From: Bryum argenteum | Taxonomy: Eukaryota; Streptophyta; Bryopsida; Bryales; Bryaceae | Direction: 5' to 3' | Assembly (NCBI GenBank): GCA_037043015.1 | Contig: CM073322.1 | Location: 27,928,364 to 27,992,363 of the forward strand | DNA length: 64,000 bases | In this document: positions 1 to 64,000 of the stretch, one piece after another | Layout: each line of letters begins with the position of its first letter | Position numbering within the stretch: position 1 is the stretch's first letter | Notes under the pieces: generated by a model | The model's input: only the letters and a program-made list of their open reading frames with translations | The model's database searches: none | What the model was told of the DNA's origin: nothing | Program-made: the position numbers and the translations under genes

Positions 1-17
1 GTCTGCATGGATTACAG

Positions 18-1226
18 GTGAAGGAGGAAAATCAGCGTCGAAGAGCATCCAGCCAATCGAAGTCTATCGCGAAGAAGTCTACATCCAAGGTATCAGTCCA
101 CGTCTAGTTGTTGCCTTTTTAAGGCAGAGCATTTCAATTTAGGGCGACTGTCCAGTAATTTCCGAGTGCAATTGCATTTGTACGATATTGGCTGAGGTGC
201 TCTATTCCATTATGCAAGGCCAGTTCAGTTTGCTGGACCACGTTCAAATATTGGTGGTCGCAACTGCAATTGATCAATGTTTCATCGCTTGGCACCTGAT
301 GTTCATCTTCTCAAATTCTTTGCCTTCACCACCAGGAATAAATGGAAACCATCAAATAAAAGTATTTTTTAAATAGAAGTTCCCATTTCGCTGCTGAGAA
401 ATACTGCGCTTTGACATTCTCTCTCTTGTGGATTCTGAGAGACTTCTTGAGACAGAGGTGCTTTTTACAAGTCTTATATTCGAGTTTGCTTGACTTGTTC
501 TCATGTCCTGGTAAAAACTGCTACCCTCAGGGTCTTTCACGATTGCAACAAAGTGAGAATGACGATGATGATGATGGAAGTGCTGAAGAAGAAGAGATAG
601 TTCAACATGTAGAAGTCTTAAAGAATCAGAAACCAAAGCCTCGTCTTAGAAGACTGGTACGTGACGACCTTAGGCAATCAAGCCGCTCGCAAATTTTTTT
701 GACCGCTTGCAATCAAGGCTCTGGGAAACTGTCAACTCTGCCCTTATTTCTTTGCCCTGGATTGATTGCAGGAACGCAAGCAACGTGTAGACAGTGATGA
801 CGATCAGTCTCAGCTGTCCGAACAGTCATCCGGGACTGTCGATATCGCCTTGAAACCTGCCGTGACCAGAAAGGTAAACCTGGAAGGAGATAGCACTTTG
901 TAGTCGAAGTTCTGACTTTTGAGACCATGTAGCATACCTCGAGCTGGCTCGTGACTTTCTGATTCATGTTTGAAGGGTTTCCTGGAAGCATATTCTGGTC
1001 CCTTCTTATGATCGAGCACCTGAAGTCCTTACACTCTGGTTGATCATATCAGAATTATAATTATTCGTATGTAAGGAATGTGGTGGTTGTGCACTTTCAG
1101 ACTCGAAGACAATCTGCGCAAGTCTCAGACGTCGAGGATTCAGAGAATTTACGTACACGAGCTTCGAGGTCGCAACAGCAGAATGTTTCGTCTCAGAAAT
1201 CCCAACCAGCGACAAGGAGACGGTAA
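18..1226 (+). CDS. 3' end of an unrecognised charged, probably nuclear protein (partial)
   Basis: Four terminal exons can be joined in frame: 18-89, 531-656, 772-873 and 1101-1226 (stop TAA 1224-1226). All are multiples of three with GT-AG borders; the 5' part lies outside the window. The visible 137 residues are low complexity: an Arg/Ser/Lys start (RRRASSQSKSIAKKSTSK), an acidic run (NDDDDDGSAEEEE), a basic patch (KPKPRLRRLERKQR), a Ser/Asp/Gln stretch and a basic tail ending QPATRRR. No folded domain is visible. Alternating acidic and basic tails like this are common in chromatin-associated proteins, but that is inference. I do not recognise the family. The exon structure is well supported because all four frames stay open and the phases fit. 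Confidence 0.6.
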
Positions 1227-2278
1227 TCTTGTCCGAAAGTGAATCTGTCTGAACTCTCTTAACTCCACCCTGAGTGGTGGCACTACTGTAAAATAGCTTC
1301 GCGAGTTTTCTGAGGAGCTGATCGTTTGATATTTAGGCTTTAGACTTAAGATAGGTTGTCTCGTCTTTCCAAGGCCTAGTTGATGTTCATTGGGTTGCGC
1401 TCGCTTGCGCAGGTCTCCCTTGGAAGAGCTTAAGTGATTATCTTTCCTCGATCACAGGCATCATAGTTGTGTGGCAGAAATAGGTTAGCATCTGTAATTG
1501 TAGGTAGCATCCCAAAAGAATTTACACATTCATTTTCTTTTATGACAGTGATACTTCCCACCCCTGTTTCTTGGGAGATTATCAAACCCTACTGTAGTTT
1601 GCGCGATCCCTCATCGCCCCTTTGTTTGTACACAATGTTAATTTGAACGTTTTATGGATTTATCAAAAGTGTCGAGTCGAGCCAAGTGTCCAACCGCGTT
1701 TCTTTTTCAATCACTGTTTTTATGCGACTCCCTGAAATCTATATCACTGTTACTTAACAAGCATGTCCAAAGCTGTAACTTGTGCACTCGTGCAGGATCT
1801 TCAAGTTTGGTCAACTCAGTAAACTTGCTGGTAGACTAAGACAGATATTTAGACACATAGAATTACTAGTAATGTAGTTGGACTTGATTAAGGTCTACTG
1901 GAACATTGTTCCACATACAATTTCTCTGAGAATGAAATCGGAGAAACCTAATGGGGTCTGTTACGCAAAGCTTCTTCAGTACGTTGACAGGCGACGTCAG
2001 ATGGTTCTGAATTTTTATTCGAGCATTGCGTCGGGAATTTATTCAGCTTGACGATCGCAGTTGCCGAAGTCCCGGGTTACATGAACTCGAGTGAGGCAAC
2101 TTGTCGCAGTATGTAAGCCATAATTTGTAGCATTCCGCATATGGTGTTGCTTATCACATATTCAACAAGCTGATCGACGTCTTCGATTGAGTGTGTGCTC
2201 GCACTTTGATAATGTGCGTTAACCCATGCAGGAGAGTTCTGAAATAAAGGGCCACACAGAAGCTGTGAAATAACGACA
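1227..2278. other. intergenic: 3' UTR and upstream region
   Basis: No coding frame that I can support. It holds the 3' UTR of the preceding gene and the promoter and 5' UTR of the PIH1 gene. A possible 5'-UTR intron acceptor (ATGCAG) lies near 2230. No repeat structure seen. Confidence 0.4.
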
Positions 2279-5200
2279 ATGGAGGTGCGTTATCGCGAGA
2301 CGGAGCCTGCAGGTAGTGGTGGCGTCTCAGACGCTGAGGTTGAGAGTGTCATGAAAATGCTGATGGCGTATCAAAAAGCTCGAGCGGAAGGAGTTGGGCA
2401 ACCCAATCCCGAACTCGATGTGAAGACTCTACTTCTTCTCCTGACCTAATTCTAATGCAAAGCATGTCCGTTCTATTATTCCTTCCGACAGTACAGAATC
2501 TGAGGTCTTCGTATGGCTTCTCTATAGTTGCATGCTGTATGGATGATATATTGCTCCTCTTGTGTTGTTGAATATCAACAAATGCAGAGTCTACCTTGAA
2601 TGGGGGGGTATGTAAATTTGGATCATTCTCATTGTCATTGTCATGTGGGGAGACCTCAACGAGAGTAGACGTATGTCAATTTTGAAGTGTAATTGAAGTT
2701 GATCTTTTGGAAGTTTTTGATTGCATGCTGTGTAAACCTTATGATGGTGAATCGGGAATGTTGGAGGAATAGCATTTGCTTGGAGCTATGCAAAACAGCC
2801 TCCCAAATGACTACCCAATCAGTGAAGGCCTTAAGATTCCATCAGTGGGCACACAACCGGGACCTGCACCCTCCAGCGACGAGGTTATCCCAAAGCCTTT
2901 TTTCGTGCTCAAGACTAAGAATGAGATTCAGCAGAGAGTTTACATAAACATTTGCGGTTCTCATAAGGTAATTTCCACCTCGCAGTCAATGCTATTCCAC
3001 CATCAGATCACTTTCATGTTAGATTCCTAACGAGCGAAGCATTTGTGGCATCACATTCTCGTTGTCAACATCATATGTTGACGTGCACATAACATGTCCA
3101 TTTATTCTGTTACTATGATATTTGACCACACTTGTATTATACTAGCTCCTCTTAGCAATAACCTGTCCAGTATATGTGATATCATATGATGAGGGTGTCA
3201 ATAATGTACGAAGTGAAAGATCTTTCAAGAATGTTATTACTCGGCCATGGATTCAGATTCGAGCTCCAGACTATGGCGAGGAAAACGTAGTGAATGTTGA
3301 CGACATTAGGAAAAAACTTCAGAATTTCAATCCAGCTGACGATCCCGATTGTCCCGATGTGCGCTTCCCTTGCAGTTGTCTTGACCCTATTTCGCTGACA
3401 AATAAGAGTTAGGCATTATCACCTTTAACTTTGAGAAGAATGATTGCTTTTCAGCACAACGTACATATTCATGGTTTAGATTGGTATGAGGTAGTCTAAT
3501 ACATTTTGTGCGCCTTGTGTATGATGCAGAAGGACAAACATACGTGATTTATGATGTTTGTTACAATCGCACGGTGGTGGAGTCGGCCATGTCGTCGAAA
3601 CCCCTCAAGCTCTTCATAATCGATTTGGCTTTCACATGGCTAGGCCAAAAATACAAGACCAAGCTTAGCTCTGGTATCTTCCGTTAACATCTCATGTTAA
3701 ACCTCTCCCCTTCATCATGAGGTATGTACACCTATGATAGACCCTGTCCTTGTACATCTGTCTCATCCATAACTTGTGCAAAGTTCTGGTAAACCGAAAT
3801 ATGCACAATCAGAACCTGGGTACCTTCAAGAGAATCCCTCTGAATTTCACAACATATTCATAGGTTGTCTAGTGATTCTCGCTCGCAATATCTGATAACA
3901 GTTTGTTGCGGATGTTTCTTCACTCTTCAGTAATTTCCTTTAGAAATAATCTTTAATTAGTGAAAGCAAACATGCTCCATTTCTACTCAGAATGATCATT
4001 GGTGCACGTACGTCAGACCAGATCAGAAAATTGCCTATGGTTTGATAAAACAGTATCACTAGTATAGACATGAAGTCGTCTTGAACGTAAGCTCTCATGC
4101 AAAGTGGTTCAGATTAGAAATTCTGTGTGACTTGTGTGCTCAAAATTGGCAACAGACTTCAAAATACTGGAGGGAAGGAAGTACAAAGGGAAGGAGGTTG
4201 GAAAACATACTATTCGGGTTGATCCCAAGAAGGGACCCATCATTGCTGAACTTCCTGGTGATTGCTTTCACCCTGCCAAAACTTGTATTGAGAACGTTTG
4301 ATTACTCTTGTCATCTCTCATCACATTCTTCTCCCTCTTTGTGAGCCTCTCTCCACCACATATTAATGCAACATAGTAGTTCATCAAAATGTCTCTGTAA
4401 TGTGTAACCAGATGACGATGATGATGATGCGGAACCCGTCATTCCTCTGCTTGTGGGTGACAGACATGGTAGAAGTTGTTCAAGCAGCGATGCCCAAGGG
4501 ATCGCTAAGATAGTCGAAACTGTGAACCGTGAACGCTATCAAGAGATGCCAGAGTGGGTACCTGAATTTTACCCTTCTAATGTTCCCAAAGACAAAGTGG
4601 TACCACAGAACCAGCAGGTCACAACCACAGAACCAAACAACTGCACACCATCGCAGGGACTGATTTCATGCGAGCCAAGTTGTAGCTCGGGATTACGAGA
4701 AGAGAAATCTGTATCCTTCACTTCAGGATAGCTACTGCCATCATCGAGTGCAAGTATCTGTTACTTAAAAAATGCAGAATGTTTAGGTGCTCAGAATACT
4801 GCGAACTAGCATTACTGTAGTGACCGCCCATTCAAGATCTTTTTTGTGGAATACAAACGAGATACATCTTACGTCAAGGTAACATGTCCCGATCCTCTTT
4901 GATCATGTGTTTCCTAAGAATGAGCTTACAGTAATTTAGAAAGAATCTGAATTCCTTGACTTACTTTCACCCTCAGAATGAACCTTTGCCTCTTGACGGT
5001 TCCCTTGCACAACCGTGGATGCCATCTGGAATGTTCCGTGAGTTGAACACACCTACTCCAGTACCGGATCTGGATACTCCTGCTGTCCAGAATATTGACT
5101 CTCGTGTTCCGGATCTAGAGGAACTGAAGGAAAGGGCTGCGGGAAAAGCCCCCAAACCCAAATTCAAGTTCAAGGAGCTGAGTAAAATGGCGGGGAATTC

Positions 5201-6149
5201 TGAAACCGGTGACAATCTGAAGCAAGAAGATACTATACATGAGTCTTCGAGGGAGATGTTGACGACCCCAAAAATACAGACTGAATACATCAACAGACCG
5301 GTAGTCGCTACTGTTGTCATTGTAACATTTCCTTTGGCCTTCGTAAGCATCACTCTTTCCACCTACTTACATTTGAGGTCGCTTTGAATTACAAAAGTCA
5401 AATTAGCACTCTTAAGATATCAAAGATCTTACACCTTGTATTCTGCAAATTTAATTTTCATCTGTGTTTCCTCGTTTTCTTAATCCGCTAAGGAAGAACT
5501 TAGAATGGTCACAGTAACAGAATCAACCATGCAGAGTTAACACTTACATGGAGCTTATGTAGAATATTGTCCTTCTTTGAGGTGCCAAAATATCGAGCAA
5601 CCTCATTGAGGTGGATTATGAATATATTGTGTAATTAGTCCAATCAATTTGGAATTTAAGCTACAAAATTTTAGGCTTGTTGCTTCAAATTCTCCTATGG
5701 AATTTTGTACTAAGTTCTTAAAACGAAATGGTATTATCAGGTGTTCAAGAACTTAACATCATGGTGTTGTCATTATCATTAATATCATAGTTGTTGTCAA
5801 GAACTTAACACCATTAACGCTTTGGCTGCTAAATTTTGGATTTGTGTGGCAGGTAGGTTTGGAGGACATGCATGTACACATGACAAGCACAACAATCTTC
5901 ATCAATACTACGGCTTATGGTGCTCTACAGGTGCACCTTGCAACATAATTTGTCATGCTTGTAATTTGTAACTCCTCTTTCACATGGTGATATGCAATTT
6001 TAATGCGTTTTTCGTTTTGAACGCAGGTGGAACTACAATTCTATGTCTCACCAACAGAAGTACAAGCTGAATACAGGAAACAAGATGGAGTTCTTAGATT
6101 TGAGCTCCCAATAGTAACATATGCTCAATCATTGAAACTCAAACTATGA
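2279..6149 (+). CDS. PIH1-domain protein (R2TP or dynein-assembly chaperone cofactor type)
   Basis: Nine exons: 2279-2419, 2773-2967, 3194-3407, 3530-3673, 4156-4257, 4412-4710, 4977-5300, 5853-5930 and 6027-6149; about 540 residues. PIH1 proteins are HSP90 cofactors that act in R2TP complexes and in cytoplasmic preassembly of axonemal dynein. The PIH1 core is clear: KPFFVLKTKN with RVYINICGS, then RFPCSCLDP, YVIYDVCYN, PLKLFIIDLAFTWLGQKY and YKILEG-like DFKILEGRKYKGKEV. The last exons resemble the C-terminal CS/p23-like beta sandwich (VELQFYVSPTEVQAEY, LRFELPIVTY). Between the two lies a linker of roughly 240 residues with an acidic start (DDDDDD) and a Lys-rich patch. The first exon and the acceptor of exon 3 (3194) are tentative: an alternative start near 2787 gives a shorter N-terminus. 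PIH1D1-like and PIH1D2/kintoun-like assignments cannot be separated by eye. Confidence 0.82.
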
Positions 6150-7197
6150 CCTATGAAATTTTTCCCGGGCTATGCTGTACCAATCAAGCTAACAGAGTAC
6201 GGATAGATCCCAAATGTGAAAAGTGTGGTCTTACAACTAGTTTGGGGAATTCTGATGTTGATTATCCTCTAAAAACTATTGATGAGACGCGATGACTAGA
6301 TAGAAAATTGACATAGTGAGTGCTTTAGTAAAGTAGCAAGAAAATTGATATAGTGAGTGCTTTAGTAAATTAGCAATTGTTGAGCCAAAGAATTGTTGCA
6401 ACCACTCGCTGCTTGACGAGTGACCATCCTCCCAAGCGTACAATTGAGCCAGGGCTTGCTAAGAAAAGTGGGTGTAGCATATGTAGCAACCTTTGTAAAG
6501 GTGCCCACCTCAACATTTCTAATGTAATTGTTTATTGGTCACATTTTGTATCATGCTTTTGTATGTATGTGTCATAATCATATATTTTTTTGGCAATGCT
6601 ATAGGATGCCTTTTTTTATTTATTTGTTTGCTTGCTAATCTATCTGATGATGGCGATTAGCTCAACTTGGAGGCAAGATGAACTTTTGAAAAACCTTTCC
6701 GCATTGAGGTTTATATTTTATCCATCATATCTATAATAGTTCCCCAATGCAATAAACTTACAATCAATATTTTGACATACTAATGAACAATCTTCATCGA
6801 ACCTTAACTATCTCTACCTTTACAATCCCTTATCCTACTTTGAACAAAAATAAGTGCATGTCTCATCCATTTTGTTCTATACACGATATGCTTAATACGT
6901 GTAGCATCTTCCTCTAGATAAGAACTTCATCATAATCTATGTGCAACATGGGTACCACAATCAATAAAGTGTAGTTTTTATCCTCTTCTTCCACATTATA
7001 AGGGTCGACACTGTTCCTTACAGGTATAGCAAAGTCAACATCAATATTGTACTCTTCACTTTTTGGATCTACAAGGTCCATAAGTAAATGATCTTGGCCA
7101 AATTCAAGCTGCTTCAATGTTGTCCATGTATCCTCATTGATGTGTGATGTTTGAGCATCATTAGAAAGTGCCTTTTCATCACTATTGGTCATTGCTA
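6150..7197. other. intergenic; one unplaced 92-codon frame on the minus strand
   Basis: Mostly AT-rich DNA without recognisable genes. A short direct repeat (AGAAAATTGA-like phrase, 'tagtgagtgctttagtaaa') occurs near 6305 and 6345. The minus strand is open at 7192-6914 for 92 codons (begins MTNSDEKALSN, ends HIDYDEVLI) with an acidic, plausible protein composition (EFGQDHLLMDLVDPKSEEYN), but I recognise no family and see no exons to join. It could be a remnant of a transposon protein or a chance frame. Confidence 0.3.
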
Positions 7198-7297
7198 GCT
7201 CACTAAACTTGGTTATAGCTCACTAAACTTGGTTATAGCTCACTAAACTTGGTTATAGCTCACTAAACTTGGTTATAGCTCACTAAACTTGGTTATA
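7198..7297. repeat. five-copy 20-bp tandem repeat upstream of the HAD gene
   Basis: The unit gctcactaaacttggttata is repeated five times without visible change. The block ends about 75 bp before the HAD gene start codon, so it lies in the promoter or 5' UTR. Exact identity suggests recent expansion. A regulatory role is only inferred from position. Confidence 0.9.
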
Positions 7298-7372
7298 GGG
7301 GGAACTCGTTCATAAGGGTGCCTCGGTTGTAAGGGCACCTGGGTCTTTGAGGAATGCTCCGATCGATTTTCC

Positions 7373-9853
7373 ATGGCAGCGGCAGCCCAGCACCTTTGGA
7401 TTTCTAGTTGCACTTACAAACCCACAATCCACCTCGTTCCCATTTTGCAATTTTCTGCCAAGGTGGTGTGGAGAGCAAGAAAATCGGCAATAAGGCCGGG
7501 CGAATTGGTAGTACTTCATTCAACAAAGTCTATAAAAATGGTAGAGCCTCTGGAAGTGCAGAAAGAAACTACGCCCCCCCGTCGCGTGAAGGCTGTGATA
7601 TTCGATCTGGACGATACCCTGGTGCCCACTCTCGCTGTTGACAAAGTTGCACAGGAAGCTGTTCGGGTGAGAGATTCTACATTCGAATTTTTTTTATTTA
7701 ATTTCTCTTGTATGTTTTCTGATTGGGGTTTTGTGAAGGTTTTGGCAGGGCGCCATGTTCCCCATATCGATGGAGACGAGATGGTGAAGGTTTTTGCTGA
7801 GAAATTTGATGTTTCTCCATGGGATCGCACTCACCAGGTTTGCTTATTCTTCTTGTTTACTTTCTTTAAATGGACATACAAGAAAGAAAGAAAGAAAAGA
7901 CAATGGGCATCCCGGTGTCCTTGCAAGAAGATCCAGAAATTCAATGTCTTCCACTATAAACATTGTCTTCCAATAATTCAAATCAACGAAGTAGACTTCA
8001 CTTGATAGGGTCAAGCAAAGCAAAAACAGTATGATTGTAGGTCTGAATATCAACCAGCTGAGGCAGGGAGGGCTTCGGATAATCATAGCATTGTTCTCTT
8101 TATTATGAGCATTTCTAGAAATTGTGGAATTTGTATATCTGTCGATTGAATTAAGTTTTGTTTGGAGAGCAACAAATAAAACAAAAGCAACCTAGCAGTT
8201 AGGTTCTTGTACCGATAAGTAAGCAGCAGATGTAGGGGAAGGAGTCACATGAACCTACAAAGCAAGGAGCTGATCACTTCAAATTCATGAATTGTGGAAA
8301 TGTATGCCTGGCAGTACATGAGAGCCTTTTTTTTTGTTAAGTTGGTAAAGGTACTGTTCTGTGGTCTTTCTCGGATTAGGGCAATCGAAAGACCAGTGGA
8401 TCTTGTATTTTTTGGATTTTCTAACCTAAAGGTCAATTCCTGAAGCATCCAGGATTTCTGATACAAAACGTGCAATTCAAAAGATCATGTCACATGAGAG
8501 GTGTTTTCAGAGCATTTTATATTTCAATAGAGAAACTAGTATCACTGGCGTGATATGCTGAAAGCGAGTAGCACGCAAAGGTTGATGGTCAAACCGGGAG
8601 CTTTTGAATCACCAGTGACCTACAGTACAAGCTCGTAATCACACCTATAGTCATATGTATCTGCATATAATCTGCTAAAGAAGTAGGACGGCTAACCTTA
8701 TTGCATTTACAGGATGATAGGAAAGCTGTAGCATGTGTTGGAAGTGAGCATTAAGATTCTTGCAGGTGGATGTTCGGGAGTGGAGAGCGCGTATATGGAA
8801 TGAAGCTCTTCAAAGTCAAGGCGTTGATGATATGGCTCTGGCGAGGGTAAGCTCCACTTGATTCTCCTCAATGAGTGTGGTACTTAAGAATACGTTACTT
8901 ATATACTAGTCCTCGTTCGTTTGTTGGTATCCTTGAGAGCTGAGTTGTTGTGATCTTCCAGGTCTTGCAGGACATGTGGGAGAAGGAAAGGATGTCGGCC
9001 TTTCAATGGACACCGGGAGTAGAAGCGGTATGGCCTTCCTCTTTCAGGCAAGCCCTGTCGCTTCCTTTTCTGCACACAATTCAGCGCTCCGGGACTGTAT
9101 TACAGTCATAGCCCTGAGAAAGAAGCCAGTATTTCTGATTTATTGGAAAAGTACTCGTTTTTCAAGATGTACACCTCAACTGATTTTTGAGTGCATCTTG
9201 TAGATGGTGCAGCGCCTTCATAAACTAGGCATCAAAGTGGGCATTATCACCAATGGTCACTTCAATGTAAGACCATCACTCTTATCTAGCTCTTTTCCAT
9301 ATTCCTCTGCATTAACCTTTTTTGTTTGGATTTAAGTTGAGAAAAGTCCTTATTTACCGTGCAGGTTCAGAGGAACAAGCTGAAAGCATGCAAGGCTGAT
9401 CTACTTTTCGATACCATACTTGTAGGCGGAGGTAATGTGGATTCAACTCTTTTTTCTAAAGTATCATAATAGTTCGCATCTCCTGTTAAAAATCCCTTGT
9501 TGCTATCGCAGAGGAGCCACATCAGAAGCCGCATAAAAGTATATTCTTGAAGGCCTGCAGCCTTGCAGGATGTATTCCAGAAGAAACGATAATGGTTGGT
9601 GATAACCTGAAAACCGACATCCAGGTATCGTGTCTACGAACTTTTACTTGTGTGTTACCAGTGAGTTGGAGTTAAGTTATCGCATATGAATGCGCAGGGC
9701 GCACAAAATGCTGGCTTCCTGGCCACTGTCTGGGTCAACGTGTACAACTTGGAGGAGGTACCTGCTGGAGGCGCAACACCAGATCATATCATCTCAAACA
9801 TAGGGGAGCTTCCTGCGCTTCTTAAAACATTGGACGTTGACTTGGGACAGTAG
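7373..9853 (+). CDS. HAD-superfamily phosphatase (subfamily IA, N-acylneuraminate-9-phosphatase-like)
   Basis: Eight exons: 7373-7666, 7739-7837, 8766-8846, 8962-9027, 9204-9266, 9365-9431, 9512-9624 and 9698-9853; about 312 residues. All four HAD motifs are visible: I VIFDLDDTLV (nucleophile and acid/base Asp), II IITNGHF (Thr), III KPHKSIF (Lys) and IV MVGDNLKTDI (metal-binding Asp). A helical cap with EKFDVSPWDRTHQ and REWRARIWNEAL sits between I and II, as in Mg-dependent small-molecule phosphatases of subfamily IA. About 55 residues precede the catalytic core; they are rich in Ala, Ser, Arg and Lys and poor in acid, which suggests an organellar transit peptide. An internal ATG just before the core (KMVEPLEV) could give a cytosolic form. 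The substrate cannot be read from sequence. Intron 2 is unusually long (928 bp). Confidence 0.9.
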
Positions 9854-9970
9854 ATTAACAATTGGAAATAGAGATTCTGTTCTAGTAAGAGAGCGAGCCA
9901 TGTAGGGGAGAAGATGAACTCTAACTTGCGCATTGACTTCATCCTTCACTGCAGTTTCATGAATAAATAC
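9854..9970 (+). promoter_or_regulatory. 3' UTR and poly(A) signal of the HAD gene
   Basis: AATAAA at 9962-9967 lies about 110 bp after the stop codon. Homology to 16482 onward begins at about 9951, so this signal is inside the segment that was duplicated with the AP2 locus; the copy has AATAAA at 16502-16507. Confidence 0.55.
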
Positions 9971-11269
9971 CCCTTTGTGTGTATTGTCAGTTTTGAGTAG
10001 AAGTGCTGGTTTGTTATCAATGGCGTCACGCGATGATATGCGAAGAAACTCTGACTAGGCTGATGTCCCATACCGTTCGGTGTTTCGTGGGTTGCCGCTG
10101 CCGTACAAGTAGCTCGGAGTGCGTCTCACTCTTCACTTACCTGGGCGGGGTCTATCCATGATCCAGAATGTGGATGGCCTACAGGAGCCTGCCCCATTGC
10201 ACTACGGGCCGGGTGACTGTAGTATCTTCCTACGGGAGGCATACACGTCACAATTTGTGGCTGCGGGGGCTCGCGTTCGCGCGGCCCTCACCCAATCTCA
10301 ACTCACAATTTGGAATCATAAATGTAACCCACACACTTGAGCTAACTGCATAAATGTTTCCCACATTGCAAATTGCTTAAATGTATGCAAATTGTTTGAG
10401 AGTAAAAGCACACCCATAGCTTGTTCACTTATCAAGTAGAAGTAGGGTCGGACTTGGTGTGTCACCCAATTCCAACACCCAAATTCGGAATTAGTATTGA
10501 AATGTAACCCACACACTTGCATGGATGCAAATTGCTTAAATGTATTCCACGGTGCAAATTGCTTGGGATTAAAAGCCCACCTGTAGCTTGTTTGGTTTTC
10601 AAGTTAGGTCGGACCTAGTGTGTCACCCTCGGTTTGCAAAATGCAATATAGGCCTCTAGCTTACACTTATCGTCATATGTATCATTTTTTGGACCATCAA
10701 TTTACTTGAAATTGGATGCACATGAGGCGAATTTTAGAGCTCTTGTTAATTTATTTGATCATACGGTTACATGCCAACTCCGGTTTATGTATTGCCAACT
10801 CCATTTTCTCTATTAGTCAGTATAATCAACAAAATAAACAAGTCTTTTCAAAAATAGGAAACTAAGTAGATGTTTATCTTATTATGACATGTTAACAGAA
10901 TGATGTCTGCACTCACAGGTTTAAATAGCCTCTAATGACCTTCACATTTCTAATCGTTAGTATGCAAAGAGATTATCAAACGCAGCGAGAACGATACACT
11001 CTTCGCGATGCCATCACGACAACGCAAATGTTGCACAAGATCGATCGTCGCCTCTTGAAGCTAGTAAATCTAATCAAATGGATAGCCTAATTGAACCTAC
11101 CCCATAGCACTACGTGTCCAGTGATTGTAGTATCTTCCAACGAGAGGCATAAACGTCATAATTTGTGGCAACAAGGGCTCGCGTTCGTGCACCCCTCACC
11201 CAATACCAACTCACAAATTCAAAATGAGTACTTAAATGTGACCCACACACTTGCATCCGTGCAAATTGC

Positions 11270-11458
11270 TTAAATGTATTCCACGTTGCAAATTGCTTAA
11301 ATGTATTCCACGTTGCAAATTGCTTAAATGTATTCCACGTTGCAAATTGCTTAAATGTATTCCACGTTGCAAATTGCTTAAATGTATTCCACGTTGCAAA
11401 TTGCTTAAATGTATTCCACGTTGCAAATTGCTTAAATGTATTCCACGTTGCAAATTGC
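11270..11458. repeat. 27-bp minisatellite, about seven copies
   Basis: A 27-bp unit containing ttgcaaattgctta and tgtattccacg repeats about seven times with almost no change. Because 27 is a multiple of three, a frame is open on both strands (repeats of CKLLKCIPR or SNLQRGIHL), but there is no other sign of coding. Single or few units of the same phrase occur at 10350-10380, 10500-10570 and 15625-15665, so the array grew from one duplicated copy. Confidence 0.9.
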
Positions 11459-11671
11459 TTGGGAGCAAACGCACACCCATAGCTTATTCGATTATCAAGT
11501 AGGGTAGGACCTCGTCTATCACCCTCGGTTTACAAACGCAATACAAGCCCGTAGCTTACACTTACTGACATATGTGTCCTTTTTGGACCATCTATCTACT
11601 GGAAGTTAGATGCACATTAGGCGAATTTGGGAACACTTGTAAATTTATTTCATCGTACGGTTACATGCCAA

Positions 11672-12265
11672 TGTTAAGGGGGTTCTGGTAGTCTCCCCTA
11701 ACAAGTCTAGATTAGTTTCTCTACTAGACGCAAAGACGCCGGTTTGCCAGAACTACATCTAAGAGAGAAAAGAGAAGCTCTGTCTGTGTCGGTCAAGAAG
11801 TTTTTGTATACTACCGGTACTCTAAGGTTGACACTTTTAACAACACGAGAAGAACAAACAAACAATTTTTAACGATTATAGCAGCATCCCTGCAGTGAAA
11901 GGTCAGTAGTCTTAAACAAACACACAACACATAAAAACCAAGACTGAAGACACTGCGGAAGACTGCGGTTTTAAGCAAAAGGAACGTAAATAAGCAAAAC
12001 AACAACTCTCCCGTAAGAGGGAGAGGTACATATAGTTGGCTGGGTCTGACTGTCTGTCAGATCCAACTGGCCACAAATGAACAACCGACCTAAGTGCCAC
12101 GTCGGCAAAGAAGTCGGGTGTTCTAAATGAGTCTACGACTCTATAAATTGAAATTGGAGAACCGACCTGCTAACACTATCGGGTATCGCTTGTCGGGTCT
12201 ATACATGTCGGGTATAGACTAGACCAAACTAGCCTAGAGAATATACTACAAATATTCGGTTAACA
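11672..12265. mobile_element. solo LTR of a retrotransposon (594 bp)
   Basis: The segment starts TGTTAAGG and ends GGTTAACA (5'-TG...CA-3' with inverted ends) and is flanked by the 5-bp duplication GCCAA (11667-11671 and 12266-12270). It interrupts the phrase acatgccaactccagt, which is continuous in the other copies of this region. No internal retrotransposon sequence is present, so it is a solo LTR left by recombination. Superfamily cannot be told from the LTR. It is younger than the duplication of the AP2 upstream region in which it sits. Confidence 0.85.
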
Positions 12266-12304
12266 GCCAACTCCAGTCTCTGTATTGCCAACTCTTCTTT
12301 ATCT

Positions 12305-14030
12305 ATTAGTAGGTATAATCAACAAAAAAATTATAAAAATAAGATTCTCCAAAAATAGGAAACTAAATACATATTTATATTTACTTGATCCGTTATTAAT
12401 AATAAGATGTCTACACTCATAGGTGTAAATAATTGAAATTATATGGCAAGGGCATCTGACGACCTTCACGTTTCTAATCGTTAGCATGCAGAGCAATTAT
12501 AAGACGCAACGAGAATGGTACACTCTTCGCAAGGCTACAATGGCGACATAAGTGCTCTACAAGATCGATCATGGCTTCTTGAAGCTAGTTAATCTAGCCC
12601 TCTGATTCCAAAGTGGTTAGCTCAAAGTACAGAGAGCTTGATTATTAAAAAGTGTGCGATCATTATGTGCGACTAGGGATCCTCTAATGTTGAACGGTTC
12701 TTGTTGGACAAGAAATAGCTCTTCTCGCTGCACGAAGAGACTCCGACGCCCAAGCAAAAATGCTCCAGTTTGAGGGGAGTGACAAAGAAAGTCCTTCTTT
12801 GTCAATCTTCTTGCTTGTGATAGCTGAGTAGCAATATTGTCATTGGTAAATCGATCGTGATTTAATTGATGGATGTGTTTAAGGCATAGTAACAATGGAT
12901 TGTTTAAAGCCCATTTGTGGAACGAAGATGCTTACAATGAAGAGCATAAGACGAAATACGGACAAGGTATGCAGATGTTTGGAAAACAATACTTATTATG
13001 ATTATATTCGTATTCAAGTCTCTAAGTAAGTCTTGAACGTGATGATAGCTTGGATGTGGGTTTGGTTTATGATATCGATCATTTGTATGGAATTAAATTT
13101 TAGAGTTTAAAAAAATCATGGCTTGTCTGTATGAGACTTGATTTTTTGTAATAATCCTGAATATTGGATTTGTTTAAAAGAAAACAAGGTATACACATAC
13201 ATGCTTTAATTTCTTTTAAACTTTGAAATTTTAATTCATACAAATGACCGATATCAGAAACCAAACCCACATTTAAGCTATCATCATCTTCAAGACTTAC
13301 TGAGAGGTTAGAATACAAGCATAAGTAATTAAAATAAGTGTTGTTTCTTAAACATCTCTGTACCTTCTCAATGTTTCTTCTTCGGCCTGTCATTGTAAGC
13401 ATTTTTGTCCTTGAAATGGGCTTTAATCCGTTAGATGTTAGTATGCCTGCAATGCATATATCAATGAATCACTATCAAATTATCAGTGACCGTATTGGTG
13501 TTCAGCTATCTCAAGCAAGAATATTAACGAGGAAGGACTTACTTTGTCACTCCCCTCAACTTTAGTTAGAGCATTTTTGCTTGGGCGCCAAAGTCTTTTC
13601 TTGCAAGCAAGAAGAGCTATTCATGGTCGACCCAATACCGTTCTGCACTAGAGGATTCCAAACACACGGAAAATCTTGCACTTTTTAATGATCGTTCTTC
13701 GTGGACTTTGAGAGATTGAGCTAACCAGTTTGGAATCATAGGGCTAGGTTCACTAGTTTCAAGAGGCAATGATCGATCTTGTGCAGCACTTTTGTCGCCG
13801 TCATAGCATTGTAAGGAGTGTACCATTCTTGTTGTGTCTGAAAATCTCTCTACATGCAAACGGTTAGAAACGTCAAGGTCATGAGATGCTCTGGCAAGAA
13901 GATTTCAAATATTTACACATGTGAGTGCAGACATCATTCCGTTAATAACGGGTCAAGGGAAGAATAATATGTCTTTAGTTTCCTATTTTTGAAAATCCTA
14001 TTTTTATAATCATTTTGTTGATTACACACA
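12305..14030. repeat. large inverted repeat of AP2 exon 1-exon 2 sequence
   Basis: Left arm about 12305-13130 reads forward: upstream region, exon-1-like, intron, exon-2-like, intron 2. Right arm about 13190-14030 is the reverse complement of the same order. The spacer is about 60 bp. Arms are clearly diverged but alignable throughout (both carry the 83-bp exon-2 equivalent). A transcript through the locus would fold into a long hairpin. Confidence 0.8.
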
Positions 14031-14930
14031 TTAGATATATAAATATATAGAATCTGAATTAGAGAATTTACTACTTGGAAAACAAATTTGACTGATGGAT
14101 AAATTGGAAGTCTGGTAACAACGGACGGTTCGAAGCCCATTTGTGGGAGAAAAATGCCTACCATAACAAGTAGAAGAAGAACTGCAGACTAGGTACGCAG
14201 ATGTTTGAAAAACAATACTTATATCAATTATGCTCGTATTCTAACATCTGAGTAAGTCTTGAACATGATGATAGCTTGAATGTGGGTATGTTGTATGATA
14301 TCCGTTATTTGTATGGATTAAAATTTGAGAGTTTAACATATATAGAAGGCATGAATGTGTGAGTCTTGCTTTTTCCAAACGAATCTTGAATTCGAAAGTA
14401 AGAGCACCATTTCGTTTTGTTTTTGAAGGTCAAAAGTAGTAGTTGGTTTCATATTACCGATCACTCTTGATGCTCAATAGTCCATATTAAAGAAGAGAAT
14501 CTAAAGAACTTGAGTTGTTTGAATATGCTTGAATATCGTTGTGAGAGCTTTATTGAAACCTCAAGAATATCTTCACTCGTTGAATTCTATAATTGGATTA
14601 GTTTCTTTCTCTTTGACTAGAAGATTTGACTAATTAGAGAATATTAATGAATTTCATTGTACGTGGTGCGTAACTACACTCTATCTTGGTGCTTATATAG
14701 AGGAGTATGATTCTAGTCGAGCCTATGACCTCGCAGCTCTTAAATTTTGGTGACCTAAACTTTCAAATTTCAATCTTCTCAATTTCAAGGTATTAATCTC
14801 AACACAACTAGTATATTTCCTAATTCTATTCTATGTATTTTCATTTTGAATGAGTATAATCAACAAAATGATTATAAAAATAAGACTTTCCAAAATTGGA
14901 ATTAAGTACATAATTATCTTCACTTCATTA

Positions 14931-15223
14931 GTAGAAAATGGCACAAAAGTGACAAACGTAATGACTTGACCGTAATGACACAAAGTGTTAGTTTTAATTG
15001 TGCTTCTAATGACATCACAATAAATCATGATATTTGTCACTTTTTCTTAAATATTTTTGGGTTGTAATAAGCATACCACACCCTAATAGATTAGTAAAAA
15101 AATTAATGAAAAGTGACAAATATAATAATTTATTGTGATGTCATTATAAGCACAATTAAAATATGCACTATGTGTCATTACGGTCAAATCATTACGGCCG
15201 TCACTTTTAGTGCCATTTTCTAC
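14931..15223. mobile_element. palindromic MITE with TA target duplication (293 bp)
   Basis: Both ends read GTAGAAAATGGCAC inward, flanked by TA at 14929-14930 and 15224-15225. The inverted repeats run about 130 bp from each end (shared phrases cgtaatgac, gaccgtaatgacaca, ttttaattgtgctt, aatgacatcacaataaat), so almost the whole element is a palindrome. It has no coding capacity. TA duplication suggests Tc1/mariner-type mobilisation. It interrupts an AP2-upstream copy. Confidence 0.85.
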
Positions 15224-16939
15224 TAGAGCTTGACCCCTTCGTAACATAATCATGTCTGCACTCACACGTGTAAATAGTTGAAATCTTTTTGTCATGGCCT
15301 CTGATGATCTTTACGTTTCTAGTTGTTACCATGCAAATAGATTAACAGAAGCAAAAAGAATTGTACACTCTTCGCGACGCCATAATGGCGACCTAAGTGT
15401 TTCACAAGATCAATCATTGCCTCTTAAAGCTAGTCAACATAGCCCTGTGGATAACTTGTAGAAGCCTGCCCCATTGCACTATGGGCCTTGTCACTATCGT
15501 ATCTTCCTACATGAGGCATATATACCATGATTTGTGGCAACGGGGGCTCACGTTCGCGCGGCCCTCACTCAATCTCGACTCACAAAGTCATAATGAGAAC
15601 TTAAATATAACCCACACACTTGCATCGTTGCAAATTACTTAAGTGTATCCCACGTTGCAAATTGCTTGGGAGCAAAAGCATAACCATGGCCCGTCTTATT
15701 ATTAAGTAGGGTAGGACCTAGTGTGTCACTCTTGGTTAACATACGCCTTAGCTTATACTGATCAACATATGTATCATTTTTTGGACCATCAATCTACTAG
15801 AAATTAAATGCACATGAGGCAAATTTGAAAACTCATGTTAATTTACATGATCATATGGTTACATGCCAACTCTAGTCTATGTATTTGCCAACTTCGGTGT
15901 ATCTATTAGTAAGTATAATCAACAAAATGATTATAGAAAATAAAATATTCCAAAAATAGAAAACTAAGTACATATTTATTAGACCTGTTATTAACAGAAT
16001 GATGTTTGCACTCACAGGTGTAAATAGTTGAATTTTTTTGCCAGGGTCTCTAATGACCTTTATGTTTCTAACTATTAGAATAAAGAGATTATTGGAGGCA
16101 ATGGGAATGGTAAACTCTTCGTAACGCCAAAGAATTATTTATTCAAATACAAATTGATTCATTTATTATCAAAAAATTATTGGCATTGAGCATCAAAGCA
16201 CAACATTGAATTTTATGAATTTTAAAGATTTGGACATGCACATTAATGTATAAATATGGTGTATTCAGAATAAGTAAAGTAGATACAATGAATTTGAATG
16301 TTAAATCTCTTGTAAGAACAAATAAGAATTGCAATTCTATTTTCAAATCTTAGAATTCTTTGAGACTATTGTTGTATATATAATTGGAGTTCGTTCCACT
16401 TACAGTTATATTTGTTTGATGAACCTTTGATGCTTTGAAACACTAGCATTTACTCTACCTTGCATTTATTCCCAATCTTGCATATTCACTGGAGTTTTAT
16501 GAATAAATACCTCTCTGTGTACATTGTCACTTTTGAGCAGAGGTGTTGATTTGTTATCAATAGTGTCACGCAATAATATGCGAAGAAGCTCGTACTAGGC
16601 TCATGTTCCATACCGTTCGGTGTTTTATGGGTTGCCGCGGCCATACAAGTAGCTCGGAGTGCGACAAACTCCTCACTTACGTGGGCCGGGTCAATCGATG
16701 ATCCAGAATGTGGATGGCCTATAGGAGCTTGCCCCATTGTACTACGGGCTGGGTGTCTGTAGTATCTTCCTATTGGAGGCATACATGCCATAATTTGTGG
16801 TAGCGGGGGCTTGCGTTTGCGAGGCCCTCATCCAACCCCAACTTACACATTTGGAATGAGTACTTGAATATAATCCAAGTTGGGTCAGACCTAGTGTGTC
16901 ACCGTCGGTTTACAAACGTACCGATGTGCACATGAGGCG

Positions 16940-17540
16940 AATTTCAGAATTCTTGTTCATTTATTTTATGCAAATTTGAGAACTCTTGTTCATTTATTTT
17001 ATGCAAATTTGAGAACTCTTGTTCATTTATTTTATGCGAATTTGAGAACTCCTGTTTATTTATTTTATGCAAGTTTGAGAACTCTTGTTCATTTATTTGA
17101 TCATACGGTTACATGCCAACTCCAGTAAATGTATTGCCAAGTCCAATCTATGTATTGCCAAGTCCAATCTATGTATTGCCAACTCAGTGTCTCAGTCTAT
17201 GTATTGCCAACTCAGTCTATGTATTGCAAACTCCAGTCTATGTATTGCCAACTCTAGTTTATGTATTAGTGAGTGTAATTAACAAAATGATAAATAAATA
17301 AGCTTCTCCAAAAATAGGAAAGTAAGTACATATTTATCTTCACTTGCCAACTCTAGTTAATGTATTAGTGAGTATATTCAACAAAATGATTATAAAAATA
17401 AGCTTTTCCAAATTAGGAAACTAAGTACATATTTTTCATCACTTGCCAACTCTAGTTTATCTATTAGTGAGTATAATCAACAAAATGATTATAAAAATCA
17501 ACTTTTTTAAAAATAGGAAACTAAGTACATACTTATCTTC
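16940..17540. repeat. three adjacent tandem-repeat blocks upstream of the AP2 gene
   Basis: 16945-17105 holds about five copies of a 32-bp unit (aatttgagaactcttgttca plus tttattttatgc). 17115-17270 holds about seven copies of a 20-22-bp unit (tctatgtattgccaactcc). 17245-17540 holds three copies of a unit of about 110 bp (gtgagtataatcaacaaaat ... ggaaactaagtacatatttatc). The units are single or few in the decayed upstream copies, so expansion is specific to the intact gene's upstream region. Confidence 0.85.
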
Positions 17541-17673
17541 ACTTGGCCTCTTGTTAACAGAAAGATGACTTCAATGACAGGTGTAAATAGTTGAAATCTT
17601 TTTTGCCAAGGCCTCTGATGACCTTCATGTTTCTAATTGTAAGCATGCAGAGAGATTATCGCATGCAGCAAGA

Positions 17674-20600
17674 ATGGTACACTCTTCACTACGCCATGAC
17701 GGCGACAAAGCTAGTGAACTTAGCCCTGCAATTCCAAAGTGGTTAGCACAGAGTCCTAGGAGCAGGATGATTAGAAAGTGTAGAATCTTCTCTACGTTTG
17801 CGGATCCTCTAGTGCAGATTGGTACTCGGTCGACCAGGAATAGCTCTTCTGGCTTGCAGGAAGAGACTCAGGCACCCAAGCAAAAAAGCTCCAGGTTCAG
17901 GGGAGTCACTAAGTAAGTCCTTCCTCGTCAATCTGAGGAGCAATATCATCACTAATAATTTGATCGTGATGATTTGACTAATAGATGCTTTGCAGGCACA
18001 GTAACACCGGACGGTTTGAAGCCCATTTGTGGGACAAAGATGCTTACAATGACAAGAAGAAGAAGAAAGGCAAACAAGGTACGCAGATGTTCCAAAAAAC
18101 AATACTTATGCTCGTATTCTAACTTCTCAGTAAGTCTTGAACGTGATTATAGCTTGGATGCACATGGGTTTGATTTACGATATCCGTCATCTGATTTACA
18201 ATATCCGTCATCTGCATGGGTTAAAACTTCAGACTTTAAAAGAAATCAGGGCATGTATGTGTGAGTCAGTGAGACCTGCTTTTTTGCTTGGGCTCCGGAA
18301 ACAGCTTCCGATCGAACGAACTGGGTTAGCTTGCCAAAGTCAGTCAGTAGAGATGATACAACCTGCCTGCGCGCGCGCGCTGCGAGTCCTTGAGTTACTA
18401 GCCTGATCATTAGTTTCATCAATTATAGAACCGAGCCAAACATTGGAATGTGTTCATCTGCTGCCGCACAAGCGCTCTTGTCCTCATTGTTATCATGTAG
18501 CTGTCCTCAGAGGTTCCTTGCTCGTACTGCACCTCATCGCACATGTTTCCTTCGCATCGAATTTAATGGTCAATTCCGTAAATTTGAAGCACGTTTGAGC
18601 GTTGCAGATTACGACTTATTTGTCATATTCTATGCATACATACAGTTGCAATAAATTTAGGAGTGGTGCATTGCAAGCTCTGGTGGTCTTCGGAAGTAAG
18701 AACATTCTTTCGTTTTGTAGTTTAAAAGTAGTACTTGGTTTCATAACATTGATCACTCTTGATGGTGCGGAGTCCATGATCAGAGAACTCGAGTCTGTAT
18801 GAATATGTTAGACTATTGTTGTGAAAGCTTTATGAAAAGTTTGAAACCTCAAGATTATCTTGACTATTGGATTCTACAATTGGATTAGTTTCTTTCTATC
18901 TGACTAGAGAATATTAATCAATTTCATTGTACCTGGTGACTACAGTCTATCTTGGTGCTTATATGGAGGAGAATGATGCTGCTCGAGCATATGATTTGGC
19001 AGCTCTTAAATATTGGGGACCTGAAATTTCGAATTTCAATCTTCTCAATTTCAAGGTATTAATCTTAACTCAACTAGTAAATTTCCTAGTTCTGATTCTA
19101 TTTATTTCCATTTCTAGTTTCAAGTCAACAGTATCTTCTTAGTAAACTAGTGGAACATGGGTACTTGGGACAAGAACATGCTAAAGACTAAACGATTCTA
19201 TATAGCTTATGTGAATGCAAATTTTAAAAAATAAAATAAATTCTCAATTTGGCAAATTTGTCCTGGTATGGAAAAGTGGACTTATTATAGATGCCTCCAT
19301 TGACTTGATGCTATTTATGCATCACGCCCAATAAAAAAAACAATATATTGTTAATTATTGAGTTATTATTGTTATATTACAGTTGAAAGATTATACTCAA
19401 CAACTCAAAGATATGGCCAAAGTTCCAAGGGGAGAGTATCTCGCTAGTCTTCGAAGGTAAGGGTGATGACAACTGGTTGATCTTATGAAAGAACTATTTG
19501 AAAGTTGAAGTCCTTCCTTGCACTACATGTTTATCTTTTATTGAAATTATTACAAGGAATGTTTTTATGCTTATTCTTCCTTATTGATGGTTCTTTTTAG
19601 GGTAAGCGATGGATTCTCAAGAGGAAAATCAAAATACAGAGGAGTAGCGAGGTAAGCAAGAAATTTGTTTCATGATGTTCTTATACTTCATTTCACCTTG
19701 AGGAGAATTTAAGTGGCGCAATAAGTTGCATCAAACGATAAAGTCAATGGTTGAGACATTTAAATGCCGACTTTGACACTTTGTATAGAGATGAACCGAT
19801 TGAGACATTTGAGCTGTAGATTGATCCATAATAACATTTATGTAATTGCAAATCAAGTTCCATGACTTGGAATTATATAACTAGGAACCAACTCACTAAT
19901 TGGGCTTGTAAGGAAATGATATTATTGAGAATATAAGAAAAAGTTCCTGTATTCTCTTAAGTAGTTAACTTAAATTGCTAAATATTTGATCTACCAACAC
20001 CATTAAAATTAGGAGCACATGCACCTAGTATACGAGTATTAGAAGTATCAAAACATCCTTGTGGATAAGTTTGTTAATTTTTTTGATTTTGATGTATTTT
20101 AGGCACCATCAACATGGACGTTGGGAGGCTCGTATTGGCCGAGTGGAAGGAAACAAATACCTATATCTTGGAACCTTTAGTAAGTGAAGCCTCAATAATA
20201 CTCTAGACAGTAACTCATCTTAAACAATCTATATTTTTTTCAGCAATTCAGTTTACTTCTAGAGATTAATCATAGTTTTTACAATGGCTGCATAATTTAT
20301 TGGTGTTCAAATTTTAAGTAAGCAAATCAACATTTACATCTTTCTTTTGAACCCACATTATGCAAGTTGTATCTTTTTGTATCCAAAATTGATTCATTTT
20401 TTTATGAAAAAAGACAATAAATAATGACGAAGTTTGGCTATTACAGGTACGGAAGAAGAAGCTGCTATAGCGTATGATCTAGCAGCAATTAAGTATAGGG
20501 GGCGATCAACTCCCACAAACTTTGACGTGTCTCTCTACCCCAATGTTGTTCCGTAAGTAGCATTTGAAAAATTTTAATTAGGTAGAGATGTCAAATAGGT

Positions 20601-21263
20601 ACTCACACCAAAGAGCATATTCAAACATGAAATTAAAGCCCATATTTGAATAGTTCTATTAGTCAAATCATATAAAAAAAATCACCTACTTCACATAATG
20701 TGGTTTCGGCTATCCAATAAGTTGTGGAAAATATTATATTTGTATTGTTTATTTAAGTCCAATGAAGTTTAAATGTAATGTCTTTCTGGAGGTAGGAGAT
20801 TATTATGTGGTAAAGATAGTCTGGAGATGTGTCTACCTTAAGTTTTAAAGTAAGCATATAAGCTACATTGCAATAATTGTATTTTTATTGCAGAGATACT
20901 CAAGTCAAAAAAGGATCCAAGAACAATACTTCAAAGAAAAAGGTGGAAAGGAAGCTTAGAAGGAGTCCAACCTTTACCACAAGTAACAATGAAGCTTCAT
21001 CGATTGTCTCTCAAACAACGGAGAGCAAAGTTAGTGAACTTCCAATAACCAATGATGATGAAGGAGGTGATTCCGGTGGTGCACAACCGATGTATGACAT
21101 CAATGAGGATATATGGAGTTCGGAGTGGCCTATGGTTGACCCACAAAGTATGCCTGTGGAATCTCTAGCTTCAATATGTGAAGGGTTTGATGATGATATT
21201 GAGACTTCTATTCATGGAGGAAACAATTTCAACCCTTATGATATGGAGGATATATTTCAATGA
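17674..21263 (+). CDS. AP2-subfamily double-AP2 transcription factor, WRINKLED1-like
   Basis: Eight exons: 17674-17912, 17996-18078, 18946-19055, 19383-19456, 19601-19651, 20103-20179, 20447-20552 and 20894-21263; about 369 residues. First AP2 domain (about residues 73-142): [60 protein letters not shown]. Linker: [25 protein letters not shown]. Second domain: [56 protein letters not shown] and EYLASLRR are WRI1-like; Arabidopsis WRI1 activates glycolysis and fatty-acid synthesis genes. Domain 1 is derived: TKHSNTGRF replaces the usual TRHRWTGRY/F. The VYL residues, on a separate 9-nt exon in Arabidopsis WRI1, are fused to exon 3 here. The C-terminus is acidic ([22 protein letters not shown]), like an activation region. 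ATG 17674 is conserved in the decayed copies, supporting this start. Confidence 0.9.
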
Positions 21264-22770
21264 TGACGTACCACTACGATGAGTAAATAAACAATCCTAT
21301 ATATATTGATTTTAATATACATCTCATGTGTAGATCATCATCAATATTGTATATAGAGCAAGATGCTACATATTTTGAACATGGCATTTTGAACTAAATA
21401 AGACATGCATATTCTACATGTGTTTAGGATAGGGATGTAGGATTGTAATGGTAGAGATATTTAGAATTCTTTAAGGGTTGTTTTTAAATTTACAAAGTAT
21501 TGACCTTAAGTTTGTAGCTTACAAGAATTATTATATACATAGTATTGTCAGTCTTGTCCATTCCTGGCTCTCCTCTCTACTCCCTAGCTCTCCTATATTT
21601 GCATTTTACGAGGTAAGTCCATCATCAATTTCTTTCTTTCTTTTGTTTGGATTAGGTAGTTGTTGAGGGTAGAGAGATTTTACGTGCAACATTCATTTGA
21701 ATTGGAAGTGATATCAAGTAGGAGGTTGGAGCTCATCAGGATGACTCAACACTCTTGTCCACTCCCTGGCTCTCCTACATCTGCATTTTACGAGGTAAGT
21801 CCATCATCAAACTTCTCTGGTATTGTGTATACATGGTGTACATAGGAATCAATTAAGTGTAAATGACATTTCTTTCTAAGATAGAGACATGATATATAAA
21901 GCAAAGCAACACATGAACCATTAGCTACCAGCTGAAGTAAATTTTGTGCCCATTACATTGACTTTACTTATGTCCGAATTGCACATCTACACCACTTGTA
22001 ATTAAGGTGACGTCTACGTCACAAGAGGGATAATATTCCAAATGCTTCAGTTTACAAAAGCTTCATAATCTTGAGCCTTTATCATTTTCGTCACTTATCC
22101 CAATAAGTTTCTTACTTTTGTACAGTTTGTCCTTAGCGTTAAGGAAACAAGCCTTATAGATCAAGATTGAAGGAAAAAATAAATAATTCTTTGGTAGATT
22201 ATTGTCATTGAGCAACAAAGCACACCATTGAATTTTAAGAATCTTCAATTTTTGGGATTTGGACATGCACATTAATACATAAATATGATATAATTATATA
22301 GAATAAGTAATTAAAGTAGAAATAACGAATTTGAGTTTTAAATTTCTTGTAAGAACAAATAAAAATTGCAACCCTACTTTTACCTTAGAACTCTTTGACA
22401 CTATTGTTGTATATATAATTGGAGTTTCTTCCACTTGTAGTTATCTTTGTTTGATGAACCTTTGATGCTTTGAAACACTATAATTTACTCTACCTTACAT
22501 TAATACCAATCTTGAAATTATCTAACAATGAAATAACTATAGCAAGATACCACTTAAAATATGAGAAATACAAGTGATAATCCAAATGTAAAAAAATATC
22601 AAACTCCAAAATGCCAAAACTCCCAAACTATTATAGTTCATATCAATAAAGTACATAATCAAACAAGTATTTAAGAAAAAGTGGGGGACCTGTAGCTTGT
22701 AAAATTCCAATATTTGGATTTGAATATGTTGAAGGAACTTTATGTAGTCTAACACTACAAACCTCACTAA
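21264..22770. other. AP2 3' flank; no gene seen
   Basis: Contains a short imperfect tandem duplication (about 21550-21635 and 21757-21832, sharing gcattttacgaggtaagtcc and the phrase ctggctctcct). 22190-22520 is the original of the segment copied at 16140-16480. 21478-21666 is open but has no recognisable content. Confidence 0.6.
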
Positions 22771-24332
22771 TCACCTCTTTGCAGATCCATTGGTAGAATC
22801 TCCAAGGATAGGTTCACATTTCTGAAACTCTAACACAACCTGAATCAAGACACAAAACACTTTTTAATAATAATCATTTGTTCAAAGAAACAACTAAAAT
22901 AATGATTGAACTTGAAAATTGCTAAACCATAACCAGTCGTTAAGATATGCAAACAATCCTATAAGAAACCATAAACAATGGAACCGTTCTCTTATGGAGA
23001 AAACACAACTAAGGAAACATACCTTCACATGAGCAGGATGGGTACCAATTGCTGCCATAACCTTTAGCCAACAAATTTATCAAATATGTTAGATTCACAT
23101 ACAACACACAATGAAAATGTTCATCGAAACATATTTAGAAACATCATAAACAAAGTAAGAATCCAAAGGAATGAGCAATGTTCACACCGTCTCAAATCGT
23201 TCTCCGCGTACATTAAGCCGGATAATTTGCATGCCTTTTCTGACCATCACACCTCCATAATCTTCTTCAGAATTGTAGATTATGGCACTTGTAGCAATGA
23301 GTTGATCACGAGCGGTTATCAATCCCGACTTATATGCATTTCCACCTTCGATAACTTCACCGACAAAAATGTTTCCATATTTGTCGTCCTCAAAAGCAAT
23401 GCCTGAAACATCACCCTAAATCACTGAATCAAAGACCTTATCATGCAATAACGAACATAACAATCCATGTGAGTTGGCCTTTTTCAAAAAAGAACCCAGT
23501 AATCATGGATTATGAAATTCTGACGACAAATGATATGAATATTTTGCAAAGAAAGAGGCTTCTCACCTAAAGGTTTGGAGAGCTCCACTTTGATTCGACT
23601 GCAACCGGCGGGAGGCAAATCATTTTCCTCATCGTTTGCACTTGTGGAGGTGTCTCTCTCGGAATTGAAGATGGCTCTCAAAGAATGACATGAATCAATA
23701 AATTGGCCTGCTGCTCCGTCTCTGTGTCCAGATTCGAAACTATGCTTCCCAATGCCTGACCGAGAACAAAAACACAAAAATCATATCAACACTTTGCAAG
23801 CTCAGCTCTCTCAGAAAGAACACCCAAATCGAAAGAACAAACCAAACAATTATCAACGTGACTTGAGAAAAGACCTGGAATTGGACCTTTTTTCAGTATT
23901 GGATTCTCCGTAAAACACAGTTGGATGATTTGACTGAACTAAATCGCATCACAAAGCTAAACTACGAGGATGGTTGGTGCTCAAGGAAAGAAGTGAATGT
24001 TTCTACATCTACCACGCCATAGCCATCGCCGATGGGACGTAACCAAGCGAGGTAATTGAGCCATCATCCCCCAGAAATATTCACTCGGAAATTCCAACTG
24101 CTTGCAATAGGGTGATGAAAACTCATGGCAATCATCCTCTCAGAAATTTGCATTACTGCCATCCACTTCCAATGGGGTAATGGACGGTGTATCTAGTTGT
24201 GGAATTGAGAATGTGCTTACCCAGGTGGGGAGGGCGTAGGAAAGCGGCACCAAGAGCGTGTTTTGGAGAAGAATTGGAGAGCAATGGCAATGTGGGGGGG
24301 CGAGCACAGACGAGGTTGCCCGCCATCGCCAT
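22771..24332 (-). CDS. plastid-targeted PDZ-like domain protein
   Basis: Five exons on the minus strand: 24332-24221, 23755-23567, 23402-23188, 23061-23023 and 22839-22771; about 208 residues, all phases fit. The N-terminus (MAMAGNLVCARPPTLPLLSN) is Ala/Ser/Pro-rich with few acids, typical of a chloroplast transit peptide. The folded part is PDZ-like: the carboxylate-binding-loop phrase KPLGIAFEDD, then GNIFVGEVIEGGNAYKSG, DQLIATSAIIYNSEEDYGG and GMQIIRLNVRGERFE. This order resembles the PDZ domain of thylakoid MET1/TEF30-type photosystem II assembly proteins (compare GDRVIATSA and YGRTMYT), but the TPR region of that family is absent, so this is a single-domain relative. The ATG at 24332 is chosen over an upstream non-ATG frame because it begins the transit-like stretch. 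Confidence 0.82.
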
Positions 24333-25543
24333 GGCTGCGACGAGATTCACTCACAATGGCACCAGAAGTAGCAGAATCTGTCACAGCCAGGTGAGTGAGT
24401 GGCTCACCGGCTTCCTTTCTTCTTTCTGAATCTTGTGGCAGGACAATAGGAAGCAGGCTTTCTTCTAGTGTGAATAGGGGTTTCAGAGTTCGTGGTTTTA
24501 GCTCGTGTTAGTGTGAATGGGGAGTTCTCGAATTCGAGGTTTTAGCTCGTGTGGGACAGCACAGTCAAGTCTATTTGGATTTGTCATTGGTACCCAATTT
24601 ATTTGCGCTTTATTATATCTATTATCAATTGTCTTTTCCAGTATTGGCATTTGATGTGGTGTTTGTGCATGCAGTGTGAAGAGCGTTAGAAGCGGACTTT
24701 GATAAGTTGTATATTTGCTGTGTTCTTAGATGAATTAGGTTACTGTCATATCTTCCAAGCGGTGTACTGCTACAGCTTTTTACTTTTGATCACAATAAAA
24801 TATTGAATATGTTTCAAATGATTTTTACTGCTACAAATTGGGAAGCGTGGGTTGCAACGTTTTTTTTCTTAAATGTTGCTTAAGTGAAGCAGGTTTACAA
24901 CTTGCTTCAACGACATTCTCAAAAAAATAAGTAACTTTACCAAATCACAGAGCAAACTTATTTATAATTTCAAAGATTTGAGATTGTTGCATGCAATACC
25001 AAATTTTGTCTCATTCTAATCGAAACAATTCACAATGAGTTTACGAGGTCTTCCCTTTCTAAAAAAGATTGATTTCATCACAAGTCCTTCTGAAAATCAA
25101 CCTTACTGATGAGTCCACTAGCTCAGAAACTTGATCCACTGATAATTTCTGAGGATGAGCATATAACATATCATTAAAAAGCTCGTTTACTGCTCAACAT
25201 CGCTGATTCAGATGTTTCTGCCACTAAGAAATGAGTTGCCTATTAAATTTCACAATCCAGGATACTCGTAATCAGCGGCACTTTTGAGCATAATGCCCTC
25301 AGAAAGAAGTAACCTTTTCCAACTCCAGCGCATTGCAAGATCATGGAAAATTGCCTCAAAAGCAATACAGACCCAGAGTGAGATGCGAAACAGGAACTTT
25401 AATTTGTCTATCATACAAAGCTCATAACATAGTAGTGTCTAGATTAGACTCGTTCAAAAATCACTTGAACGTCTACCCTGAGTGTATAGTTCTAATATAC
25501 GCAATTGAATGTTACTAGTCTACAATATGAGTGTATGAAACGG
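24333..25543. other. intergenic with a MITE-like fragment at about 24836-25010
   Basis: A short tandem phrase (gttttagctcgtgt, near 24495 and 24540) lies in the PDZ gene's promoter. 24860-25010 (ttgcttaagtgaagca, gacattctcaa, aaataagtaac) matches part of 39290-39430, showing a dispersed element. No gene seen. Confidence 0.55.
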
Positions 25544-27226
25544 TCACAACATGAGAGGACCGGCATCATTGGTCATGGCGGCAACGAGAGCAGCAGGACG
25601 GGCAGAGAAACTGGTCGCCTTGGCGTAGAAATTCCCCTTTCCCGTCGACCCAGAATCAGTGAAGAAGGCGCCGTTTTGGAACACATCGCCCAAGCTTCGC
25701 CAGTTCCAGCTCTCCCATCCCTTGATGTCGCTGCCGTCGTCGTCGATGCGCTTCGTCACCTCCTTGAATCCCCCGGCCATGAAGAAGTTGCCCTCGCTGT
25801 TGATTGTGGGGCTTTCACTGCCGCCTATCGCATACATCAACCATGGACTGTAGAAGTTGTTCACGATGTGGAAGTACCCGAACCGACACCTGCAGCAACA
25901 GGATTGTTCTCATCGATCACTCACAATGAATGCATCGATCGATCGATCGACAATCCTAAGTCAAAGACTATCAGATTACATTATCATCTATGGACTTAGC
26001 ATTCTTCTGTATAAGCATCTGTTACCTCCCCTGAAGTCCACAAGATTCAACAGAAAATGTTGCCATGTTGCCAGACGGGGTCACTTGTGGTTGAAACTGA
26101 GGTGCTGTGTGGGAGTAGATGGTAGCCTACCTGGGGATGCGCTCGACGAGGCCTTCTCCGAAATGGTTGAACGCGACGGTGACTTGCATGATTTTGTCGT
26201 AGGAGTCTTTGCGATGGCCTCCCAGGAGCATTACCTTGTCGTGATTCGTGAAATAATTGTTGGAAATCGTGACAGCAGTGGAGGCTTCAGTGACATCGAC
26301 CAAGCCATCGGCGCAATGGGAGAGGAAGTTGTGATCGATCCACACATCACGAGAGCCATAGATCGAAATCGCGTCGCCATCAGCCTTCCCTCGGTCGCCG
26401 AAATGGTCGGGGCTGCCGCGAATCACCGCGGGTCCCGTCTGCTTGATGTCGTGGATGTGCAAGCCGTGGATGATGACATTGTTCACGTACTGGATGGTGA
26501 TGCACGCGCCACCCGCGATGTGCACATTGGCGCCCCTCCCGTCGATGGTCTTGAAGCTGTTCACGATGAGCTCGTTCTTCAACTTGATGTTCATGTTGCG
26601 TGAGAAGATGATCCAGAGCGGCTCTGTTTGCATGGCGCCGTACCGGAGCGTTCCGGGTGCTGGGTCTATTACGTCGTCGTCGCTGTCATCTGTCACTACG
26701 TAGATCGCCCCGTTCTTCCCTCCGATGGCTCCCTTGCCGAACCCCACCGCGCAGTCCGCCAGCGCTTGCCGGTTGCTCCTCCAGTGCGGATCACACCTCC
26801 AGCAATCGTCTATCGGATTGCCTGTGCCGCATCCCTTCAACACTCTTCGCGTGTAGTTGTCACTGGATGCATACTCACTGCACAATCAAAAAGGTCCAGG
26901 TCAAAAACAGAGCAGCCATGACAATCTTCTATTCTTCTACCACGAATGCATTGATGGTTCGCATTCAGAACGTCCATTTCAGGATCTGAATTGCCGGATA
27001 CAAAACGTAGCTAGATGGGTTCCAAAGTGAGCAACTTCTGATATCATGAAATCAAAAATCCTGCCATATTTTCAAAAACAAATTGCTCTAAGAGCAGAGT
27101 CTCGATCGCCATAGCGTACCTTTCACTGATAACGGGTGCAGGTTTTTGGGACTCCATCGGACGTGCCGACCAACACAGCGGCAACATTGCAACCAGCACG
27201 AGCGATAACAACGACATTGACGCCAT
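25544..27226 (-). CDS. secreted pectate lyase, polysaccharide lyase family 1
   Basis: Three exons on the minus strand: 27226-27120, 26877-26131 and 25889-25544; about 399 residues, the usual length for plant pectate lyase-like proteins. The enzyme cuts de-esterified homogalacturonan in the wall by Ca-dependent beta-elimination. The start [20 protein letters not shown] is a signal peptide. Family hallmarks in order: [78 protein letters not shown] (Ca-binding acids), [17 protein letters not shown] and [14 protein letters not shown] (catalytic Arg), completed across the last intron by [13 protein letters not shown]. Nothing is missing, so it looks functional. It shares the window with two pectin methylesterases whose product is its substrate. 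Confidence 0.93.
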
Positions 27227-28849
27227 AGCTCCTGCTCGTTTCTGATTACGACGATCGGCACATGACTTTCAGTACCGCGAAATATCTTTAACCTACACGA
27301 TGGAGGTAGGTTTGCGTACTCCCCCCATCACGAAGATCATAACTACTCTCCAGGAGAGCTCTCTCTTGCAAAAACTTCTGAACAAGATCTAGCTAAAGAA
27401 GTGCTCATGTTGAAATTGGAACCTTTAACATCAGCGTCAGTGCTGCAACTTGTGCTGTACCGCAAAAGCTGAGAAAGCATTATCCCAGATGCATCTACAT
27501 CAACCAACTGACATGAAAGCGAACGCCTCATTATTGTACTCTGCGCACTACTCACCGTCGGTGATGGTGTGCTTGGACTCGAGATCCCGCTCCTCAACGC
27601 TCCATGAGATTGTCGAGATTACTGCAGCTCCTGCATTGATCGAACTGGAAGCTCCGATCAGAGTCTAGAGTTTTGATCAATCAGAAGTGGTCTCCCGCCC
27701 GCTCCCATCAGTCAATGAGCAAGGATTGATAGTCTTAATAACAATGTGGATATATGTAAGTGTGTGCCAGCGGCAGACGTTTCAATGAAGGCTGCTGGTA
27801 GGACTCTGCACTCGCTCTTGAGTGGCCTGGCCTGGCTGATCAGGGACAATTTCTGACCCCGAATTCGTATGATGGGAAGCGGGAAACCCAGTTAAATTGG
27901 ATTTAAGCTCATAATTTTACTGTCAATGGTGCAATCCCTTCATACTTGTTGGAGGTACCTCTTCAGATGGTTTGGACAAACCTGACCACTGTCTTACTAT
28001 GACAACCACAGTCATGCTTAACTCCTTCAATATCTTAAAGAATGCTGAGTCTAATCATGACAAAATTTGAAACCATTGTATCCTTCAGGTAACTTGCTCA
28101 ATAAAATATCAGGATCTATCCCAGATATAGCCATGGAAGAAATCATTGTAAAGTACCGAGAAGGTATATCCAACAAATAGATTGATGGGTATGTGATGGA
28201 TTTAATAGAAATAATTGTAGGCTCCTAGATGGACCCCTTCTCAAACATGTACATATCTTTTTGTCCTGTTTACAAATTTGTCTTGTTGGTTAAATGCACT
28301 CTATGCTGAATAGTAAAGTGTAATTCTCTGTACTGTGTTACAGGAATGAGAGGAGGTCATAGGACTCTGTGTCTTTGAAATAAGGATTGGAAGATTGTTT
28401 ATTTTTGGGGTACAGTACATCAGGCTGTGGGGGGCAATTAATTACAGTAGTGAGGAAGGGCGAGTAATAAATAAAAGATGATGGGACATGGACAAAAGAT
28501 GATGGGACATGGACGATTGGACGAGCTTGTGGTACATGGGAGGAGTGGGGAGTTTACGCAAAAGCTTGAGAGGAATGTGACAGACGTATGAGTACAGAGC
28601 AACATACTGCTTTCACATGTGCAGATGAGATTGAACAATTAGTATGGCTGGCATACATGTGACTTTAGCAAGTGGAAGGATTCCATTTCTGCATTCAAGT
28701 CTGTCAGGTCTTAGATGTGGAACTCCGGCTTTCTCAAAATATATTAAATAAGATAGTTATTTGTAAAACCGACATTTTTTTTGGGGTCAAAACAACCGAG
28801 ATTAAGCTACAATCAACGCAAGACATCGACCCCTAAAGATTGCTTGCTT
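27227..28849. other. intergenic, promoter side of the pectate lyase; no gene seen
   Basis: No frame with coding character. 28480-28515 contains a 19-bp phrase (aagatgatgggacatggac) twice in tandem. 28770-28840 resembles 29323-29400 (poly-T, tagattaagct-like phrase, cccctaaa), a fragment of the TTAACCCCTAA repeat family. Confidence 0.5.
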
Positions 28850-29079
28850 GCTTCTTGTGGCCCTCAAAGCTATCCACGCCCACAGAACTCATTTCCAGAG
28901 CCAGGAGTTTCATGGACGGTCCGAGCCTTGACGATGACTGGTTCCATGATACATAATACTATAATATTGTGAAGGGTCCGGAGAGGATGCTCCCTGGCAT
29001 CATGTGCCATGTGAGAATGAGTGCGAGAGAGGGCAGACAGGTTGTTGCGAAGGGAGACGACATGGCAGTGGCCCATACT
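28850..29079 (+). repeat. left copy of a direct repeat bracketing the Cys-repeat gene
   Basis: Matches 32808-33026 in the same orientation with moderate divergence; shared phrases include ttgtgaagggtccgg, ctggcatcatgtg, gagggcagacaggttgttgc and gagacgacatggcagtggcc. The two copies are about 3.9 kb apart and enclose the array gene and its promoter. Confidence 0.85.
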
Positions 29080-29385
29080 AGTACTAGTGGGAGAGTGTGG
29101 TATTTCTAGTGGGCTCTCCGGTCGTATTTTATTTTCTCATTCTAACAAGCTTGATGATAATCCTAGTGGAAATAGTCTAACAAACTTCTTATATTACTAG
29201 TGTAGGAGCACCTGTCTCGATCAACATGTTTGCTTATTTCCATACCATCTTTTGGCATCTTGTGATTGTGCGGATGATTATCACACCCGAGATTTGTATA
29301 TTCAACCAAAGTTCCACATTTGTAAAACCCTACATTTTTTTTTTGGGTCCAACTACAAAGATTAAGCTGTAATCAACTTTAGACA

Positions 29386-29691
29386 TTAACCCCTAAAAAT
29401 TCTTGATTCAAAATTGTCTAAATCACAAAGAAGGACTTTTGTCTACTTTAGGCCGAGAATAACTCATTCTAAGTATTATTTAGAAGATTTAACCACAGGA
29501 TCTTAGAATTCATTTTCCTTTCTACTTGCATGTCGAATTTGAACAGTTGAATTTTTTATTTTTTTACTTATGATATTATAAATTTATAATGGTCGATTTT
29601 CTTTTTTTTTTCTTTTTTTTCTTTTTTTTTTTGTGTGTGTGTGTGTGGAACCCCAAAAATCTATTTCTACTTTCTTGGATCTTAGGGTTAA
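29386..29691. mobile_element. TTAACCCCTAA-family short element, next to the array gene
   Basis: Starts TTAACCCCTAAAAATTC and ends TCTTAGGGTTAA; the interior (aaattgtctaaatcacaaag, ataatggtcga) matches 33673-33941, 45483-45749, 46601-46849 (inverted) and 61165-61427. It ends 11 bp before the array gene's 3' stop. Contains poly-T and a GT run at 29599-29647. Confidence 0.7.
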
Positions 29692-29701
29692 TCTTCACCA
29701 T

Positions 29702-31665
29702 CTATAATTCCATTTGAAGAATTTGTTCCCGTGTCCACTTCCCCATTTTTTTCTCAAAACTATACTCGTCCAAATTACTTCGTAAGTAAAGTTCTTGTTG
29801 AAGCTCATTCCATCTCTTAATATCACTATTAATTTTAACAGATTCCCTCTTTTCATCTTCATGCAAAATGATCACTTCGCAGAGGTTGTTTTGCGTGTGC
29901 ACATTCTTTGGTTCAACTTGAGCACTCTTGAGCAATTCTTCGCAAATTTGGCAAAAGTATGGTCCACGTCCTGGAGCCTTGTAAGGGCAGGGATTTCTAT
30001 TACCGCAAATAGCATAAAATGTTCCCTTCTCTTTGTTGGTTTCCGGAGAAGTTGAAGTTATTGATGTTCCATTCCATTTCTTAATATCACTATTAATTTT
30101 AACAGATTCCCTCTTTTCATCTTCATGCAAAATGATCACTTCAGCAGAGGTTGTTTTGCGTGCGTGTGCACATTCTTTGGTTCAACTTGAGCACTCTTGA
30201 GCAATTCTTCGCAGATTCGGCAAAAGTATGGTCCACGTCCTGGAGCCTTGTAAGGGCAGGGATTTTTACTACCGCAAATAGCATAAAATGTTCCCTTCTC
30301 TTTGTTGGTTTCCGGAGAAGTTGAAGTTATTGATGTTCCATTCCATTTCTTAATATCACTATTAATTTTAACAGATTCCCTCTTTTCATCTTCATGCAAA
30401 ATGATCACTTCGCAGAGGTTGTTTTGCGTGTGCACATTCTTTGGTTCAACTTGAGCACTCTTGAGCAATTCTTCGCAAATTTGGCAAAAGTATGGTCCAC
30501 GTCCTGGAGCCTTGTAAGGGCAGGGATTTCTATTACCGCAAATAGCATAAAATGTTCCCTTCTCTTTGTTGGTTTCCGGAGAAGTTGAAGTTATTGATGT
30601 TCCATTCCATTTCTTAATATCACTATTAATTTTAACAGATTCCCTCTTTTCATCTTCATGCAAAATGATCACTTCGCAGAGGTTGTTTTGCGTGTGCACA
30701 TTCTTTGGTTCAACTTGAGCACTCTTGAGCAATTCTTCGCAGATTCGGCAAAAGTATGGTCCACGTCCTGGAGCCTTGTAAGGGCAGGGATTTTTACTAC
30801 CGCAAATAGCATAAAATGTTCCCTTCTCTTTGTTGGTTTCCGGAGAAGTTGAAGTTATTGATGTTCCATTCCATTTCTTAATATCACTATTAATTTTAAC
30901 AGATTCCCTCTTTTCATCTTCATGCAAAATGATCACTTCGCAGAGGTTGTTTTGCGTGTGCACATTCTTTGGTTCAACTTGAGCACTCTTGAGCAATTCT
31001 TCGCAGATTTGGCAAAAGTATGGTCCACGTCCTGGAGCCTTGTAAGGGCAGGGATTTCTATTACCGCAAATAACATAAAATGTTCCCTTCTCTTTGTTGG
31101 TTTCCGGAGAAGTTGAAGTTATTGATGTTCCATTCCATTTCTTAATATCACTATTAATTTTAACAGATTCCCTCTTTTCATCTTCATGCAAAATGATCAC
31201 TTCGCAGAGGTTGTTTTGCGTGTGCACATTCTTTGGTTCAACTTGAGCACTCTTGAGCAATTCTTCGCAGATTTGGCAAAAGTATGGTCCACGTCCTGGA
31301 GCCTTGTAAGGGCAGGGATTTTTACTACCGCAAATAGCATAAAATGTTCCCTTCTCTTTGTTGGTTTCCGGAGAAGTTGAAGTTATTGATGTTCCATTCC
31401 ATTTCTTAATATCACTATTAATTTTAACAGATTCCCTCTTTTCATCTTCATGCAAAATGATCACTTCGCAGAGGTTGTTTTGCGTGTGCACATTCTTTGG
31501 TTCAACTTGAGCACTCTTGAGCAATTCTTCGCAGATTTGGCAAAAGTATGGTCCACGTCCTGGAGCCTTGTAAGGGCAGGGATTTCTATTACCGCAAATA
31601 ACATAAAATGTTCCCTTCTCTTTGTTGGTTTCCGGAGAAGTTGAAGTTATTGATGTTCCTTCCAT
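29702..31665 (-). CDS. tandem 88-residue Cys-rich repeat protein, family not recognised
   Basis: The minus strand holds seven copies of a 264-bp (88-codon) unit. Each runs GTSITSTSPETNKEKGTFYA, ICG(N/S)(R/K)NPCPYKAPGRGP, YFC(Q/R)ICEELLKSAQ, VEPKNVHTQNNLCEVIILH, EDEKRESVKINSDIKKWN. Four Cys are spaced C-x5-C-x11-C-x2-C, like a small zinc-binding module, with further Cys and His downstream. Nucleotide identity between units is very high. The last unit continues into a unique tail (ELQQELYLRSNLDEYSFEKK, MGKWTREQILQMEL). A frame of 529 codons is open from 31725; I prefer ATG 31665 (MEGTSITS). At about 30140-30170 the sixth-to-seventh unit junction carries five extra bases relative to other units (one A and a repeated GTGC), so the last unit lies in another frame; recent mutation, assembly error or a shorter protein are all possible. 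No function is claimed. Confidence 0.75.
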
Positions 31666-31887
31666 TTTAACACTTTTTTTTTCTCTTAAGAAACGAATAC
31701 TCTTGGTATGTAATAAAACTTGCAACGATCAACTCAAATATTAAGATCCAATAGTCAAACGTGACTCCTGATGAACAATATACTACTGTATAACAAAGTG
31801 TCTTTCTGAAATGTCTTTTTTTTTCTTTTTTTTTTTTGTCGTCAGTTTCTATGGTCAAAAAATATAATGCAGTTTGAAATGAGGCTT

Positions 31888-31905
31888 CACGGCAGTATAT
31901 ATACG
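31888..31905 (-). promoter_or_regulatory. TATA-box candidate for the Cys-repeat gene
   Basis: The minus strand reads CGTATATATACTG here, about 230 bp upstream of the chosen start codon. A leader of this length is plausible for plants. Confidence 0.4.
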
Positions 31906-31907
31906 GT

Positions 31908-32010
31908 ACAGGGGAAAGGCATTCACTGTAACGTAAAAGAAGTACAAAGTAAAAGGAAACAGGGGAAAGGCACTCACTGTAATGTAAAAGAAGTAAAAAG
32001 TAAAAGGAAA
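31908..32010. repeat. two-copy tandem repeat of about 50 bp in the array gene's promoter
   Basis: Two near-identical units (aggggaaaggca, ttcactgtaa/ctcactgtaa, gtaaaagaagta, aagtaaaaggaaac) lie directly upstream of the TATA candidate. Further upstream, 32135-32170 and 32391-32430 hold another duplicated phrase (gactatgagggtata). Confidence 0.75.
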
Positions 32011-32171
32011 CGAAAAAAGGATTAGTTGTACTTTCACTTTTCCCTCACTTATCTCTCCCACAGGTCTCTTCCTAATCACTTGTACTAACTTCTCACTCAT
32101 CACTTTCACTGATTCCTAGCTAAAGACATTCACTATGACTATGAGGGTATATCTCACTAATGTATATCACT

Positions 32172-32390
32172 ACACTAAATTTGATAATTAGTGTTAGATA
32201 CACTGATTTACATAAACATGTTATAAGTTTTTATTGTTGTTCAATAATTTTACCCACTATATTGGCCAAGATGGGGGTCCTTATATAGTATCAGAATCAA
32301 TGCTCTTGGTAAATTTTTTTAAACAAAAGTAAAAACTTTTAGCATTTTCAAATCTCATAATAATCTAATACTAATTATCAAATTTAGTGT
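32172..32390. mobile_element. 219-bp MITE, copy 1, TA target duplication
   Basis: Ends ACACTAAATTTGATAATTAG and its inverse, flanked by TA. The interior (cccactatattggccaagat, gggggtccttatatagta) is nearly identical to 47048-47266, which is exactly the same length. No coding capacity. It sits between two copies of a phrase of about 40 bp (actatgagggtatatctcac and relatives). Confidence 0.88.
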
Positions 32391-35300
32391 ACTCTGACTA
32401 TGAGGGTATACCTCACTAATATATAATATCACTATGTCACCCATTTACAGTAACATGCGCAGAATATACGTTTCGCTTGTCCATGCACCAGAAGCAAAGC
32501 CAATGTTCGCCTGAATTGCCATTCTCCCTCCATGCCATTCTAAGAACTTGTGAATTTTCGAGTACACACAACCCAACTTCGTGGAGGGTTGTCTTATGCG
32601 ACCCTGTCGAAGGTCACACAGACACAACTATCGCACAAACATTCACCCTTGGAGGAGGCAAACGAAAGCGAAGAGGTCAATTTTCGTAATTTTATTATGC
32701 ATTTTCTAGTATAGTCGGACATTCCTGTCGACAGAAATTATGGAAAGTGTGTCATGTAAGACAACCCTAGCTTCATGTGCATCGAATCTGATCTCAGCTT
32801 TTCACTTTGCTTCCTGTGACCCTCAAACCTCTCCACGGAGATAAGAAGTAGCCGATAGAAGGTCCATGACTGGTTCTATGATACATAATAGTAAAATATT
32901 GTGAAGGGTCCGGTCGGGATGGTCCCTGGCATCATGTGCGCATATGAGACTGAATGAGTGCGCGAGAGGGCAGACAGGTTGTTGCGAGGGAGACGACATG
33001 GCAGTGGCCCATACTAAATTCCACCACGCTTGTCTGCCATTGATGAGCGAGGGCCACACTGAAGTGGGTGTGGCAGCAGACGTGGGAATGTGCTCGCCTG
33101 AACGAGACCTCAGGCTCAACGCTCATCCCGCCTGCACCTGCACTACCACGTTGCAGCGCATGTGCATTTCCCCTCATCCATTCTTTGCCGTTCAATCACT
33201 CAGTCATGCTTGTACCAATAGTTATCCTTTCATCCAACTATGTCTTCTCTTTCCTCTCTATTTTGGTCTTCATATTTTATTTTTTTTATTTTTTTTATTT
33301 TTTTATTTTTTTTATTTTTTTATTTTTTATTTTTTTATTTATTTTTTTTAATTTTCTGATTATAATTGTATTTTTGTACGATTGAGTCCAACCAATCGGC
33401 CTTTTGCCCACTTGAATATTTGTTGCATGAGGAGGGCATTGATTTGCTCTCACAAATATTGCAATGAGCATTTTTTTCGGGTGTTTGTTTTCGTACAATC
33501 ACCAAAGACGGAGTTTCTTTTCAAATCAAGATTTGTTTTTTTAATTTTTTAATTTATTTTGTTATTTTTGAAATATGACAATAAATATTTATGAACTACC
33601 TGCTTTTAATTGTTCTTCTTATTTTTTTGGGTTTGAGACAACCTCTTAAGCTAGGGAATGATTGATTGGGCCTTTAAACCCTAAATTTCCTTGTTGCAAA
33701 ACGGTCTAAGTCATAAAATTTGAACTTCCTTTTAGATTAAGCTCAAACATCTCAATCTGAGCATTATTTAAAAGATTCAACCGTTAGATCTCAAAGTTCA
33801 CTTGACATTCTTCTCACATACCAAATTTGAACCGTTCATTCTTCCTCATTTGTGACATTAGAATGGTCAAAGTTGGTTGAGTTTTTCTGCTGTGAGAACC
33901 TCCAAAACCCGTTTCAGATTTTAAGGAAAGTTAGGGGTTAAGGGTAAACCCCCCCCCCCCCCCAAAGAGTTCCAACCTATAATTGGCTTAAAAAACACAT
34001 TTTTGAGGAAAATGCTTTATTTGCAAAATTAAAATGATTTTTTCAAATCTCAACCGTAAAATCATGTAGTAGACTTATTGTCAATTATGTGGGTCATTTA
34101 TTGTCAGTTATTTTGAGTTTTGAGGCCTCATAAATTGCGAGATTATAACGTAATAGCATTCAAAATTCATCATAGAAATTCTACCAATAAACTTCTTGCA
34201 ATGAAAAGACCACAAACTAGAAAGATGTTTACCTTCACTTCGATAACACCCTTGAACCAATAAATGCATGCAAAAACTTTTCATTGCCCAAATAATTTCT
34301 TAGCAAAGGTGGAAACTGCCCCAAAATTTACAAAGAAAAAAAGCGCACCTAAGTGTTTAGGTAAATTTTGCTATATTGGAATTAGAGGTTTGATAGCAAT
34401 ATTTTTCTACAACACTACCCTAAGTAAGACAGCTTGCACGGCCATAAGAACAAGATGGCTTCACTCGTAACCATCCTTTTTTAGCATCTATAGGATATTG
34501 TGAGAACTAGATGGACTTAAAACTAATATCTACTAATGAGAAAGTTTAAAATATTGAATAATAATTGAGTGGGCTGATTTAAGAGCATGCATCTATAAGA
34601 ATAGTTGAAAGTAGAAAATGAGTGAGGTTTTAATATGGTCTCTAAGTGGTTGGTTATAACAATTTGTTAAATTCTATGAAGTAGAGCTCTTCAATCAATT
34701 GAATTGCCTTGATCATAGCACCACATACATTACTTGTGGGTAGTCAACATGTCAATTTATAGAGGATTGCATCGAATATGAGAAAAATATTATGTAAGCC
34801 ACCTTACTAACTTTGTAACTTAGAGAACTTAACTAAGAGAAGATCATCTCACAAAGATCAATGTAAATGTTGTAGCAAAGAACCTACGATAGGATGCTCA
34901 ATAATAACAAAAAAAGAAAAAAAAAAAGAAAAAAAAAAAAAAAGAGGCTTTCAAGCAGGGTGTACAATACAAATTCCGACATCAATTTTCAAAATTCCCA
35001 CAAGATACATTTTTGTACAGATTTGACTATTTGGTTCTAAGTGTTCTTATAAATTCCACTCACAAGAATCATAACTCTACCCCTAAAGGCCCATGAGGTT
35101 TGAAGAAAAAACTTAGATGTGTTATAAAATAAAATATTCCTTTACACTTATGAAGTAATACTCTAAAGACAATATGAAGACCGTTATTTCTAAGTAAAAT
35201 TGATACGGATAAATTTCCTAAAATAGTAACTATTTGTTCTAGTATTAATAAGATAGACTAAAAATTTGAAAATCAATAGAAAATGTATTTTCCATGAGTA

Positions 35301-35570
35301 ATAATTAGAAACTGATATGGTTGGCTCAAATCACATTCTATATGATAAAATAAAGAGAGGCCACCAATGACCTGTAAGGAGCACCATTAATTTCCTCAAA
35401 TAGTAAGTTTTTGAACACTATGAAAACCTTGTTGTGTTTGTGTTTAAAGCTTTTTGTGAACAGTCTATGATTCCAAACAAAGTTTTGTAAATTGGGTGTG
35501 GTTCCCAATCCCCCAAACTTCTAGAAGGTAAAAAGAACAACTAATTTAGTTTTTATTTATTTTAAGACCC
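32391..35570. other. gene-poor region with direct repeat, low complexity and dispersed repeats
   Basis: 32808-33026 is the right copy of the direct repeat matching 28850-29079. 33270-33350 is (T)n-A low complexity. 33673-33941 is a TTAACCCCTAA-family element (starts TTTAAACCCTAAATTTCCTT, ends AAGGAAAGTTAGGGGTTAA). 33949-33963 is a run of 15 C. 34905-34945 is A-rich. 34120-34260 matches 55660-55810. No gene could be supported. Confidence 0.6.
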
Positions 35571-37345
35571 TAAAAATCCAAGCGTTTCCTTGACCTCTAG
35601 AACCAAAAACTGCCATTTTTCACCTTTGCTGAGAAATGGGGAAATGGAGAAACTTTTTTTCTGGTTTTAGACTTTGAACCATAAAATCTTGTACCTAACT
35701 TGTATACAAAGAATTGGTCAAAATTTCAACCGTTGGATGTTTGTCATTTGTGAGATCATAACAATCAAAGTTTGTCCAACACTTTTTTTTGTTGCTGCCT
35801 GAGAGGCATTGTCTAAATGTTGCCAAGGGCAACTTGATGATTGTTACTCCAAACATTTTTCCGTCATTTTTTTTCATGTAGGTAATCAAGTTGTGTATGC
35901 TCATGCAAACTTTTAGAGACCAATTCCACTTTTTGACCTTAATGTAAATTATTTTATAAAAGAAGGTCTAAAAACAACAATATAGCCCGGGGAGATCACT
36001 ATCGTTTTTTAGAAATATACGTGAGTTAAAATATAGGGTCTATTTAATTCAAAGGGGAGAATTTTTATATAATGTGTAGGGCTACTATAGGGTCCATAAA
36101 ATGCTACATACTATATTATATATAAATTAGGCTATATAAAAACAATGTGTAGTATGACATTTTATTTATAAGTTAGCCTTCAAAAATAGGAGCCTTGATT
36201 TTTTTTAATAATAGAACTAGTATGTACCCGTGTCCTTTGGACACACGGAGAAAAACATAGAAGATAGTAATTATCAATGTGACTTAAGAATAATTATATA
36301 TGCTATAAATCATAAAGTAGGTATAAAATTCACATATATCCCCTGTCCTCTCAACTCCTCTAACTTATTCTATTACTAGTATGTTCTCGTGTCTTTTGGA
36401 CACACAGAGGAGTAAAAGCAAAAAACAACAAAGCGTTATATGCACTAAGCACCATTTTAAGTCCCAAGAACCTTATTTTGTGTCGATTTAACGAATATGA
36501 CCTTTTGTGCTATGTTTAAGTTTTGGTATGTTGAAACAATCAAAGTGAGACAAAATCTTTGGCCTTGAGAGCAAATTTCCGTACAAGGCTGGAAAAAATG
36601 CACCCATATTGTTTATATAAAACATAGCCTCAAGTAATTATATAAAACATAGCCTCAACACATGTATGAATTTATAAAACACCATAGGGTACCGAGAATA
36701 CGCCCCGAGTAGCTTTTTATGTAAATATACGGTCATCTAAAACACAAAAACAAATGTAAATAGCCCCACATCAAACACCCTCTTAACTCAGGTGTATACC
36801 TTAAATTACAAGGAGTGATCTCCCCGGGCAATATAGTAAAACAAGCACTACATATGATATACTTAGTTTGAGAAAATTTGGACGGTGAGTAGGTGCATTT
36901 ATGAGAATGTGAATTTTGAAATAAAAATCTTCAAAAAAAATCCAAAATTTCAAAATTTGGCAATTTCTGAAAGAAAAAATTGTAAAATTATTAGAAATTG
37001 TAAAGATTGTTTTTGAAAGTTTTAGACGCTGCCCGTGTAAAATTGGTAAAATTTTTGACTTCGGACACTTTGGAATTTGAATAGTAATTTGGTAATGAAC
37101 ATATTTCCAAAAAAAAACTTTAAAAAAAATTGTTTTAAACTGCCCGGTTTGGACTTGAAACCTAAAATTTCTAGATGAAGATTATAAAATTAAAATTTGG
37201 CTTTGCAAATTTTACCACATACACATTACAGTATGGGGAGCACTCAGTAAAAATCTTAGGCAAAAAATCAATTTAACTCCTTAAAACAAGCTGCCCAAAA
37301 TCTCAAAAAACCGAATCGGTTTTCCTGGATTTTTAGGGGGGTTAA
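35571..37345. mobile_element. larger dispersed repeat, copy P, split by a hAT-like insertion
   Basis: Matches 47818-48750 (copy Q) collinearly and, inverted, 61660-62253 (copy R). It begins TTTAAGACCCTAAAAATCCA and ends TTTTAGGGGGGTTAA. No protein-coding signal. Without its insertion it would be about 0.92 kb. Confidence 0.75.
35986..36828. mobile_element. non-autonomous hAT-like transposon (843 bp) with 8-bp target duplication
   Basis: Perfect 15-bp inverted ends CCCGGGGAGATCACT / AGTGATCTCCCCGGG, flanked by CAATATAG at 35978-35985 and 36829-36836. Copy Q of the host repeat has a single uninterrupted acaacaatatagtaaaacaa, which proves the insertion. Eight-bp duplications are typical of hAT. 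No transposase frame. Internally the phrase gtgtc(c/t)tttggacacac occurs twice (36230, 36388). Confidence 0.9.
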
Positions 37346-37692
37346 CCGGATACAGCATCAAAATTTGGAATCGACCATAAATAGTTAATTGGGCTCTAAG
37401 GGATTACCCCTTAAAGGTTTTGTCTTGTCATTGTGGTCAATATATTGTGTTATTTGCATGTCTTTTGGTTTGTACCTTGGACTCTACTCTAAAAAGAAGT
37501 TTGTATTTGAACAAAAAGTTTTCTATTGATATATTGCTCCCCTCATTCTATGACATACCTTTCAATCTACAAGGATTTTAGTGCGAAATTAGATATAGCG
37601 TATAGAAATCTCAATGAGAAGCCATGAGAAGCGAGACTGGAATTGCAATTAATCGGCTCAAAGATTTGCTCTACATATTTTCTAAACATGCA

Positions 37693-41218
<3,526 letters not shown>

Positions 41219-42983
41219 TTATGCTTCAGTTACCCATAATCCACCATCAACGTAACCCAAGCTCATGAACGGAGCTGCTTCCGCGTCGGTAAGTTCGTGA
41301 GACCATGCCGCTCTTTCAGTGTGGTATGCACCGGGTCCGGAACATTTGTACGTTCCGTAGTAGACCGTGCTGCAAGAAACAAAACACCGACACCAACCTC
41401 ATTATCACTAAAATGGCAATAGATATCTCACCTACTAGGAAGTTTGAATTCAGAAAAAAGGATTGGATCATATTACAGGAACAGTGACATTTCAGAGACC
41501 TAATGGGTGCTCTGTATTGAGAGGGATCATTTTGGAAGCACAATCATATATGTCACTATTGGCAAAATGACAGTTTTGGTTCGTCAAAATGGCACTTGCA
41601 TTCAGCGGAATAGCCCATCAACGTGATTGAGAGTTCGATCACGAAATCAACATACTACATAAAAAGACAGAAATGGAGAGGACGGACACGACCGTGAATG
41701 TTCCCCCTCAGAGTACAACTTTGCCAGAGAAAAAACCAAAGCGCAAGCATGGATTCAGAAAATGCTCACCCTTCTCGTGACGGATCGCCCCAGTTATACC
41801 ATCCAAGGGGGTTGATGATATTAGCAAACTCTGTGAAAGCAAACACCACACGCGAATACGGACCCCACGCACGACCAAGGTACACAGTCGCAGGTCCCTC
41901 GCCTGTCACTTTGCAGTTCACGAAAGAGTACCCCGTGTCCTCACTCATGCTCAGTCTCTTTTGCGCCGTCAGGGAGCCACCGGATGATGGAATCACTCTC
42001 AGCTCACAATTCTGCAAAAGCTCAAAAGTAACGGAACAATTCAGAACCCTCGATCAGCAGGGAGAAGGGTCCATGGGTGGTGGAGCTTAGTTACCTTGTA
42101 CAACGACTTGCCATCGCCAAAGATGAAGTCGACAGACCCCACGATGAGCGAGTCCTTGAAGTAATGGCGTCCTCGATCATCGTAAAGAGTGTCTTGTTGC
42201 CCATAGAAAGCGCACCCATAGAAAGCATTGAAGTCGCCTGTGGTTCGCAACGCCACAGCTTGCTGTTGCGCTTCTCCGTTCGGTGGCGGCGAGGCGTTCT
42301 GCACACCATAGCCATTGTAGTACTCTCCCATGATAGTAATTGCAGTCGCTGAGAGACACTAATTGCTCATGATGTCGCGATCAACAAAGGGTTATGTACC
42401 TCAAAGGAGATGTTTCTTGCGGTGAAATAAGGAGCACTGACGCCAAAAGTGGACGTTGTGTACGTAGTGCCCGTCTCCCCGGCTGCATTCGCAGAAGTGA
42501 TCTTGGTGACATCTCGACCTGCTCCTTGCAATGTAATCCGCCACTTGCTCTTCGGCACTACAACCCTTTCACTGCAACCAAGCAAGCAACGTCCTCAATG
42601 GATCAATACAATGACAAAGGTTACGAGCAAGAATCGGGAGGCTCCAGTGACAGAGGGCCTTACAAGTATGTTCCGGCATTGACTTGGATGGTGATGGGAT
42701 CCTTGTTATGGAGAGGTACAGCATTAATAGCTTCGTTGATAGTTTTGTAATTCCCTGCGCCGCCCTGGTCCACTACAATCACGGTCCCTCCAGCGAGCTT
42801 CTTGCCGCTAGTTTTTGCCGAAGCTTCGAACTCTGCATGCTTGGTGGCGACGCTGTCGACCCAGGTTCGGAAACTGGCTATGACTTCCTCGCGACTGGAT
42901 GGCGCTACACCTGAAGCTACAGTAGAAAGTAGTAACGAGAGGAATAGAAGAATCATCACTGGTAAGCCCCAAGTCATCGCCAT
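41219..42983 (-). CDS. secreted pectin methylesterase (no inhibitor pro-region)
   Basis: Five exons on the minus strand: 42983-42664, 42571-42400, 42322-42095, 42011-41770 and 41369-41219; about 370 residues. It demethylates homogalacturonan in the wall (carbohydrate esterase family 8). [20 protein letters not shown] is a signal peptide; an upstream in-frame ATG (43091) would add 36 charged residues and is less likely. Family regions in order: [117 protein letters not shown] and [17 protein letters not shown]. The two catalytic Asp (QQDTL and VDFIFG) are 21 residues apart, as in characterised plant enzymes, and the Arg of LGRAWG is present. It is the short type without the N-terminal inhibitor-like domain. 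Confidence 0.93.
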
Positions 42984-43150
42984 CGCGAAATCACCCGTGG
43001 GCCCACGAGACTGAGTTTCAGTTTGTCTGTCCGCTAGCGCCTCACTAACTCTATCTTCTCTACGATACTTGCATTGAGGATGCGCGGACACTAGCTAGAT
43101 GGCACTCATTTTGCACCTAGCTGGCTTCGTCCGTTACCTGCAGGTAATCG

Positions 43151-43189
43151 TTTCTCAACAATTCAACAAACGATCGAATTGTTGAGAAA
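43151..43189. promoter_or_regulatory. perfect 14-bp inverted repeat upstream of the pectin methylesterase
   Basis: TTTCTCAACAATTC and its exact inverse GAATTGTTGAGAAA are separated by 11 bp, about 170 bp upstream of the start codon of the minus-strand esterase. It could be a regulatory palindrome or the footprint of a small element. Confidence 0.6.
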
Positions 43190-45482
43190 GGCACTGATCG
43201 AAAATGGTTATAAAGACTACGGTAGTGAAGGAGCTTGCATGTGAATGATGTAGTAAGTAACGTACTAGTACCTGGTTCTGTTCTTACTTAGTCCTGGTGT
43301 TTCCGCCAGGGTTACCAATCTCACGATGTTTGATGGCCGGACAAACTTTGTGCCCTCAGCACTGACACAGATATCACTCCACTAATTTATCTTTAATTAT
43401 GTTTTCTTAGCCACGCTATCACAGAAAGGCTTCATCATGTTGCTGAAGTGAGAATCTATAGCAGTTTAGGAGTGTTTCCTGTAATTTGGGCAGATTCGGT
43501 CACGATGGCAAAATTTTACGACAAACCAGAATCGTTATTGTGGTTAGTTTAGTGGCACACATGCTGTTATATATTGTAATATCACCCTCTATTTTGCTTA
43601 TCTCTGACCTCCTAAAAGTACCATATACGTATTTCATTGCCATTTTAATAGATGTGGCTCGAGAGGAGGAGATTCAGAGTTTGCATGCAACAGATTTTGC
43701 TGTACAATAAGCGGGACTTGGCTGGCACATGAACATAGCGTGTACCATCTTTGTTGCATGAAGTTCAAAATGATATGCTTGATGACTTTCAAGAGACATG
43801 GCATCAATTGAGAGTAGATTGAGTTGTACAATCTGGAGATTCTAAGTGATTCTGAGTTGCTTGTGGTGACTTAGCTCATTCCACGTCTTGTCAAACCTGT
43901 GATTATTGACTTATTTCTGTACACAAATTAAACCCTTGAGGTCGAGTTTGAAGAATTCTGGTCGAGTTTGAAGAATTCTGGCTGCAGTAGAGCATGTAAC
44001 TTGTCTCCCTCTTTTGTTAATTCACAGTTAGGTTGGGTGCGACGTGTATTAAAGCCCACTCCTATCACTGAAAATTCTACCTTTAAGACTGCACCTGTAC
44101 TTGGGACCGAGTACTGTACACCTGAGTGTTCATATACAGACAGCACTTATATTTGAAATAATCGATGAATATGTTGCGCTCCTGAACAAATACATCATTC
44201 TTAACCCCGAGGCTTGATTTCAGCATTGTACCCTCAAAATTGCCCTCTTTCGCTGCAACCTAAAATTTATCACTCTATAATGTATTTTGGGATTGTATTC
44301 CTAGGAACTAGTACCCAACTTGTACATGATGATGTACACCAAATGGCGAACTAAAATTTCTCATTGTATATAAGATTGTAATGTTCAAAGTTGTAAAATT
44401 ATTATTTTTTTTATTTTTTTATTTTTTATTTATTTTTTTTTTTTTTTTTATTTTTGCCTTGTTGTCAAAAGGGAAGGCATTGCTTTGAAGTCCAAAAAAA
44501 ACCATTTTGGAAGTAAAATTTGGTCTAGGCCTCCTCAAATTCTTGTTTCTGGGCAAGTTAGGTACCCCTTCGTATAACTTTTACCCTCGTGCGACACACA
44601 AAACCTAGAGAAAAGTTTGACTCTTCATGTGGGGGTATGCTGAAATTCAAATACAAAGGCCTATTTTTCACAATTAAAGGCACGCTACACGATCTCGTGG
44701 TGGACTCATGTGCCGCAATTGCTCTTCTTTTAGAGCGTCTAATTGAGCTCCTCATGGTGCTACTAGGCAATAGTGATAACTCAGCGTAGTGAGAATTTTA
44801 TGTTGACATGCTACAACTTTTGAGTAGTGTGAATTATAGTGTGTCAAGGTCCCATTTTGATGAGGTATGTATGTAGGTTTTCGAGGCTTATTGCGCTTTT
44901 TGCATATATCAATATTCGTGTCTAATAAAGGTAATCTTTCATTCTTGTATTACTCAAACTTTGTGCTCAAATGCATGAATGTCTAATTGAATTTGCCTCA
45001 AATTTGAATTTGCAATTGAACTTCAACTACCGTCCATGAATTGGTTTGGCAAATTTATGGGAACACGCAAAGTGCTCTATGGCCGCATGATTTAGCATAC
45101 GGAAGCGGCCATGGAGCATCCTAGTGCCGTTGTGAGGACACTTCTGTGCTCTCAAGGCAAAACCAACTTGTGTCAAAAACCAATTACTATAAATCACGGT
45201 GTAGGGCCATATACGCAAGAGTTTCATTGTAGCTTTCGATTTTAGATATCGGTGTATCCCCTATGTACGTATTAGATGATTAGTCTTGGGTTTACCTACA
45301 ACTTTTACTCCCAATTTCAAGATAAGTCCGAAATGTATGTTCCCTATCTTTTACAGACTTTTCATATTTTCCAAAACTAATGTCCATAATTACTACCCAA
45401 TAAGCTTGCACAACTTGAAATTTGTGCGGTCATTTTTGCCTTGTCATTAAACATGTTACCTTGTGTGTTTGCCTTGACATAT
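43190..45482. other. intergenic with a duplicated segment; no gene seen
   Basis: 44211-44650 matches 47399-47818 (gaggcttgatttcagcattg, gggattgtat, tgtgggggtatgct, aatacaaaggcctatttttg). 43942-43980 carries an 18-bp phrase (gtcgagtttgaagaattc) twice in tandem. 44400-44450 is T/A low complexity. Confidence 0.6.
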
Positions 45483-45749
45483 TTAACCCCTAACTCTCCT
45501 TGTTGCAAAACGGTCTAAGTCACAAAATTTGAACTTCCATTAGATTCAGCTCAAAAAATCTCAATCTAACCATTATTTGAAAGATTCAACCATAAGATCT
45601 CAAAGTTCACTTGACATTCATCTCACATACCAAATTTGAACCGTTCATTCTTCTTCATTTGTGAGATTATAATGGTCAAAGTTGGCTGAGTTTTTCTCCT
45701 GGGGAACCTACGAAACCAGTTTCGGGTTTTAAGGAGAGTTAGGGGTTAA
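45483..45749. mobile_element. TTAACCCCTAA-family short element
   Basis: Starts TTAACCCCTAACTCTCCTTG and ends AAGGAGAGTTAGGGGTTAA, a TIR of about 19 bp. The interior matches 33673-33941 closely (gcaaaacggtctaagtca, caccttgacatt-like, gaaccgttcattcttc, ataatggtcaaagttgg). Confidence 0.85.
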
Positions 45750-46010
45750 ATAACCTACATCACTTTTTTGATGACTGAGCCTAGCCCTTTTGTGAATCAA
45801 AGAATCCAAAGTTCACAAGTCTTCTGATGTCCAGTTACAATCAAAGTTGCATTCCATCACCAAAAATGGTTGATAATCGACACAAGTTCACGTGCAAATG
45901 ACTCATAATGCGGCCGAGAATGTAACTGTCATATGACTTTCTGACATGTGAGTCTTGCACAAGCCCATTGAAACTGAAAATACCTACAATAATTCTTCTT
46001 CCTTTTTAAA

Positions 46011-46051
<41 letters not shown>

Positions 46052-46600
46052 AATGAAAACTAATGAAAACACCTGCAACTCTCGATCGGTTTGCAGGATG
46101 CTCCCTCGTGTAGAAGCTCATTGTGGTATGGCAGAGCAGCCAAAAATGGCGCAGTGTCGAAAATGGAGCCCTAGTAATCTTCATTGTCACGTACATAATA
46201 GCTTTTCCATACAACAGTACCATGTACACACTGCAAAGATTATAGGGCGTCACTTTAGGGCACCATTTTAAGAACACCTATATTTCCATATATAAAATTT
46301 CATTACTTACTGTAGAAGAGTCGAAAAATGATGATTCCACTTACTCTAGTTTTCTACTAATTTTCCCCATGCACAAAAATTGCTTGCACTGGCAACATTC
46401 CTGTAGATTTTCTGTGCTGAAAATTGCGCCATTATAGGACACCTTACCATACATGTATGTAGAGCCTCTGTTCTTGATGTAATTCTCAATGAAATGTTGA
46501 ATACTTTGGTTTGTTTCAACAATATTAAGAAAAGATGAAACAGCTGCAACTGCAATCATGTAGTGTGTCAGTGATGAATTGAGGAAGTTTTGTTTGAGGG

Positions 46601-46849
46601 TTAACCCCTAAAGGTCTAGGAAAGCGAAAACTGCTTTTTGGAGTCCATAATTCAACCAACTTTGACCATTATAATCTTACAAATGAAGAAGAATCAACGG
46701 TTCAATTTTGGCAAGTGGGTGGAAGGTTAAGTTAACTTCAAAATCTTACAGTTAGATCTTCCAAATAATTCTTAGATTGAGAGTTTTTAGGCTTGAAATA
46801 AGGGAATGTCCATTTTTACAATTTTGCATCAAGAACCTTTAGGGGTTAA
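46601..46849. mobile_element. TTAACCCCTAA-family short element, inverted copy
   Basis: 249 bp with perfect 15-bp ends TTAACCCCTAAAGGT / ACCTTTAGGGGTTAA. The interior is the reverse complement of the family (ccaactttgaccattataat). TTA/TAA at the outer edge could be a 3-bp Harbinger-type duplication but is hidden in the terminal palindrome. A 32-bp poly(A) run lies upstream at about 46018-46049. Confidence 0.85.
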
Positions 46850-47047
46850 AGCTACGATGCAAAAGTCTCTCTCACAAGTTGATGCTGATATTCCATGATG
46901 GGATTGGAGGTATTGGGCTGTACTGTACTGTCCTTCATGCTCTTTACTTGAAAGTCCGTCACTCACACTAATTGGGTAGTGAGTCTGTCAGATTGATTGA
47001 TCAGTGACTACCTTATGAAAAATCATGTCCTCTGACTTTTCCACACT

Positions 47048-47266
47048 ACACTAAATTTGATAATTAGTGTTCGATACACTAATTTACATAAACATGTTAT
47101 AAGTTTTTACTGTTGTTCAATAATATTACCCACTATATTGGCCAAGATGGGGGTCCTTATATAGTATCAGAATCAATGCTCTTGGTAATTTTTTTTAAAC
47201 AAAAGTAAAAACTTATAGCATTCTCAAATCTTATAATAATCTAACACTAATTATCAAATTTAGTGT
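47048..47266. mobile_element. 219-bp MITE, copy 2, TA target duplication
   Basis: Same ends, length and interior as 32172-32390 with only scattered differences, so both copies moved recently. TA flanks both sides. Confidence 0.9.
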
Positions 47267-47817
47267 AGCTCATTCATTGATTGATTTGTGCTTTCTTTGT
47301 CATATTGACGAAGAAAGCACTCTCTCAAACACTGGATTGATACATAGAATTCTCACATGGAAGATTTTATTTGTTTTGAACACGAATTAGTGATTCTTAA
47401 CTCCAAAAGCTACGAGGCTTGATTTCAGCATTGTGCCCTCTTTCGGTGCAAGCTAAGATTTTCACTCTGTAATGTATTGTGGGATTGTATCTGTAGGATC
47501 TAGTACCTATCTTGTACATGATGGTGTTTATCAAATCGTAAACTGAAATTCCTCACCGTTTGTGAGAACGCAGTGTTCAAAGTTGAAGAAAGAGGTTTTT
47601 TGCCTTGTTGTTGAAAGGGAAAGCAGTGCTTTGGAGTTCAAAAAAACCATTTTGGAAGAAAATATGGTCTAAGCCTCTTCAAATTTATGTTTTTAGGCAA
47701 GTTAGGTACATGTTCATATAATATTTACCCTCATGCGACACTGAGAACCTAGGAAAAAGCTTGATTTGTCATGTGGGGGTATGCTAAAATTCAAATACAA
47801 AGGCCTATTTTTGACAA

Positions 47818-49136
47818 TTAACCCCTTAAAATCCAAGTGTTTCCTTGACCTCCAAAACCAAAAACTGCCATTTTTCACCTTCGTTGGGAAATGGGGAAAT
47901 GGAGAAACTTTTTTTTTTATGGTTTTAAACTTCAAACCATAAGATCTTGTACCTAACCTGTATACAAATGACTTGTCAAAATTTCAACCGTTGGATGTTT
48001 GTCATTTGTGAGATTGTAACGATCAAAGTTTGTCCAACACTTTTTTTCGCCACTCGGTGAGAGGAATTGTCTAAATGGTGCCAAGGGCAACTTGATGATT
48101 GTTACTCCAAACATTTTCCCCTCATTTTTTTCCATGTAGGTAATCAAATTGGGTACGCTCATGCAGAATTTTAAAGACTCATTTCACGTTTTTTGACCTT
48201 CATGTAAATTATTTTATGAAAGAAGGTCTAAAAACAACAATATAGTAAAACAAGCACCACATATGATATATTTAGTTCAAGAAAAATTTGGACGGTGAGT
48301 ATGTGCCTTTATGAGTATGTGAGTTTTGAAACAAAAAAATAAAAACTTGGAAAAAATCCAAAATCTGTGGCAATTTTTGAAAGAAAAAATTGTAAAATTA
48401 GTAGAAATTGTAAAGATTGTTTTTGAAAGTTTTGGAGGCTGCCCTTATAAAACTGGCAAAATTTTTGACTTCAGTCACTTTGGGATTTGAATATTAATTT
48501 GGTGATGAACATGTTTCCAAAAAAGAATACTTCAACAAAGCTAAATATAAACTGCCCGTTTTGGACATGAAACCTGAACTTTCTAGATGAATGTTTACAA
48601 ATTGAAATTTGGCTTTGCATATTTTACTACATACACATTACAGTATGGGGAGCACCTAGTAAAAATCTTTGTCAAAAATATCAATTCTAACCCTTCAAAT
48701 GAGCTGCCCAAAATCTCAAAAAACCAAATCGGTTTTCCTGGATTCTCACGGATTAAAAAGGCCTATGAAGAATCATTACATAGGTAATTCAAACTTTGAG
48801 AGCATACCTTGATAGGTTCTTTAATACCCATTAAAAGATTAAAAAAAATAAAAATTCTTGATTTCTTTGAAAATTACTGCAATCTAATTTGTGTTTGAGA
48901 ATGTATGGGGATATATTACATATTTAAGAAGATTTCACCATTCCCCAATAGTGTTTTCAAACTTTGAGAGTGAATATTTCCTGAAGTATGAGGAATTCCG
49001 AAGCATAAATGATCTTGTTGGAAAGATATTCGAAAACTCTACAATTTGCAAAAGGTTTGAAATTCAAACAAACCAAACATAGTATGGCAAGAGGTTGACC
49101 GAAGTCTAAACGGCCTCCTGAAACTTTAGGGGTTAA
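47818..49136. mobile_element. larger dispersed repeat, copy Q (1.3 kb)
   Basis: Starts TTAACCCCTTAAAATCCAAG and ends CTTTAGGGGTTAA. Collinear with copy P (35571-37345) except for P's hAT insertion, up to the phrase tcggttttcctgga; beyond that it contains about 0.4 kb not in P. Open frames inside it are short and shared by neither copy, so no protein is supported. Confidence 0.75.
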
Positions 49137-50932
49137 ATTGTGAGTTTTTAGCTATAAATCCATTTTACCAGAATAACACAGCACCACTCTCACACTGGTA
49201 CTCAAGCAATTCCAGCTGTTCTTACAAGTTTACGGCAAGCCAAGTCATGTACTCCAGAGTTTATTCAAGTATGTAAGGATCATGTTAGTACACTGAAAAA
49301 GTGCTATCTACGCAATTTGTATGTACCATAATCTAGTTTTGATAAACTTTAAGCTTCATTTCTAATTGATAAACTAATTAAATGGGTGCATCATCAAGAG
49401 AGAATTGTATCGTCATAATGTTGCTTACCATATCTTACCACATTATGCATTATATTATCTATAGGTTCTATCTTATTAATGGCAAATATAGTTAGCCCTT
49501 TTAGGTGCACTCACCATCATGTCTTTCTGAAGGCAGCAAGTGAGTAATGACAGCATCACAATATGTTAAAAGATTCCTCGGCAATTTATGCACTATGTAT
49601 TCAGTAAAAATGGCGCTGGCGAACTTATTAAGGGTTAGGACTACCGCTCAGGCGTTTAGTCATATCCTAAAACAAAGTATGAATGATATTGTAATATAAC
49701 GGTGATACTAAAGAAAAAAAAATGTAATATTACAAAGTACACAATTGTGTTGGTACATTAATTGCAAGTTCTGTTCTGACAAAATGGCACTTGGAATAAT
49801 GCCATTTTAACACAATAGTTACAATATTCCCAAATATATCTCCTAGCAAGATAGACCACATTTCATGTTTCTGGATGCTTCAGTTTTACCTTGAGTGTTT
49901 GAACAAGACTGAAAATTGGAGTACACACAAAGTCCTACGGCTAAAAATTCCTCTTTTCCTGAATGTAGACCGTGGTTTACTATGACAAAGGCAGGCACGG
50001 GTTGGTGGAATAGCATTCTGTCACCCACCAAGGTACTTATGGGTGGAAAAAGTCCTTTGTAGTCCAGAAGGAGTCAAGACAAGAATTTGACTGCTAAGGT
50101 ACTTGAACCCCCGAACTTCATCTAGTGCTGAATTGAATTTTTATGATTTCCTATTTATGGTGAAATTTTGGGACTCATATTGAAGGTGGATTAGTGCTTG
50201 ATTGAAATTGTTTCTGCTGTCAAAGAAACGATTGTATAAAATTTCTCATTTCTCTAAATTTCCAAAAGATACGAAAGGTCTCATTCTCAGTGTTAGAGAG
50301 TGTAAATTGTCGTAAGCATTTGGAGGTAAGTTCAGTTTGTAGCAGTTGAATGCTACGCCAGTTACTTGACCTTATATACTAATTGCGAGATATACTAATT
50401 TGGCAAGTTGCCCTGCTCCTGACTCTAGTTGCAGGCAATTGAGGCAACCCTGCAGGTGCCTCATATTTTTCAGCTCATCATCAACTCTTACATACTGGCT
50501 GTGAGTGAGCGGAAGTTTTTGCTTGGAATATTCCCCAGAATCTTTCGAAAAGATGAGCGAATTTAAGAAATTTAAGTGAATTTCGTTGCAGAGTGAATAT
50601 CTCTGTGGGAGCCTTCCACAATCATGGTGCATGTTAGCTTAATATCCAACTCATCCCCAATCACTTCTTGGGACCGACATTCTTCTCCTCTATCAATCGA
50701 TCTGAGCCATCTGACAAGATGAAAAGTTGTTCAAGAAGAGATTTGATAATCACTTATCACCAACTGTGGTTTTGTGGCCTCTTCAGGCTGTGCAGAGACA
50801 TGAAGTTGACAGCACACTTATTGGCAATTGCGGCCAATCCTAATGCAGTTAGTACTCTTCCTGTTCTCTGTAGTGTCTAACATGTAAGCCTTCTTTGAGA
50901 TGGGTCTCACTTAGCACTTTTGCAAGATGAGT
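49137..50932. other. intergenic; no gene supported
   Basis: Short open frames on both strands (for example 50372-50632 minus, 50668-50880 plus) lack recognisable domains and clear exon partners. The phrase aaaatggca(c/t)ttgg...atgccattttaa near 49780-49810 also occurs near 41590 and 54470, hinting at a further small dispersed element. Confidence 0.4.
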
Positions 50933-51302
50933 TTAACCCTTAAACGCCCATGGGGTGTGAAACGGGCAGCCCAAAATTGGATCACAGCATCTTTTGGACT
51001 TGGGCATCATGAATAGTGCACTTTTTGAACTTGGGCATTGTGAATGAACCAATCAATGATGAGCTTGCAATTTCCTACAAGGTTATGTACAACCCCAACC
51101 TCGCTACCACAATCCTTTCAAAGCACAAAATCACTCATACAAATTGTGATTTGAATTGTGAAATTTCACTTTTTGAATGCATCACAAGAAGGTGACCAGT
51201 TTGACATCAAAATATAAGTGAAAAGTTGAGTACAGCGAGAGCTACAGAGTAGATTCTGTTGGAAGGTGACCCCTCGGGTCACCTTGGGCGTTTAAGGGTT
51301 AA
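50933..51302. mobile_element. 370-bp MITE with perfect 18-bp terminal inverted repeats
   Basis: Ends TTAACCCTTAAACGCCCA and its exact inverse TGGGCGTTTAAGGGTTAA. No coding capacity. If TTA/TAA is the target duplication this is Harbinger/Tourist-like; the ends resemble but are not the same as the TTAACCCCTAA family. It lies about 1 kb upstream of the second pectin methylesterase. Confidence 0.85.
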
Positions 51303-52288
51303 GGAACTTCGTTTTATAGCACCTACGAAAACTGCGCTTCACACAAAGGTGGCACTGCGGCAGTTCGTTGTCACACGGAAACCCAGTTTAATTTTCGGAA
51401 GATAATTCCACACCCATCATTAGGCTTAACCACCAGGTATCACTTTCAGATAGAAAATAACGGAGAATGAACCTGCATATCGCTCTTCATTAGCTCGACT
51501 TTCTCTTCGATCATTGATCAAGCTAGATGTCGGCTTTAAGCAAGTGCAACTTTGATATCTGACATGCCTTTAATGTCAGCTAGCAGCTATACATCGTCCT
51601 ACTTCTTACATACGGAGGCCCTAAAGCCGTATAGGTCCGTTTGAACAAAGCAGCTACCAATAGTTCGTTGTGATGCTGCCGCAGGTAACCTAAATTAAGC
51701 TTAATCATCACGTACTTAAGTTAGTAAACCTTCCAGTAGAACGCCACCGTAAGAGTTAACCAGAGAAATCTACGAGAGAATTCTTACGTCTTGATACGCG
51801 ACAGAACAAGTATATGGTGCAACTAATTTAGTCAGACTGACAGTCAAGGAGAGTGAAGGGGAGCCACCGAACTCTTTCATTCAGCAATCGCAAACGATGG
51901 ACTTGCTCGATCGACTTTAATGCTCTGCACCGATCTCTAGGTATTCTGACAGTCCACGATCGTGTCTCAGTACAGGCATGGCACACCCAATTGATTGCAA
52001 CCCTCGTCGCCAACCCAAGAATGTGGACTGTTCAGCTGTCCCTTGCGAGATCCAGGCTTCAACGCCTAGCATGGCAAGCACTCGAATCACATCATTCAAC
52101 TCACCAGTCGATCAGTCGTTACAGATACATGATCGAAAGCTCGCAACATTGTCAAACCCGATGATTTGGAGCCGTTTCGATGCACAGCCCATAATGAGGC
52201 TACACTCTATCATAGCACTCATTCTTCCCTCTTCGTTGTACTGACAAGTTCTCGGCACCATCAGGGTAGTGCTCGACGTTTCGGAATC
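51303..52288. other. promoter side of the second pectin methylesterase
   Basis: No gene supported; frames at 51853-52164 and 51978-52244 overlap each other and have no family content. No clear TATA box was picked out. Confidence 0.4.
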
Positions 52289-55206
52289 ATGGCTCGCTCG
52301 AGTTTTGTGCACATCTTACACCTGGTGTATGTGTTGCCGCTCTTAGTGAGCTGCACTTTAGCTAATCGGAGCCAGTATGCAGAACCGGACTCGGATGGTG
52401 CGCGCGAATTCATGCAATGGATCGAGAGAGTGGGAAAGAAACACAGGATGAAACAGGAATTTGCAAGGAATGAACTTGTTGGAGAGTGGGATCCCTCCAT
52501 AGCGCAACCAGACCTGTCCGGAAGCTTTCCAGGGCTGAAGCAATACTCGGACTGGGACAGTGTGGTATCCCCTGCAACGTACATCGTTGTGGATCAAAAT
52601 GGGTTCGGAAACTTCAGAGGCATCTGGGAAGCTATCAACTCGATCCCTAATGATATCAATCGCCGCACCCGCATCACCATTCAAGTCAACTCCGGAACTT
52701 ACAGGTACCCTAAATCGTTTCTCACTTTAAAAGCTCCTCTGCTGTGAATCTTGTGTACATATTCCAGCCCGAGCAGGACTTGATCACTTTAATCTTACCA
52801 CAATGATGCCAGTACCTTGTCATACTCTAGTTTGTGTAATTCTTTCCGTTTGTTAAAACCAGAGGTCATTAAGCCATGTCAAATCCAAGTACATGAAATC
52901 TCTTTAATATTGTCGGAGCCATGGAGTACTAAAACGGATGCATGCAGGGAGAAAGTGTACATTGGGAAGGACAAGCCGTTTATTACAATGGTGGGAATGG
53001 GAGACCCTGTAATCGTGTGGAACGACACCAAGGCCGATGCCGGGAACCGGACTTTCGAGAGCGCCACTTTCGGTGTCGGTGGAGATTTCTTCATGGCCAT
53101 TAACATGACGTTTCAGGTAACACTTCCATCTTTCAAGTTCCTATTGTAAATGAATCTCTTGATAAAAGATTGGATTGATTAATGAGGTGGTTCGAAAATG
53201 GATGGCAGAATTCGGCGCCGGCTCCTCCTCCTGGGGCGGTAGGCATGCAAGCGGTGGCTCTCCGGATCACTTCCGACGTTGCAGTGTTCTACAGCTGCAA
53301 AATTCTCGGCAACCAGGACTCTCTGTATGATCACAACGGTCGCCATTACTTCAAGGACTGCTTCATTCAAGGAAGCATCGACTTCGTCTTCGGGGACGGT
53401 CTTTCTATTTATTACGTAAGACCATTCTCTCACTCTCTTACTCAATTCACGGTTTCATGACAACCACCATCTTGTTGCTCATTTAACACCATATGGGTTC
53501 AGTCATTGCTGTCGCTTAAATGTCTATATGGGAGCTTTTGTTAGCAGCTCCCTGAGGTTGGTGCTTCTCTATATTCTATTCAAGTAAGGTGTATCTATGC
53601 TAACAGAAGGATTCGGGACTACAGCTTTGTAAGAATATCAGTCTGATGTGAATAAGTTTCCACATCGAAAATCCATGTCCATGGCTTAACAACGTGATAT
53701 TCCCACTTGTGTTTATTGCAAATATTTGAACTCACTTGTGATGCCAAGTTCCAGTAAATCAAACTACATGGGTTCATTTGGACATGATTATGGTTGAAGT
53801 GGACACCACCTTAGTAGTTGTTGGGACATAGTGATGGTGCTCTTGTCGTTTTAAGAACTTTTCAATACTGAACAAGACTCAAGAGCTCTGCTCTTACTTT
53901 AGCAAGTTTTGAGGAGAATGTTTGATGGCATATTCCTTGTACAGAGATTGAGCTTGATGGAAAGGGTGTGTGCAGAAATGTGAGCTGAACGTGGTACCGA
54001 CAACGTTCGGCGCCGTGACAGCGCAAAAGAGGCAGAATGCGACAGACAATTCGGGGTTTTCATTTCTATTGTGCTGGATCACGGGAGGCGCGGGGCAAGT
54101 GTATTTGGGGCGGGCGTGGGGACCCTTCTCGCGAGTGGTGTACTCCTACACTTGGATGAACGATGTGGTGTATGCACCGGGCTGGTTCGACTGGGGCAAT
54201 TACACCAGACAAGCGTAAGCTCACTTATCACCTCTCATTTTTTCATGGACACCAATCAAGTGAAAACCCATTGTGCAGCTTTAAGTGTTGTAAGGAGTCC
54301 TAGGAGTCCAGTTAATGATTAACCTCAATTCCATAAAAATTGAAGTCAAAATGAGTTCTGTAAAAAGAGAGGGTTTTACTGTAAGGATACGGTAGTGATA
54401 TCACAAAGAAGTAACAAGTTCTCTGTTATGGTTTACTAGATACTAAGTCTGTTTTCAAAATGGTACAAAATGGCAATTTTGGTTGTCAAAATGGCATCTG
54501 AAATATTGCCGTTTTAATGGATTTTCGCTTCAATTTGATGATAAAATATAATCTGACATGCTCCATGTAATTGATTGAATTCGGTATGCATAGCTTAGGG
54601 CCCGATCAAAATTGAAATCTTCGAATTGCTAAGTGTGTGAAACCATCACTTCGATGAATCACCAGTGATCGAAAGATTTAGTGCTTGAATTGAACTGTAT
54701 CTAAATCCAGAAGTTGTGCATTTTGATTCATCTAAGAATTGAACACTGCAAAAGTAGCTCGTTCGAGCCATACATGAGAAACTTGTATTGGTTCAGGGAG
54801 GTTTCTAATTTTAGGAGGGTGAGCAAATAAGTTGAGGTGTGCACTATCTATGTAGAGTCACGGTCTTGTTCTGAGTTTGTTGAGAATATCAATTTGTACC
54901 GATTCAATATTGCATATAGTTCTGCTGTAGATTCTTATGAAGAGGTTTCTATTTCTATTTTTTCCCATTTTGTTTAATGAGGTTCAATTCCGAAGCTTGC
55001 TAACCATGTTGATCACTGCTTGGTGTTGCAGGACGGTGTACTACGGGCAGTACAAATGTACAGGGCCTGGTTCTAATCAGGTTGGTAGAGTACCTTGGTC
55101 CCATGAGCTCACTGATTATGAAGCCGCACCGTTTCTATCGCTTGGTTTTGTAGATGGAGAGGCTTGGATTCCACAATACTTAAGACCAGTTCAACCTATA
55201 GTCTAA
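52289..55206 (+). CDS. secreted pectin methylesterase (no inhibitor pro-region)
   Basis: Five exons: 52289-52704, 52948-53116, 53209-53415, 53976-54214 and 55032-55206; about 401 residues, all phases fit. Intron positions correspond to those of the esterase at 41219-42983, so the two are paralogues. [20 protein letters not shown] is a signal peptide. Regions: [109 protein letters not shown] and [20 protein letters not shown]. Catalytic Asp of QDSL and IDFVFG are 21 residues apart and the Arg of LGRAWG is kept. Differences from its paralogue are large, including a longer, Lys/Arg-rich region after the signal peptide, so the duplication is old. Intron 3 (560 bp) and intron 4 (817 bp) are long. 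Confidence 0.93.
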
Positions 55207-58139
55207 ACATTTTTTTACCAGTTACTAATACTTACATGATGAAGCTAAAAGTTTTGACAATTGATATGTATATTTCCAAAGTGTTGACATTTCAAGCTTT
55301 TACTTTTGACATTATGATTGATCACCAATAAAAAATTTGGACATGAGATTTGGTGTAATGTTCAAGTTGGGTTCTAAAACTTACAGTTACATACCTCAAA
55401 CTATGTCTAAAATCTAAATTTTTGCCTTTCTTTGAACATAAGGCATATAAGGTTATAGCATGTAAGTTAGGCTTTGGAACTTTAGGAGTTGAAACTTGTT
55501 TTTACAGGTATTTAACCCCTAAATGGTTTGACTCATTGGTAGAGAAACGAATACATTTTGAAAAAAAGTCTCATAAATGGAAAAGAAGGAAAGTTTTTCT
55601 AATCTCAACTGTACCATCCTCTAATAAACATATTGTACATTAAGTGGATCAAATATTGAGTCATGAGGCCTCGTAAATTGCAAGATCGTAACGTAGTAGT
55701 ACTCAAAAAACACAACAAAAAAATATCACTTTGAAGTGAAAATACTACCAATAGACTTATTGCAATCAACACTACAAAGATGATTACTTTCACCTTAGTA
55801 AAACCCTTGACCAAAAAAAAAGCCAAGAGAAAGAATTCATTGCGCGAATAATGACCTTGCAATGGTGAATACTGCCAAAACTATTACAAAGGAATTTTTT
55901 TCATAACTCGACTCTTTGCACATAAATCTATACATGTGTTATCTTCACTATATTTTTATTATGTCAAGGTTTCTACCACTACAACTAGACTCCAATTGGA
56001 ATCCATCCCAAAAAATCAAATCAAAATCCCACGATGGGTGAAGGAGATGTAGCTTCTCAAAATCATCCATTTATTCGCTTTTTTCATTGTCGCAATCGCA
56101 AATCCAATACCTAAAATATTTGAATAAAAAATCTTTCTACTAGAAAGTTTATACCCTTCATCTTAGATTCATGATGATGTAAAAAAACTTCATGAGAAGA
56201 TCTATTTAATTTCCCATAATTGCCTCTCAATGGCAAAACATACCCCATGTTTGAAAACTCAAAAACAAAAGCTGATTTCACTCAAATGCATGGCATTTAT
56301 TCAAACTTCATTCTATAGATCTGCAATTTTTACCACACAAACTAAACTTTATTCGGGACGCAACCAAATGAATTTCATCCAAAAAAAGCTTCAAACGAAG
56401 AATTTATGACTCTTCGAAGTTGCTGCAGTCATCCAAAATGTCGTTTTTCAACATTCGGCCCAGATGGGGGTTAAAAACCCAATATCTTGGTACATTGTGA
56501 AGGAGTAAAACTTTTGCTTCTGAGATTTATACCACATTGCCTATTATTACAGAGACATAAGGGCGGCAAAATCAAGAACGCAAAAAATTATTAAATGTGC
56601 ATGTGGCCCTCATGTAAGAAGAAAATTGTAAGAAAATACTACATGTCCTACTCTTCAGGGTTAAGTACAGTATGGCTACCCTAATTGTAGCACATTACTG
56701 AGTTCACCTACTAGTGAAACGGTAATACTAAAAGCCAGTAAACGACCGTTCCACCATTTCTGGATGGATTCTGTCTGCATTCTCTTTAAAATGCTCTTCC
56801 TACTCTATGGGTGGGGCGGTACAGTAGTCGGAATCAGAATATCATTCTCGCTGCTTTGTAGCCCCAGAGTATTAATTTCTTTAAAATAAGCTGAGCCTGA
56901 TGCCATAGTAACATTCGCCGGGACTCATACAGAGCCATCTTTACATGATACACCATCCTTTACTGGAGCACTTTACATGCTGTGCCCTTGACATTAATTT
57001 ACCGTGTTTAGCATTTTGCAATTTGACGGGAGTTGTATGCCGGGAGTTGTACACAATTGACGTGGGATATATGGGGCCGGTGAGTCCGAACCTTGCTCTC
57101 GTGACACGGTAAATGCATGTCATGTCCGCCACTCCACCGCACCTTTCATGCACAGTACAGTACCGGAGAGTGAGGAGTTTGCATGAAGTTACCGAGCTGA
57201 CAACTATGGTGAGTTGGAGTGTATGCCAGTGGGACCCTTGACTTTCATTTCCTCATCACGCTTGAACAGAAACATACTTGCAATCAAATATCTGAACTCT
57301 CGCTCACTCTAGCAGGAAGGTGCCTTTGGATCCTCTGATACGATTTGCGAAATTCTCTATCACCACATGCCGCGCATTGGACTGCACGTCACGCATGCAT
57401 GTTCAACCCAACGGCTGTAACTTTTGCTTTGAACATTCAACCCGGCCAACGGAAGAAAATAGGAAAGGGGAACTCTCCGCCAGGCAATTCCTTTGTTCCG
57501 GATGTACTTCTCGAACGGTTAATAAGATACATTGGTTTGATTCAACGAAAAGAAAAAGAGAAACAGAGGGATGATTAATAGAGTACCGACTGACACCCCA
57601 ATTAGTCTCCTTCTGACACCGTGTTTAGCACACAGGCGGAACAGTACAACTTAGACAACGGGTTTACTGTAGATTAATCAGTGCCGTTGATTGATTAAGA
57701 ACATGGTAATCTTGTGTCAGGTTCCATATGTAGCCAACCCAGCACGATTCGTTATACAGTAACATAACATAATATTGGTGTGAGTTGCGTGGTAATGGCA
57801 GGCTGCGCTCCAATTGTAACACCGACAGCCACTGCCACTGACCCTTTCGTTGCGAGGAAATTCTTGTCGGCATTTCTTAATTGTTGTTGTTGCAACGGCC
57901 AACTGCGATCCGGTCACCGTGAGAACGATCAACTCTGGTCCCGAGATACTGGCTAGCTTGTGTACAGTGGGGTACAGAACAAACTCGATTTTTTTTCCCA
58001 TTGTGACAGAGTGTTGACAGAGATCACTCAACTTCAACAAGCTCTAGTAGCTTCGAAGCCGTAAAGTGCATTTGTGAATAGAATCTAGTTTCATATTGTA
58101 ACAAATTTACATAATAAAGTTGTGAAAATGTACATATAG
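55207..58139. other. intergenic; dispersed repeat near 55510, otherwise no gene seen
   Basis: 55512-55810 begins TTAACCCCTAAATGG and matches 34090-34260 (gaggcctc(a/g)taaattgc, cttgcaat), another member of the TTAACCCC-type repeats. 56900-58100 is more GC-balanced, with several short frames (57320-57578 plus, 57717-58040 minus), but none shows a domain or exon structure I can defend. Confidence 0.45.
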
Positions 58140-58141
58140 TA

Positions 58142-59329
58142 GAGGAACCTAAAGTTGACCGGGTCCCCATACCCATACATTAGACTTAGAAGGTAGCCGC
58201 CACCTGCACGACCTGTACCCAACAACATACACGATCTAATCTGAGAATGGTAGTCGTCAGCTTATTTTCGGTGATTGGGTTTAGGGTCACAGAATTAACG
58301 GCATGGCATGTGGTGGCCTCTCAGAAAAATATGTCGAAGTGGTTGGTGAATGAGGCCAAGCAGTTTGTAGAAGGGTGCTAATCTTGGCCGAATTTAAAGA
58401 GCCATCCAAGTGGTATTCCGAGTTTAGGGAGTTCAGTTAAGGTGGATGCAGATTTGATTTGTAGGCATGATGCTTAACAAAATGTGAGGCTTCAGTTAGC
58501 GGCTTCTGGGTTCTTTTAGAGCAACCAGCCGCCTAGCTTTTATTGAGAATTCCAATATAAAACAAGGTCGGACTTCAATCTTGGGATCCCAAAGTAATAA
58601 CTTGTGACCCCCAAGTACGGACTTCAATCTTGGGATCCCAAAGTAATAACTTGTGACCCCCAAGTACGGACTTGGGACCCCCAAGTAATAACTTGGAAAC
58701 CCCAAGTAAACACTTGGGACCCCCTAGTAAACACTTGGGACCTCCAAGTAAAAAGCTTGGGTTCTTAAGTCGATCGAAGCTATGATAGCGTCCAACTCGA
58801 CCGAGGAGCTGCGCAATCCAGCGTCCGCACTCAGTGAGCTCTGGGTGAGCTTTTTAGCAGGGTGAATTCTGTGGACATCTGAGTTCAAACAACACAGGTT
58901 TCCGGTCCAAGAGAAGTGCAAGTGGGTGCAGTGTGTGCCAACTTTGAGTAGAACCACTGATCGACTTTGAGATGACCAAGTGGTCGACTTCTAGTTCCAA
59001 GATTATTAGTGATGGGTATGTAGTTCTGGCAGGCACTTGTCACATGTATGAACGACTATCGGAAACTGTAATTGACGATTTCATCTCACTTCATTCTCAG
59101 CTTTTCGTGTGCATATTGGCAGCTTCTCTTGAGCCTATTGGCTGTGTACTAGTTTCAGGAACGCTTTTTGCTTCTAAAATTCAAGGTAATTTGAATATTG
59201 CCCAAAAATTTATTTTTAAATGATCATACGTTGAGAACCCTATTTCCCTATGCAAGAAAAATAACCCCGTAATATTCCGCCTCAATCATGTCTGAAAAAT
59301 CGCTTTAAGTGGTCGACTTTAGGTTCCTC
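58142..59329. mobile_element. 1.2-kb non-autonomous DNA transposon with TA duplication
   Basis: Ends GAGGAACCTAAAGTTGACC and (inverse) GAGGAACCTAAAGTCGACC, flanked by TA on both sides. No transposase frame. It carries the minisatellite at 58568-58760. Tc1/mariner-type integration is inferred from TA; the neighbouring transposase remnant may or may not be related. Confidence 0.8.
58568..58760. repeat. minisatellite with units of about 22 and 48 bp
   Basis: Two exact copies of a unit of about 48 bp (ggacttcaatcttgggatcc, caaagtaataacttgtgacc, cccaagta) are followed by about five copies of a 22-bp unit (acttgggacccccaagtaa and variants). The core is itself palindromic (cttggg...cccaag). Confidence 0.85.
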
Positions 59330-59393
59330 TACCATAAAGGGTGCTTTTTGTAACATAGTATCTACCATCTTGTACTACCACTCCTAGCTGCAC

Positions 59394-60519
59394 TTATTGT
59401 TTGCATTCTATAAAGGCATAGTAGAATCCAATGTACGGAGTCATTCTGTAGATATGGTTACACCATGTACATTGAATTTTTCCTACCCTTTCTAGCTTGC
59501 TATTGGGTCTACTATGATATTTAAGCCGATCCTTCACAATCATCCATACGTTCTTTATTGGATTCAAGTCTAGTGAATTAGCAAGCCAAAGCAACTTTTT
59601 TGTACCAAAAGCAGCTTTCCATTACAGTGGCAATAGGCTACGGTCAACTAAAGCGCCATCTTCCATCAATCACAATTGCTCATTGTGATCATGTAAAAAT
59701 TAAAGACCGCTCAATACTCCTTATAGATAATATCGACAAAATTACTTGCTGAGCTCTTATCCGAAGGAATGGAGACCAACGTAGACTTTTGAAATCTTGT
59801 AAAGGCACCCTAAACCATCACTAAACTACGTTCGGACTCAAAACTTGGTGCTATACAATCACAATTATATATTCTATATGCCTTTTGCCACACTCTAATT
59901 TGCTGCGGACTTTTGCCAATTTCAAATGGCTACTGATGGTTGGAATGGTGGAACATGGAGCCCCCATGACTTCTGAAATGTCCTTAGAGCATGCCCAACC
60001 CGCATTGTGGGCCGGAGAGTGGAGCCATATTTAGTGAGTGAGGAGCCCCAGCCCACACACTATCTATGTAACTCTGTCAAGAGGGTTGAGGTCTCCTAAA
60101 TTTTGAAACACTATAATTCCAAGTTATCCCGTGCCTTCATTCACATTTTAGTGTCCCCATTAACCACTAGAAGAGTGCCACGTGTCAGAGAGTTTATTGG
60201 CAAAGAATAATTTCTATTATAATATGTTGACAAGCAAATGTGATTGGTTAGAGGCCTTTTCTTGTGGCCTCTGTCCTGGCGTGGGGTGGAGTTGCTACGA
60301 CCGGCTGAGCAACGCCTGCAAGGTTTTCTTGGAGCCGAGCGGCCCAGCCTGATGCCTAGGGCTAGGCATGCTCTTACGCTTCATCTCGGTCTTCCTTATT
60401 GCCACAATTTGATTCTTCTGCAGAGTAGACAATGTTTTACACTTTATGATGCCTGCTAAGCCTTCAAACATCACAATGGAACCTCTAGTTTGTGAAAGAG
60501 GAGTTTGTGAAGCTGACAC
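59394..60519 (-). pseudogene. degenerate Tc1-type (DDE) transposase, split by a MITE
   Basis: The minus strand starts at 60519 with MSASQTPLSQTRGSIVMFEG, continues LQKNQIVAIRKTEMKRK, is interrupted by the MITE at 59987-60373, and resumes DISEVMGAPCSTIPTISSHL (helix-turn-helix). Further on, WGAF-like, IPSDKSSASNFVDIIYKEY and MEDGAPVH-like phrases are recognisable in shifting frames, then LLWLANSLDLNPIKNVWMIV, the Tc1 signature DLNPIENxW with Lys in place of the catalytic Glu. Several stops and frameshifts occur between about 59600 and 59870, so it is inactive. Tc1 elements of this DLNPIEN type are typical of animals and fungi and unusual in plants. Confidence 0.85.
59987..60373. mobile_element. 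387-bp Harbinger-like MITE inserted in the transposase
   Basis: Ends GAGCATGCCCA and TAGGCATGCTC, with TTA duplicated at 59984-59986 and 60374-60376. Removing it and one TTA joins the transposase codons for ...KRK and DIS... in one frame. TTA target choice is typical of PIF/Harbinger. Interior has no coding content. Confidence 0.9.
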
Positions 60520-61659
60520 TGTTAAAGACTCAAAAATAATAATTCAAAAATCTCTATGTGCTCCACAATATGATTATGTGCAAGTGCAATGTCTTTCAGA
60601 ACTTCACATGGATCATATTTAACACCCATTCAACCATCCCTTAATGTCTTTCTGTTTTGGTGGATTCACACAAGTTTGACAACAAGAGGATTTAATGAGG
60701 ATCTAATTCTCTAAATAAGGTCCAAACTCACTTTACACTACAAGAGTAACCGAGCCACTCAAAAATTCATTTTTTATTTATCATGGTCACAGCTCTTCGC
60801 CAAGAGCCATGACCTAGGTCCTCTCATGCCACATGGACCCCTTAAGGGAGTGCCACATGGACCCCATAAGTACACTTTAATTTATGGAACTTTATTCTTT
60901 GAGGCTAGCCCGAGCCGTCTTGTACTTAGTTCATGGGAGGAAGGAGCTACAAATGATATGAGATAAATTTGCTAACTGAAGACCCCCTGCCCTAGAGACT
61001 CCTCCAGCTGGACCCTCCTATACCCCTCTTCTCCAATTTTTAAGCCGCGATTTGCGGCCCGCATCCAAAAGCTGTTTTTAAGATTTCGGGACACAGTGTA
61101 AAGGGACCTTCAATATGGGTGAAGGCTTTAAGGTTTTTAAATTTACTCGAAAAGTAAAGAAAAACCTTGTTCAACCTATAGACATCCTCAATGCAAAATT
61201 GTCTAAATTACAAAAATGTCCTTATATTTGAAGCCTAAATTAACTCAATCTAAGTACTAATTGGATATTTCAACTATATGATCATATACTTAACTTGAAT
61301 TTCTACTCACCTGTAAAATTTGAATCGTGGATTCTTCTTCATTTTTAAAATTATAATGGTCAAAGTTTATTAATTTTAGTATGTTCTTGAAGAAGCCATT
61401 TCGGCCTTCTTGAAACTTTGGGAGTTAAGAGAGAAACTCAAAACCAAAGTCTTGTTGTGTGTGAAAAAAAAGCTAAAAGGTGTTTTACTTGAGTTTGACA
61501 CCTTCACATTTAAATTAAAATGTATAGGCCTACTTTTGCCATTGTATTCACATATCAAATATGTAAAGGTGATCTTCATTTGTGGGATCAAGATGGTCAG
61601 AGGTTGTTGAACTTTATACTTGTGGAATCCCCACAAAGTCATTTTGGCTTTACTCAATT
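60520..61659. other. intergenic with a degraded TTAACCCC-family repeat
   Basis: 61165-61427 matches the family interior (caaaattgtctaaattaca, ttgaatcgtggattcttctt, ataatggtcaaagttta). 61410-61610 is open on the plus strand without family content. No gene supported. Confidence 0.5.
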
Positions 61660-62253
61660 TTAACCCCTAAAGATCCAGGACCTCCAAATCGGCGTTTTGC
61701 TATTTTGGGCAGCCTAAATGAATAGGTTAAAAGTAATATTTTTGCCTAAATTTTTTAATAGGTGCTCCGTATACTGCAAAGTGTATGTGGTAAAATTCGC
61801 AAAGCCAAATTCCAATTTTTTGAGTCTTCTACGACAATTCTGGGTTTGCGAGCCGAACTGAGGCAGTTTAAATTTAGTAATTTTTTGAGATTTTTTTTTT
61901 GAAAATATGTTCATGATCAAATCACTACTTAAGCTCCAAAAGGCCCCAAGTCACAAAAAGTACCAATTTTACAAGGGCAGCCTCCAAAAGTGTCAAAAAT
62001 AATCTTAACAATGCCCAAAAAAACTTTGTAGACAAACTTTGGATGTTACGATCTCTCAAATGGTAAACATCCAACGGTCAATTTTTGAATGAGATACTGA
62101 AAATTGGCTTAGGTACAAGATCTTACGGTTGGAAACTAAAGAAAGAACTGAAAATTTGTTTCGCACCCCTTGAAGTGCATAGAGGTAGAGAATTGGAGTT
62201 TTGAGGTTTCAAGCTCCCAAAACACCCAAGGATCTTTAGTAGTTAAGGGGTTA
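61660..62253. mobile_element. larger dispersed repeat, copy R (inverted)
   Basis: Starts TTAACCCCTAAAGATCCAGG and is the reverse complement of the 3' two-thirds of copies P and Q (ccaaatcgg, gggcagcc, gctccgtatactgcaaagtg, tggtaaaattcgcaaagcca). More diverged than P is from Q. Confidence 0.7.
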
Positions 62254-62624
62254 GGATTGATTTTGACAACATCCTAGTTGGACAATTACTTATTTAGATG
62301 ATTTTGGTATTGGATTTGTGACATCTGATATTTCTATACTATACTCCTTAGTCCTTGAGGAGTCTCAACTTTATTTGTTAGATTGCCTTCTATTATTTTC
62401 TATTCTTTGCAATAAGATTCTTTGTTCATTCCATGATGTGAGGTAGACATGACATTAAATTTAGTACAAGAGGTTTGATTTCAAACTTTTTCCCTTTATA
62501 TACATTTTGAGCACTTACAAAAGTATTGTTCGAACCATTGAATTTTTTTTTGGCACACGGGTATTTTTGAGATCAAGGTGAACAACTTTTTATTGTATCA
62601 GCTTTGTTAGTACCAACATTGTAG

Positions 62625-62743
62625 TGATGCGGTCATACCAAGGCTACTACACCGGATCCCATCATAACTCTGAAGTTAAGCGTCTTTGGGCCGGAATAGT
62701 ACTGGGATGGGTGACCTCCCGGGAAGTCCCGGTGCTGCATCCA
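62625..62743 (+). rRNA. 5S ribosomal RNA (single copy, possibly a dispersed pseudogene)
   Basis: 119 nt from TGATGCGGTCATACCAAGG to GGTGCTGCATCC, recognisable as plant-type 5S rRNA. The internal promoter phrases are present: GAAGTTAAGCG (box A) and GTACTGGGATGGGTGACCTC (box C). The 5' and 3' ends pair (GATGCGG.. with ..CTGCATC). A few positions depart from what I remember of plant 5S (TACTACACC, CATAACTCTGAAG, CGTCTTTGGG). A short T5 lies just after the 3' end. No second unit is within the window and no TATA-like box at -28 is seen, so activity is doubtful. Confidence 0.88.
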
Positions 62744-63756
62744 TTTTTAAATTCAATTTCCCCTTGTCCGGTGGTCATCGGGATATTAGCATTACGAACG
62801 GACACTTCATTCACGCCGGCCCCTTAGAAAGGGACCGGAGTTTCTATCTATCTACCAGCATTGCTCTTGGGGGAACTTTTAGGAAGACTCTGTCAAACCA
62901 AATGGTCAAACTGGAAGACCCACTATGATCGGTAAAGCAACGTCCACCTTCCAGTCAGTGTTTGGTGAGAGAGGCGGTGACTGCCATTGACTGCAGTTCT
63001 CCATTCACCAACGCGGTATACCGCTGGAGGCAGTTGCCCACTGTAGTTCACGTGTGTTTTTAGATCGGAATGGCACCGGCAGCCACGGCGCCATCTCAAC
63101 TTGGTCTCCGCGCGACCGCGGCTTAAAGCTGGCTTCAGCTCATTCAATGGACTCCAACGAGCTTTCCATTTCTGGTTCACAGATTTCTCCAGCTTCTGAG
63201 GGCGATCGATCGATCGATGGGCGTGCACAGCGATCAATCAAATAATTGTTTGCTAGCTAGCTAACTGGCGTTCCGCAATAGACGTACGAGTTCCTTCCAA
63301 GTCTCCGTGAGCACTTTTTTATGACGACGTCGACACACGCCTCCGGGCCAGTTCAACATAGCTTGGCGACCTAGCTACAGTTGTACTTATAGTAATATAT
63401 AACTTGCTTCCGCCCTTCCCCACCAGCAGTAACGCTCTTTGGAAGAGTGATACATGATTACAGAACTCGGGATCTAGTAACGGTCAGTCCCCAACTGTGA
63501 AGCCTAGATGCAGGTGCTCCACATTTGTTTCATGCCCAGCCATGGCGGATTGATTGCGCCGTTATTATTCGGATCTTGGTTGTAAGTTGTGCTAGAACGA
63601 CGCGAGTGATTGGGGTGGAGTATACAGGGAATGCGATGGGAGTTTGAAGTGTGGGTAATTGATCGGGGTGTGATCGGAGTTCGAAGTGTGGGTATCTGGG
63701 GTGCGATCTGGTTTAAGTGTAGGTATCTGGGGTGCGATTGGAGTTGAGCTGTGACG
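62744..63756. other. upstream region of the terminal gene, with a tandem repeat at about 63630-63750
   Basis: No gene supported. 63630-63750 holds about four imperfect copies of a unit of about 35 bp (gaagtgtgggtatctggggt, gcgattggagtt) directly before the start codon at 63757. A GATC-rich run (gcgatcgatcgatcgatggg) lies at 63203. Short frames at 62624-63245 lack domain content. Confidence 0.5.
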
Positions 63757-64000
63757 ATGAAGCTGGAAAAGGACCATACAGTTGTGAAGGTCGAGAGGGA
63801 GAAAGCCTGGTTGTCGGCGAAGGAGCATTCTGGATGTCACACTGCAATAAACTTGCACTTGATGAAGCTGCCGGATGTGCGATTGAATGTGATCTACACA
63901 CTCGTAGTGATCGTGAGCGTTTCCCTGCTACTATTGCAGCTCCTTCCTCTCAGTTCCAAGCTCTGGTGTGTGACTGAGCCCGCGACTACGCATGCGACAG
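63757..64000 (+). CDS. N-terminus of a type II membrane protein (partial, runs off the window)
   Basis: ATG 63757 opens a frame that stays open to the end of the window (81 codons). It begins MKLEKDHTVVKVEREKAWLS, then a basic/polar stretch and a single hydrophobic segment (VIYTLVVIVSVSLLLLQLLP, about residues 49-68), followed by SSKLWCVTEPATTHAT. A short cytosolic tail plus one membrane anchor is the layout of Golgi glycosyltransferases, but no catalytic domain is visible, so this is inference. A competing frame at 63732-63977 is closed and lacks such features. Confidence 0.55.
   Translation, partial: MKLEKDHTVVKVEREKAWLSAKEHSGCHTAINLHLMKLPDVRLNVIYTLVVIVSVSLLLLQLLPLSSKLWCVTEPATTHAT

Follow-up and report, generated by a model that had tools for sequence, protein, structure and literature searches.

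A seven-unit cysteine-rich array in Bryum argenteum that looks like a recent tandem duplication within a small orphan gene

The repeat array described here looks like an understandable recent tandem duplication and not like a new kind of working gene. The explanation that we favour, with moderate confidence, is that the first 88 codons of a small orphan gene were recently amplified in tandem by unequal crossing-over, yielding a product without a selected multi-module role. In the window (the whole 64-kb stretch of DNA that was analysed), Tandem Repeats Finder places one array at 29806-31667, with a period of 264, 7.0 copies and 97% matches. Splitting this array into its repeats gives seven tandem units on the minus strand at 29807..31659, bounded at 31659-31396, 31395-31132, 31131-30868, 30867-30604, 30603-30340, 30339-30071 and 30070-29807; six of the seven measure 264 bp, and unit 6 measures 269 bp. 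An array of such length and identity is far beyond chance. As the initial annotation had noted, a C-x5-C-x11-C-x2-C pattern is present in every unit, and a six-frame translation scan of the 64 kb located this pattern seven times, each time inside the array. The unique C-terminal tail said to end the array is likewise present, consisting of 34 codons plus TAG after unit 7 (29702..29806, minus strand), as delimited by the unit split and by alignment with a single-unit paralog on another contig (C9; the array itself lies on contig C2).

The earlier description of a 264-bp unit repeated in frame seven times is correct for the number of units and, with the exception of unit 6, for their length, but the frame is lost in unit 6. 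From the open reading frame listing and the unit split, the longest ATG-initiated frame of the array comprises 509 codons at 30136..31665 on the minus strand; the listed frame opens at an upstream TTG, and the ATG reading is taken from 31665. Read from this ATG to the stop at 30136, the frame covers five full modules and a sixth that is cut off past its Cys motif, so that six Cys motifs are included and the tail is absent. Alignment of the units shows two frame-breaking insertions (+1 and +4 nt) private to unit 6 at 30143..30167 on the minus strand, the extra bases falling close to 30143 and around 30158-30167. Unit 7 and the tail are read in a frame other than that of the array ATG, and the first in-frame ATG there is found only within the tail. 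A single open frame across all units and the tail, as a functional multi-module gene would have, was not found in this assembly. The limits of 29702-31665 given for the gene are therefore exact as a span from ATG to tail stop, but its two ends are not joined by a common open frame in the assembly. The statement that the frame is kept over 500 codons through to the tail does not hold, as the ATG frame ends in unit 6 after 509 codons. The selection read from that kept frame falls with it, because near-identical units carry whatever frame the first duplication had, making frame retention uninformative on selection, and the frame is in any case broken in unit 6. As assembled, the array product is probably truncated, and translation would yield 509 residues that include six Cys4 motifs but lack the tail. 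Alternatively, the unit-6 insertions could be errors made in assembling a repeat, and the true frame could then run open to the end of the tail.

Leaving the unit-6 insertions aside, the number of differing sites is 3, 3, 4, 4, 4 and 5 between neighbouring units, 0, 1, 2, 0 and 1 at a spacing of two units, and 4, 3, 4 and 5 at a spacing of three. Differences at a lag of two units are below those at a lag of one, and the repeat therefore appears to have grown as a 528-bp pair. The recent expansion that the initial annotation proposed is borne out by these counts, with 0-5 substitutions per 264 bp between units. Six sites vary among the units, five of them nonsynonymous (all at codon position 2) and one synonymous. 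The dN/dS comparison between units that had been suggested as a check on selection thus points against it, and we found no sign of purifying selection inside the array, six sites being too few for a firm dN/dS. Both features expected of a recent intragenic tandem duplication were observed, namely constant-length, near-identical head-to-tail units and a single-unit outgroup locus, the C9 paralog.

This paralog was the only other locus recovered from the searched genome, whose 25 contigs total 258,844,377 bases. At E<=10, protein queries found the array and C9:10381337-10381663 alone (9 matches from 9 candidates and 9 matches from 10 candidates), and the same two loci accounted for all 8 matches to the unit DNA and both matches to the tail peptide. 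These genome searches were heuristic, one having missed the known downstream C9 flank and another having missed upstream copies found before, and further diverged relatives of the module gene may exist in the genome. The C9 gene has one uninterrupted 109-codon frame from its ATG, and its module and tail are 70% identical at the protein level to unit 7 plus tail. The two genes are homologous in module, linker, tail and both flanks, whereas the C9 gene has one module, no array and a transposon in its 5' leader. It also lacks a 45-bp in-frame stretch of the head, which in the array sits between two GGAACAT repeats. In a four-row alignment of three array units and the C9 gene, Cys22, Cys28, Cys40, Cys43 and His58 are invariant. 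The array ATG, its context and its upstream flank are as in the C9 gene, the flank at 31765..32135 (minus strand) aligning with C9:10383397-10383773, and the downstream flank at 29291..29393 aligns with C9:10381121-10381223. The array tail is homologous to the C9 gene tail and is out of frame with the array's ATG reading. Comparison of the window with 109 kb of C9 did not support a block duplication; other matches look like repeats, and a pectinesterase-like gene lies near both genes, on different sides. The window contains cell-wall genes close together, a pectate-lyase and two pectinesterase-like genes (25547-26885, 42044-43094 and 52133-52744).

For the pair formed by the array and the C9 gene, the NG86 method gave dN 0.169, dS 0.346 and dN/dS 0.49, and LWL85 gave dN 0.154, dS 0.225 and dN/dS 0.69. 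By part, NG86 dN/dS was about 0.46 in the Cys core, about 1.1 in the linker and lowest in the tail, at 0.26. Differences at codon positions 1, 2 and 3 numbered 18, 19 and 19, a near-equal distribution that does not look like strong constraint. Among 3000 neutral simulations 200 were stop-free, and in these a dN/dS as low as that observed arose in 21 and an amino-acid identity as high in 2. Protein-level identity of the pair was 71% in the coding frame and 65-69% in the five other frames. The 321 aligned coding bases contain no gaps apart from the one 45-bp in-frame difference, and in the flanks 453 aligned columns are interrupted by 7 gap runs, of which one is three bases long. Taken together, these comparisons lend modest support to an ancestral gene that was a constrained coding gene. 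The weak constraint on the pair, as seen in the codon positions, the estimates of 0.49 versus 0.69, the simulations and the other frames, counts against our favoured explanation.

The module had gone unrecognised in the initial annotation, which agrees with the absence of a significant match for a single module in Pfam, NCBIfam (0 of 2 proteins) or PDB sequences, the PDB search giving five matches with a best E of 0.2. Of the 23 families that Pfam returned at E<=10 for the whole array, six exceeded their cut-offs. The whole-array families zf-C2H2_12, Zn_ribbon_6, zf-C2H2_DHX34, YlxR, XH and IL12p40_C were rejected as summed repeats, because the queries with a single unit (only Tubby_C_like, E 0.056), the C9 protein (NagA_C, E 0.019, and DUF1087, E 0.082) and two isolated 43-residue modules (only the DHX34-like zinc finger, 0.068 and 0.024, and MetOD1, 0.12) all stayed below cut-off. 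The DHX34-like family, PF24485, is the sole lead common to both paralogs, sub-threshold and over the C-x2-C half. It was rejected as the module family, with isolated modules scoring 13.6 and 15.1 bits versus a cut-off of 27; the 32 bits (E 1.2e-7) obtained with a six-unit array were reached only through repeat summing. This C2H2-type finger is like the array module in the C-x2-C half, but the array module has only one conserved His after it. The zf-GRF zinc ribbon, PF06839, bears a superficial likeness through the PGR-x4-C stretch read from the module sequence, and was rejected with no Pfam match at E<=10 and an hhalign probability of 0.1% over 5 columns against a profile of three domains from the same genome, one of them below the Pfam cut-off. 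Pattern searches yielded 1 Cys-pattern match in viral contigs and 111 in prokaryotic genome contigs, with no relative in either set. AlphaFold prediction of one unit plus tail, run without an alignment, had a mean pLDDT of 40.1, too low to use, and a literature search gave no title on such an array among the matches listed. Judging from its Cys spacing, the module probably binds zinc.

Mobile sequences adjoin both genes. At 29386..29691 (unstranded), flank alignment and genome search define a dispersed short element with inverted ends (TTAACCCCTAAA... and ...TTAGGGTTAA) that ends 10 bp from the tail stop codon and is absent at the C9 locus; its main part has at least 38 further matches beyond the window (among the best 40 of 795 candidates), and eight loci were aligned. 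The 5' leader of the C9 gene contains a 1.6-kb element (C9:10381761-10383365) with 35-bp inverted ends (94% alike) and a DDE_3 transposase frame (E 1e-14), about 100 bp upstream of the ATG, and perhaps another similar element is nested within it. Because each of these elements is absent at the other locus, both look inserted later, and neither appears to have carried the module. The initial annotation had raised a match to a known transposon protein as grounds for abandoning the gene; no transposon protein matches the module, transposases included, the module was found at two loci only, and the elements adjoin the genes.

Upstream of the array, the proposed TATA candidate and duplicated phrase were both located, the former as the TATA-like TATATATA at 31896-31903 and the latter beside it as a 51-bp tandem repeat in two copies at 31908-32011, both on the minus strand. 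A block at 31875-31956 with the TATATATA core is common to C9 and three loci on contig C1 (84% over 81 columns; C1:24044312-24044391, 24056990-24057069 and 41811680-41811759), and no module relative was found beside the three C1 copies. This 81-column block may represent either a promoter common to these loci or the end of an element. A direct repeat of about 150 bp (28934-29080 and 32866-33016; 90% identical, 3.9 kb apart) flanks the array, and the genome search returned no third copy of it. A high-copy short repeat lies at 32168-32394 and again at 47044-47271, its best-scored copies (best 40 of 1725 candidates) being 96-98% identical across chromosomes. Farther away, a 27-bp perfect tandem repeat at 11260-11460 (7.4 copies, 100% matches) sits within a region, at 10-19 kb of the window, that is rich in mutually similar repeats.

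Under the favoured explanation, the ancestor would have been a gene of about 110-125 codons with a short head, the C-x5-C-x11-C-x2-C module (putatively zinc-binding), a charged linker and a helical tail, and would have been duplicated to two loci, one on contig C2 and one on contig C9. Tandem duplication of the gene's first 88 codons would then have followed at the C2 locus. The array start reads AAATGGAAGGAACATC and all six unit junctions read AAATGGAATGGAACATC, while at the border of module and tail unit 7 has GATGGAATGAGC and the C9 gene has AAATGGAATGAGC. From these sequences, an 8-bp near-repeat with copies 264 bp apart is the likely breakpoint of the first duplication, AAATGGAA at the start codon having presumably recombined with the near-identical AAATGGAA at the module end; because these stretches are 264 bp apart, the first duplicate would have been in frame by chance. 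Unequal crossing-over would then have enlarged the array in 528-bp steps to seven units. Polyubiquitin and the PRDM9 zinc-finger array are in-frame tandem-repeat genes that evolve by unequal crossing-over. The present array is like them in its near-identical head-to-tail coding units with a length that is a multiple of three, but its module is unrelated as far as tested, its frame is broken and it has no known function.

Several observations could be read instead as those of a working multi-module, multi-zinc protein. On that reading splicing would bypass the frameshift, or the assembly would be wrong there, and several modules together would bind a nucleic acid or protein partner with avidity, copy number being a tunable trait. 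Behind an ATG in good context, five entire modules stand in frame, followed by the Cys motif of a sixth; the four cysteines and His58 do not vary across the four aligned sequences, the C9 gene among them, and the TATA-like sequence belongs to an upstream block also present at C9 and at three C1 loci. Errors in unpolished long reads can be closely spaced insertions, as both unit-6 changes are. We nevertheless consider such a protein rather unlikely, as five of the six variable sites among units alter the amino acid, the part with the lowest paralog dN/dS, the tail, is out of frame, and the retained frame of near-identical units says nothing of selection. The frame break, the lack of any sign of purifying selection among units and the transposable-element-like sequence 10 bp past the tail stop would also suit a non-coding, satellite-like array that passively keeps the open frames of its source gene and makes no product; this is quite unlikely given that the start codon, its surroundings and the flanking sequence upstream are preserved in the same form as at the C9 gene.

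It is very improbable that the array belongs to a transposable element by which the module was mobilised. The dispersed inverted-end element 3' of the array and the DDE_3 transposase element in the C9 leader would be in keeping with mobilisation, but only two loci were found genome-wide, each neighbouring element is absent at the other locus, and the module matches no transposon protein. An intronic or spliced array, with one module joined to the tail to make an ordinary single-module protein, would account for the intact tail and would be served by the presence of the same module in every unit, whole-unit skipping being frame-neutral; the C9 gene, however, is one uninterrupted coding exon, and this arrangement seems extremely improbable. 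The explanation that we favour remains the recent tandem amplification of the first 88 codons by unequal crossing-over, without a selected role for the multi-module product.

A larger significance, which we consider unlikely, would be that of an undescribed plant zinc-binding module whose conserved His follows 15 residues further on; within one genome, a single-module protein would have become a 6- or 7-module protein, two modules being added or lost at a time by unequal crossing-over, and module number might differ between individuals. If the array is not expressed, it serves as a caution that hundreds of open codons in near-identical repeats are not evidence of selection, and that repeats inflate profile-search scores. 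If it is expressed, it would provide a clean natural snapshot of the birth of a repeat protein, with one genome showing the paralog that kept a single unit, the 8-bp homology at the probable breakpoint, expansion by two units at a time and a recent frameshift.
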